Shown here: positions 1 through 40,879 of the stretch, in pieces | Numbering within the stretch: the first letter of the stretch is position 1 | Layout: every line of letters starts with the position of its first letter | Position numbers and translations under genes: made by a program | The notes under the pieces: generated by a model | What the model was told of the DNA's origin: nothing | Database searches by the model: none | Seen by the model: only the letters and a program-made list of their open reading frames with translations | NCBI GenBank assembly: GCA_946403295.1 | Contig: CAMIZL010000019.1 | Span: forward strand, 1-40,879 | Origin: an uncultured Clostridia bacterium | Lineage (GTDB): Bacteria > Bacillota > Clostridia > Lachnospirales > Lachnospiraceae | Direction of reading: 5' to 3' | DNA: 40,879 nucleotides

Positions 1-30
1 TTGATGATTTTATCACAAGGAGGTTTGACA

Positions 31-522
31 ATGGGTTCAAAGAAGAAAATCCCGTTTAACGGCACAGCCGATCAGGAGGCTGCTCTCCGCAGAGTCGTTG
101 CTGAGCTGAAGAACGAAAAAGGCGCGCTCATGCCGATTCTTCAAAAAGCACAGGACATCTACGGTTATCTTCCTTACGAGGTTCAGAAGATCATCTCTGA
201 TGAGATGAACATCCCCGTTGAGAAGATTTATGGTGTCGTAACATTCTACTCACAATTCTCACTTTATCCGAAAGGAAAATACAAGATTTCGGTCTGCCTC
301 GGAACAGCGTGCTACGTTAAAGGTTCCGGTTCCGTTTTTGATAAGCTTGTTGAGAAGCTTGGCATTGAAGGCGGCGAGTGTACAGCAGACGGTAAATTCT
401 CACTCGAGGCCTGCAGATGCGTCGGAGCATGCGGACTTGCTCCCGTTATGACAATCAATGACGACGTTTACGGAAGGCTCACTCCCGATCAGGTTGACGG
501 GATACTTGCCAAATATAACTGA
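31..522 (+). CDS. hndA: NuoE-like 2Fe-2S subunit of NAD(P)-linked [FeFe] hydrogenase
   Basis: A 163-residue thioredoxin-fold [2Fe-2S] protein of the NuoE/HydC/HndA family, which helps carry electrons between the flavin subunit and the rest of a cytoplasmic bifurcating hydrogenase. The N-terminal helical part (ILQKAQDIYGYLP) and the cysteine pattern CLGTAC followed by CRCVGAC are typical of NuoE, and the length matches the family. The frame is open further upstream, but the ATG at 31 is chosen because AAGGAGG lies just before it at about 17-23. It is first of five same-strand genes ending with the catalytic hydrogenase at 5064. Family is sure; the cofactor, NAD or NADP, cannot be read from this subunit. 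Confidence 0.93.
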   Translation: MGSKKKIPFNGTADQEAALRRVVAELKNEKGALMPILQKAQDIYGYLPYEVQKIISDEMNIPVEKIYGVVTFYSQFSLYPKGKYKISVCLGTACYVKGSGSVFDKLVEKLGIEGGECTADGKFSLEACRCVGACGLAPVMTINDDVYGRLTPDQVDGILAKYN

Positions 523-524
523 TT

Positions 525-1082
525 ATGATGCCTGAGATCTCCCTCAATATCCTTGATGTTACGATGAATTCGGTGAAAGCCGGAGCTAAAGTCGTGGGCA
601 TAAGCGTTATAGCCGACACAAAGGCCGATACGCTCACGGTCGTTATCGATGATGACGGCTGCGGCATGAACAAGGAACAGGTTAAGAAGGTCACGGATCC
701 GTTTTATACTACGCGAGACACCAGAAAGGTGGGTCTCGGGGTGCCGTTTTTCAAGATGGCGGCGCTGCAGAGCGGCGGCAGTTTTGAGATCGAGTCGGAA
801 CCCGGCGTGGGGACGAAAGTCACCGCTGTGTTCGGCCTCTCAAACATCGACAGGATGCCGCTCGGGGATATGGCAACAACGGTTCATATGATCGTCACGA
901 TGAACGAGGAGACGGATTTTGTGTATACGCACAAAGTCGACGACAGAGGATTCGTGCTTGATACGAGAGAAATGCGGGAAATACTCGGAGGACTTTCGTT
1001 TAAGGAACCCGAAGTTTCCGCATATATTAAGGAGTATCTTGAGGAAAACATCAAAGAATCAGAAAACGGAACAGTAATTTAA
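525..1082 (+). CDS. GHKL-type ATP-binding protein in hydrogenase operon
   Basis: A 185-residue protein made mostly of one HATPase_c (GHKL) domain. Visible are an N-box-like start (LNILDVTMNSVKAGA), a G1-type motif (DDDGCGM) and a second glycine box (VGLGVPFFKM). There is no histidine phosphorylation domain, sensor or membrane segment, so it is not a normal sensor kinase. An anti-sigma-type or regulatory ATPase is one possibility, and so is an assembly factor. It begins 2 bases after the stop of the NuoE-like gene and ends 12 bases before the next gene, so it is co-transcribed with the hydrogenase subunits. Similar ATPase genes occur in clostridial hydrogenase operons, but I know of no firm function. 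The ATG at 528 is an equally good start. Confidence 0.85.
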   Translation: MMPEISLNILDVTMNSVKAGAKVVGISVIADTKADTLTVVIDDDGCGMNKEQVKKVTDPFYTTRDTRKVGLGVPFFKMAALQSGGSFEIESEPGVGTKVTAVFGLSNIDRMPLGDMATTVHMIVTMNEETDFVYTHKVDDRGFVLDTREMREILGGLSFKEPEVSAYIKEYLEENIKESENGTVI

Positions 1083-1094
1083 GGAGGAATCAAC

Positions 1095-1466
1095 ATGAAG
1101 TCTCTTGAAGAATTAAAAGCCATAAGAGAAAAGATGCAGGGCAGTGTCGCATTCCGTAGTGAAGACACAAACCAGACAAGAGTTGTGGTAGGCATGGCTA
1201 CATGCGGTATCGCAAGCGGAGCACGTCCTGTTCTTACAGCACTTTCGGACGCAGTACAGACAAAGGCGATCAAAGACGTCGCTGTTACACAGACAGGCTG
1301 CATCGGTCTTTGCCAGTACGAGCCCATCGTAGAAGTTTACGCTCCCGGCAAAGAGAAAGTTACATACGTTAAGATGACGCCCGAGAAGGCGCTCGAAGTA
1401 GTAGATCGCCATCTCATTGGCGGTAATGTAGTTACCGAATACACAATTGGCGCACTTGCCAAATAA
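1095..1466 (+). CDS. hndB: Small thioredoxin-like 2Fe-2S ferredoxin, hydrogenase subunit B
   Basis: A 123-residue HndB-type protein with a thioredoxin-like ferredoxin fold. The motifs ATCGIASGA and TGCIGLC supply three visible cysteines. The second cysteine of the usual first pair is absent, which I believe is common in this subfamily. A near-perfect ribosome site (AAGGAGGAA at about 1081-1089) precedes the ATG. It lies between the GHKL gene and the NuoF-like gene, the same order as hnd-type hydrogenase operons. It probably carries electrons within the hydrogenase complex in the cytoplasm. Family assignment is good; whether it is a stable subunit or an accessory factor cannot be told from sequence. 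Confidence 0.88.
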   Translation: MKSLEELKAIREKMQGSVAFRSEDTNQTRVVVGMATCGIASGARPVLTALSDAVQTKAIKDVAVTQTGCIGLCQYEPIVEVYAPGKEKVTYVKMTPEKALEVVDRHLIGGNVVTEYTIGALAK

Positions 1467-1486
1467 TTACGAGAGAGAGGTATCAT

Positions 1487-3301
1487 ATGTATCGTTCACA
1501 CGTTTTGGTCTGCGGCGGAACAGGATGTACTTCCTCCGGAAGCCAGAAGATCCAGGAAAAACTTAAGGAAGAGCTTGCAAAGAACGGGCTCACCGATGAA
1601 GTTGCTATCGTTCAGACAGGCTGCCACGGCTTGTGCGCACTTGGCCCTATCATGATCGTTTATCCCGATGCAACATTCTATTCGATGGTTAAGGAAGAGG
1701 ATGTTCCCGAGATCGTAAGCGAGCATCTTTTGAAGGGTAGAATCGTTGAGCGCCTTGTTTACCATGAGGAAACAGCAGGCGAAGGCATCAAGTCCCTCAA
1801 CGACACAACATTCTATAAAAAACAGCACCGTATCGCACTTCGTAACTGCGGTGTTATCAATCCCGAAAATATCGACGAGTATATCGGCACACGCGGATAT
1901 GAAGCACTCGGCAAGGTTCTCACAAGTATGAGCCAGGATGACGTTATCAAGTGCATCCTTGACTCGGGACTCAGAGGACGTGGCGGCGCCGGCTTCCCTA
2001 CAGGAAGAAAGTGGCAGCTCGCTAAGGACCTTGTTCAGGACGGCGGACAGAAGTATGTTTGCTGTAACGCTGACGAGGGTGACCCCGGTGCATTCATGGA
2101 CCGTTCGGTACTCGAGGGCGATCCTCATGCGGTACTTGAGGCTATGGCTATCGCCGGCTACGCTATCGGCGCATCACAGGGTTATATCTACGTTCGTGCA
2201 GAGTACCCTATCGCTGTAGAGCGTCTTAATATCGCCATCAAGCAGGCAAGAGAGTACGGACTCCTTGGAAACAACATCTTCGGAACAGACTTCTGCTTCG
2301 ATATCGAGCTCAGACTCGGTGCCGGCGCATTCGTTTGCGGCGAGGAGACAGCGCTCATGACTTCGATCGAAGGTAACCGCGGTGAGCCTCGTCCCCGTCC
2401 TCCGTTCCCTGCAGTTAAGGGTCTTTTCGAGAGACCTACTATCCTCAACAACGTTGAGACCTACGCAAACATCGCTCAGATCATCCTTAACGGACCCGAG
2501 TGGTTTGCTTCCATGGGTACAGAGAAGTCCAAGGGCACAAAGGTATTCGCTCTCGGCGGCAAGATCAAGAACACAGGTCTTGTAGAGATCCCCATGGGTA
2601 CAACTCTTCGCGAGATCATCGAAGATATCGGCGGCGGCATCCCCAACGGCAAGAAGTTCAAGGCTGCACAGACCGGTGGTCCTTCAGGCGGATGTATCCC
2701 TGCAGAGCACCTCGATATCCCGATCGATTACGATAACCTCATTGCCATCGGTTCAATGATGGGTTCAGGCGGACTTATCGTTATGGACGAAGACAACTGT
2801 ATGGTAGATATCGCTAAATTCTTCCTTGAATTTACGGTTGATGAGTCTTGCGGTAAGTGTACACCTTGCCGTATCGGTACAAAGCGTCTTTACGAAATGC
2901 TCGACAAGATCACAAAGGGTCAGGGCACACTCGAAGACATCGACAAGATGGAAGAGCTTTGCTACTACATCAAGGATAATGCACTTTGCGGACTTGGTCA
3001 GACAGCTCCCAACCCCGTTCTTTCGACACTTCGTTATTTCCGTAACGAGTATATCGCTCACGTGGTTGACAAGAAGTGTCCCGCAGGCGTTTGCAAGAGC
3101 CTTCTTTCATATGTTATCGACAGAGAGAAGTGTATCGGATGCGGCGCATGTGCAAGACAGTGCCCCGCTAACGCTATCGTTAAGACAGACTATATCGGCG
3201 AAGGCAAGAAGCTTCCCGCTATGGAGATCCAGAAGGATAAGTGTCTTAAGTGCGGTGCTTGTATGGATAAGTGTAAATTTGGCGCCATTTCAAAGAAGTA
3301 A
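1487..3301 (+). CDS. hndC: NuoF-like NAD(P)H/FMN-binding subunit of [FeFe] hydrogenase
   Basis: A 604-residue diaphorase subunit that binds FMN and NAD(P)H and feeds or accepts hydrogenase electrons. Domains in order: an N-terminal thioredoxin-like [2Fe-2S] domain (about 1-100, motif TGCHGLC); the FMN/NADH Rossmann domain (about 130-330, GLRGRGGAGFPTGRKW and NADEGDPGAFMDR); an SLBB segment (about 345-420); the NuoF iron-sulfur segment (ESCGKCTPCRIGTKR); and a C-terminal 2x[4Fe-4S] ferredoxin (CIGCGACARQCPA and CLKCGACMDKC). The extra ferredoxin ends mark the HydB/HndC type found in electron-bifurcating hydrogenases rather than complex I NuoF. It starts 20 bases after hndB and is followed after 14 bases by the catalytic subunit. 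Confidence 0.95.
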   Translation: MYRSHVLVCGGTGCTSSGSQKIQEKLKEELAKNGLTDEVAIVQTGCHGLCALGPIMIVYPDATFYSMVKEEDVPEIVSEHLLKGRIVERLVYHEETAGEGIKSLNDTTFYKKQHRIALRNCGVINPENIDEYIGTRGYEALGKVLTSMSQDDVIKCILDSGLRGRGGAGFPTGRKWQLAKDLVQDGGQKYVCCNADEGDPGAFMDRSVLEGDPHAVLEAMAIAGYAIGASQGYIYVRAEYPIAVERLNIAIKQAREYGLLGNNIFGTDFCFDIELRLGAGAFVCGEETALMTSIEGNRGEPRPRPPFPAVKGLFERPTILNNVETYANIAQIILNGPEWFASMGTEKSKGTKVFALGGKIKNTGLVEIPMGTTLREIIEDIGGGIPNGKKFKAAQTGGPSGGCIPAEHLDIPIDYDNLIAIGSMMGSGGLIVMDEDNCMVDIAKFFLEFTVDESCGKCTPCRIGTKRLYEMLDKITKGQGTLEDIDKMEELCYYIKDNALCGLGQTAPNPVLSTLRYFRNEYIAHVVDKKCPAGVCKSLLSYVIDREKCIGCGACARQCPANAIVKTDYIGEGKKLPAMEIQKDKCLKCGACMDKCKFGAISKK

Positions 3302-3315
3302 TCGAGGAGGATATT

Positions 3316-5064
3316 ATGGCTGACATTAAATTAAAGATAAACGGCATGGAATGTACGGCACCCGCCGGTTCAACGATCCTTCAGGCTGCCAAGCTTAACA
3401 ATATCGACATTCCTACCCTTTGCTACATGAAAGAGATCAACGAGATCGGTGCTTGCCGTATCTGCGTTGTAGAAGTCAAGGGCGCACGTACCCTTGTAGC
3501 TGCCTGCGTTTATCCCATAAACGAAGGCATGGAAGTTATCACAAACAGCCCCAGAGTTCTTGAAGCAAGAAAGAAGACTCTGCAGCTTATTCTTTCGGAT
3601 CACAACAAGAGCTGCCTCTCATGCGTACGCAGCGGCCAGTGCGAGCTTCAGACTCTTTGCAAGCAGTACGGTGTTGACAATGAGCATGCATATGACGGCG
3701 TTATGAATCTCTCCGAGATCGACGGCACAGCAGCTCATATGATCCGCGATAACAGCAAATGTATCCTTTGCAGACGCTGCGTTGCAGCCTGCGCCAAGAC
3801 TCAGGGTATCGGTGTTATCGGTGCCAATGAGAGAGGATTTAAGACAAATATCGGTTCCGCATTTGAAGTTGGTCTTGCTGAGACATCATGCGTATGCTGT
3901 GGTCAGTGTATCGCTGTTTGTCCTACAGGCGCTCTTTATGAGAAAGACTTCGTTGATCAGGTTGTTGCAGATCTCAACGATCCCGAGAAATATGTTGTTG
4001 TTCAGACAGCTCCCGCAGTTCGTGCAGGTCTCGGCGAAGAATTCGGATACCCGATCGGAACAAATGTTGAAGGCAAGATGGCAGCTGCTCTTCGTCGCAT
4101 CGGCTTCAACAAAGTATTTGATACAAACTTCTCAGCCGACCTTACTATCATGGAGGAAGGCACAGAATTTATCGAGAGAGTACAGAACGGCGGAAAGCTT
4201 CCTATGATCACATCATGTTCACCCGGATGGATCAAGTTCTGCGAGCATTACTATCCCGATATGATCGACAACCTGAGCTCCTGCAAGTCTCCTCAGCAGA
4301 TGTTCGGTGCTGTTACAAAGACATATTTCGCAGAGAAGATGGGTCTCGATCCCAAGAAGATCGTGTGCGTCAGCATCATGCCTTGTACAGCAAAGAAATT
4401 CGAGGTTGGTCGTGCAGATCAGTCGGCAGCAGGTGTGCCTGATGTTGATTATTCACTCACAACCCGCGAGCTTGCAAGACTTATCAAGCGTTACGGTATC
4501 GACTTCACAAGTCTTCCCGATGAAGGATTTGACGATCCGCTCGGAGAGGGCTCGGGTGCAGCAGTTATCTTCGGTGCAACCGGTGGTGTTATGGAAGCAG
4601 CTCTTCGTACAGTTGTTTTCAAGCTCACAGGCGAGAAGGACGGCAGCCCGATCGTATTCAACGAGGTTCGTGGCGTAGAAGGTATCAAGGAAGCTACATA
4701 CGATGTTGCAGGTCTTAAGGTTAATATCGCAGTTGCTTCAGGTCTTGCAAATGCACGTAAGGTTCTCGACATGGTTAAGTCCGGTGAGAAGAATTATCAC
4801 TTCATCGAGATCATGGCATGTCCCGGCGGTTGCGTAAACGGTGGCGGTCAGCCCAGAGTTCCCGCAAACATCCGCAACTTTAACGATATCCGTGCAATGC
4901 GCGCTAAGGCTCTTTACTCGATCGACGAAGCAAACACAATCCGCTTCTCACATGACAACGAGTCGGTTAAGAAGCTTTATGCTGAATATCTTGAGAAGCC
5001 CGGCAGCCACAAGGCTCATGAGATCCTTCATACATCATATGTAAAGAGAACGATCAATAAATAA
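3316..5064 (+). CDS. hndD: Catalytic subunit of NADH-dependent [FeFe] hydrogenase
   Basis: A 582-residue [FeFe] hydrogenase that makes or oxidises H2 at the H-cluster. Domains: N-terminal [2Fe-2S] ferredoxin (CYMKEINEIGACRICVV), a His-Cys ligated cluster (HNKSCLSCVRSGQCELQ), a 2x[4Fe-4S] ferredoxin (CILCRRCVAAC and CVCCGQCIAVC), then the H-cluster domain. All three H-cluster signatures are intact: TSCSPGW (L1), MPCTAKKFE (L2) and MACPGGCVNGGGQP (L3). The C-terminal small-subunit-like tail is fused. Together with the NuoE and NuoF partners this points to a multisubunit ferredoxin/NAD-linked, probably bifurcating, enzyme. The maturases HydE, HydF and HydG are not in the window. The start has an AGGAGGA site at about 3305. 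It is the last gene of the operon. Confidence 0.96.
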   Translation: MADIKLKINGMECTAPAGSTILQAAKLNNIDIPTLCYMKEINEIGACRICVVEVKGARTLVAACVYPINEGMEVITNSPRVLEARKKTLQLILSDHNKSCLSCVRSGQCELQTLCKQYGVDNEHAYDGVMNLSEIDGTAAHMIRDNSKCILCRRCVAACAKTQGIGVIGANERGFKTNIGSAFEVGLAETSCVCCGQCIAVCPTGALYEKDFVDQVVADLNDPEKYVVVQTAPAVRAGLGEEFGYPIGTNVEGKMAAALRRIGFNKVFDTNFSADLTIMEEGTEFIERVQNGGKLPMITSCSPGWIKFCEHYYPDMIDNLSSCKSPQQMFGAVTKTYFAEKMGLDPKKIVCVSIMPCTAKKFEVGRADQSAAGVPDVDYSLTTRELARLIKRYGIDFTSLPDEGFDDPLGEGSGAAVIFGATGGVMEAALRTVVFKLTGEKDGSPIVFNEVRGVEGIKEATYDVAGLKVNIAVASGLANARKVLDMVKSGEKNYHFIEIMACPGGCVNGGGQPRVPANIRNFNDIRAMRAKALYSIDEANTIRFSHDNESVKKLYAEYLEKPGSHKAHEILHTSYVKRTINK

Positions 5065-5095
5065 TTTCTTCGCAAGATAAAATGAATTAAAGATC

Positions 5096-5136
5096 AAACC
5101 TCCCCGAATTGCCGACACGGCAGTCCGGGGAGGTTT
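5096..5136 (+). terminator. Stem-loop after hydrogenase operon
   Basis: Perfect 11-bp stem AAACCTCCCCG / CGGGGAGGTTT, about 30 bases after the hndD stop. It has no clean T-run (AAGTG follows), so it may stabilise the mRNA end or act as a first, weak terminator before the one at 5159. Confidence 0.6.
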
Positions 5137-5158
5137 AAGTGTACTGACTGAGGGTTCG

Positions 5159-5189
5159 GCCGTACCTGTGTTTACAGGTGCGGCTTTTT
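5159..5189 (+). terminator. Rho-independent terminator of hydrogenase operon
   Basis: GCCGTACCTGT, loop GTTT, ACAGGTGCGGC (11 bp including one G-T wobble), directly followed by TTTTT. A textbook intrinsic terminator for the operon ending at 5064. Confidence 0.85.
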
Positions 5190-5215
5190 GTGATATACTT
5201 ATTCTGAATTATAAG
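5188..5215 (+). promoter_or_regulatory. Possible sigma-A promoter for PilZ gene
   Basis: TTGTGA, a 16-base spacer and TATAAG lie just after the terminator and about 85 bases before the PilZ start. The match is fair and was judged by eye only. Confidence 0.35.
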
Positions 5216-5298
5216 CGTATACAGAGTGCGTATAAGGGTTGCTCGGGAGAGTTGGTAAAGAGCAGTTACAGTCGTTTTCATGGTGAGGGGGAAAAACC

Positions 5299-5943
5299 AT
5301 GGATCATTCAATTATTGAGGCTGGCCAGACACTTTTAATTCAGGTCAAACGCGGTGAGAACGAAACAGAGTTTCCTACAACGGTCATAGACAGGTTCGAC
5401 AATTCGGTTGTTGTCGAGCCGGTTCTCTATGAAGGAAAAATGGTCAATTTCAATATTGCGGGCATAGGAAAAAGGGTTTCTCTTTTCCATGAACCGATAG
5501 GAAAGATGATCATCTGGAAAGAAATTGAGATCAAGGCCGGATATTACAAGAAAAAGAAGCTTTGTCACGTTATCTACATAAACGGTGAGGGCGTTGAATT
5601 CAACCGTCGTAAGGATTACAGACAATACGTCGGAATTGAAGGAAAAGCGGAACATTTCGGTTCCGATAAAGTCCCTGTTATAGTCAGGGATGTAAGTAAT
5701 AACGGTATCGGACTTATAGTTGACAACGTAGCCGGGTTTGATAACGGTCGAAGAATGATCGTTTATTTCACCGACGAGAACGGTAAATATCGGTTTTCGC
5801 TCGAGTGCAAGCAAGTTCGTTCGCGCGTTATGCAAAACGGAAGAGTCGAGGTCGGTTGCATTGTTGTAAACGCTCCCCAGGCATTATCTCAATATGTTGC
5901 GTTCAAGCAGCTGGCAGAGAAACGAAGGATGCTCGGAGAGTGA
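5299..5943 (+). CDS. PilZ-domain c-di-GMP receptor, YcgR-like
   Basis: A 214-residue soluble protein. The C-terminal half (about 98-210) is a PilZ domain: the RRKDYRQYVGI segment supplies the arginine-rich c-di-GMP motif and VRDVSNNGIGL supplies the D/N-x-S-x-x-G motif. The N-terminal half is a beta-rich domain like the YcgR N-terminal domain. Members bind cyclic di-GMP and alter motility, adhesion or polysaccharide export. No flagellar genes lie close by, so the target is unknown. The start at 5299 has a GAGGGGG site 7 bases upstream. The gene is flanked by terminator hairpins, so it may be transcribed alone. Confidence 0.88.
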   Translation: MDHSIIEAGQTLLIQVKRGENETEFPTTVIDRFDNSVVVEPVLYEGKMVNFNIAGIGKRVSLFHEPIGKMIIWKEIEIKAGYYKKKKLCHVIYINGEGVEFNRRKDYRQYVGIEGKAEHFGSDKVPVIVRDVSNNGIGLIVDNVAGFDNGRRMIVYFTDENGKYRFSLECKQVRSRVMQNGRVEVGCIVVNAPQALSQYVAFKQLAEKRRMLGE

Positions 5944-5963
5944 TCGTTTGAAAAGCTGAATCA

Positions 5964-5988
5964 AAGACCCGCAAAAGCGGGTCTTGTT
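5964..5988 (+). terminator. Stem-loop after PilZ gene
   Basis: Perfect 9-bp stem AAGACCCGC, loop AAAA, GCGGGTCTT, then GTT. The T-run is short, so termination may be partial with some read-through into the next gene. Confidence 0.6.
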
Positions 5989-6016
5989 GGGGAATGATAG
6001 GAATGCGGGTTGAGAT

Positions 6017-7069
6017 ATGGATAAAGAGCTGCATAATTTATTTCTTTCCAATATAAAGCTCCTGGCATATGTGGACAGAGCCATATGCTGTTTTCGTATG
6101 AGTATGTATGACAGGGCACTTGAAATGATATCCCTTACCGGAGAAGGCATCGGCGATATTTGCGATGCTGTTATCAAGGACAGGGATTATTTTTCTGATT
6201 TCATTACGGAATCTGTTGAGGAAATCCTCGGAAAACTCCTTGAGGCAAAGAAAGCGCGTGATTACACATTGCTTGCGGATCTTTACGAGATGCAGCTTGT
6301 TCCTTTCGTGTGCGCTGTACAGGAGACGATCGTGAGGAGAGAGGATCTCCTTGTGTTTGACGAGGAGACATATAAAAAGAATATCAAAACCATGCGCGCC
6401 AAGATCGATGTTTCCATGATCCGCTATGATGCGGATATTCCGGCGTCCGAAGCCGGATCGGAAGCGTTTTATGCGCATGAGGATGAACGTGAGCGTTTCA
6501 GGGTCAACCGAAACGCGCTCCTTGAGGAGCCGATGCTTCCCGAGCAGCTTCTTGCCAACGGATATACAGTCGAATTTACGTCATCGGGTCTTATGACCGC
6601 CAAAGCACCTCTTAAGCCTGTTACTGACGGAAGAGGAAAGAAAAAGAATTCGCCTGAGAAGGATCCCGAAAGCATATATCTTCACACAAACCTGCGTGTT
6701 GTGAGTGAAGGATTTATGCTCGCAGGATCGTGGTATGACAAAGAAGTTCAGGATTATGATGTTGTCGGACTCGGACTCGGATATCATGTCGCAGAGCTTT
6801 CAAACCTCGCTCCGTCAAGCCGGATCACCGTCTATGAGAGCGATATGAACATCATAAAGCTGTATTGTGCATTTACCGATGCCGGATTGCTGGTCAATCG
6901 CAACATCTTTATAATCTACGATCCCGATATGAAGCTTCTCGAAAAGAGACTTGACGAGTCGGGAAAGTCCGCTAAGGTGTGCATACATTATCCTTCGTTC
7001 AGAAGGGCACCCTACATGAAAAAGCTCGCGGATCTTGTACCGTGGAGCGGCCTCGTGGAGAAGTGCTGA
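6017..7069 (+). CDS. Uncharacterised protein with Maf/DUF115-type N-terminal segment
   Basis: A 350-residue cytoplasmic protein without signal peptide or membrane segments. The N-terminal about 130 residues are helical and acidic. Residues about 245-310 contain VVGLGLGYHVAEL followed by ITVYESDMNIIKLY, which resembles the N-terminal Rossmann-like part of motility accessory factor (Maf, DUF115) glycosyltransferase-like proteins. Those proteins are usually much longer and carry a second, MptE-like domain that is missing here, so this is a short form or a degraded relative. It ends inside a tandem repeat: the last codons are copied downstream (see 7043-7112), so the C-terminus may have been changed by repeat slippage. 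Function is not known. Confidence 0.55.
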   Translation: MDKELHNLFLSNIKLLAYVDRAICCFRMSMYDRALEMISLTGEGIGDICDAVIKDRDYFSDFITESVEEILGKLLEAKKARDYTLLADLYEMQLVPFVCAVQETIVRREDLLVFDEETYKKNIKTMRAKIDVSMIRYDADIPASEAGSEAFYAHEDERERFRVNRNALLEEPMLPEQLLANGYTVEFTSSGLMTAKAPLKPVTDGRGKKKNSPEKDPESIYLHTNLRVVSEGFMLAGSWYDKEVQDYDVVGLGLGYHVAELSNLAPSSRITVYESDMNIIKLYCAFTDAGLLVNRNIFIIYDPDMKLLEKRLDESGKSAKVCIHYPSFRRAPYMKKLADLVPWSGLVEKC

Positions 7070-7112
7070 GGGTAGCGCTTTGGAGCGGCCTCGCAGAGAA
7101 GTGCTTTGGAGC
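7043..7112 (+). repeat. Imperfect tandem repeat across the 3' end of the Maf-like gene
   Basis: Unit TGGAGCGGCCTCG then (TG/CA) GAGAAGTGCT occurs at 7043 and again at 7081, 38 bases apart, followed by a third partial TGGAGC at 7107. The first copy holds the last codons and stop of the upstream gene. Confidence 0.75.
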
Positions 7113-7138
7113 AAGTATCAAATAAGGGAGTGGATCAT

Positions 7139-7564
7139 ATGAATTGTCCGGTTACCTTTCTTACCGCCGCAGCAGGGTTTGCGGCCGACAGATTGATAAA
7201 GACGGTGGCTTCCCGCAAAGAGGGCAGGCGAACATTTTTTAAAGATAAGGTCACGTTCAGGAAAACGACCAATAAAGGTTTTGCGTTGAACAAATGCGAA
7301 GGCAAGCGCGGGCTTGTCGTTGCCGTGAGTATCGCAGCATTTTTGGCCGTTGTTTTTTTGTTCGGGATAACACTCAGGGATGAAGAATACAGAAACAAAC
7401 GTCCCGCAGCCGCATTGCTGCTCGGTGGATCGCTCGGGAATCTGTATGAGAGGATTAGATACGGATCTGTGATCGATTATATCAGCGTTGCGCCATTTAA
7501 GAAGATCTTCTTTAACCTGGCGGATGTGTTGATAGCGATCGGCGCGCTGCTTTATATGTTTTGA
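7139..7564 (+). CDS. lspA: Lipoprotein signal peptidase (signal peptidase II)
   Basis: A 141-residue integral membrane aspartyl protease that removes signal peptides from diacylglycerol-modified prolipoproteins. Conserved boxes: AADRLIK near the N-terminus, the GGSLGNLYER segment, and the two catalytic aspartates in SVIDYI and FNLADVLI. Box GNxxDR reads GNLYER, with Glu for Asp, a mild variant. Several hydrophobic segments are visible. The ATG at 7139 is chosen over an upstream in-frame ATG at 7106 because AAGGGAG sits 8 bases before it and the protein then starts at the normal first membrane segment. lgt, the preceding step, lies at 29069 in the same window. hprK follows after 80 bases. Confidence 0.88.
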   Translation: MNCPVTFLTAAAGFAADRLIKTVASRKEGRRTFFKDKVTFRKTTNKGFALNKCEGKRGLVVAVSIAAFLAVVFLFGITLRDEEYRNKRPAAALLLGGSLGNLYERIRYGSVIDYISVAPFKKIFFNLADVLIAIGALLYMF

Positions 7565-7644
7565 GCAAACGGCTCGCGATATGCCGGAAATTTTGAAACA
7601 AACGATGGTCGACATGATCATGATATACAGAAGGAGAGGTTTCT

Positions 7645-8574
7645 ATGGAAGAGAAGGATAAAGTTGCATTGACGGAACTGGTGGAAAAATTTTCACTTAA
7701 GAATCTCACTCCCGATGTTGATATCAGCAGCATCTACATTACAAAGCCCGATATCAACAGACCGGCGCTTCAGCTTGCCGGATTCATGAAAGATTTTGAT
7801 AAGGAGCGTGTCCAGATCATCGGAAATGTGGAGCACTCCTATATGCAGGGACTTGAGGACGGCATCGAGAGAATGAAAAAGGTGCTGGGGCTCGGAATTC
7901 CGTGCGTGGTTTATTGTCGCGGGTTCGAGGTCGAGGACGAGATCATCGAAGAAGCCACGAGGCTCGGAGTTGCGATCTTTTTGACAGACAAGTCGACATC
8001 AAGCTTTATGGCCGAGATCATCAGATGGCTTAATGTACAGCTCGCACCCAGCATGACGATCCACGGAGTTCTTGTTGACGTTTACGGCGAAGGAATCCTT
8101 ATCACGGGCGAAAGCGGAATCGGTAAGAGCGAGGCGGCGCTTGAGCTTATAAAGCGCGGACACCGTCTTGTCAGCGACGATGCTGTCGTTATAAAGAAGG
8201 TCAGCGATGATACATTGATAGGCATGGCTCCCGAGATGACAAGGCATTTTATCGAGCTGCGCGGAATCGGGATCATAAACGTTAAAGCACTGTTTGGTGT
8301 TGAATCCGTAAAGAACACGCAACAGATCGACCTCGTAATAAACCTCGAGGAATGGAACAGGGACAAAGAATACGACAGGATGGGCCTCGAGGAGCATTAT
8401 GTGAATTTCCTCGGCAACAATGTTGTATGTCATAACATCCCCATCCGACCCGGTCGAAACCTTGCGATCATCTGCGAGTCCGCAGCGGTTAACTGCAGGC
8501 AGAAGAAGATGGGGTACGATGCCGCGAAGGAACTGTATCAGAGGGCTTTCGGAGGCGCAGGCGTACAGCTATAG
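7645..8574 (+). CDS. hprK: HPr kinase/phosphorylase
   Basis: A 309-residue bifunctional enzyme that phosphorylates and dephosphorylates Ser46 of HPr and Crh, the central switch of carbon catabolite control in Firmicutes. The N-terminal half (1-130) is the regulatory domain. The C-terminal half carries the P-loop GESGIGKSE (about 155-163) with RLVSDDAV just after, and the signature ELRGIGIINV. Length is normal for the family. An AGAAGGAGAGG site precedes the ATG. A Crh-like substrate candidate is encoded 3.3 kb downstream at 11864, and glucokinase follows directly, so the context is sugar regulation. Confidence 0.96.
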   Translation: MEEKDKVALTELVEKFSLKNLTPDVDISSIYITKPDINRPALQLAGFMKDFDKERVQIIGNVEHSYMQGLEDGIERMKKVLGLGIPCVVYCRGFEVEDEIIEEATRLGVAIFLTDKSTSSFMAEIIRWLNVQLAPSMTIHGVLVDVYGEGILITGESGIGKSEAALELIKRGHRLVSDDAVVIKKVSDDTLIGMAPEMTRHFIELRGIGIINVKALFGVESVKNTQQIDLVINLEEWNRDKEYDRMGLEEHYVNFLGNNVVCHNIPIRPGRNLAIICESAAVNCRQKKMGYDAAKELYQRAFGGAGVQL

Positions 8575-8635
8575 GATTTTGTTGACTTTGGGTCTGTAAT
8601 GATAAGTGTTGTATGAAAAGCTTTAAGGAGTAGAT

Positions 8636-9586
8636 ATGTCTAAATATGTTATAGGTACAGATATCGGAGGGACGAGCGTTAAACTCGGCCTCTTCACAAG
8701 CGAGGGCCGGCTTGTTCATAAATGGGAGATCAGGACCGACAGAAGTGAGGGTGGCATGAACGTGCCGACCGATATTGCCGATTCCGTAAAGAGGGTGATC
8801 GCTGAACAGGGCATAGGTGCATCGGATGTGATCGGTATGGGGATCGGAGTTCCGGGGCCTGTCAAGTCTGACGGGACCGTAATGAAGTGCGCGAACCTCG
8901 GGTGGGGTATCTTTAACGTGGCCGACAAGATGAAGGAGCTCACGGGATTTAACTGTACGGCAGTAAACGATGCAAATGCGGCGGCACTCGGTGAGATGTG
9001 GCAGGGAACCGCGAAGGGATTTAACAATCTTGTGTTTGTAACGCTCGGAACCGGCGTCGGCGGCGGTATCATCGTTGACGGTAAGGTTATCAGCGGTACT
9101 CACGGCGGTGGCGGTGAGATCGGTCATATATTCGTGGAGCCCGATGAAGAGGATGTCTGCGGATGCGGGTGCAAGGGTCATCTTGAGCAATATGCGTCGG
9201 CAACGGGGCTTTGCAGAGTGACAAGAAAGCTCCTTAAGGAGGGAAAATACAAAACGACTCTTAATGCGGATGTTCTTTCCGCAAGGATCGTTTTTGATGC
9301 CGCCAAGGCGGGCGACGAGCTAGCGAAGGAAGCGGTGGAGATCATGTGCAGATATCTTGCGCAGGCATTTTCGGGAATCGCGGCAACCGTTGATCCCGAG
9401 GTGTTCCTTATCGGCGGTGGAGTTTCCAAGGCGGGACCCATCATAACGGACACGATAAAGAAATATTATATTCCTTCAAATATGAACGTCCTCAGGGATC
9501 CCGCATTCGAGCTTGCATCGCTCGGAAACGATGCGGGAATATGGGGCGCGGCGTACAGCGCACTCGATTCGTACGGGAGCAAGTGA
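8636..9586 (+). CDS. glcK: ROK-family glucokinase
   Basis: A 316-residue ROK kinase expected to make glucose 6-phosphate from glucose and ATP. Visible are the N-terminal phosphate-binding loop (GTDIGGTSVKLGLF), the sugar-binding and catalytic region (NDANAAALGE), the GTGVGGGII turn, the ROK zinc motif (CGCGCKGHLEQYAS) and the late GGGVSKAG loop. Being a bare kinase without a DNA-binding helix-turn-helix, it is an enzyme and not a ROK repressor. An AAGGAG site lies 6 bases before the ATG. It is placed between hprK and murB. Another hexose substrate is possible, but the length and motifs fit GlcK best. Confidence 0.9.
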   Translation: MSKYVIGTDIGGTSVKLGLFTSEGRLVHKWEIRTDRSEGGMNVPTDIADSVKRVIAEQGIGASDVIGMGIGVPGPVKSDGTVMKCANLGWGIFNVADKMKELTGFNCTAVNDANAAALGEMWQGTAKGFNNLVFVTLGTGVGGGIIVDGKVISGTHGGGGEIGHIFVEPDEEDVCGCGCKGHLEQYASATGLCRVTRKLLKEGKYKTTLNADVLSARIVFDAAKAGDELAKEAVEIMCRYLAQAFSGIAATVDPEVFLIGGGVSKAGPIITDTIKKYYIPSNMNVLRDPAFELASLGNDAGIWGAAYSALDSYGSK

Positions 9587-9695
9587 AACGCCGTGCATGA
9601 ATGATCCGTGCGCGGAAATTTGTTTCGCATGGCGAAAACGAAACGCCCGCGCTAACGGTCGGGAACAGAGATGATTGTAAACGGAGAAGCTAGGG

Positions 9696-10601
9696 ATGAA
9701 CAAGATTACGGCATTACTCGGTGAAAAGCTTCCGCAACTTAATATCAGGGAGAACCTGCTCCTTTCGTCGTGTACGTCGTTCAGGACAGGCGGTGCCGCA
9801 GCGGCGGGAGCTTACCCCGAAACGACGAACGAGCTCGGGGAGCTCCTTTCGTTATGCGAACGGGAAGGTGTTCCTTTTTATATCCTCGGGAACGGGACAA
9901 ATGTTCTTGCACCTGACGAAGGATTCGATGGCGTTGTCGTGCTGACTGCGGGGATGCGTGATATAGACGTTAATGAGGAAACGGGTATTGCGACTGCCGG
10001 AGCGGGAGCACTTCTTTCGACACTTGCGCTCGAATGTGCCAAAAAGAGTCTTACGGGACTCGAATTTGCGCGGGGGATACCCGGAAGCGTCGGTGGCGCG
10101 GTCGTTATGAACGCCGGTGCGTACGGAGGGGAGATAAAGGACTGCCTTTTGTCTGCCGGGGTAATGGACGAAAAGAGCCGTGAAATATCCGACATGACAA
10201 ACGAACAGCTTGAGCTCGGCTACAGACACAGCGTGATACCGAAGAGAGGACTTGTTGTTCTCGGGGCGACTTTCAAGCTTGAAAAAGGCGACAAAACCGC
10301 GATATATGCCGCGATGGACGACTATGCGGCCAGGAGAAAAGAAAAGCAACCGCTTGAATATCCGAGTGCAGGGAGCACATTTAAACGTCCCGAAGGGTAT
10401 TTTGCCGGGAAGCTTATCGAGGATGCGGGACTTAAGGGCTTCAGCATAGGCGGTGCGCAGGTTTCCGAAAAACATGCGGGATTTGTGATCAATAAGGGAG
10501 GCGCGACCTCCGGTGACATAAAAGAACTGATCAAAGAAGTTCAAAGAAGAGTGTTTGAAAACAGCGGCGTGAGGCTTGAGACGGAAGTTCGATTTATGTG
10601 A
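9696..10601 (+). CDS. murB: UDP-N-acetylenolpyruvoylglucosamine reductase
   Basis: A 301-residue FAD enzyme that reduces UDP-GlcNAc-enolpyruvate to UDP-MurNAc in peptidoglycan synthesis. Motifs: SFRTGGAA near the N-terminus, FAD-binding ILGNGTNVLAP, GIPGSVGGAVVMNAGAYGGE, the catalytic region YRHSVIP, and AGSTFKRPEG with SIGGAQVSEKHAGF near the C-terminus. It is a type II, short-form MurB as expected in Firmicutes. The last codons and stop lie in an imperfect tandem repeat (10597-10687). In many Clostridia rapZ and yvcK lie between murB and whiA; here whiA follows directly. Confidence 0.96.
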   Translation: MNKITALLGEKLPQLNIRENLLLSSCTSFRTGGAAAAGAYPETTNELGELLSLCEREGVPFYILGNGTNVLAPDEGFDGVVVLTAGMRDIDVNEETGIATAGAGALLSTLALECAKKSLTGLEFARGIPGSVGGAVVMNAGAYGGEIKDCLLSAGVMDEKSREISDMTNEQLELGYRHSVIPKRGLVVLGATFKLEKGDKTAIYAAMDDYAARRKEKQPLEYPSAGSTFKRPEGYFAGKLIEDAGLKGFSIGGAQVSEKHAGFVINKGGATSGDIKELIKEVQRRVFENSGVRLETEVRFM

Positions 10602-10687
10602 GCGCAAGCGCGCGGTAAGATGGCGCGGTCAATGTGAGCGCAAACAGCATGGTAAGAGATTGCGGTCTGCGTGAGCACAAGCGGTCC
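10597..10687 (+). repeat. Imperfect tandem repeat between murB and whiA
   Basis: Three copies begin TGTGAGCGCAA (10597), TGTGAGCGCAA (10633) and CGTGAGCACAA (10670), with spacing of 36 and 37 bases. The shared inner parts are GGTAAGA and GCGGTC. The first copy covers the murB stop codon. This resembles the repeat at 7043, which also starts at a gene end. Confidence 0.7.
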
Positions 10688-10702
10688 GGAAGGAGGTTTG
10701 AA

Positions 10703-11827
10703 GTGTCTTTCTCGAATAATGTAAAAGAAGAGCTTTTTAAAACGCTCCCTCAGGCAAGGCACTGCAGGATCGCGGAACTTGCCGCTCTTATCGGCATGGG
10801 AGGCGCGGAGATCCGCACGGCGGGTCATGTCGGCCCGGGAGCGGAGAAGGTCGACCCGGGAGCGGAGAAGGTCGGCCCGGGAGCGGAGAAGGTCGGCCCG
10901 GGAAAAGAGGAGATCCGCACGGCGGCAGAGCAACCTGAAGCGTCGAGACGTGATGCTCCGGAGGGTCTTATATGCTTTGAAAACCGGATAGCCGGAATGA
11001 AGGCTCAGACGCTCATACGAAAAATATTCGGATACGACCTTCGTGAGTTGAGAGATGCCGAACAAGGCGGCAGGGAAAGCCGAAGAAATCTGTTTCTGCT
11101 CGGTGCTTCCGGGGAACAGATATCGATGATATTGAGTGCCGTTAAGATGAAAAAAAGCGATGACGGAATTTTTTTTGTTGACAAGCCGGGGCAAAATATC
11201 CATAATACTTTGCGAAACGATACTGTGCCCGGGATGATCGTATGCACACAGACGTGTTGCAAGAGAGCATTCCTGCGCGGCGCATTTCTCACATGCGGAT
11301 CGCTTTCCGATCCCGAGAAAGATTATCATCTCGAATTTGTCCTTAAGACGCAGGCTCAGGCGACCATGCTTCGCGGAGTCCTTTCGGCGCTTTCGGTTGA
11401 AGCCGGGACCGTGATGCGAAAGAAGGCATATGTGCTTTATATCAAGGACAGTGAGATAATAGCGACCGTGCTTACTTTGGCCGATGCGCATGTCGCCCTC
11501 ATGGAGCTTGAGAATATCAGGATCCTGAAGGAAGTGCGCAATGACGTAAACCGCCGTGTCAATTGCGAGACCGCCAACATAGGGAAGACTGTTCGGGCGG
11601 CATCCAAACAGGTGGAAGACATCAGATTCCTAGCTTCGCAGCCGGGATTTGACGACCTTCCCGAAGAGCTTAAAACTACGGCGGCGCTCAGGCTTGAACA
11701 TCCCGAAGTATCACTCTCGGAGCTCGCATTGCTGCATCCGGCAGCGGTGAGCAGGTCGGGCATCAATCACAGACTTCGCAAGCTTTGTGATCTTGCCGAG
11801 AAAATGAGAGATAACAAAAGAGGATAA
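10703..11827 (+). CDS. whiA: WhiA-type DNA-binding regulator with repeat insertion
   Basis: A 374-residue WhiA homologue: a LAGLIDADG-like N-terminal domain (with RGAFLTCGSLSDPEKDYHLEF in the middle) plus a C-terminal helix-turn-helix (LSELALLHPAAVSRSGINHRLRKL). WhiA affects cell division and chromosome segregation in Firmicutes and sporulation in actinomycetes. The GTG at 10703 is chosen because AAGGAGG lies 7 bases before it and the protein then begins VSFSNNVKEEL, the usual WhiA start; the frame is open further upstream. Family members are near 310-320 residues; the excess is a Gly-Pro-Glu-Lys repeat at about residues 36-74 between LAALIGMGG and the rest of the first domain. A Crh-like gene follows, as in Bacillus. 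Confidence 0.93.
   Translation: MSFSNNVKEELFKTLPQARHCRIAELAALIGMGGAEIRTAGHVGPGAEKVDPGAEKVGPGAEKVGPGKEEIRTAAEQPEASRRDAPEGLICFENRIAGMKAQTLIRKIFGYDLRELRDAEQGGRESRRNLFLLGASGEQISMILSAVKMKKSDDGIFFVDKPGQNIHNTLRNDTVPGMIVCTQTCCKRAFLRGAFLTCGSLSDPEKDYHLEFVLKTQAQATMLRGVLSALSVEAGTVMRKKAYVLYIKDSEIIATVLTLADAHVALMELENIRILKEVRNDVNRRVNCETANIGKTVRAASKQVEDIRFLASQPGFDDLPEELKTTAALRLEHPEVSLSELALLHPAAVSRSGINHRLRKLCDLAEKMRDNKRG
10807..10925 (+). repeat. In-frame minisatellite inside whiA
   Basis: Three 21-bp units (10829-10849, 10850-10870, 10871-10891) differ by only one base, and a fourth, diverged unit sits at 10892-10912. The block is bracketed by an exact 17-bp direct repeat, GGAGATCCGCACGGCGG, at 10807-10823 and 10909-10925. 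The copies are 102 bases (34 codons) apart, so the reading frame is kept. The encoded unit is VGPGAEK. Confidence 0.93.
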
Positions 11828-11863
11828 AAAGTAGCGATAAAGCTTTAGAAGAGAGGAATACAA

Positions 11864-12130
11864 ATGCTTCGCAAGGAAATGCAGATAGACATCACACGGG
11901 AGCCCGAGAAACATCCTATCGCAAAGCTCGTACAGGAGGCGAGCAGATTCTCAAGCTCGATCTTCTTCGAGTACAAGGACAAGAACGTTAATGCCAAGAG
12001 TATCATGGGCATGATGACATTCGTCGGTATCATGAAAAGAGCACTCGAGGAAAACGACAAGATCACGCTCAGTGTCGACGGAGCGGACGAGGACGATGCT
12101 TTAAAGACCATGAGTTCATTCTTCGAATAA
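11864..12130 (+). CDS. crh: HPr-family protein lacking His15 (Crh-like)
   Basis: An 88-residue HPr-fold protein. It aligns with Bacillus HPr without gaps: V23, Q24, A26, S27, E36, Y37, K40, V42, N43 and K45-S-I-M-G49 all match, and Ser46, the HprK target, falls at residue 46. The phosphotransferase site is lost: residue 15 is Glu instead of His and residue 17 is His instead of Arg. It should therefore not pass phosphate in the PTS like normal HPr. It resembles Bacillus Crh, which has Gln at 15 and lies next to whiA in the same order. I infer a regulatory partner of HprK, perhaps a CcpA co-effector. A true HPr must be encoded elsewhere. The symbol crh is by analogy. Confidence 0.82.
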   Translation: MLRKEMQIDITREPEKHPIAKLVQEASRFSSSIFFEYKDKNVNAKSIMGMMTFVGIMKRALEENDKITLSVDGADEDDALKTMSSFFE

Positions 12131-12216
12131 TTAGCGGCCAAAAAAGCGTTAGAGGACCGGTGGGAAAGGCGCACCGGAGACCCGACAGGGCGATACATAA
12201 CGCACAAAAACAGCAG

Positions 12217-12248
12217 ACGCACCGACCCATACGGGGTGGTGCGTTTTT
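12217..12248 (+). terminator. Terminator after the crh-like gene
   Basis: ACGCACCGACCC, loop ATAC, GGGGTGGTGCGT: 12 positions with one mismatch and one wobble, followed by TTTT. It closes the lspA-to-crh gene run. Confidence 0.8.
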
Positions 12249-12452
12249 GGTTAAAAAAAATGATTTTTGGCGGCAGATTTTTCTGTAATTTTTTGTGGTA
12301 ATGGGCATGATTTTTACTATAATAATATGTAGGAGTATTTTGCTCCGGTGTGTAACGAGCGGGTAAATAATTAAAAAATCCGTCTAAACCCTGAAAATAA
12401 AGCGTTTGCGGCGATATAAACCCAATTGTTATAAATAAATAAAAAATATATA

Positions 12453-12482
12453 TTGCAATAACATATATTTGTGTGATATTAT
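12453..12482 (+). promoter_or_regulatory. Possible promoter of deacetylase gene
   Basis: TTGCAA, an 18-base spacer and TATTAT in AT-rich DNA, about 26 bases before the chosen ATG at 12509. The match is fair. Confidence 0.4.
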
Positions 12483-12508
12483 TCTGTATCGACAGAGAAA
12501 GAGGCAGT

Positions 12509-14005
12509 ATGGACAAAAACATAATCAGAGTATTTGTTATTCTGGGGGAGCTTCTGGTCATCCTGGTTTTGACTTTCATCATTTTCTTTGTTCCGGGTTC
12601 TTCGGGCAATGCTTCGGAGACCTCAACTTCAGGCAAAGCATTGGCCGCCGTCAAGCTTTCGGACACGGACAGCGGGACGCCGGCGGTCAGCATTGCGGCA
12701 GTCGTGCCCGATAAAGAAGCCACTGAAAGGGCAAGACTCGAAAGAGAGCGCATTGCCGAAGAAGCAAGACTTGCCGAAGAGGCACGTCTTGAAGAAGAAC
12801 GAATAAGGCTTGAGGAAGAGGCACGCGCCGAGGCGGCAAAGAAAACCGCCGGAGCGGAGGAAACAGCCGCGCTTCAGGCAAACATGTACGATTATGATGC
12901 CGCGATCGAAACTCTCAAAGCCGTTCCGCAGTATGAAACGCGCGATGACCTTAAAGCCACGGTCGCTTCTTACGAATCGACCCGCGACAAGCTCGTAAAG
13001 TGGGAAGACAATACTCAGATAAGTCATCTCTTTGTCCATTCGCTCATAGTTGATACCTCGAGAGCTTTCAGAAAAGGAAGCTCGCAACCTGTCGGATACA
13101 ACAGATATATGACAACGGTCGGTGAATTTAAGGCCATGCTCGAATCGCTTTATGAAAGAGGATATGTCCTCGTGAGCATGCATGATATCGCCGAGCGTTA
13201 CATCGACGAAGACGGAACGGAGAAACTTCGCAAGAAGGCCATCTACCTTCCCGAAGGGAAAACGCCCTTCGTTCTTTCTCAGGATGATGTCAATTATTAC
13301 GCTTATATGGAAAACGATGGATTCGCCGACAAGCTTGTTATCGGCGAGGACGGAAGGCCGACCTGCCAATATACGGATGTTGACGGTAATGTGACTTTCG
13401 GAGAATATGACGTTCTTCCCATCGTTGACAATTTCCTGCTTGAGCACCCCGATTTCTCCTACAGGGGAGCAAAGGGGATCCTCGCCGTAACGGGTTATGA
13501 GGGCGCGCTTGGCTATGATACGGGATGGCATATGTACGATCTTGACGATCCCGCTCAAAAAGCAAAGCTCGAGGCGGAGCAGGAAGCTGCTAAAAAGGTT
13601 GCGGATGCCATAAAGGCAGACGGCTGGGAATTTGCGAGCCACAGCTATACGCACACCGACATGAAAACGAATTCCTTCAATAAGGTTGTATATGACACCG
13701 ACAAGTGGGAACGTGAGGTTCAGCCGATACTCGGCGAGACGGACCTTTACATCTACCCCTTCGGAAGTGACATCTGTGACTGGAGAGGATACAAAGGCGA
13801 CAAGTACGAATACCTCAAGAAAGCGGGATTCTGGTACTTCTGCAATGTAGACGCTTCCAGATACTGGATCCAGATCACGGACAACTACATGCGCATGGGC
13901 CGCATCAACGCCGACGGCGAGAGAATGGTCAAGACACCTCAAAAACTTGATTATTTCTTTGATTCGGCAGCGATACTCGACAAATCGAGACCTGCGCTCG
14001 GTTGA
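12509..14005 (+). CDS. Membrane-anchored polysaccharide deacetylase family protein
   Basis: A 498-residue protein with a signal-anchor (residues about 5-27, hydrophobic VFVILGELLVILVLTFIIFF), a Glu/Arg/Ala-rich coiled coil (about 70-115), and an extracellular NodB-like domain (about 170-490). Carbohydrate esterase 4 traits are visible: an Asp-Asp pair in VLSQDDVNYY, the metal-binding SHSYTHTD, and IYPFGSDICDW. Such enzymes remove acetyl groups from peptidoglycan or other wall glycans. The ATG at 12509 is preferred over an upstream in-frame start because it begins right before the membrane segment. The domain includes an insertion between the Asp pair and the His motif, so the true substrate is open. 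It appears to be transcribed alone. Confidence 0.82.
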   Translation: MDKNIIRVFVILGELLVILVLTFIIFFVPGSSGNASETSTSGKALAAVKLSDTDSGTPAVSIAAVVPDKEATERARLERERIAEEARLAEEARLEEERIRLEEEARAEAAKKTAGAEETAALQANMYDYDAAIETLKAVPQYETRDDLKATVASYESTRDKLVKWEDNTQISHLFVHSLIVDTSRAFRKGSSQPVGYNRYMTTVGEFKAMLESLYERGYVLVSMHDIAERYIDEDGTEKLRKKAIYLPEGKTPFVLSQDDVNYYAYMENDGFADKLVIGEDGRPTCQYTDVDGNVTFGEYDVLPIVDNFLLEHPDFSYRGAKGILAVTGYEGALGYDTGWHMYDLDDPAQKAKLEAEQEAAKKVADAIKADGWEFASHSYTHTDMKTNSFNKVVYDTDKWEREVQPILGETDLYIYPFGSDICDWRGYKGDKYEYLKKAGFWYFCNVDASRYWIQITDNYMRMGRINADGERMVKTPQKLDYFFDSAAILDKSRPALG

Positions 14006-14089
14006 AAGCCGCGGACCGGCGGACCGGTACCCCGAAAAACGTGTCACGTATCAATATTGCAATCTTAGAAGTAAGGAGTTCATAAGCAC

Positions 14090-17000
14090 ATGGCTTTTAC
14101 ACATCTTCATGTCCATACCGAATACAGCTTATTGGACGGCTCCTCGAAGATCGGGGAGATTGTTAAGCATGCGCGGGAACTCGGACAGGATGCACTTGCC
14201 ATAACCGACCACGGCGTTATGTACGGCGTGATCGATTTCTACAAGAAGTGCGGGGAGGTCGGGATCAAGCCCATCATCGGTTGCGAGGTTTATGTCGCAC
14301 CCGGGTCGCGATTCGATAAGGAAGGAAGCACGGGCGACGACCGATACCGGCACCTCATATTACTGGCGAAGGACAACGGCGGTTACAGCAATCTGATCAA
14401 GATAGTATCGAAAGGATTCACCGAAGGATTTTATTATAAGCCGCGAATAGATATCGAAGTACTTAAGGAATACCACGAAGGCATCATAGCCCTTTCGGCA
14501 TGTCTTGCGGGTGAGATACCTTATTACCTGCGCAGAGGCCTCTACGACGAAGGCAAAGAGGCGGCGCTCGGGATGCTCGATATATTCGGAGAAGGGAATT
14601 ATTACCTGGAACTTCAGGACCACGGCATACCCGAGCAGGCGCTCGTTAACGAGCAGCTCGTCAGGATGTCCCGGGAAACGGGGATCCCGCTCGTTGCAAC
14701 CAACGATGTTCATTATACATACGCAGAGGACGCCGGGCCGCATGATGTGCTCCTTTGCATACAGACCCAGCGGAAGGTTTCCGATACCGACAGAATGAGG
14801 TACGAGGGAGGTCAGTTCTTCCTCAAATCGGAAGAGGAGATGAGAAGTCTCTTCCCCTATGCGCCCGAAGCGATCGAGAATACGGCAAAGATCGCCGAAA
14901 AGTGCAATGTGACATTTACTTTCAACGAATACAAGCTCCCGCATTTTGACGTGCCGGACGGATACAGCTCATATTCGTACCTCGAGAGCCTTTGTAAGAA
15001 GGGCTTGAAAGAAAGGTACGGCGGGCTGAAACCCGACGAATACGCCGGACTTGAGGAAAGACTTACTTTTGAGCTCCAAACGATCAAAGACATGGGATTT
15101 GTCGATTATTTCCTGATAGTTTGGGACTTCATACACTTCGCGAGGGAGAACGGCATTGCGGTCGGCCCCGGGCGAGGAAGTGCTGCGGGAAGCGTTGTGG
15201 CATATACATTAGGGATAACAAACATCGATCCCATCAGGTTTTCTCTCTTCTTTGAGAGATTCCTCAATCCTGAACGTGTTACGATGCCCGATATCGATAT
15301 TGATTTTTGCTATGTGCGCAGACCCGAGGTTATCGACTACGTCACGCGCAAATACGGTACGGACAGGGTAGTTCAGATCGTAACGTTCGGTACGCTCGCA
15401 GCGAGAGGCGTTATAAGAGACGTCGGTCGCGCGATGGACATGACATATGCCCAGACCGACAGGATAGCGAAGATGATCCCGATGGAGCTCAACATGACGC
15501 TCGACAAAGCGCTTGAGGTCAATCCTCAGCTTCGTGAGGCATACGCTTCCGACCGGGATGTGAAAAACCTGATCGACACCTCGAAGAGACTTGAGGGACT
15601 GCCCAGGCACACCTCGATCCATGCGGCGGGAGTCGTGATCGCACCCGCTCCGGCGGATGATTTCGTTCCGCTCTCGAGGTCGGGCGACGGAACGATCACA
15701 ACACAATATACGATGACAACTCTTGAGGAGCTCGGTCTTCTCAAGATGGACTTCCTGGGGCTACGGACGCTGACAGTGATTCAGGACACGGTGAAAGCCG
15801 TGAATGCGGCCTACCCCGACAGGAATCTTGATATAGACAAGATCGACCTTACCGATCCGAACATTTATGAGTTGATCTCGCAGGGTAGGACGGAAGGCGT
15901 CTTCCAGCTCGAAAGCCGAGGCATGACTTCTTTCATGAAGGAACTTTCTCCGTCATGCATAGAAGATATCATCGCGGGGATCGCCCTTTACCGGCCGGGA
16001 CCGATGGATTTCATCCCCAAGTACCTTAAGGGAAAACGAAATCCCGAGGCAGTCGTTTATGACTGCGAAGAACTAAGACCGATACTTTCGCCGACATACG
16101 GCTGTATCGTCTATCAGGAACAGGTTATGCAGATAGTACGTAACCTTGCGGGCTACAGTTTCGGAAGGTCCGACCTTGTAAGACGAGCCATGTCGAAGAA
16201 AAAGCAGGCGGTCATGGACCGTGAGCGGGCGAATTTCGTTTACGGTAATGAAGCCGAAGGCGTTCCGGGATGTAAGGCAAACGGAATCCCCGAAGCTGTC
16301 GCGAACAAGATATTTGACGATATGATCGACTTCGCCAAATATGCGTTCAATAAAGCGCACGCCGCGGCATATGCGGTGGTCGCGATGCAAACGGCATTTT
16401 TAAAATGCTATTACCCCGTGGAATTTATGGCGGCTCTACTGACGTCCGTCACAGAAAATTCCGACAAAGTCGCTAACTACATCTTCATATGCAGGAAGAT
16501 GGGGATCGGCCTCCTTCCTCCCGACGTCAATGAGGGAGGAAACAGCTTCACAGCCTGCGGCAAAGATATCCGTTATTCGCTCTCGGCCATCAAAGGACTC
16601 GGGGCGTCGGTCGTGGATGTGATAGTTTCCGACAGGGAAAGCGGCGGGCCTTACAAGAGCCTGAGGGACTTTATGGAAAGGCTCTCGTCGAAGGAAAGCA
16701 ACAAGCGTGTTATCGAAAGCCTCATAAAGGCCGGAGCGCTTGATTGTCTGCCGGGGTCAAGGCGACAAAAGATGGTTGTTTACAGCAGTATCCTCGAAGG
16801 GGTTGCCCTTGAGAAGAAGAAAAGCGTCACGGGTCAGCTGAGTATGTTCGATCTCGGTGACGAGGGGATCTCGAGAGAATCTGCCGATGAATTCCCGGAC
16901 ATCCCCGAATATGACGTTTCGGAGATGCTCGAATTTGAGAAAGAGGTCCTTGGCATTTATGTCAGCGGTCATCCGCTTAATGCTTATAAGGATATACTTG

Positions 17001-17572
17001 ATAAAAACGTGACCGCGACAAGCCTCGACTTCATCGTTGATGAGGAAACGGGCGAGACACAGCTCGCCGACAGGCAAAGGGCTGTGATCGGAGGAATAAT
17101 CGTGGCGAGGAGCGTTAAGACCACAAGGTCGGGTTCGCTCATGGCCTTCCTCACGGTCGAGGATCTGTACGGCAATATCGAGGTGCTCGTCTTCCCGAAG
17201 GATTTTGAGAAGCACGGCGACGAGCTTACGGAAGACATGAAAGTGCTCATAAAGGGCAACGTGAGTGTCGACGAGGAGAGAGGCGCAACGCTTCTTTACT
17301 CGGACTCGGTAAGCCTCTCGTCCTACCCGCGAACGTTGTGGGTAAAATTTGAGGACGAAGCCGCATATGAGGACGCAAAGAGTTTCCTTTCAACGGAACT
17401 CGCGGACAGGCTCGGACCGGACAGATGTATGGTCTACATTAAAAACAGCAACAAAAAGATACTGCTCGATGATGACGGCACAATGGCCACGCCGCAGCTT
17501 CTCGAAAAACTGCGGGAAAGGCTCGGCGAGGAAAACGTGGTCGTATCGGCGGGTACATATTGGAAAAATTGA
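14090..17572 (+). CDS. dnaE: DNA polymerase III subunit alpha (DnaE type)
   Basis: A 1160-residue replicative polymerase subunit, normal length for DnaE1. The N-terminal PHP domain starts FTHLHVHTEYSLLDG and contains AITDHGVMYG. The polymerase core has GPGRGSAAGS and the catalytic acidic motif MPDIDIDFC near residue 400. Later come the YQEQVMQI and KKKQAVMDRER segments, the helix-hairpin-helix region, and a C-terminal OB-fold (IIVARSVKTTRSGSLMAFL). It is the DnaE type and not PolC, since no 3'-5' exonuclease insertion is seen; in Firmicutes PolC usually exists as well. The AAGGAG site at about 14073 supports the ATG. A phosphofructokinase gene follows, a neighbour pair common in Firmicutes. 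Confidence 0.97.
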   Translation: MAFTHLHVHTEYSLLDGSSKIGEIVKHARELGQDALAITDHGVMYGVIDFYKKCGEVGIKPIIGCEVYVAPGSRFDKEGSTGDDRYRHLILLAKDNGGYSNLIKIVSKGFTEGFYYKPRIDIEVLKEYHEGIIALSACLAGEIPYYLRRGLYDEGKEAALGMLDIFGEGNYYLELQDHGIPEQALVNEQLVRMSRETGIPLVATNDVHYTYAEDAGPHDVLLCIQTQRKVSDTDRMRYEGGQFFLKSEEEMRSLFPYAPEAIENTAKIAEKCNVTFTFNEYKLPHFDVPDGYSSYSYLESLCKKGLKERYGGLKPDEYAGLEERLTFELQTIKDMGFVDYFLIVWDFIHFARENGIAVGPGRGSAAGSVVAYTLGITNIDPIRFSLFFERFLNPERVTMPDIDIDFCYVRRPEVIDYVTRKYGTDRVVQIVTFGTLAARGVIRDVGRAMDMTYAQTDRIAKMIPMELNMTLDKALEVNPQLREAYASDRDVKNLIDTSKRLEGLPRHTSIHAAGVVIAPAPADDFVPLSRSGDGTITTQYTMTTLEELGLLKMDFLGLRTLTVIQDTVKAVNAAYPDRNLDIDKIDLTDPNIYELISQGRTEGVFQLESRGMTSFMKELSPSCIEDIIAGIALYRPGPMDFIPKYLKGKRNPEAVVYDCEELRPILSPTYGCIVYQEQVMQIVRNLAGYSFGRSDLVRRAMSKKKQAVMDRERANFVYGNEAEGVPGCKANGIPEAVANKIFDDMIDFAKYAFNKAHAAAYAVVAMQTAFLKCYYPVEFMAALLTSVTENSDKVANYIFICRKMGIGLLPPDVNEGGNSFTACGKDIRYSLSAIKGLGASVVDVIVSDRESGGPYKSLRDFMERLSSKESNKRVIESLIKAGALDCLPGSRRQKMVVYSSILEGVALEKKKSVTGQLSMFDLGDEGISRESADEFPDIPEYDVSEMLEFEKEVLGIYVSGHPLNAYKDILDKNVTATSLDFIVDEETGETQLADRQRAVIGGIIVARSVKTTRSGSLMAFLTVEDLYGNIEVLVFPKDFEKHGDELTEDMKVLIKGNVSVDEERGATLLYSDSVSLSSYPRTLWVKFEDEAAYEDAKSFLSTELADRLGPDRCMVYIKNSNKKILLDDDGTMATPQLLEKLRERLGEENVVVSAGTYWKN

Positions 17573-17672
17573 TCACTCAGAAAGAATTCTTTTGGAACTC
17601 CCGCAAAAGCCTTCATAAGCGCTGATGCGGGACAGGACGGGAAACCGAACGTTTCTTCACGGAGGTGACAAA

Positions 17673-19820
17673 ATGGCAGCTAAAGCAAAGACATCTAAAG
17701 AAATAAAAAGATCGGAAGAAATCAAAGAAGTTAAAGACACAGAGAAAACGGTAAAAGTAGTTAAAAGCAGCAAGAAAGATACAATGATAAAAGATGACGC
17801 ATATGCAAAGATACCCATGGGTGAGGGTAAAACGGTCAGGAAGATCGGAGTTTTGACGAGCGGCGGCGATGCGCCCGGAATGAATGCGGCGGTACGTGCG
17901 GTAGTCAGAACAGCAATAAATTACGGTATGGAGGTTGTCGGTATCAGGCGCGGATTCTCGGGACTCATCGAGAACGATTATGTACCGCTCACCGGCAGAA
18001 GCGTTGCCGATACCATAGCAAAGGGCGGCACGTTCCTTTATACGGCCAGATGCCCCGAGATGATCACAAAAGAGGGGCAGGACACGGCAGCAAAGAACTG
18101 CGTTGAGCAGGGAATAGACGCACTCGTTGTTATCGGCGGAGACGGCTCCTTCAGGGGATGTTTGTCGCTCGCGGAGCGCGGTATAAACGTTATCGGTATT
18201 CCGGGAACCATAGACCTTGACATCGCGTGCACCGAATATACGATCGGATTCGATACAGCCATCAATACGGCGATGGAAGCGATCGACAAGATCAGGGACA
18301 CATCGACATCCCGCGAGAGATGCTCGATCATTGAGGTTATGGGACGCCATGCCGGATATATCGCGCTTTGGTGCGGTCTTGCAAACGGTGCCGAGGCGGT
18401 TCTCACGACCGAGCTTTACAAATACGAAGAGAAGAAACTTATCGACGATATCGAGCTTAAGCGCAAGAACGGCAGACAGCATTATATCATCATCAATGCC
18501 GAAGGGATCGGTGATTCCGAAGGCATGGCAAAGCGTATCGAATATGCGACGGGAATGTCGACATCCGCTACCATACTCGGCTATCTGCAGCGCGGCGGCA
18601 GCCCCACATGTAAGGACAGAGTCTATGCGTCGGCCATGGGTGCCAAGGCCGTGGACATCCTTTACAAAGGCGGCTGCAACAGAGTTGTTGCATATAAGAA
18701 CGGCGGCTTCTGCGATTTTGACATGAAGGAAGCTCTGGCAATGAAGAAGGATCTTGATCCCTTCCTTGTTGACATGCTCGGAAAGCTCACGAGAAAGGGC
18801 GAAGGAAAGGGACTCCTCAGCGAAGGCATGCTTCCCGCAGACGTTTCGACCGGAAACTGCAAGTCTATCGGCGTTCTTACGAGTGGCGACGATGCACCCG
18901 GTATGAATGCCGCTATCCGCGCGGTCGTAAGATCCGCGATCGGATACAACATGAGAGTATTCGGATTCCGCAGAGGTTTCGCGGGTCTTATCGAGAAGGA
19001 TTATCTCGAGATGACAAATAAGACCATGTCCGAGACCGTACAACTCGGCGGAACACAGCTTCTCGCGTCCGACTGCCCCGAATTTTTGACGGAGGAAGGA
19101 CAGGAGAAGGCGATAGAAACCCTTAAGGAACTCGGGCTTGACGCACTTATCGTTCTCGGAGGAAACGGAACGATGCGCGGCGGACTCGACCTCATCAAGA
19201 AGGGTATTAATGTTATTGGTATCCCCGCAACCATCGACTGTGAGGTTGCGTGCACCGAATATACGATCGGCTTTGACACTGCCGTTAATACGGCAATGCA
19301 GGCAATTGACAAGATCAGGGATACATCGCAGTCCCACGAGCGTTGCAGCGTTATCGAAGTTGCCGGTAAGCGTTCGGGATTCAATGCACTTTGGTGCGGT
19401 ATCGCAAACGGAGCTGAGGAGATCCTCATACCCGAATTTTACGATCGTGATGAGCAGCGTATCATAAGCGAGATCATCAGCAAGAAGAAGCTCGGCAAGA
19501 GACTTCATCTGATCGTCAACGCTCACAGCGTGGGCAGATCGGGTTCCCTCGCCAAGAATATCGAATTTGCGACCGGACTTGAGACACGTGCCAACATTCT
19601 CGGCCTTGTAGAGAGTGGCGGACGCCCTACCTGTATGGACAGGGTATTCGCATGTGCTATGGGAGGAAAAGCTGTCGAGGCGCTTAACAAAGGCAGCCGT
19701 AACAGAATAGTGGCTTTCTGTAACGGTGAATTTGTCGATTTCGATTTCGAAAAGGCAATGCGTATGGAAAAAACGCCCGATACTTATCTTTATACCATGT
19801 CCAAAAAGCTTTCGAGATAA
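17673..19820 (+). CDS. pfkA: Tandem two-domain 6-phosphofructokinase fusion
   Basis: 715 residues, about twice the roughly 320 of bacterial PfkA. A lysine-rich tail (1-56) precedes two full PFK domains. Domain 1 (about 57-375) keeps LTSGGDAPGMNA, GGDGS (155-159), PGTIDLD (177-183) with the catalytic Asp181, MGRHAGY and LQRGGSPT; the His that normally contacts fructose 6-phosphate is Tyr304. The GGDG and PGTID glycines suggest ATP rather than pyrophosphate as donor. Domain 2 (about 397-715) has lost several sites: SGDDAPG for SGGDAPG (Asp406), GGNGT for GGDGS (Asn498), PATIDCE (518-524), AGKRSG for MGRxxG and VESGG for IQRGG. Domain 1 probably catalyses glycolytic phosphorylation and domain 2 regulates it. 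The ATG at 17673 has a GGAGGTGA site. Confidence 0.93.
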   Translation: MAAKAKTSKEIKRSEEIKEVKDTEKTVKVVKSSKKDTMIKDDAYAKIPMGEGKTVRKIGVLTSGGDAPGMNAAVRAVVRTAINYGMEVVGIRRGFSGLIENDYVPLTGRSVADTIAKGGTFLYTARCPEMITKEGQDTAAKNCVEQGIDALVVIGGDGSFRGCLSLAERGINVIGIPGTIDLDIACTEYTIGFDTAINTAMEAIDKIRDTSTSRERCSIIEVMGRHAGYIALWCGLANGAEAVLTTELYKYEEKKLIDDIELKRKNGRQHYIIINAEGIGDSEGMAKRIEYATGMSTSATILGYLQRGGSPTCKDRVYASAMGAKAVDILYKGGCNRVVAYKNGGFCDFDMKEALAMKKDLDPFLVDMLGKLTRKGEGKGLLSEGMLPADVSTGNCKSIGVLTSGDDAPGMNAAIRAVVRSAIGYNMRVFGFRRGFAGLIEKDYLEMTNKTMSETVQLGGTQLLASDCPEFLTEEGQEKAIETLKELGLDALIVLGGNGTMRGGLDLIKKGINVIGIPATIDCEVACTEYTIGFDTAVNTAMQAIDKIRDTSQSHERCSVIEVAGKRSGFNALWCGIANGAEEILIPEFYDRDEQRIISEIISKKKLGKRLHLIVNAHSVGRSGSLAKNIEFATGLETRANILGLVESGGRPTCMDRVFACAMGGKAVEALNKGSRNRIVAFCNGEFVDFDFEKAMRMEKTPDTYLYTMSKKLSR

Positions 19821-19926
19821 TACGAAATGTATCCCGTTTAATAATCGGCCGAGGGAAAAGTCTCGTATTTCTCAGAAAATACTTGCGTCACATGGAAAAA
19901 TAAAAATGTAAGGACAGGAGTTTATT

Positions 19927-20685
19927 ATGGTTCTATTAGACTTTTCACTCACCAAACTTGGAGGGGCGATCTACGACAATTTTTCAAGAGTAGTTGTATT
20001 TATTGCTATTATTGCGTGTGTTTTTCTCATCGCCGGTTTTTCCGAGGTCATTATCAACAATGTAAACAAAACGAAGCCCTCGAAAAAGTTTAAGATTCAC
20101 AAGATCACTATCATTGCGATGCTTTCGGCAGTAGCGATATTACTGAATCTTTTGAGTTTTCCGCTTTGGTTTGCACCCGGTTTTTATAAGCTTGATTTCA
20201 GCGAATTGCCCGTTCTTGTCGGCGCATTTGCACTCGGACCGCTTGCCGGAGTTACGATCGAAGCTGTTAAAATTCTTCTGAATCTCGTTATAAACGGCAC
20301 CTCAACCGCGTTTATCGGAGAAATTGCCAATTTTGTCGTTGGATGTGCATTTGTAATCCCGGCCGCAATAGTGTATTATCATAAACGTACCAAGAAAGGT
20401 GCTGTTATCGGCCTCGTTGTCGGAACAGTGGTAAATCTTGTCGCTTCATGTGCCATGAACGCCTACGTGCTCATCCCCGTATACGGAGAGATGTTCCATA
20501 TGGATGTTATCGGAGCGGGAACCAAAGTCAATGCCGCCATCACGGACATGACTACGTTCATCCTCTATGCGGTTGCACCCTTTAACCTTATCAAGTGTGT
20601 TGCGGTTGCAGTCATTACGGCACTCATTTACAAGCCTGTCAGCAAATTGATCTCCGGCGTAAAAGGATTGGAGAAAAATCGCTGA
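19927..20685 (+). CDS. ECF transporter S component, RibU-like
   Basis: A 252-residue membrane protein. From about residue 55 it matches the RibU-type substrate-binding subunit of energy-coupling factor transporters: YKLDFSELPVLVGAFALGPLAG, then GEIANFVVGCAFVIPAAIVY, then NAYVLIPVYG. An additional N-terminal membrane segment (about 20-45) and a basic linker precede it. Riboflavin is the likely vitamin, but S components of this fold also carry other vitamins. The energising ECF A and T subunits are not nearby, which is usual for the shared group II type. No FMN riboswitch is seen in the 106-base leader. AGGACAGGAG precedes the ATG. Confidence 0.8.
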   Translation: MVLLDFSLTKLGGAIYDNFSRVVVFIAIIACVFLIAGFSEVIINNVNKTKPSKKFKIHKITIIAMLSAVAILLNLLSFPLWFAPGFYKLDFSELPVLVGAFALGPLAGVTIEAVKILLNLVINGTSTAFIGEIANFVVGCAFVIPAAIVYYHKRTKKGAVIGLVVGTVVNLVASCAMNAYVLIPVYGEMFHMDVIGAGTKVNAAITDMTTFILYAVAPFNLIKCVAVAVITALIYKPVSKLISGVKGLEKNR

Positions 20686-20775
20686 TCGGATAAAGATGCT
20701 CTTCCGAATAAAGCGGCAGACCCGGAAAACGACAAGATCCATCACCTATCTTTAACAGACAAGGATGATCAAGTA

Positions 20776-21495
20776 ATGAACGAACAGGAAGAAACAAAAA
20801 AATCATTTTCAATCAGCGAACTGGCACACATGTCTACGCTCTCCGACGAAGAAGCCGAAGAAGCGAGAGAACAGGCAGAAGCGATTGAGAACGGGGAAAC
20901 TGCAGAGGGAGAAGCCACTATTGTCCCGGATTACGGGCCTGCAGTCGAAGAAAAAGAGCCTGAAAGGCTCGTTCACACAGGACAGGTGTTCACGGCGGAT
21001 GTCAAACCTACCGCGCGTGATGCTTACGGATTCATGTTTTATCATTCATACATGAATCTCATGGGAGTGTTCGCAGTACTTGTAGGTATTGCGGCGATCG
21101 TAATGGTTGTCATAAGCGTTATGGATAAAGAGATCTTCCAGATAATTCTCTTTTCCCTCGCGGCACTCATCTTCATAGTCAACAGTCCGATAAGCCTTTA
21201 TATGCGTGCGAAGAAATATGCGCAGGGTTGCACCCTTCCCGAAAATCGCACAGTATATCAGTTCAGCGACGCGGGCTTTGATGTTCAAAGAGGTGAGGAC
21301 ATCTACAAATCGTTTGCCTACAAAAATGTTACCAAATGCCATGAGGGACGTACCGGATTTTACGTTTATTTTGGCAAGAGCACAGCATTCCTTGTGACGA
21401 AAGCCGATATTGAAGGCGGATCTCTTTCTGAATTCAGGAGTCTTCTCGCAAAACATGTTACGGGTAAGCTCTCACTGAAGTATGATAAAGAGTGA
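20776..21495 (+). CDS. YcxB-like membrane protein
   Basis: A 239-residue protein with an acidic N-terminal cytoplasmic part (1-75, many Glu), two adjacent membrane segments (about 95-118 and 123-142), and a C-terminal domain containing the pattern YQFSDAGFDVQRGE, YKNVTKCHEG and YVYFGKSTAFLVTKADI. This matches the YcxB-like family, whose function is unknown. The start has an AAGGATGA site. The end overlaps or touches the tsaE start region, so it is probably in the operon leading into the t6A genes, though no functional link is known. Confidence 0.65.
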   Translation: MNEQEETKKSFSISELAHMSTLSDEEAEEAREQAEAIENGETAEGEATIVPDYGPAVEEKEPERLVHTGQVFTADVKPTARDAYGFMFYHSYMNLMGVFAVLVGIAAIVMVVISVMDKEIFQIILFSLAALIFIVNSPISLYMRAKKYAQGCTLPENRTVYQFSDAGFDVQRGEDIYKSFAYKNVTKCHEGRTGFYVYFGKSTAFLVTKADIEGGSLSEFRSLLAKHVTGKLSLKYDKE

Positions 21496-21517
21496 GAGAA
21501 GAGGAGCGGGAAACAGA

Positions 21518-21964
21518 GTGACAAAAGAAATTTTTAGCGCGAGCAGCGCTGATACATTTGAAATCGGTGCCGGGTTTGGCAGGTCTGCCACCCCCGGCAC
21601 CGTGTTGTGCCTTGACGGGGATCTTGGTGCCGGCAAGACAGTGTTTACGAAGGGGTTCGCGCAGGGTCTCGGTTCAAATGCCCTGGTCACGAGCCCTACT
21701 TATACTTTAATGCACATCTATGACGACGGGCGTCTTCCGCTCTATCATTTCGATGTGTACAGGATCGATGACGAGGACGAGATGGAGGAGATAGGTTTCT
21801 CAGAGTACCTTCGCGGCGACGGCGTCACGATCATCGAGTGGGCGACACTCGTTCCGGGGCTCATACCGGATGACGCGATCAAGATCACGATCACAAGGAA
21901 TCCTCAAGGGGATCCGGATTCAAGGATCATTACGGTCGTAATACCCGATAAGGAAAGGATGTAA
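21518..21964 (+). CDS. tsaE: tRNA t6A modification ATPase TsaE
   Basis: A 148-residue P-loop ATPase that drives the TsaB-TsaD complex in making N6-threonylcarbamoyladenosine at position 37 of ANN-decoding tRNAs. Visible motifs: Walker A DGDLGAGKTVFTKGFA, the TSPTYTLMHIY segment, YHFDVYRI and the C-terminal IIEWA. The GTG at 21518 is chosen because GAGGAG sits 11 bases upstream and the protein then starts just before the usual first strand; an in-frame ATG at 21482, inside the previous gene, is the alternative and would add 12 residues. tsaB follows after 8 bases. Confidence 0.9.
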   Translation: MTKEIFSASSADTFEIGAGFGRSATPGTVLCLDGDLGAGKTVFTKGFAQGLGSNALVTSPTYTLMHIYDDGRLPLYHFDVYRIDDEDEMEEIGFSEYLRGDGVTIIEWATLVPGLIPDDAIKITITRNPQGDPDSRIITVVIPDKERM

Positions 21965-21972
21965 GGAAGAAC

Positions 21973-22725
21973 ATGATCATTCTGGCAGTAGAAAGCTCCG
22001 GGAATGTGGCTTCGGCTGCGATAGCCGAACGCAGTAAGATCCTTGCGGAGTATACCGTGAACATAGGGAAGACGCACTCACAGACGCTGCTTCCCATGAT
22101 AGACCGCGTGCTCAGTGATGCGGAGATGAGTGTTAACGACCTTGATGCGATCGCAGTTTCGAGGGGGCCCGGATCATTTACGGGACTCAGGATCGGAAGC
22201 GCGACCGCAAAAGGACTTGCGGCTTCCGCGGGCATCCCGATCATAGATGTTCCGACCCTCGAAGCACTTGCGGTCGGCGTCGGAAATGCGGGCGGAAGAC
22301 TTATCTGTCCCATTATCGATGCGAGAAGGAACGAAGTGTATTCGGCCCTTTTTGAGGAAAACGATCGTTTCGGAAGCGTGAGCGGCGTACAAGGCAGTAC
22401 TCACGGACCGTTAACCCGGATCGGGCAGGAGCGGGCGCTCGGTATGGAACAACTTCTTGCGGAGCTTACGGCCATGGACAGAGAGGTGATCTTTGTCGGA
22501 GATGCTTTAAGGGTTCATGCAGAGAAGATCAAGGCGGCGGGCAACGGTAAATTCATCCTCGCTCCCCTTTCGGCCTGCGATCTGAGAGCGGGTTGTGTTG
22601 CGACGGTGGGCCTTAACATGTTAGAATCCGGTAAGGCGATAGACGGCTCGGATCATACTCCCGTATATCTGAGGTTGTCGAGCGCCGAGAGAGAACGACT
22701 CGAGCAGGGTAAAGAACTCGGATGA
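21973..22725 (+). CDS. tsaB: tRNA t6A modification protein TsaB
   Basis: A 250-residue ASKHA-fold pseudo-protease that forms a dimer with TsaD for t6A synthesis. It begins IILAVESSGNVASAA and contains THSQTLLPMID and the family signature SRGPGSFTGLRIGSATAKGLA. The C-terminal half shows the usual PIIDARRNEVYSALF segment. It follows tsaE by 8 bases and has an AAGGAAGA site. rimI follows after an 85-base gap that holds two short GC hairpins in A-rich DNA. Confidence 0.93.
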   Translation: MIILAVESSGNVASAAIAERSKILAEYTVNIGKTHSQTLLPMIDRVLSDAEMSVNDLDAIAVSRGPGSFTGLRIGSATAKGLAASAGIPIIDVPTLEALAVGVGNAGGRLICPIIDARRNEVYSALFEENDRFGSVSGVQGSTHGPLTRIGQERALGMEQLLAELTAMDREVIFVGDALRVHAEKIKAAGNGKFILAPLSACDLRAGCVATVGLNMLESGKAIDGSDHTPVYLRLSSAERERLEQGKELG

Positions 22726-22810
22726 AAAAAACGGGGATGAAGCCCCGGTGAAAAAGAAACAGGCGGGAAATGAAAACCCGTGAAAAGAAGTAAAAAGGAA
22801 AGATACAGCT

Positions 22811-23260
22811 TTGGAGATCAGAAGAGCACAGGAAAATGATATACCCGGGATCGCGGCACTCGAGAGAGAGTGCTTTTCGGATCCGTGGTCCGAAAAGTCG
22901 CTAAAGGAGACCTCGGGAACGATGATGCTTGTCGCCACCGATAATGAGTGTATCACGGGTTATATCATCACGAGATGTGTGGCCGGTGAAGCGGAACTTT
23001 TCAGGATATGCGTTAAGGGCGAAGCACGCCGTAAAGGAACGGGGCAGATGCTCCTTGAGAGCGGGATCGAAGCCGCAAAAACAGAGGGAGCCGGGAGGTT
23101 GTTCCTCGAAGTCAGATCGAAGAATGCGCCCGCAAGAGGGCTATATATAAAAGCAGGCTTTAAAGAAACGGGCCTGAGAAGAGGTTATTACACCGATCCG
23201 CAGGACGATGCGGTGATAATGATGATGGAGTTTGAAACCGGGAGGAGAACGGATGCTTGA
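22811..23260 (+). CDS. rimI: Ribosomal-protein-S18-alanine N-acetyltransferase RimI
   Basis: A 149-residue GNAT acetyltransferase. The start is a TTG (LEIRRAQENDIPGI) preceded by AAAGGAAAG; no better start exists. The family traits LERECFSDPWSEKSL near the N-terminus, the acetyl-CoA loop with RRKGTGQMLL, and the C-terminal LEVRSKNAPARGLYIKAGF are characteristic of RimI, which acetylates the N-terminus of ribosomal protein S18. Its place next to tsaB is conserved across many bacteria. The gene overlaps the RNase Z start by 8 bases, so translation is probably coupled. Confidence 0.9.
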   Translation: MEIRRAQENDIPGIAALERECFSDPWSEKSLKETSGTMMLVATDNECITGYIITRCVAGEAELFRICVKGEARRKGTGQMLLESGIEAAKTEGAGRLFLEVRSKNAPARGLYIKAGFKETGLRRGYYTDPQDDAVIMMMEFETGRRTDA

Positions 23261-24191
23261 TATTTGCTTACTTGGAACGGGAGGAATGATGCCCCTCCCC
23301 TCGCGAAGGCTTACCGCGCTCATGGCGAGGATAAACGGCAGCAGCATCCTGATCGACTGCGGCGAGGGAACGCAGGTGGCGATACGTGAGAAGGGGTGGA
23401 GCTTTCATGACATAGACGTTATCCTCCTGACTCACTTTCATGCCGATCATGTGAGCGGACTGCCAGGGTTGCTCCTTTCGATCGGAAACGCGCAAAGGAC
23501 GGAACCTCTCTATATTTTCGGACCCAAGGGTTCGGCAAGGATCGTATCGGCGCTCAGGACGATCGCACCGGAGCTGCCGTATGACGTTTATGTGACGGAG
23601 ATAAGCGGCGACACCGCATCGTTTACGGAAGCGGGTTGCAGGATAGAAGCTTTTAAGCTTAATCATAACGTTGTTTGTTACGGTTATTCTATCGTTGTAG
23701 AAAGAGCCGGAAAGTTCGATCCCGACAAAGCCAGGGACAACGATGTTCCGCTTAAGATATGGAACAGACTTCAAAAGGGCGAAGAGATCGATCACGAAGG
23801 AAGGCATTTTACTCCGGACATGATACTCGGACCGGCGCGAAAAGGGCTCAAGGTAACTTATTGCACGGACACGAGGCCGGTCGCCGGCATCGCGACAGCG
23901 GCCGGGGATGCGGATCTTTTCATCTGCGAAGGCATGTACGGTGAACCCGGAAGCGAAGACAAGGCCAGAGAACATAAGCATATGACCTTCGCCGAGGCTG
24001 CAACGCTTGCAAAGAAGGCAAACGTAAAGAAACTATGGCTGACGCACTACAGCCCCTCGCTTGTGAAGCCGAAAGAATTCCTTTCGAGCGCAACAAGCAT
24101 CTTCCCGAACACGAGGGCGGCAAGGGATCTCGACAGCGTTACGCTCAGATTCGAAGACGAGGAAGCGGATTCTGACTCAAAAAGGATTTAA
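23253..24191 (+). CDS. rnz: Ribonuclease Z
   Basis: A 312-residue metallo-beta-lactamase-fold endonuclease that trims the 3' trailer of tRNA precursors. The zinc-binding motif LTHFHADHVSGLPGLL is intact, and later ligands are seen around CTDTRPV and LTHYSPS. The start at 23253 (MLDICLLGTGG) has GGGAGGAGAA 6 bases before it; an in-frame ATG at 23232 lies inside rimI and is less likely. Both tRNA genes in the window lack an encoded CCA, consistent with a need for RNase Z processing. Confidence 0.93.
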   Translation: MLDICLLGTGGMMPLPSRRLTALMARINGSSILIDCGEGTQVAIREKGWSFHDIDVILLTHFHADHVSGLPGLLLSIGNAQRTEPLYIFGPKGSARIVSALRTIAPELPYDVYVTEISGDTASFTEAGCRIEAFKLNHNVVCYGYSIVVERAGKFDPDKARDNDVPLKIWNRLQKGEEIDHEGRHFTPDMILGPARKGLKVTYCTDTRPVAGIATAAGDADLFICEGMYGEPGSEDKAREHKHMTFAEAATLAKKANVKKLWLTHYSPSLVKPKEFLSSATSIFPNTRAARDLDSVTLRFEDEEADSDSKRI

Positions 24192-24193
24192 CC

Positions 24194-24221
24194 TTGCCAT
24201 TTTCCATCAATCAGGTAAAAT
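24194..24221 (+). promoter_or_regulatory. Possible promoter before the small membrane protein and tsaD
   Basis: TTGCCA, a 16-base spacer and TAAAAT, about 50 bases before the ATG at 24271. It could start a transcript for the membrane protein, tsaD and ispD. Confidence 0.4.
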
Positions 24222-24270
24222 GATTATATAGAGTTTTTTTTGAGATCCGTATCAGGGGAGGAGGTGCCAC

Positions 24271-24852
24271 ATGCGAACAATACCGGCGAAGAAAAAGAAA
24301 TTCAGTTTATCATCGACGGCTATCCTTGTGGCCTTTATTCTTTGTGCGGGTCTGGTGGTATATTATTCGGCGATCAGGCCGGAGAAAACACCAACTTCGG
24401 GGATGACGCTTTTTGAGGAAGTTACATCGCGTGACCTTTCGAAGGATTATCCGCAAACACCCGCCGAGGTGGCCAATGTATATTGCTCGATCGTAAAGTG
24501 CATGTACACCCAGGAACTTACCGAGGATCAGCTCTTCACCCTTTGCGGGCAGATGAGGGCGCTCTACTCGAGAGAGCTTTTGGAGAGCAATCCCCTTAAT
24601 GACATGTTATACAGACTTGAACAGGAAATAGATGATTTTCGGGATAAAGAGATCACGATCGGATCTTTTGTCGTTGAGCCGGCGGAGGATGTCGAATACA
24701 GCGTGGTCGGTAACAAAAAGAGAGCCAATGTTGAATTCCACTTCACCCTGAAGGGCAAAGCAGGTTCAAAACTCCCTGAAGAAGTGCTTCTCGAAGAAGA
24801 CGAGAAGAGAGAATTCAAGATCATCGGCTGGAGGGTTCATGAAGGAAAATGA
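24271..24852 (+). CDS. Small membrane-anchored protein upstream of tsaD
   Basis: A 193-residue protein with a basic N-terminus (AKKKKFSL), one membrane segment (about 16-35, [20 protein letters not shown]) and an outside domain of about 150 residues. The middle reads [20 protein letters not shown], a pattern I associate with DUF6715-type proteins of Lachnospiraceae; I am not certain of the number. Function is unknown. Its end overlaps tsaD by 14 bases, so the two are translated from one message. AGGAGGTG lies just before the ATG. Confidence 0.6.
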
Positions 24853-25951
24853 AGATATATTGATACTCGCCGTCGAAAGCTCGTGTGACGAGACTGCGGC
24901 GGCAGTAGTGAAAAACGGGAGAGAGGCACTCTCGAACGTCATATATTCGCAGATCGACATCCACACGATGTACGGCGGTGTTGTTCCCGAGATCGCGTCG
25001 CGCAAGCACATCGAGAAGATCGATCCCGTCGTGTCGGAGGCATTGAGGAAAGCCGGTGTTTCTAAAGAAGATCTCGCTGCCGTAGCGGTTACCGCAGGTC
25101 CCGGACTTGTGGGGTCGTTGCTTGTCGGGGTAGCATATGCGAAAGCATACGCATATGCGGCAGGGCTTCCGATACTCGGCGTACACCACATAGAAGGTCA
25201 TATCGCGGCAAACTATATAGAAAACAGGGAGCTTGAGCCTCCTTTCCTGTGCCTCGTCGTTTCGGGCGGACATACGGAACTTGTCGTCGTAGAGGACTAC
25301 GGCAGGTTCAGACTCATAGGCACGACGCACGATGATGCGGCGGGCGAAGCATTTGACAAGGTCGCGAGAGCGATCGGCCTCGGATATCCCGGAGGACCCA
25401 AGGTCGACAAGTGCGCCAAAGCTGGCGGAAGGAAGGATGCGATCGCATTCCCCAGAGGCCATGTGGACGGTAATGATTTTGATTTCAGTTTCAGCGGGCT
25501 CAAATCGGCCGTGCTCAATTATCTCAATTCCTGTGCGATGAAGCAGGGCGGACCCGTAAAAGATCTCAGAGAGAAGCGCGAGGGCGATGTGAATTTCAAT
25601 CCGGATGCGCTCATAGATCCCGAAACGGGAGTGACTGTTTCGGATGTGGCAGCTTCTTTCCAGGAAGCCGTTGTCGACGTTCTCGTAACGCACACGATCG
25701 AGGCGGCAAAGAGCCTCGGGATCGGTAAAGTGGCTATGGCGGGCGGTGTTGCGGCAAACGGAGCACTCAGGGAAAGGATGAAGAACGATTGTGAGCGGGA
25801 GGGCATTAAACTTTATTACCCGTCTCCGCTTTTATGTACAGACAATGCGGCCATGATCGGCTGCGCCGCATATTACGATTATCTTGCAGGTAAACGTCAC
25901 GGCCTTGATCTGAATGCGGTTCCGGGTCTCGGGCTCGGACAAAAGATCTGA
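24839..25951 (+). CDS. tsaD: tRNA N6-adenosine threonylcarbamoyltransferase TsaD
   Basis: A 370-residue catalytic subunit of the t6A enzyme, transferring threonylcarbamoyl from TC-AMP to A37 of t[19 protein letters not shown] opens the ASKHA fold; the metal-binding [11 protein letters not shown] and the signature [13 protein letters not shown] follow, with the nucleotide-binding [15 protein letters not shown] near the end. It is about 25-30 residues longer than usual, mostly from a charged segment near residues 228-263 ([16 protein letters not shown]). The start overlaps the previous gene, with GGAGG 5 bases upstream. With tsaB and tsaE in the window, only tsaC/tsaC2 of the bacterial pathway is not seen. 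Confidence 0.95.
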
Positions 25952-25975
25952 GACAGGCGATATAGGGGGAGTTTG

Positions 25976-26671
25976 ATGAAGAACGTCGGAATCGTACTTG
26001 CTGCGGGAAGCAGCACGCGAATGGGCGGAACAACAAAGAAACAGTACAGGGTCCTTCTCGGAAACCCCGTGCTGTTTTATAGTCTGATGGCGTTTGAAAA
26101 CAGTTATGTCAACGATGTTATCGTCGTATGCTCGGAAGGCGAAGAAGAATTCGTGCAGAGGGAGATCGTCGAAAAATACGAGTTCCGTAAAGTAAGGGCC
26201 GTGATCGCGGGAGCAAAGGAAAGAAGCGGCTCGAGCTTCCTCGGTATCAGGGAAGCGATCAGAACGGTCGGCAGATTCGGCGTTAATGTTCTTATACATG
26301 ATGCCGCAAGACCGCTTGTCACTCCGATGCTCATAAACAGTATCATCGCCGAACTCGAAAGCGGTCAAAGAGCGGTGGTACCGGCAGTAACGCCCGCCGA
26401 TACGATAAGACTTGAGGGCGATGAAGGCGTTGTTACATTTGAGAGGGAGAAGATAAGGCTTGTGCAGACGCCGCAGGGTTTTGAGGCGGGGCTTATTCAT
26501 GACGCATATGAAAAGCTCAGGGATTCGGTCACGGATGATGCCGAAGCCGTCATGAAATATGACGGCAGCGTGCCGATAAGATTTGTTGAGGGTGACAGAA
26601 GAAATTTCAAGCTTACATATCCGACGGATTTCGACCTGGCGGAATGCATGGTGAGAAGCGCAAAGCAGTGA
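25976..26671 (+). CDS. ispD: 2-C-methyl-D-erythritol 4-phosphate cytidylyltransferase
   Basis: A 231-residue nucleotidyltransferase of the MEP isoprenoid pathway, joining CTP to methylerythritol phosphate. The N-terminal glycine-rich motif VLAAGSSTRMGG with KKQYRVL, the VLIHDAARPLV segment and PAVTPADTIR are family marks. The ATG at 25976 is preferred over the adjoining TTG at 25973, with AGGGGGAG just upstream. TarI-type ribitol-5-phosphate cytidylyltransferases are close relatives, so a wall-polymer role cannot be fully excluded, but no teichoic acid genes are near. Confidence 0.85.
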   Translation: MKNVGIVLAAGSSTRMGGTTKKQYRVLLGNPVLFYSLMAFENSYVNDVIVVCSEGEEEFVQREIVEKYEFRKVRAVIAGAKERSGSSFLGIREAIRTVGRFGVNVLIHDAARPLVTPMLINSIIAELESGQRAVVPAVTPADTIRLEGDEGVVTFEREKIRLVQTPQGFEAGLIHDAYEKLRDSVTDDAEAVMKYDGSVPIRFVEGDRRNFKLTYPTDFDLAECMVRSAKQ

Positions 26672-26870
26672 TATGTCGCGATATTTGCGGAAAGTTGCAT
26701 AGTAGGAAAGGAGTAGGCTCTTGGGGAAGATTTCTTAAGGGCCGCGTATTGTTTATGAAGTCGGATCTGTCTACATGATCAAAGTGGATCTGACGCTTTG
26801 CAATGTTTTTGAGGAATGACTTAGGGGGCTTCCCGCCTTCGGATCAAGTCGAAAAGGGACAAGACGGTAA

Positions 26871-29060
26871 ATGAGGAAACACGTGACAATGAAAAAGGAA
26901 ACGTTATGGGCATGCCTTATCTTGCTATGCCTGCTGCTCACGGGGTGTGATGCAGGCAGCGGCACGGACGGCACCACCCTAAGGACTACAGAAGTAGAAA
27001 GAAACGCTTCCGGGCAAAACGAAATCGAAGTGACAGATGCCGTGCAAGACGAAATCGAAATGACATGTGCCGTGCAAAGCGAAATCGAAATGACAGGCGC
27101 CGGGCAAGACGAAATCGAAGTGACAGATGCAGGGCAAAACGAAATCGAAATGACAGGCACCGTGCAAAGCGAAAGTGAAACGTCCGACCCCATAGACGAG
27201 ACTACGTTTGTAGAACAAAAAGTCGTTATCAGCGAGATATTGTCATCAAATTCAGGATATATGGAGCACGAAGGAGACCGGTGCGACATGATCGAAATCG
27301 CAAATACCTCGGACACGGATATCGATCTCTTTAAATACTATATTTCGGATACGCCCTTTAATCCCATGAAGGCAAGGCTTCAGGGAACGATCCCTGCGGG
27401 CGGGTTCGCCGTCTTCTACTGTGTGGGTGACACGGCGGACGCCGAAAAGAACGAGCTTCCTTTTAAGATCTCCTCATCGGGAGAAACGCTTGTATTGTCG
27501 ACGGATAACGGCAGGACGATCGAAACGGTCACGGTCCCTGCACTCGAAAAAAATACGGGGTATGCGAGAAACGAAAACGGTGAATTCGCTGTTACTTCAC
27601 GCCTCACATTCGGAAGTGCAAACAAATTTGCTGATGAACAGACGATCCTTCCCGATGTCAGTCCCGCGGACGGAACGAGAGGGACGGGCACGCTCACTAT
27701 CACATTTGATCCCCGCGAAGGAACGGAGATCTTCTATACATTGGACGGCAGCGTCCCGATGGGATCGTCGGACAGATATGACAAGCCCATAAGCATTGAA
27801 AAGACCACGACGATCCGGATCCTTGTGAGAAACGGGGAGGAAGAGGCAGTTGCGTCATATACGTTCTTTGTCGGAGAGCCTGATGCCGCGCTTGACGATG
27901 TGTGCATCGGTATCGGAACAGGTGATCTTTCGGATCTCAATGCCTACCCCCATAGCAAAAGGCGTTATCCCGTGAGTTTTGCGATGTACCGCGAAGGCGT
28001 CAAGGTTTTCGACGAGACATGCGGCATGAACGCGACCGGAAACACGAGCGCAGTATATGACAAGAAAAGTTACAGGCTTAAGTTCTCAAAAGAGTTCGGA
28101 GCGAGCAGGTTACGCTATAAGGTCTTTGATGACCTTGACATCGACAGCTTCGATTCGCTCGTGCTGCGCGGCGGGTCGCAGGATAATGAAGATGTCATCA
28201 TAAAGGACGAACTTGTCCCGAAGATATTAAGACAGGGCAATCTGGTCGATGGGGTGCTCACGACGCACTATCGGCCCGTAAATCTGTACATCGATGGGGA
28301 ATATCGGGGACTATACTATATACGCGAGCATATCGACGGGCACATGATCGCTTCGCACTACGGCTGCGCACATGAGGACGTTACGATCGTCGAGCAGTGT
28401 GTCGAGGTAAAGTGCGGGAGTGCGGGGAAGGAGTGGACCGGGCTTTGGGACTATGTCGCTAAGAATGACCTGAGGGATCCGGACGTATATGAATATGTGT
28501 CGTCGCGCGTTTCGCTCGAAAGCGTGGCCGATTATTATATAATTCAGATCTGGCTGCATAACATTGATCCCGATAACGTCCGTGTTTATAAGGTAGGAGA
28601 CGACAAGTGGAGATATGCGTTATATGATCTCGATCTGACGCTCACCGACGACGGCACGAACGGAGCAGCGTTTATGCTGGGATGGTACAACACGGGGCTA
28701 TATACGTTTAATGCCCTTGTATATAAGCTTTTGCAAAATCACGAGTTCATGGAGCTTTTCCTGTCGAGGATGCAGCTGCTCTTTACAACGATCCTTTCGG
28801 AGGAAAAGGTGGTAGCGATCGTTGACTCTTTTGTCGCCGGGATCGATCACGATATGGAGCGGAGCTGCGGACTTTGGGGACCGAGGAAGGATTCGAGCGG
28901 GGGAGTTTATTATATCAATTATTCGACGTGGAAGAGAAGGATCGAACAATTCAAATCGAGGTTCAAGGGGCGCACGTCGCTCGTGGCGTCCGAATTCGTG
29001 CGGCTCAAAGGAGTGAGTGACGAACTGGTCCGAAAATATCTGTCGGAGATAATTAAGTGA
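26871..29060 (+). CDS. CotH-kinase-family lipoprotein with lamin-tail and chitobiase-like domains
   Basis: A 729-residue surface protein. The signal peptide ends in lipobox LLTGC, so Cys26 (Cys20 if the in-frame ATG at 26889 is used) would be lipidated. A 10-residue tandem repeat (about 49-103) follows, then a lamin-tail-like domain (about 118-205, VVISEILSSNSG), a chitobiase C-terminal-like domain (about 265-330, IFYTLDGSVPMGS), and the CotH domain (about 345-650, DKKSYRLKFSKEFG, VLRGGSQDNED, YRGLYYIREHIDGH). CotH of Bacillus is a spore-coat protein kinase; homologues in Clostridia with outward-facing domains have unclear targets. lgt, which lipidates such proteins, starts 9 bases later. Confidence 0.85.
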   Translation: MRKHVTMKKETLWACLILLCLLLTGCDAGSGTDGTTLRTTEVERNASGQNEIEVTDAVQDEIEMTCAVQSEIEMTGAGQDEIEVTDAGQNEIEMTGTVQSESETSDPIDETTFVEQKVVISEILSSNSGYMEHEGDRCDMIEIANTSDTDIDLFKYYISDTPFNPMKARLQGTIPAGGFAVFYCVGDTADAEKNELPFKISSSGETLVLSTDNGRTIETVTVPALEKNTGYARNENGEFAVTSRLTFGSANKFADEQTILPDVSPADGTRGTGTLTITFDPREGTEIFYTLDGSVPMGSSDRYDKPISIEKTTTIRILVRNGEEEAVASYTFFVGEPDAALDDVCIGIGTGDLSDLNAYPHSKRRYPVSFAMYREGVKVFDETCGMNATGNTSAVYDKKSYRLKFSKEFGASRLRYKVFDDLDIDSFDSLVLRGGSQDNEDVIIKDELVPKILRQGNLVDGVLTTHYRPVNLYIDGEYRGLYYIREHIDGHMIASHYGCAHEDVTIVEQCVEVKCGSAGKEWTGLWDYVAKNDLRDPDVYEYVSSRVSLESVADYYIIQIWLHNIDPDNVRVYKVGDDKWRYALYDLDLTLTDDGTNGAAFMLGWYNTGLYTFNALVYKLLQNHEFMELFLSRMQLLFTTILSEEKVVAIVDSFVAGIDHDMERSCGLWGPRKDSSGGVYYINYSTWKRRIEQFKSRFKGRTSLVASEFVRLKGVSDELVRKYLSEIIK
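27015..27180 (+). repeat. 30-bp tandem repeat in the CotH lipoprotein gene
   Basis: Five full 30-bp units begin at 27015, 27045, 27075, 27105 and 27135, with a sixth, broken one at 27165. Each begins CAA(A/G)(A/G)C GAAATCGAA and encodes about QDEIEMTGAG. The reading frame is kept. The result is an acidic, Thr-rich stalk right after the lipid anchor. Confidence 0.95.
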
Positions 29061-29068
29061 GGGAAGCT

Positions 29069-29809
29069 ATGTTACCTGAGATTTTAGGAATATCCACATA
29101 CGGCATTATGTGCGCGGTCGGATTTGCGGCCGCGTCGGCATTTGCGATCGTGCGCGCGAAGCGCCTTGACAGCGACATAAAGAACGTGATCCGTTATATC
29201 GTATCGGCTCTCGTCGGTCTGATCATCGGGTCGAAGCTCGTGTTTTTTATTTCGAGGCTGCCGTATCTGTCTGAGATCGGTGCCACGAGCGGGATGTACA
29301 TAGAAGAGCTTGTCGAGGCCGGGTATGTCTTCTACGGCGGAGTTCTCGGCGCATATGCGGGACTTCTGGTGTGCTGCGGGATGCTCAAAAGCCCGAAGCA
29401 CGCGGTCCTCAATTTCTTCACGCCTGTATTTGCGCTCTTTCACGGATTCGGACGGATCGGTTGTTTTTGCGCGGGATGTTGCTACGGTATCGAGGTAAAA
29501 AGCTTCGGTTTTGTTATGGACGGAGTGAGGAGATTCCCCGTACAGCTCGTTGAATCCGCGTTTGAATTTCTGATGTTCTTTGCTCTTCTTTTTGTCGGGA
29601 AACGTTTTGAACAAAAAAAGAAGAGCCCGAAGCTCTCCTTTTTTTATCTGATGACTTACAGTATTGTAAGATTTAATCTTGAGTTCCTGCGAGGCGATGA
29701 GCTTCGCGGATTTTTCGGCCCGCTCAGCACATCCCAATGGATAGCGCTCATGATCGTTACGGTCGGTGTGATCACACGCCTCATTCAGGCTACATCATCG
29801 AGTGAATGA
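29069..29809 (+). CDS. lgt: Prolipoprotein diacylglyceryl transferase
   Basis: A 246-residue multi-pass membrane enzyme that attaches diacylglycerol to the lipobox cysteine. The Lgt signature is present in the clostridial variant form HGFGRIGCFCAGCCYG, together with GGVLGAY, FPVQLVES, RFNLEFLRGDE and the C-terminal LSTSQW. The Asn of the usual GRIGNF motif is Cys here, a change I associate with Clostridia-type Lgt. The ATG at 29069 has GAGGGA 5 bases upstream; a GTG at 29057 overlapping the previous stop is an alternative. Its 3' end overlaps the convergent gene by 25 bases. Confidence 0.88.
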   Translation: MLPEILGISTYGIMCAVGFAAASAFAIVRAKRLDSDIKNVIRYIVSALVGLIIGSKLVFFISRLPYLSEIGATSGMYIEELVEAGYVFYGGVLGAYAGLLVCCGMLKSPKHAVLNFFTPVFALFHGFGRIGCFCAGCCYGIEVKSFGFVMDGVRRFPVQLVESAFEFLMFFALLFVGKRFEQKKKSPKLSFFYLMTYSIVRFNLEFLRGDELRGFFGPLSTSQWIALMIVTVGVITRLIQATSSSE

Positions 29810-30687
29810 GCAAATGTATCGGAGATACCGGCCTTCGAAGCTCTCAGGTATACAAGACCCGAAATAACATTTTTTGCAACGAAGAGTGCAACAAGGATCA
29901 TAAACGGAACTGTGAGGAAACCGTCGCTGTATACCATATTGACAAGTGTTACAAGACGACCCTTGCTTTCTACGATGTCTGTCGTGATCTGATAATATGC
30001 GGGGTTGAAGATGAAAGGAATCACTATCGAAAGACCTGCTTCAACAAAGCAAACGATCGCGGGAACAGCGCTTATCTTCTTGTATGTATCCTTGTGAGCA
30101 AGGATGAGCGACATAGTGTTCGCCGATGACTTAAGGAGTAATACAGCCACAACGGCAAGTGCCATAACGATTACGAAAACAACGAAAGGTAAGAACGATT
30201 CGAAAGGTCCGTAAATAGGTGCTTTTGTCTTCTTGTCGACTAACGCATAGAACGAGTAGCAGAGAAGGAGCGTATAGAACCCGCCGAGAGCGAGAACGGA
30301 GATGAGAGTAATGCCCTCACCGCTGTTGAACGCACCAAAGAACGAAATGCCGGTTTTCTTGATCGTTGTACCGTTCTTGGCTGCACTTCTGCCGGTGAAA
30401 TAAAGAACCAATGCTGAAATGCTCTTGAGGAAACGCCAAATGCAGAAAGGGATCATAAGGAACACCGAAAGGAAGATCGAATCGGAATCCTGCTGTGCCT
30501 TGAGGCTTTTTGCTGTATCGGTATAAGAATAGTCCGATGATAAAAGACCGTCAAAAACAAAGTAAAGCAAGTATGCTAAAAAAATAAGTGAAACAATGGC
30601 ATAGATCAGATGAAGAATAGAATCATAGTTACGTGTTACCGCATCGGCATGCTTCTGTCTTCTCATCTCAATATCAGTGGAATTCAT
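29785..30687 (-). CDS. Multi-pass membrane protein of unknown function
   Basis: A 300-residue protein with about six hydrophobic segments: roughly 25-48, 70-95, 125-150, 165-192, 205-230 and 265-285. The N-terminus is polar and cytoplasmic (EMRRQKHADAVTRNYDS). I see no catalytic motif or known family signature. It is transcribed alone from a good promoter (30723-30751), with AGGAGG 12 bases before the ATG. Its last 25 bases overlap the 3' end of lgt on the other strand. General shape is like the membrane protein at 39812, but I see no clear sequence match. Confidence 0.72.
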   Translation of the reverse strand: MNSTDIEMRRQKHADAVTRNYDSILHLIYAIVSLIFLAYLLYFVFDGLLSSDYSYTDTAKSLKAQQDSDSIFLSVFLMIPFCIWRFLKSISALVLYFTGRSAAKNGTTIKKTGISFFGAFNSGEGITLISVLALGGFYTLLLCYSFYALVDKKTKAPIYGPFESFLPFVVFVIVMALAVVAVLLLKSSANTMSLILAHKDTYKKISAVPAIVCFVEAGLSIVIPFIFNPAYYQITTDIVESKGRLVTLVNMVYSDGFLTVPFMILVALFVAKNVISGLVYLRASKAGISDTFAHSLDDVA

Positions 30688-30722
30688 CTGAAGATAGACC
30701 TCCTGTAAGCAGATTTGGATTA

Positions 30723-30751
30723 ATTATAATTGAAATTAGCTAGTGAGTAAA
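30723..30751 (-). promoter_or_regulatory. Sigma-A promoter of minus-strand membrane protein
   Basis: On the minus strand TTTACT, a 17-base spacer and TATAAT; the -10 is at 30723-30728 and the -35 at 30746-30751. It lies about 35 bases upstream of the ATG. Confidence 0.65.
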
Positions 30752-30926
30752 GCAAACTTATTATTACTGTTTTATCGATCGGGATTAAGAATTTGGGGGG
30801 ATAAAATAGTAAACCGGATCAGAGAGAAAGTTTTCTCCCGGGTGTTCTCTCTGATATCTGCATTCAAAACGACGTGTTTGTTCGGGGGAGAGCGCAGGAA
30901 AAAAAAGTGACTTAAAGAAAAAACAC

Positions 30927-30958
30927 TTGACTATCAAAATACCACATGATACTATAAT
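30927..30958 (+). promoter_or_regulatory. Likely promoter of the tRNA-Ser genes
   Basis: TTGACT at 30927-30932 and a TACTATAAT stretch at 30950-30958; the spacer is 17 bases to TACTAT or 20 to TATAAT. It lies about 60 bases before the first tRNA. Confidence 0.5.
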
Positions 30959-31018
30959 CATTGCGTGTTCGAGACCTGTGAAATGGTTATCATTCACCGT
31001 CACGGGCACATGTAAAGA

Positions 31019-31104
31019 GGAGAGTTGGCCGAGTGGTTGAAGGCGCTGGTCTTGAAAACCAGTGATCCCGCAAGGGACCGTGGGTTCGAATCCCACATTC
31101 TCCG
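31019..31104 (+). tRNA. tRNA-Ser (anticodon UGA)
   Basis: An 86-nt class II tRNA with long variable arm. The acceptor stem GGAGAGT pairs with ATTCTCC, the anticodon stem-loop GGTCTTGAAAACC shows TGA, and the T-loop is GGTTCGAATCC. The 3' CCA is not encoded (GCGAA follows). Confidence 0.96.
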
Positions 31105-31107
31105 CGA

Positions 31108-31135
31108 AATGCGGAAGCCGAAAGGTTTCCGCATT
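31108..31135 (+). terminator. Hairpin after the first tRNA-Ser
   Basis: AATGCGGAAGCC, loop GAAA, GGTTTCCGCATT (12 bp with one wobble), followed by CATTATAA with no strong T-run. It may be a weak terminator or a processing hairpin between the two tRNAs. Confidence 0.55.
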
Positions 31136-31210
31136 CATTATAAAATGAAATATACTCGACATGCCCCGGGTCGATATCAAATATCGGAAGCGGCATCATG
31201 ATCAGTGCTA

Positions 31211-31299
31211 GGAGAAATACCCAAGAGGCTGAAGGGGCTCCCCTGGAAAGGGAGTAGGACGTTAATAGCGTCGCATGGGTTCAAATCCCATTTTCTCCG
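31211..31299 (+). tRNA. tRNA-Ser (anticodon GGA)
   Basis: An 89-nt class II tRNA. The acceptor stem GGAGAAA pairs with TTTCTCC, the anticodon arm CTCCCCTGGAAAGGGAG gives GGA, a long variable arm follows, and the T-arm is GGGTTCAAATCCC. CCA is not encoded. Confidence 0.96.
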
Positions 31300-31304
31300 C
31301 TTAA

Positions 31305-31346
31305 ACAAAGAAGCGTGTAAACCATGGAGTTTACGCGCTTCTTTGT
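31305..31346 (+). terminator. Strong hairpin after the second tRNA-Ser
   Basis: An 18-bp stem (ACAAAGAAGCGTGTAAAC against GTTTACGCGCTTCTTTGT, one wobble) with loop CATGGA. The A and T flanks lie within the stem, so it may terminate in both directions. Confidence 0.65.
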
Positions 31347-31440
31347 GCGATAAACGAATGCCATCTGTTGCAAGCTTGTTTGCGAACAGATGGCTGAGTG
31401 AACGGTCATCGAGCGGACTAGTACGCGAGATGTCCGTCGC

Positions 31441-31472
31441 ATCGAGTAGGAGTCAGCCTACTCGATTTCTTT
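31441..31472 (+). terminator. Hairpin with T-rich tail in the gene-free region
   Basis: Perfect ATCGAGTAGG, loop AGTCAG, CCTACTCGAT, then TTCTTT. It has the form of an intrinsic terminator although no gene lies directly before it. Confidence 0.6.
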
Positions 31473-31648
31473 CCCAATCGCAGGCAAGCTTGCGGGATCA
31501 TGCGGGGTCTCTTTCTTTTTGCGGTGTCGATGGCTCACTTGTTTCACGAAAAAATCCGCCTCCAAAATCTTACGCATCATTTTTTTGGCGCCCTCACTTT
31601 TCGGTACGAAAAGTCACATTGCAAAAAGCAAGATTTATCGCCTGTATA

Positions 31649-31677
31649 TTGAATTCGTAATATTTTTATGATACAAT
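31649..31677 (+). promoter_or_regulatory. Sigma-A promoter of folA
   Basis: TTGAAT, a 17-base spacer and TACAAT, about 64 bases before the folA ATG. Confidence 0.6.
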
Positions 31678-31740
31678 ATCCGCAAGCATTTCGCTGATTT
31701 TCAACGTTTTTTGCATTTTTCAAACGGGAAGGTCATAGAC

Positions 31741-32238
31741 ATGAAATTGATCGCAAGCGTGGACAACAATTGGGGAATCGGATATAAGGGCAAATTGCTC
31801 GTGAGCATACCCTCGGATCAAAGGTTTTTCAAGAACGAAACAGTCGGAAAAACAGTAGTCCTCGGTCGAAGAACGCTTGACACGTTTCCCGGAGGAAGAC
31901 CGCTTGCGGAGCGGGAGAATATCATCCTTACGAGAGATCATTCTTACACGAACCGCGATGCTACGGTTGTCCACGGAACGGAAGAACTCGAGGAGCTCTT
32001 AAAGGAACGTGACAGTGATGGGGTGTACATCATTGGTGGCCAAAGTGTCTATGAGCAGTTTATCGACAGATGCGATGTTGCATATATCACCAAGATAGAC
32101 TATGAGTTTGCGGCGGATTCGTTCCTGACCAACCTCGATGACGATCCGGACTGGGAATGCACGGAGGAATCGGAAGAAAAAACTTATTATGATCTTTGCT
32201 ACAAGTTTTGCAAATACGTCAAGAAAGAGAAGGCTTGA
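31741..32238 (+). CDS. folA: Dihydrofolate reductase
   Basis: A 165-residue DHFR that reduces dihydrofolate with NADPH. It begins MKLIASVDNNWGIGYKGKL and has the conserved IPSDQRFFKNET, VVLGRRTLDTFPGGRPL and VYIIGGQSVYEQF segments. The catalytic acidic residue is the Asp in IPSDQ. The ATG at 31741 is selected because GGGAAGGTC lies before it and the protein then starts normally; the frame is open from 31711. Thymidylate synthase, the common partner, is not next to it. It has its own promoter and terminator, so it seems to be a single-gene unit. Confidence 0.94.
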   Translation: MKLIASVDNNWGIGYKGKLLVSIPSDQRFFKNETVGKTVVLGRRTLDTFPGGRPLAERENIILTRDHSYTNRDATVVHGTEELEELLKERDSDGVYIIGGQSVYEQFIDRCDVAYITKIDYEFAADSFLTNLDDDPDWECTEESEEKTYYDLCYKFCKYVKKEKA

Positions 32239-32240
32239 CG

Positions 32241-32264
32241 AAGCGGTGGAAGGACTGCTTTTTT
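32241..32264 (+). terminator. Terminator after folA
   Basis: AAGCGGT, loop GGAAGG, ACTGCTT (one wobble), followed by TTTT, starting 2 bases after the folA stop. Confidence 0.7.
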
Positions 32265-32347
32265 ACTGAAAACACTTGCAACAAAATGGGTAGTGTGGCA
32301 AAAAACAGCAGGTTTAACAATCAGACTGGGAAAAAAGGGGTGATCGA

Positions 32348-32953
32348 TTGGCTAACATCAAGGAGTACATGCCGTCGTATATCGATGCCGAAGTCGGCAT
32401 TCGCAATTGCGGCGACGACGAACAACAGTACAGGGAGGCAGTAAGGATAGTCTGCCGGTACGGTGACGAGAAAAAAGCGCAGCTCTTGAGGCTTATGCAG
32501 GAAAGGGATTACGAAAGATTCCTTACCGAGATCCATGCACTCAAGAACAATTTTGCGACCGTCGGAGCCATGGAACTGGCTAACAGGGCGAGAACGATCG
32601 AAGACCGCTGTAAGTCGGGAAAGCGCGACGGTGTGATCGAGGATGGTTTTGTACTAGCGGATGACTACGGTAATTTCATTGAAGATCTTAAGAAGACCGT
32701 AAAGCAGATCGATAAGGAGGAAGGACTTGTCGCGGGCGATGACGAGATAGCCCGATCCTTCGAAGAGATCAAAGCATGTGTTATGGAAGGTCGGTTCGAC
32801 GACGCTTCCGATCTTTTCGAGGTTTTGGCATTCTTTAATTTGCCCGACAAGATGGAGGCATTTGTTGATGAGATGCGCCGATCCCTTCTTGAAGAGGATA
32901 AAGACGGTGTACTCCATGCTCTTAAGAAATATCAGACGGGGGTAAACGCATGA
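32348..32953 (+). CDS. Hpt-domain phosphotransfer protein
   Basis: A 201-residue, all-helical, charged protein. The Hpt signature IHALKNNFATVGAMELANRA gives His63 as the likely phosphorylated residue. A second helical region (about 120-200) contains FDDASDLFEVLAFFNLPDKM and may be a dimerisation or degenerate second Hpt unit. The start is a TTG with AGGGGTGAT just before it; there is no better start in frame. It overlaps the triple-receiver gene by 4 bases (ATGA), which implies coupled translation and a shared pathway. No histidine kinase domain is present. Confidence 0.75.
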   Translation: MANIKEYMPSYIDAEVGIRNCGDDEQQYREAVRIVCRYGDEKKAQLLRLMQERDYERFLTEIHALKNNFATVGAMELANRARTIEDRCKSGKRDGVIEDGFVLADDYGNFIEDLKKTVKQIDKEEGLVAGDDEIARSFEEIKACVMEGRFDDASDLFEVLAFFNLPDKMEAFVDEMRRSLLEEDKDGVLHALKKYQTGVNA

Positions 32954-34053
32954 TCCAGCTATTAGTCATTAACGATGAGACTTTGACCACCGGTCAGGGA
33001 ATACACTGCGGGGCTGATTTTGAGATCAGCGTTGCGGATTCGCCGCTTGCGGCATTTAACAGCATTATTCACATCAACCCCGATGCGATAGTCATGCACA
33101 CCGGAAACGGGTTTGATCATGTTCAGGTTCTTCGCAGGATCAGAAACATGCAGGCTTCCAAATATACGCCCGTTCTTGTGATCGCCGCCGACGAAGCGGT
33201 CGCGGTGCTCGGAGAGCGCACGGCCGATGAGAATACGAATTATAAACTCGGGCCCGTAAGTATTGAAGAGATCTGTCATTGGGCTACGGACAGGCTCAAT
33301 GTTTCGGACGAGTCGGGTCAGAAAGAAGTGCTTGTCATCGACGACGATCCCGTCGTGCTCGATCTGACAAGGCTTTATCTGGGCGCCAAATATAAAGTCA
33401 CGACCATCAGCAGGTCGGTTGACGTGCTTGAAAAACTTTCGACATATAAACCCGATCTTATCCTTCTTGACATAGCCATGCCGGAGATCGACGGCAAAGA
33501 GCTCTTCAAGATGATCAAAGAAATCCCGGGTTGTGAAAATATCCCGATCCTGTTCCAGACAGGCATGGCAGGTATCAACACAGTGAGAGAATGCGTCAAG
33601 CTCGGAGCTGCGGGCTTCGTGATCAAGCCTATACAAAAGCCCGTCCTTCTCGAGAGAGTCGAAGAGGCGCTTTGCACGGAAGCGAAGAAGACCGTTTATG
33701 TCTTCGAAGAAAAGGATTTCATCTTCCAGCTCATCAACGGATTCTTAAAGGATTCGTACGAGGTCATCAGGGGCGATTCGGTGCTCAACTCGAACAACCG
33801 TCTTGAGGAGATCAATCCCGACGTCATCATGATCGATCTCGACAGCTCGGCGTTTATATTAAATCACGTGCGCGGCACAGCCAATCAGCTTTCGATCCCG
33901 ATCGTGCTGCTCACAAAGGATCTCGACAGCGAGATCGTAAAAAAAGAAAAACTCAGCCCCAACACGGCTTTCGTACAGATGCCCCTCAACAAGGAGCCTG
34001 TCCGTGAAGCGGTTACGGTCATGGCTCAGAAGAAAGCCTCGATAGCGCGATAA
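32950..34053 (+). CDS. Triple receiver-domain protein without output domain
   Basis: 367 residues comprising three CheY-like receiver domains and nothing else. REC1 (1-118) is degenerate: the acceptor Asp is replaced in the strand IVMHTGNG. REC2 (about 125-240) is complete, with acidic pocket Asp131-133, acceptor Asp174 in LLDIAMPEIDG and Lys226 in VIKPIQ. REC3 (about 246-365) keeps an Asp in MIDLD, but the conserved Lys is replaced (VQMPLNK). Only REC2 is thus a confident phosphate acceptor; the others may be docking modules. It overlaps the Hpt gene upstream, and a proB gene starts 75 bases later. Confidence 0.8.
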   Translation: MIQLLVINDETLTTGQGIHCGADFEISVADSPLAAFNSIIHINPDAIVMHTGNGFDHVQVLRRIRNMQASKYTPVLVIAADEAVAVLGERTADENTNYKLGPVSIEEICHWATDRLNVSDESGQKEVLVIDDDPVVLDLTRLYLGAKYKVTTISRSVDVLEKLSTYKPDLILLDIAMPEIDGKELFKMIKEIPGCENIPILFQTGMAGINTVRECVKLGAAGFVIKPIQKPVLLERVEEALCTEAKKTVYVFEEKDFIFQLINGFLKDSYEVIRGDSVLNSNNRLEEINPDVIMIDLDSSAFILNHVRGTANQLSIPIVLLTKDLDSEIVKKEKLSPNTAFVQMPLNKEPVREAVTVMAQKKASIAR

Positions 34054-34128
34054 ACGCTTATGCCGCAACTTTCGCGTGTTCAGGGCAAGAATATTACCGT
34101 CCCGAGGGCGGAGGGGAAGTATAATAAC

Positions 34129-34974
34129 ATGACAAATGCAGCTATGAAAGATAAGAAGAGGATTGTCGTTAAAGTCGGCACATCCTCTCTTGTTCATGAA
34201 GAAACCGGACTTATGGATCTCGACAGACTCGAGAAACTCGTGAGAGTGCTCACGGACCTGCATAACAGCGGCAAAGAAGTGATCCTTGTGTCGTCCGGTG
34301 CCATCGCGGTCGGAGTGAAGCGTCTCGGACTCAAGGAGAAACCCAAGGCAAAGGCAGGAAAGCAGGCATGCGCGGCTGTCGGCCAGGCAAATCTCATGAT
34401 GCTCTACCAGAAGATCTTCGGAGAATACGGAGTGACCGCGGCGCAGATCCTTATCACGAAGTATACGATGATCGAGGACATAAGCAGAAGAAATGCCCGC
34501 GCAACATTTGCGGAGCTTTTAAAGATGGGTGTTATCCCCGTCGTTAATGAAAATGACACCGTATCAACCGACGAGATCGAGTTCGGTGACAACGATACAC
34601 TTTCGGCGATCGTTGCCGCGCTTGTCGGCGCGGATCTTTTGATCCTCCTTTCGGATATCGAAGGCCTTTACACCGACGACCCCAAAAAGAGCAGTGATGC
34701 GCGTTTCATCGATGTAGTCGAGAAGATCGACGACGAGATACTCGCCATGGGCAAGGGCGCGGGAAGCGCGGTCGGCACGGGCGGAATGTGCACCAAGATC
34801 GAAGCGGCACGCATCGCAACCGATTCGGGCGCCGATATGATCATCGCTCCCGCCACACAGATGAACGTGATCAACAGGATACTTGCCGGAGAGAAGGTAG
34901 GAACCCTTTTCGTGGCACATAAAAATGAGAATTTCCATTTGATAGATTATCTCAGCAAGTCGCGTAAGAAATGA
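34129..34974 (+). CDS. proB: Glutamate 5-kinase
   Basis: A 281-residue amino acid kinase that phosphorylates glutamate in the first step of proline synthesis. Motifs: RIVVKVGTSSL at the start, VSSGAIAVGVKRLG, VIPVVNENDTVSTDEIEFGDND, and GTGGMCTKIEAARIA. It is the short form without the C-terminal PUA domain. The ATG at 34129 is preferred, with GAGGGGA 11 bases before it; in-frame ATGs at 34060 and 34144 have no ribosome site. The partner proA is not adjacent. It lies between two phosphorelay-type genes, on the same strand and closely spaced. Confidence 0.93.
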   Translation: MTNAAMKDKKRIVVKVGTSSLVHEETGLMDLDRLEKLVRVLTDLHNSGKEVILVSSGAIAVGVKRLGLKEKPKAKAGKQACAAVGQANLMMLYQKIFGEYGVTAAQILITKYTMIEDISRRNARATFAELLKMGVIPVVNENDTVSTDEIEFGDNDTLSAIVAALVGADLLILLSDIEGLYTDDPKKSSDARFIDVVEKIDDEILAMGKGAGSAVGTGGMCTKIEAARIATDSGADMIIAPATQMNVINRILAGEKVGTLFVAHKNENFHLIDYLSKSRKK

Positions 34975-35012
34975 AAAGCTGACGCTGCAAGGAAAATACA
35001 GGAGGAGAAGGT

Positions 35013-36194
35013 ATGGCACTAAGAACACTCGTGGTTGATGATAACGAGATCAATGCTATGCTGATCCATGACCTTCTCGAGGGCTTCTCAATCGAATCGG
35101 ATGTTGCCGAGTCGGGTGAGCAGGCCATCGACATGGTCTCAAATAACGATTATATCTTCATCCTTATGGACTACGTCATGCCCGAGATGGACGGTATCGA
35201 GGCCACAAGGATAATCTGCAGGATCAAACCGCTTATGAGGGTCTACGCCATGACCGGCGACCTCGGTTCCGATCTTCTCCGCGATTTCATGGATGCCGGT
35301 GCGACCGGTGCTCTCACCAAGCCGATAAAGCTCAGCGAGCTCTATGATATAATCAGGGACAATCTTTCCGAGTCCGAATACACGATCCCGGACATCCTGC
35401 GTGAAAAGATGGATGACGGAACGGGCGCGGGTTCGGGCGATAAGGGCACGGATATCGATCTTAGGGTTTATCTTGAGAAGATCCCGGAGCTCGACTATGA
35501 AGTCGGACTCACAAACATAATCGGTAATACCGAGGGTTATAAGAGGCTCCTCAAGGCGTCGATCGGAAATATCAGAGAGTACAGAAAGGTTCTGATGGCA
35601 TATCCGGGCGAGGCCGACAAAGAGCAGCTCAGGATCGCGCTTCACAGTTTAAAGAGCGTGTTCGCGAACATCGGTATAGAAACGCTCAGACAGGAAACCG
35701 CGCTCATGGAGAAGCTTTCGGTTCAGGATGCGGTCAATAAAGAGGACGGTTTGGGACGTGACGGCGATCCGCAAAACGATATTTCGGTGGAAACGGTCGA
35801 TCAGGTGGTTAAGGACCGCGTTTATGCGGGCGATTTCAAATCCGGTCTCGAATCATATATCCTCAAGCTCAACGCAATGGCTGACGCTCTTGAAGAGGCG
35901 CTTACCGCTTATGAGAGAGATCTGAGGATCGCGCACGAAGAAAAATACAACACGATCGCGGAAAAACCGCTTACCGATGAGGAATGGGCGGAAGTGCTCG
36001 CATATACAAACGAAGCGCTCGAAAAATTTGAGGTCGACTTTATCCTCGAGGGGCTCGATCATATGAAGAAAGCCGTAAAGGGTGACGAAAGAAGAAGCCT
36101 CGAAAAGGCTATTGATGCCGCGAACGAATTCGATTATGACGTCGTTAAGGAAATAATAGACGTTGTGGTGAAGAACAGAAAAGAAGCGGAATAA
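35013..36194 (+). CDS. REC-Hpt hybrid phosphorelay protein
   Basis: A 393-residue protein. The N-terminal receiver (1-120) is complete: Asp9 and Asp10 in VVDDNEIN, acceptor Asp53 in LMDYVMPEMDG, Thr in YAMTGD, and Lys103 in LTKPIK. A linker and an Hpt-like domain (about 165-240) follow, with His211 in ALHSLKSVFANIG. The C-terminal third (about 260-393) is helical and contains ALTAYERDLRIAHEEK, with no known output domain. Such an architecture could shuttle phosphate within itself or with the Hpt and triple-REC proteins upstream. AGGAGGAGAAGG precedes the ATG. A strong terminator lies 65 bases downstream. Confidence 0.8.
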   Translation: MALRTLVVDDNEINAMLIHDLLEGFSIESDVAESGEQAIDMVSNNDYIFILMDYVMPEMDGIEATRIICRIKPLMRVYAMTGDLGSDLLRDFMDAGATGALTKPIKLSELYDIIRDNLSESEYTIPDILREKMDDGTGAGSGDKGTDIDLRVYLEKIPELDYEVGLTNIIGNTEGYKRLLKASIGNIREYRKVLMAYPGEADKEQLRIALHSLKSVFANIGIETLRQETALMEKLSVQDAVNKEDGLGRDGDPQNDISVETVDQVVKDRVYAGDFKSGLESYILKLNAMADALEEALTAYERDLRIAHEEKYNTIAEKPLTDEEWAEVLAYTNEALEKFEVDFILEGLDHMKKAVKGDERRSLEKAIDAANEFDYDVVKEIIDVVVKNRKEAE

Positions 36195-36258
36195 CAAAGA
36201 TCTTTTAAGCACAGATCGCAATGCTTATGAATAAAAAATCTCCCCATAGACAGAGGAG

Positions 36259-36299
36259 AAGCCCGGTAGAGGGGGAGGGTAACTGCCGGGCTTTGTTTT
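36259..36299 (+). terminator. Terminator of the phosphorelay gene run
   Basis: AAGCCCGG (36259-36266) pairs with CCGGGCTT (36286-36293), followed by TGTTTT. Confidence 0.75.
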
Positions 36300-36428
36300 A
36301 TGAAAAAATGTTATTAGCAACATTCCTGTAAGCTATTTTTTTTATCTGACCCCATCATACCCCATAAATATGAGAAAAAAATGACCGATTTATGAACATT
36401 CTGTAAATAATGACATTTATCAGAATCC

Positions 36429-36497
36429 CCCGAAAAGGAAGTTCATTTTTCGTGCGAAAGTTTACTTTCAGCACAAAAAATGAACTTCCTTTTCGGG
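36429..36497. repeat. 22-bp perfect inverted repeat
   Basis: The left arm 36429-36450 starts CCCGAAAAGGAAGTTC, and the right arm 36476-36497 is its exact reverse complement. The 25-base centre contains a further GTGC/GCAC and AAAG/CTTT pairing. Confidence 0.95.
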
Positions 36498-36500
36498 TAA

Positions 36501-36519
36501 GTGGCATGATAAATGCCAC
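36501..36519. repeat. 7-bp inverted repeat
   Basis: GTGGCAT, GATAA, ATGCCAC: a perfect small stem-loop 3 bases after the large one. Confidence 0.9.
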
Positions 36520-36520
36520 G

Positions 36521-36570
36521 GTCACATATGTACAAAAGGCCGTATTTACGGCCTTTTGTACATATGTGAC
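36521..36570. repeat. 24-bp perfect inverted repeat with terminator-like centre
   Basis: 36521-36544 is the exact reverse complement of 36547-36570. The centre AAAAGGCCGTATTTACGGCC has the form of a bidirectional terminator, extended outward by CACATATGTA on both sides. Confidence 0.95.
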
Positions 36571-36588
36571 GGGAAAACACATTCCCCC

Positions 36589-36616
36589 TTGCTACGAATC
36601 CAACATCTGCTATACT
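36589..36616 (+). promoter_or_regulatory. Sigma-A promoter of the SAHH gene
   Basis: TTGCTA, a 16-base spacer and TATACT, directly after the inverted repeats and about 57 bases before the ATG. Confidence 0.55.
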
Positions 36617-36672
36617 TATTTTATTAGGAAGAGTTGCCTCGATAAACGTGAGCAACATCGAAAGGAGATCAA

Positions 36673-37917
36673 ATGGGGAATTCAGAGATCAAAGATATTA
36701 CACTTGCTCCCTCGGGGCATAGAAAAATAGAGTGGGTAGCCAGAAATTGTCCGCTTCTCTCGGGACTTATGGAAGAATTTTCAAAGACCAAACCCTTTGA
36801 AGGGATCAGGATCGCGCTGTCGATCCACCTCGAGGCAAAGACCGCATACCTGTGCAAGGTGTTAAAGGCAGGCGGAGCGGAGATGTTTGTTACGGGAAGC
36901 AATCCGCTTTCCACGCAGGACGATGTGGCTGCGGCGCTTGTTGACAGCGGTATCGAGGTTCACGCATGGCACGGAGTCACTGATGAGGAATACGAAAAAC
37001 ATATCGACAGCGTGCTTTCGTGCAAACCCCAAATCGTCATCGATGACGGCGGAGACCTCGTAAATGCGTTACATACGCGTTTCAGGGATTTCCTCCCCGG
37101 CGTGATCGGCGGATGCGAGGAGACGACCACAGGTATCTTAAGACTTAAGGCCATGAACAGGGAAGGAAAGCTCGAATTCCCGATGGTTCTCGTAAATGAC
37201 GCGGATTGCAAGCATCTTTTCGATAACCGTTACGGCACGGGTCAGTCGGTTTGGGACGGCATAAACAGAACGACCAATCTCATCGTTTGCGGAAAGATCG
37301 TCGTTGTAGCAGGCTACGGCTGGTGCGGCAGGGGTGTTGCGATGAGAGCAAAGGGTCTCGGCGCGAGAGTTATCGTAACAGAGGTCGATCCCGTTAAGGC
37401 GATCGAGGCAGTTATGGACGGATTTGACGTAATGCCCATGCACGAAGCGGCACCCCTTGGTGATTTCTTTGTTACTGTAACGGGTTGCAGCGGTGTTGTG
37501 ACAACGGAAGATTTCAAGGTCATGAAGAACGGCGCGATCTGCTGCAATGCCGGTCATTTCGATGTCGAAGTCGATGTTGCGGGACTTAGGGCCATGGCCA
37601 CAGAGGTCCGCGAGATGAGAAACAACATCCGAAGCTACAAGATCGCCGAAGATAAGTGGATCAACATCCTTGCCGAGGGCAGACTCGTAAATCTCGCCGC
37701 AGGTGACGGACACCCCGCAGAGATCATGGACATGAGCTTTGCGATCCAGGCGTTGTGCGCAAAATACCTCGTGGAGCATAAGCGTGAGCTTAAAGAAAAG
37801 CTTATCCCCGTTCCGCGTGAGGTCGACAGGGCGGTTGCGCTGCGCAAGCTCGAGAGTATGGGCAAGCATATAGATACGCTCACGAAAGAGCAGAAAGAAT
37901 ATCTCGGTATCGACTGA
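36673..37917 (+). CDS. ahcY: Adenosylhomocysteinase-family enzyme, short form
   Basis: A 414-residue NAD-dependent SAHH-fold enzyme, expected to cleave S-adenosylhomocysteine to adenosine and homocysteine. The N-terminal substrate domain has LSIHLEAKTAYL, GGCEETTTGILRLKAM and VNDADCKHLFDNRYG; the NAD domain has VVVAGYGWCGRGVAMRAKGLGARV and EVDP. Near the end come HPAEIMDMSFAIQAL and EYLGID. It lacks the C-terminal tail with Lys and Tyr found in longer SAHH, and also the about 40-residue insertion, so it is like Thermotoga and archaeal short forms. Some short relatives act on S-inosylhomocysteine, a real alternative. AAAGGAGATC precedes the ATG. Confidence 0.87.
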   Translation: MGNSEIKDITLAPSGHRKIEWVARNCPLLSGLMEEFSKTKPFEGIRIALSIHLEAKTAYLCKVLKAGGAEMFVTGSNPLSTQDDVAAALVDSGIEVHAWHGVTDEEYEKHIDSVLSCKPQIVIDDGGDLVNALHTRFRDFLPGVIGGCEETTTGILRLKAMNREGKLEFPMVLVNDADCKHLFDNRYGTGQSVWDGINRTTNLIVCGKIVVVAGYGWCGRGVAMRAKGLGARVIVTEVDPVKAIEAVMDGFDVMPMHEAAPLGDFFVTVTGCSGVVTTEDFKVMKNGAICCNAGHFDVEVDVAGLRAMATEVREMRNNIRSYKIAEDKWINILAEGRLVNLAAGDGHPAEIMDMSFAIQALCAKYLVEHKRELKEKLIPVPREVDRAVALRKLESMGKHIDTLTKEQKEYLGID

Positions 37918-37933
37918 CAAGGAGGAATGCAAC

Positions 37934-39235
37934 GTGTTTAACAACAAGATCTTAAAGGTTATGCCGTACATTCTGGGAGTGCTGATCCTTATTCTTGTCG
38001 CCGTTATGATCATCACAAAATTCGGCGATTCGAAACCGGGTCAAGAGACCGAAATGAAGACAGACAAGGTGGTATCGGACCTTGTCGGTGAGGATGAGGC
38101 GCAGAAAGATACGGTTAATGATCCTTCTGAGGGCACAGCGGCTTCGCCCGTTCAGGACGATGACGGAGCCGGTTTGGGACTCATACCCGACAAGGGAACA
38201 CCGGAAACAGATCCCGACGGAACGGATAAGCCCATGGGCGATACCGCATCGACGGAAGGATCGGAGCCCGAAACCGTAACCGAGCCCGCGCCCACCGCGA
38301 CACCCACACCCGTTCCCGAAGAGCTTGTATTTGAAGACAAGGACGACTACATCGAGACGAAGAACGATGTAAACTTAAGAGTCGGACCTTCGACGGATAC
38401 GGATATAGTTACAAACCTTAAGACAGGCAAGCGTCTTAAACGTACGGGTTATAACGAAAAATGGACGCGCATCATATACGAAGAGAAAGAGTGCTACATT
38501 TACACACCTCTCGTAACGGGAGTGTTTGAGGAACCGACGGAAGACGGCAACGCAACGGGCGGTAAGTCGAGCGGCACGGCAACTCTTTCTACAGGTGTAG
38601 GAACATCGAACGGACATATCGTTTGCATCGATCCCGGACATCAGACAAACGGCAACAACGACAAGGAGCCTCTCGGCCCCGGTTCGTCGGAGATGAAAGC
38701 AAAAGTTTCTTCGGGTACGAGCGGCAATACGACAGGTCATCCCGAATACAAACTCAATCTTACCGTTTCGCTCAAGCTTCGCGATGAGCTTATCGCAAGA
38801 GGATATACGGTTGTCATGACGCGTGAGATAAATGACGTCAACCTCTCAAATGCGGAAAGAGCAAAGATCGCGGCGGATGCGGGTGCTCAGGCATTTATAA
38901 GGATCCATGCGAATTCATCGACGGACACAAGCGTAAACGGCGTCGAGACGATTTGCATGACAAGCGACAACAAATACAATGCCGATCTCTATACGTCTTC
39001 AAGAAAGCTTTCCGACGCGGTTCTTAACAATGTTGTTTCGAACACGGGCGCGAAGAAAAGATATGTATGGGAGACCGATACGATGACAGGCATCAACTGG
39101 GCCGAGGGACCCGTCACGATACTTGAGATGGGATATATGAGCAACAAAGACGAAGAAGAAAAGCTCCTCGACGACGATTATCAAAACAAGATAGTTATCG
39201 GTATCGCAAACGGTATAGATGAGTTCTTTAAATGA
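37934..39235 (+). CDS. N-acetylmuramoyl-L-alanine amidase with SH3 domain
   Basis: A 433-residue exported or membrane-anchored wall hydrolase. It has an N-terminal membrane segment (about 10-30), a long acidic, Pro/Thr-rich linker (35-130), a bacterial SH3 domain (about 140-195, NDVNLRVGPSTDTD), and an Amidase_3 domain (about 230-433). Zinc ligands and catalytic features are seen at CIDPGHQT, HPEYKLNL and IRIHANSS, with LEMGYMSNKDEE near the end. It cuts the MurNAc-L-alanine bond of peptidoglycan. The start is a GTG (37934) with AAGGAGGAA 8 bases upstream. It follows the SAHH gene by 16 bases, so the two are likely co-transcribed though not functionally linked. Confidence 0.92.
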   Translation: MFNNKILKVMPYILGVLILILVAVMIITKFGDSKPGQETEMKTDKVVSDLVGEDEAQKDTVNDPSEGTAASPVQDDDGAGLGLIPDKGTPETDPDGTDKPMGDTASTEGSEPETVTEPAPTATPTPVPEELVFEDKDDYIETKNDVNLRVGPSTDTDIVTNLKTGKRLKRTGYNEKWTRIIYEEKECYIYTPLVTGVFEEPTEDGNATGGKSSGTATLSTGVGTSNGHIVCIDPGHQTNGNNDKEPLGPGSSEMKAKVSSGTSGNTTGHPEYKLNLTVSLKLRDELIARGYTVVMTREINDVNLSNAERAKIAADAGAQAFIRIHANSSTDTSVNGVETICMTSDNKYNADLYTSSRKLSDAVLNNVVSNTGAKKRYVWETDTMTGINWAEGPVTILEMGYMSNKDEEEKLLDDDYQNKIVIGIANGIDEFFK

Positions 39236-39242
39236 TCGTGAT

Positions 39243-39271
39243 AAAAGCCTCTCCGAAAGGAGAGGCTTTTT
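39243..39271 (+). terminator. Bidirectional terminator between amidase and PilZ gene
   Basis: AAAAGCCTCTCC, loop GAAA, GGAGAGGCTTTTT. A-run and T-run on the two sides allow use by both convergent genes. Confidence 0.9.
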
Positions 39272-39326
39272 AACGATACGATATAACAATCCATAGTGTT
39301 AAAGCGTGTTTTCGAGGTCATGAAGA

Positions 39327-39677
39327 TCACTTCGAAAGTGCTTTTTCATAATCATCAAAAATGTATGCAAGAACGGGAGCGATGCCGACAAGCTCACAAC
39401 CGTATGTGAATTCGTTGCCTTCACCGGGCTCTTTGCGGATGATCTTAACAACGCAGTAAAGCTTAGCATCGTTTGTTCCGATGGTCAGACAAGCGTTGAA
39501 ATAGAAGCCGAGAGGAAGATCGTTTGCCGAAGAAAAACCGAGACCTCCTTTGGAAACGTTAAATACGGTGATGGGAGCATCCAGATTGCTAAGAAGGATG
39601 TTATCCTGCTTAAACAGGGATGAAATCTCGAGAGTCATGGTGATGGGCAGACGCTTGTCTTTTCTTTTCTCTTCCAT
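39327..39677 (-). CDS. Stand-alone PilZ-domain protein
   Basis: A 116-residue protein made of a single PilZ domain. The arginine motif lies in KRKDKRLP at the very N-terminus, and the second motif is FNVSKGGLGF. YGCELVGI near the C-terminus is also typical. It should bind cyclic di-GMP and act through protein contacts. AGGAGG lies 8 bases before the ATG on the minus strand. It has its own promoter and shares the terminator at 39243 with the amidase gene. Confidence 0.88.
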   Translation of the reverse strand: MEEKRKDKRLPITMTLEISSLFKQDNILLSNLDAPITVFNVSKGGLGFSSANDLPLGFYFNACLTIGTNDAKLYCVVKIIRKEPGEGNEFTYGCELVGIAPVLAYIFDDYEKALSK

Positions 39678-39721
39678 TGATAAACCTCCTATTTAGGTGA
39701 CATAAATACCTTCCAAATGAC

Positions 39722-39750
39722 AGTATAGCACTTGGCGGTCTGATTGTCAT
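39722..39750 (-). promoter_or_regulatory. Sigma-A promoter of stand-alone PilZ gene
   Basis: On the minus strand ATGACA, a 17-base spacer and TATACT; the -10 is at 39722-39727 and the -35 at 39745-39750. Five of six bases match consensus at both boxes. Confidence 0.65.
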
Positions 39751-39811
39751 CTATAATTGAACATATGACCCCGGTACCGAAAAACGGGGATATATATGCG
39801 TTAATGAGGGA

Positions 39812-40879
39812 TCAGATATTGTTACAGCGTTTCTGGGCGCTTCGTCCTTTAAACACGATAATGACGGCGATCACGAGGGCAAATATCGAAATACCGATGC
39901 TTATCCAAAGGTTAAGGGCTTCCGACTTGTCGAATCTGATCAGTTTGTTGATAAGGTCGGTCGTCTCGTCGATGAATTCCGAAAGCGAGCTCTCAATCTC
40001 GGAAGTGAATTTGAACGAGCGTAACAACTTCGGGAGATGGATCATTTCGTTCATTATGTAGTTGACGTTTAAGTACCGGTCGAGCACGTCCGAAACAGCA
40101 TTTAACAGATATGTGAGCAGGTGGAACGACACGGCGATCAGCACCTCGATGATCATTAAAAGCATCATAACGATCGCGGGAACAAACGAAACCCTGTGAG
40201 CTCTTCCGAAATTGCAGGCGTTAAAGCGAAGACCCTTCACCGACTTGTTGAGCAGGAAATAATATACAAGATCGATGATCACGAGGACCGCGGGGATCAG
40301 ACAGATGAGACTCTGAGAATCCTCAGAAGCGGCTGCCGTAGCCACATACATGTAACAGCCGAGAACCCCTGCGGCTATATCGAGGACTATCCTTGCAGTG
40401 CAATAGCCCGAGAAAAGGCTGAGTCCGCAGGAGGACATGGGACGATTGCTGCTTCCGACCGCTCTTGCGTTTATGAAAGTGATGAGAGCCGCAAGCACGA
40501 GGATCGCGGGGAGCACGGACAGAACGATAACGAGTCCGATGCTGTAGACTTTACCCGTGCCCTCATTGAGGTATTCGGGGATTATGCCGACACGGCAGAA
40601 AACGCTCGTGCCGTTTATGGTCGTGATCATATCGAAAACGATCTTTGCCAGTTCCGCCAGCGCAAAAAGAAGGATGAGCGGCGAACCGAGAAATCTGATA
40701 ACGGGGTTCCCCTCCGGAACGGGGCTTTCGGTGGACGCAGATCCCGCAGCACTTTCGGCGGGCGCAGCTTCCGTGACAACATCCATAACGGGTGCAGATT
40801 CCGCAACAACTTCAGCGGGTGCAACTTCCGTGACAACATCCATAACGGGTGCAGATTCCGCAACAACTTCAGCGGGTGC
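39812..40879 (-). CDS. Repeat-bearing multi-pass membrane protein, 5' end outside window
   Basis: Incomplete: the frame stays open to the window edge, so the start is unknown (an internal ATG at 40843 lies within a repeat). At least 355 residues are visible. The N-terminal visible part is an Ala/Glu/Pro/Val repeat of 19 residues. About six hydrophobic segments follow, including LIVLSVLPAILVLAALITF-like and AIVMMLLMIIEVLIAVSF, then a helical charged region and a last membrane segment (ISIGISIFALVIAVIIVF) with a basic tail. No family motif is recognised. It lies upstream of the PilZ gene on the same strand, but a separate promoter divides them. Confidence 0.7.
   Translation of the reverse strand, partial: APAEVVAESAPVMDVVTEVAPAEVVAESAPVMDVVTEAAPAESAAGSASTESPVPEGNPVIRFLGSPLILLFALAELAKIVFDMITTINGTSVFCRVGIIPEYLNEGTGKVYSIGLVIVLSVLPAILVLAALITFINARAVGSSNRPMSSCGLSLFSGYCTARIVLDIAAGVLGCYMYVATAAASEDSQSLICLIPAVLVIIDLVYYFLLNKSVKGLRFNACNFGRAHRVSFVPAIVMMLLMIIEVLIAVSFHLLTYLLNAVSDVLDRYLNVNYIMNEMIHLPKLLRSFKFTSEIESSLSEFIDETTDLINKLIRFDKSEALNLWISIGISIFALVIAVIIVFKGRSAQKRCNNI
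40753..40879 (-). repeat. 57-bp tandem repeat in the terminal membrane-protein gene
   Basis: Nearly identical 57-bp units encode APAEVVAESAPVMDVVTE plus one residue. Two full units and a degenerate third (APAESAAGSAS) are visible, and the array continues beyond the window edge. Confidence 0.9.

Follow-up and report, generated by a model that had tools for sequence, protein, structure and literature searches.

The fused 6-phosphofructokinase (PFK) of eukaryotes is a textbook case of a duplication that created new control sites, and it goes back to one ancient event. Throughout, residues are numbered as in the PFK of Geobacillus stearothermophilus, unless they are those of a named protein, and we take Arg201 and Arg292 of human PFKL to lie both in the N-lobe and to be equivalent to Arg162 and Arg243. 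The solved bacterial ATP-dependent PFKs are homotetramers with subunits of 319-330 aa (PMC12203962), and the 6-phosphate of fructose 6-phosphate (F6P) is held in the bacterial enzyme by His249 and Arg252 of the subunit itself together with Arg162 and Arg243 of its neighbour (PMC7319554; for Arg162 also PMC12203962). In human PFKL, Arg201 and Arg292 reach the F6P of the adjoining active site, and the C-terminal half of the eukaryotic enzyme keeps a sugar-phosphate pocket (PMC12203962). The same 2025 review ascribes tandem duplication to eukaryotic PFKs. Among the papers listed, our search for publications naming a bacterial tandem PFK in the title or at the start of the abstract found none, in a mostly open literature where this is weak evidence of absence.

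The gene described here lies at 17673..19820 (+) of the window, by which we mean the whole stretch of 40,879 nucleotides that was analyzed from an uncultured Clostridia bacterium. It encodes a double-length ATP-type 6-phosphofructokinase of 715 aa and is located directly 3' of dnaE (14090..17572, +). The open frame spans 17625-19820 (+) when counted from its first ATG. The likely start codon is the ATG at 17673, which is preceded by the Shine-Dalgarno-like GGAGGTGA and follows GGAGGTGACAAA. The initial annotation had recognized two PFK domains in this single frame, and the profile searches bear this out: PF00365 (Pfam PFK) matches twice, at 17841-18662 (profile 1-277 of 277) and at 18867-19685 (profile 2-277 of 277), with 628.6 bits for the whole protein. 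There is no stop codon or frameshift within the gene, and both domains stand in one uninterrupted frame in 20 other genomes of the genus. The bacterial PfkA family (TIGR02482) scores 702.8 bits over two stretches, well above its cut-off of 371.35, and the scores of the eukaryotic tandem PFK family (TIGR02478, 410.3 bits for a cut-off of 708.4) and of the PPi-dependent family (TIGR02477, 184.4 bits for a cut-off of 587.95) fall below theirs.

The chain begins with a lysine-rich tail of 54 aa (17673..17834, +), which had been singled out as an oddity. The tail is real, and its length and sequence vary between the species of the genus: 13 doubles have a basic tail of 20-73 residues ahead of the domain when the first in-frame ATG is taken as the start. 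It is followed by the N-terminal PFK domain (residues 55-374; 17835..18794, +), which residue comparison marks as the probable catalytic half, by a linker of about 22 aa (residues 375-396; 18795..18860, +), and by the C-terminal PFK domain (residues 397-715; 18861..19817, +), the putative pseudoenzyme half. Many single-domain PFKs (hereafter singles) end, with KLSR, at the position aligned to residue 374. The N-half and the C-half have a mean identity of 55.5%. An open frame of 637 aa overlaps the double PFK on the opposite strand (window 17613-19526, -). We rejected it as a gene, as the longest stop-free stretch ranges from 127 to 496 aa in 12 relatives, and it seems to be a side effect of codon usage.

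Other fusions of about 700 residues, which the initial annotation proposed to look for, do exist, and among the family matches listed they are confined to the genus of the window. The double PFK is complete in one frame in 21 of the 24 genomes of this genus, is interrupted by contig ends in two (G165 and G155), and gave no match in one (G170, a 71% complete assembly). The 12 named loci of the same clade come from metagenome-assembled "Lachnospiraceae bacterium" genomes. Four of these originate from the omasum, rumen or reticulum of goat or water buffalo, and the RUG and RUI codes of the remaining ones presumably designate rumen sets. Two surveys covered the family, one with 150 genomes (148 with a match) and one with the C-half as a query against 397 genomes of 334 genera (350 with a match at E 1e-100). 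Among the matches listed in both surveys, doubles were found only in G000 and G134, both members of the genus. The genus copies matched the C-half query at E 1e-167 or better, and the next match, a 335-aa frame with 59% identity, was at 7.9e-129. A C-half of this lineage would top such a list.

Broader searches were less telling. TIGR02478 found nothing above its cut-off among the matches listed from 391 genomes of the class, and since the double of the window itself falls below this cut-off (best match E 8.2e-36), the class-wide test is blind to such doubles. A scan of 398 genomes of the phylum at E 1e-85 gave no match, the window's own genome being silent as well, and is thus uninformative. 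A tblastn search of plasmids gave 76 records; each of the 10 among the matches listed extends over about 950-1060 bases, which corresponds to a single PFK hit by both halves. Within the family, as far as the matches listed show, the fusion marks one genus, apparently of rumen Lachnospiraceae.

The position of the gene is the usual one for pfkA, as dnaE is its conserved upstream neighbour in relatives with one PFK domain. The single PFK comes directly after dnaE in 10/10 near singles from neighbouring genera, and also in 3/3 further singles, whose reported frames of 451-834 aa contain one PFK domain each. Hence, the double occupies the ordinary place of the ordinary gene. The genome (99.2% complete) has one other PF00365 match, a PPi-type PFK of about 590 aa (TIGR02477; L003:814-2589 on contig C11), which carries GGDDS and PKTID, and there are three further matches to the PfkB family. 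Besides the double gene, no PfkA-type ATP-dependent 6-phosphofructokinase was detected in this genome. A long second PFK (frame of 469-594 aa, 32-37% identity) occurs in 18 of the 24 genomes of the genus. Some related genera (genomes G025, G048, G067, and G071) have two separate near-PfkA PFKs per genome, a possible raw material for fusion. The window also encodes carbon-control genes near pfk, with an HPr kinase, a ROK-family sugar kinase, MurB, and WhiA upstream (7645-11827, +), and, on the other side, a CotH-kinase protein with lamin-tail and chitobiase-like domains (26871-29060, +).

To place the halves, we aligned them and built two trees, and both halves fall within the Lachnospiraceae singles. 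In the tree of 74 rows, the N-halves form one clade and the C-halves another (support of 100 each), and the two are sisters at 96/79. The tree of 60 rows, which includes more near singles and took 12 of 22 N-halves and 12 of 23 C-halves, groups both in one small cluster (89/87) with their sisterhood not settled, and a constraint holding them together was not rejected (p-AU 0.334). The C-halves have a long stem (1.03 and 1.25 changes per column in the respective trees); that of the N-halves is shorter, at 0.31 and 0.43. The N-half is 65-71% identical to the Lachnospiraceae singles compared and the C-half 53-60%. These results support a local, dnaE-linked pfkA as the source of both halves. The internal duplication proposed by the initial annotation, placed at the stem of the genus, would be the simplest reading, which the trees do not prove, and a fusion of two close paralogues is a possible alternative. 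The position among Lachnospiraceae singles speaks against common descent with the eukaryotic fusion, in trees that held no eukaryotic row. A gain from a eukaryote was dropped as a candidate on this placement.

Both halves evolve under constraint. The dN/dS (NG86) of 15 close pairs is 0.024 for the N-half and 0.029 for the C-half, and that of the other pairs with dS below 1.5 is 0.028 for the N-half (23 pairs) and 0.051 for the C-half (11 pairs); these values are rough, with a mean dS of 0.87-1.11, near 1, and the sets exclude L054. Such low values in both halves indicate that purifying selection maintains both of them.

This constraint goes together with an extensive loss of the ligand site in the C-half. 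The residue counts given here concern 22 N-halves and 23 C-halves and exclude incomplete pieces at contig ends, namely the N-half pieces of L052 and L055 and the C-half piece of L053. The roles of G11, D103, G104, G124, T125, M169, G170, R171, and E222 are those we assume for the family. For R72, G108, D127, D129, R162, R243, H249, and R252, they are taken from publications (PMC12203962, PMC10339645, PMC7319554). The C-half is without R72, D103, G124, M169, R171, H249, and R252 in 23/23 copies, and has lost G11 in 22/23. The substitutions M169A, H249L/I/S, and R252C/S/G/N are found in all 23, and R171 is replaced variably by K, Y, M, T, F, V, or A. On the other hand, T125, D127, G104, G108, and G170 are retained in 23/23 copies, and D129 and E222 in 14/23. 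At 114 positions that are invariant in 36 singles, the C-half has lost 12 in all copies, and these fall preferentially on its own ligand positions (5/13, against 7/101 elsewhere; Fisher p 0.0044). The 15 ligand positions examined also vary more than the half as a whole, with a mean entropy of 0.709 against 0.414 (resampling P 0.035).

Judging from its residues, the second half should not be an active PFK, and we regard it as a pseudoenzyme. The initial annotation had reached the same view from motifs, namely GGDGS and GGNGT, PGTIDLD and PATIDCE, SGGDAPG and SGDDAPG, QRGG and ESGG in the first and second half, and had noted Tyr304 in the first. All these features are present, and the catalytic positions gone from 23/23 copies agree with its conclusion, but two of its signs do not hold by themselves. 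PATID, with Ala for Gly124, occurs in a single PFK from a related genus (L107) whose active site is intact in other respects, and Tyr is found at the place of Tyr304 in 5 of the 36 singles.

The N-half presents a different picture. It keeps G11, R72, D103, G124, D127, D129, M169, R171, E222, and R252 in 22/22 copies, and its Gly104 and Gly124 are, by the usual rule, those of the ATP type. We predict from these two glycines that its activity on fructose 6-phosphate would depend on ATP. As to a complete catalytic and substrate set within one subunit, the C-half does not have it, and the N-half keeps the listed in-subunit residues except H249 and is without Arg243, which the C-half has. The place of H249 is taken by Tyr (Tyr304 here, counted from the ATG at 17673), and the five singles with Tyr at this place all have Arg243. 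The place of Arg243 is taken by Ser (12) or Thr (10) in 22/22 N-halves, and by Ser298 in the gene of the window (codon 18564..18566, +). This position is Arg in 36/36 singles and in 23/23 C-halves (Arg639 in the window, codon 19587..19589, +). Arg162 is likewise kept in 23/23 C-halves (Arg557, codon 19341..19343, +), and the N-half keeps it too. At the 114 positions invariant in singles, the only losses shared by all N-halves are H160, K213, and R243, and all three are kept in 23/23 C-halves. The probability that one of three losses falls on one of the two donated arginines is 0.052 (hypergeometric). The effector-site residues R21, R25, R154, and E187 are kept in both halves, with K213R in the N-half and D59E in the C-half, and leave unsettled which halves meet at the effector interface.

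Taken together, these observations make it probable, in our judgment, that a doubling and fusion of the dnaE-linked pfkA took place in the ancestor of a single genus of rumen Lachnospiraceae, that the N-half performs the chemistry, and that the C-half, devoid of its own ATP and F6P site, persists as a dead, built-in partner subunit. The C-half would hold the assembly together and contribute Arg557 and Arg639 to the N-half site, where they would bind the substrate's 6-phosphate. Two chains would form a four-lobe assembly, presumably a homodimer in which two sites are live and two are dead. In such an assembly N-N or N-C contacts could be made across the active-site interface, and the residues favour N-C. 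The argument is that the N-half lost Arg243 while the C-half kept both Arg162 and Arg243, which suggests that the arginines of the C-half complete the N-half site. If so, Arg243 became dispensable in the N-half, as only a C-half site would use it, and each half would have lost what is useless when C-halves complete N-half sites and C-half sites are dead. Several facts weigh against this. The argument from Arg243 concerns mainly one residue, whose change probably goes back to a single event in the ancestry of these related sequences. The N-half retains an Arg162 that would not be needed if the C-half alone supplied it, and part of the C-half's own ligand residues are still in place (T125, D127, G104, G108, and G170). 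For the N-C pairing taken alone, we see the chances as about even. The initial annotation had suggested that the active site may need residues from both halves, an idea that survives through the loss and retention of Arg243, and not through Tyr304, on which it had been based.

The main alternative is a plan like that of eukaryotes, in which the N-half sites pair together and the old site of the C-half is a regulatory pocket for a phosphorylated metabolite held by Arg162 and Arg243. It has the human enzyme as a precedent, given the two PFKL arginines that serve the adjoining site (PMC12203962) and effector sites that each include residues of both lobes (PMC12889660, a preprint). It would also account for the conservation of T125, D127, G170, Arg162, and Arg243 in 23/23 C-halves, and of E222 in 14/23. 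However, M169, H249, and R252, which contact the sugar phosphate, are absent from all C-halves, the ligand positions of this half drift between species (entropy of 0.71 against 0.41, P 0.035), and the N-half site would be left with no Arg243 at all. The residues of the old F6P pocket are not kept as an effector site for a sugar phosphate would demand, and the C-half shows no sign, at the residue level, of a conserved sugar-phosphate pocket. The genome has no match to 6PF2K, the PFK-2 domain (PF01591), in a search that gave matches in 3 of 14 control genomes, none of them above the cut-off. We consider this plan unlikely, and the "regulatory" divergence put forward by the initial annotation is not supported, given a former pocket that is lost and varies between species, and no PF01591 match. 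Control by fructose 2,6-bisphosphate was dropped as a candidate for the latter reason.

A switch of substrate in the N-half, for example to sedoheptulose 7-phosphate, would make Arg243 and His249 dispensable and the C-half a mere scaffold. Tyr in place of H249 is indeed known from pyrophosphate-dependent PFKs with an additional activity on this sugar (PMC10339645). Yet the five singles with Tyr249 keep Arg243, the remaining listed positions for F6P and ATP are intact within the N-half, and the retention of Arg243 in 23/23 C-halves would be left unexplained, which makes this explanation very improbable. Finally, an assembly artefact, a frameshift, or two active domains are hardly credible: the genomes of all 12 named relatives were assembled from metagenomes, but one frame in 21/24 genomes and strong purifying selection contradict an artefact, as does the absence of catalytic residues from every C-half examined for two active domains.

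The double can be compared with the known families. It shares a superfamily with the PPi-dependent PFKs (TIGR02477), which have Asp104 and Lys124, whereas its N-half has Gly104 and Gly124. It resembles bacterial PfkA (TIGR02482; Escherichia coli, G. stearothermophilus) in that each half matches the family over its length, the N-half keeps the catalytic residues, and the locus is the dnaE-linked one of the family; it differs from it by two subunits in one chain, at most half of the sites being active. Nature would thus offer a live and a dead PFK subunit in obligate partnership, which would be of use for studies of cooperativity. A young fusion, with single-copy relatives at the same locus, would further allow the evolutionary steps to be reconstructed and tested, bringing within reach questions such as the order of losses, whether regulation is a necessary role of a pseudoenzyme half, and whether subunits may pair in one way or the other.

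The closest analogy is with the eukaryotic tandem PFK-1 (human PFKL, PFKM, and PFKP, yeast alpha and beta; TIGR02478), with which the double shares, judging from its residues, a catalytic N-half and a dead C-half. The origin is apparently separate, each half being near Lachnospiraceae singles, and the halves are 55.5% identical here against 27% in human platelet PFK (PMC12889660). The sugar pocket of the C-half is lost, unlike in eukaryotes, and the N-half does not have both arginines corresponding to Arg201 and Arg292 of PFKL, the place of Arg243 being Ser or Thr in 22/22 copies. The double is a genuine, genus-wide, and relatively young bacterial tandem PFK, convergent with the eukaryotic fusion and not a member of TIGR02478. 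We are evenly divided on whether it goes further, as a duplication in which bacteria independently repeated that of animals and fungi but arrived at the opposite assembly, N with C where human PFK pairs N with N, and where the second half would have been kept for two arginines and a surface and not as a ligand sensor.
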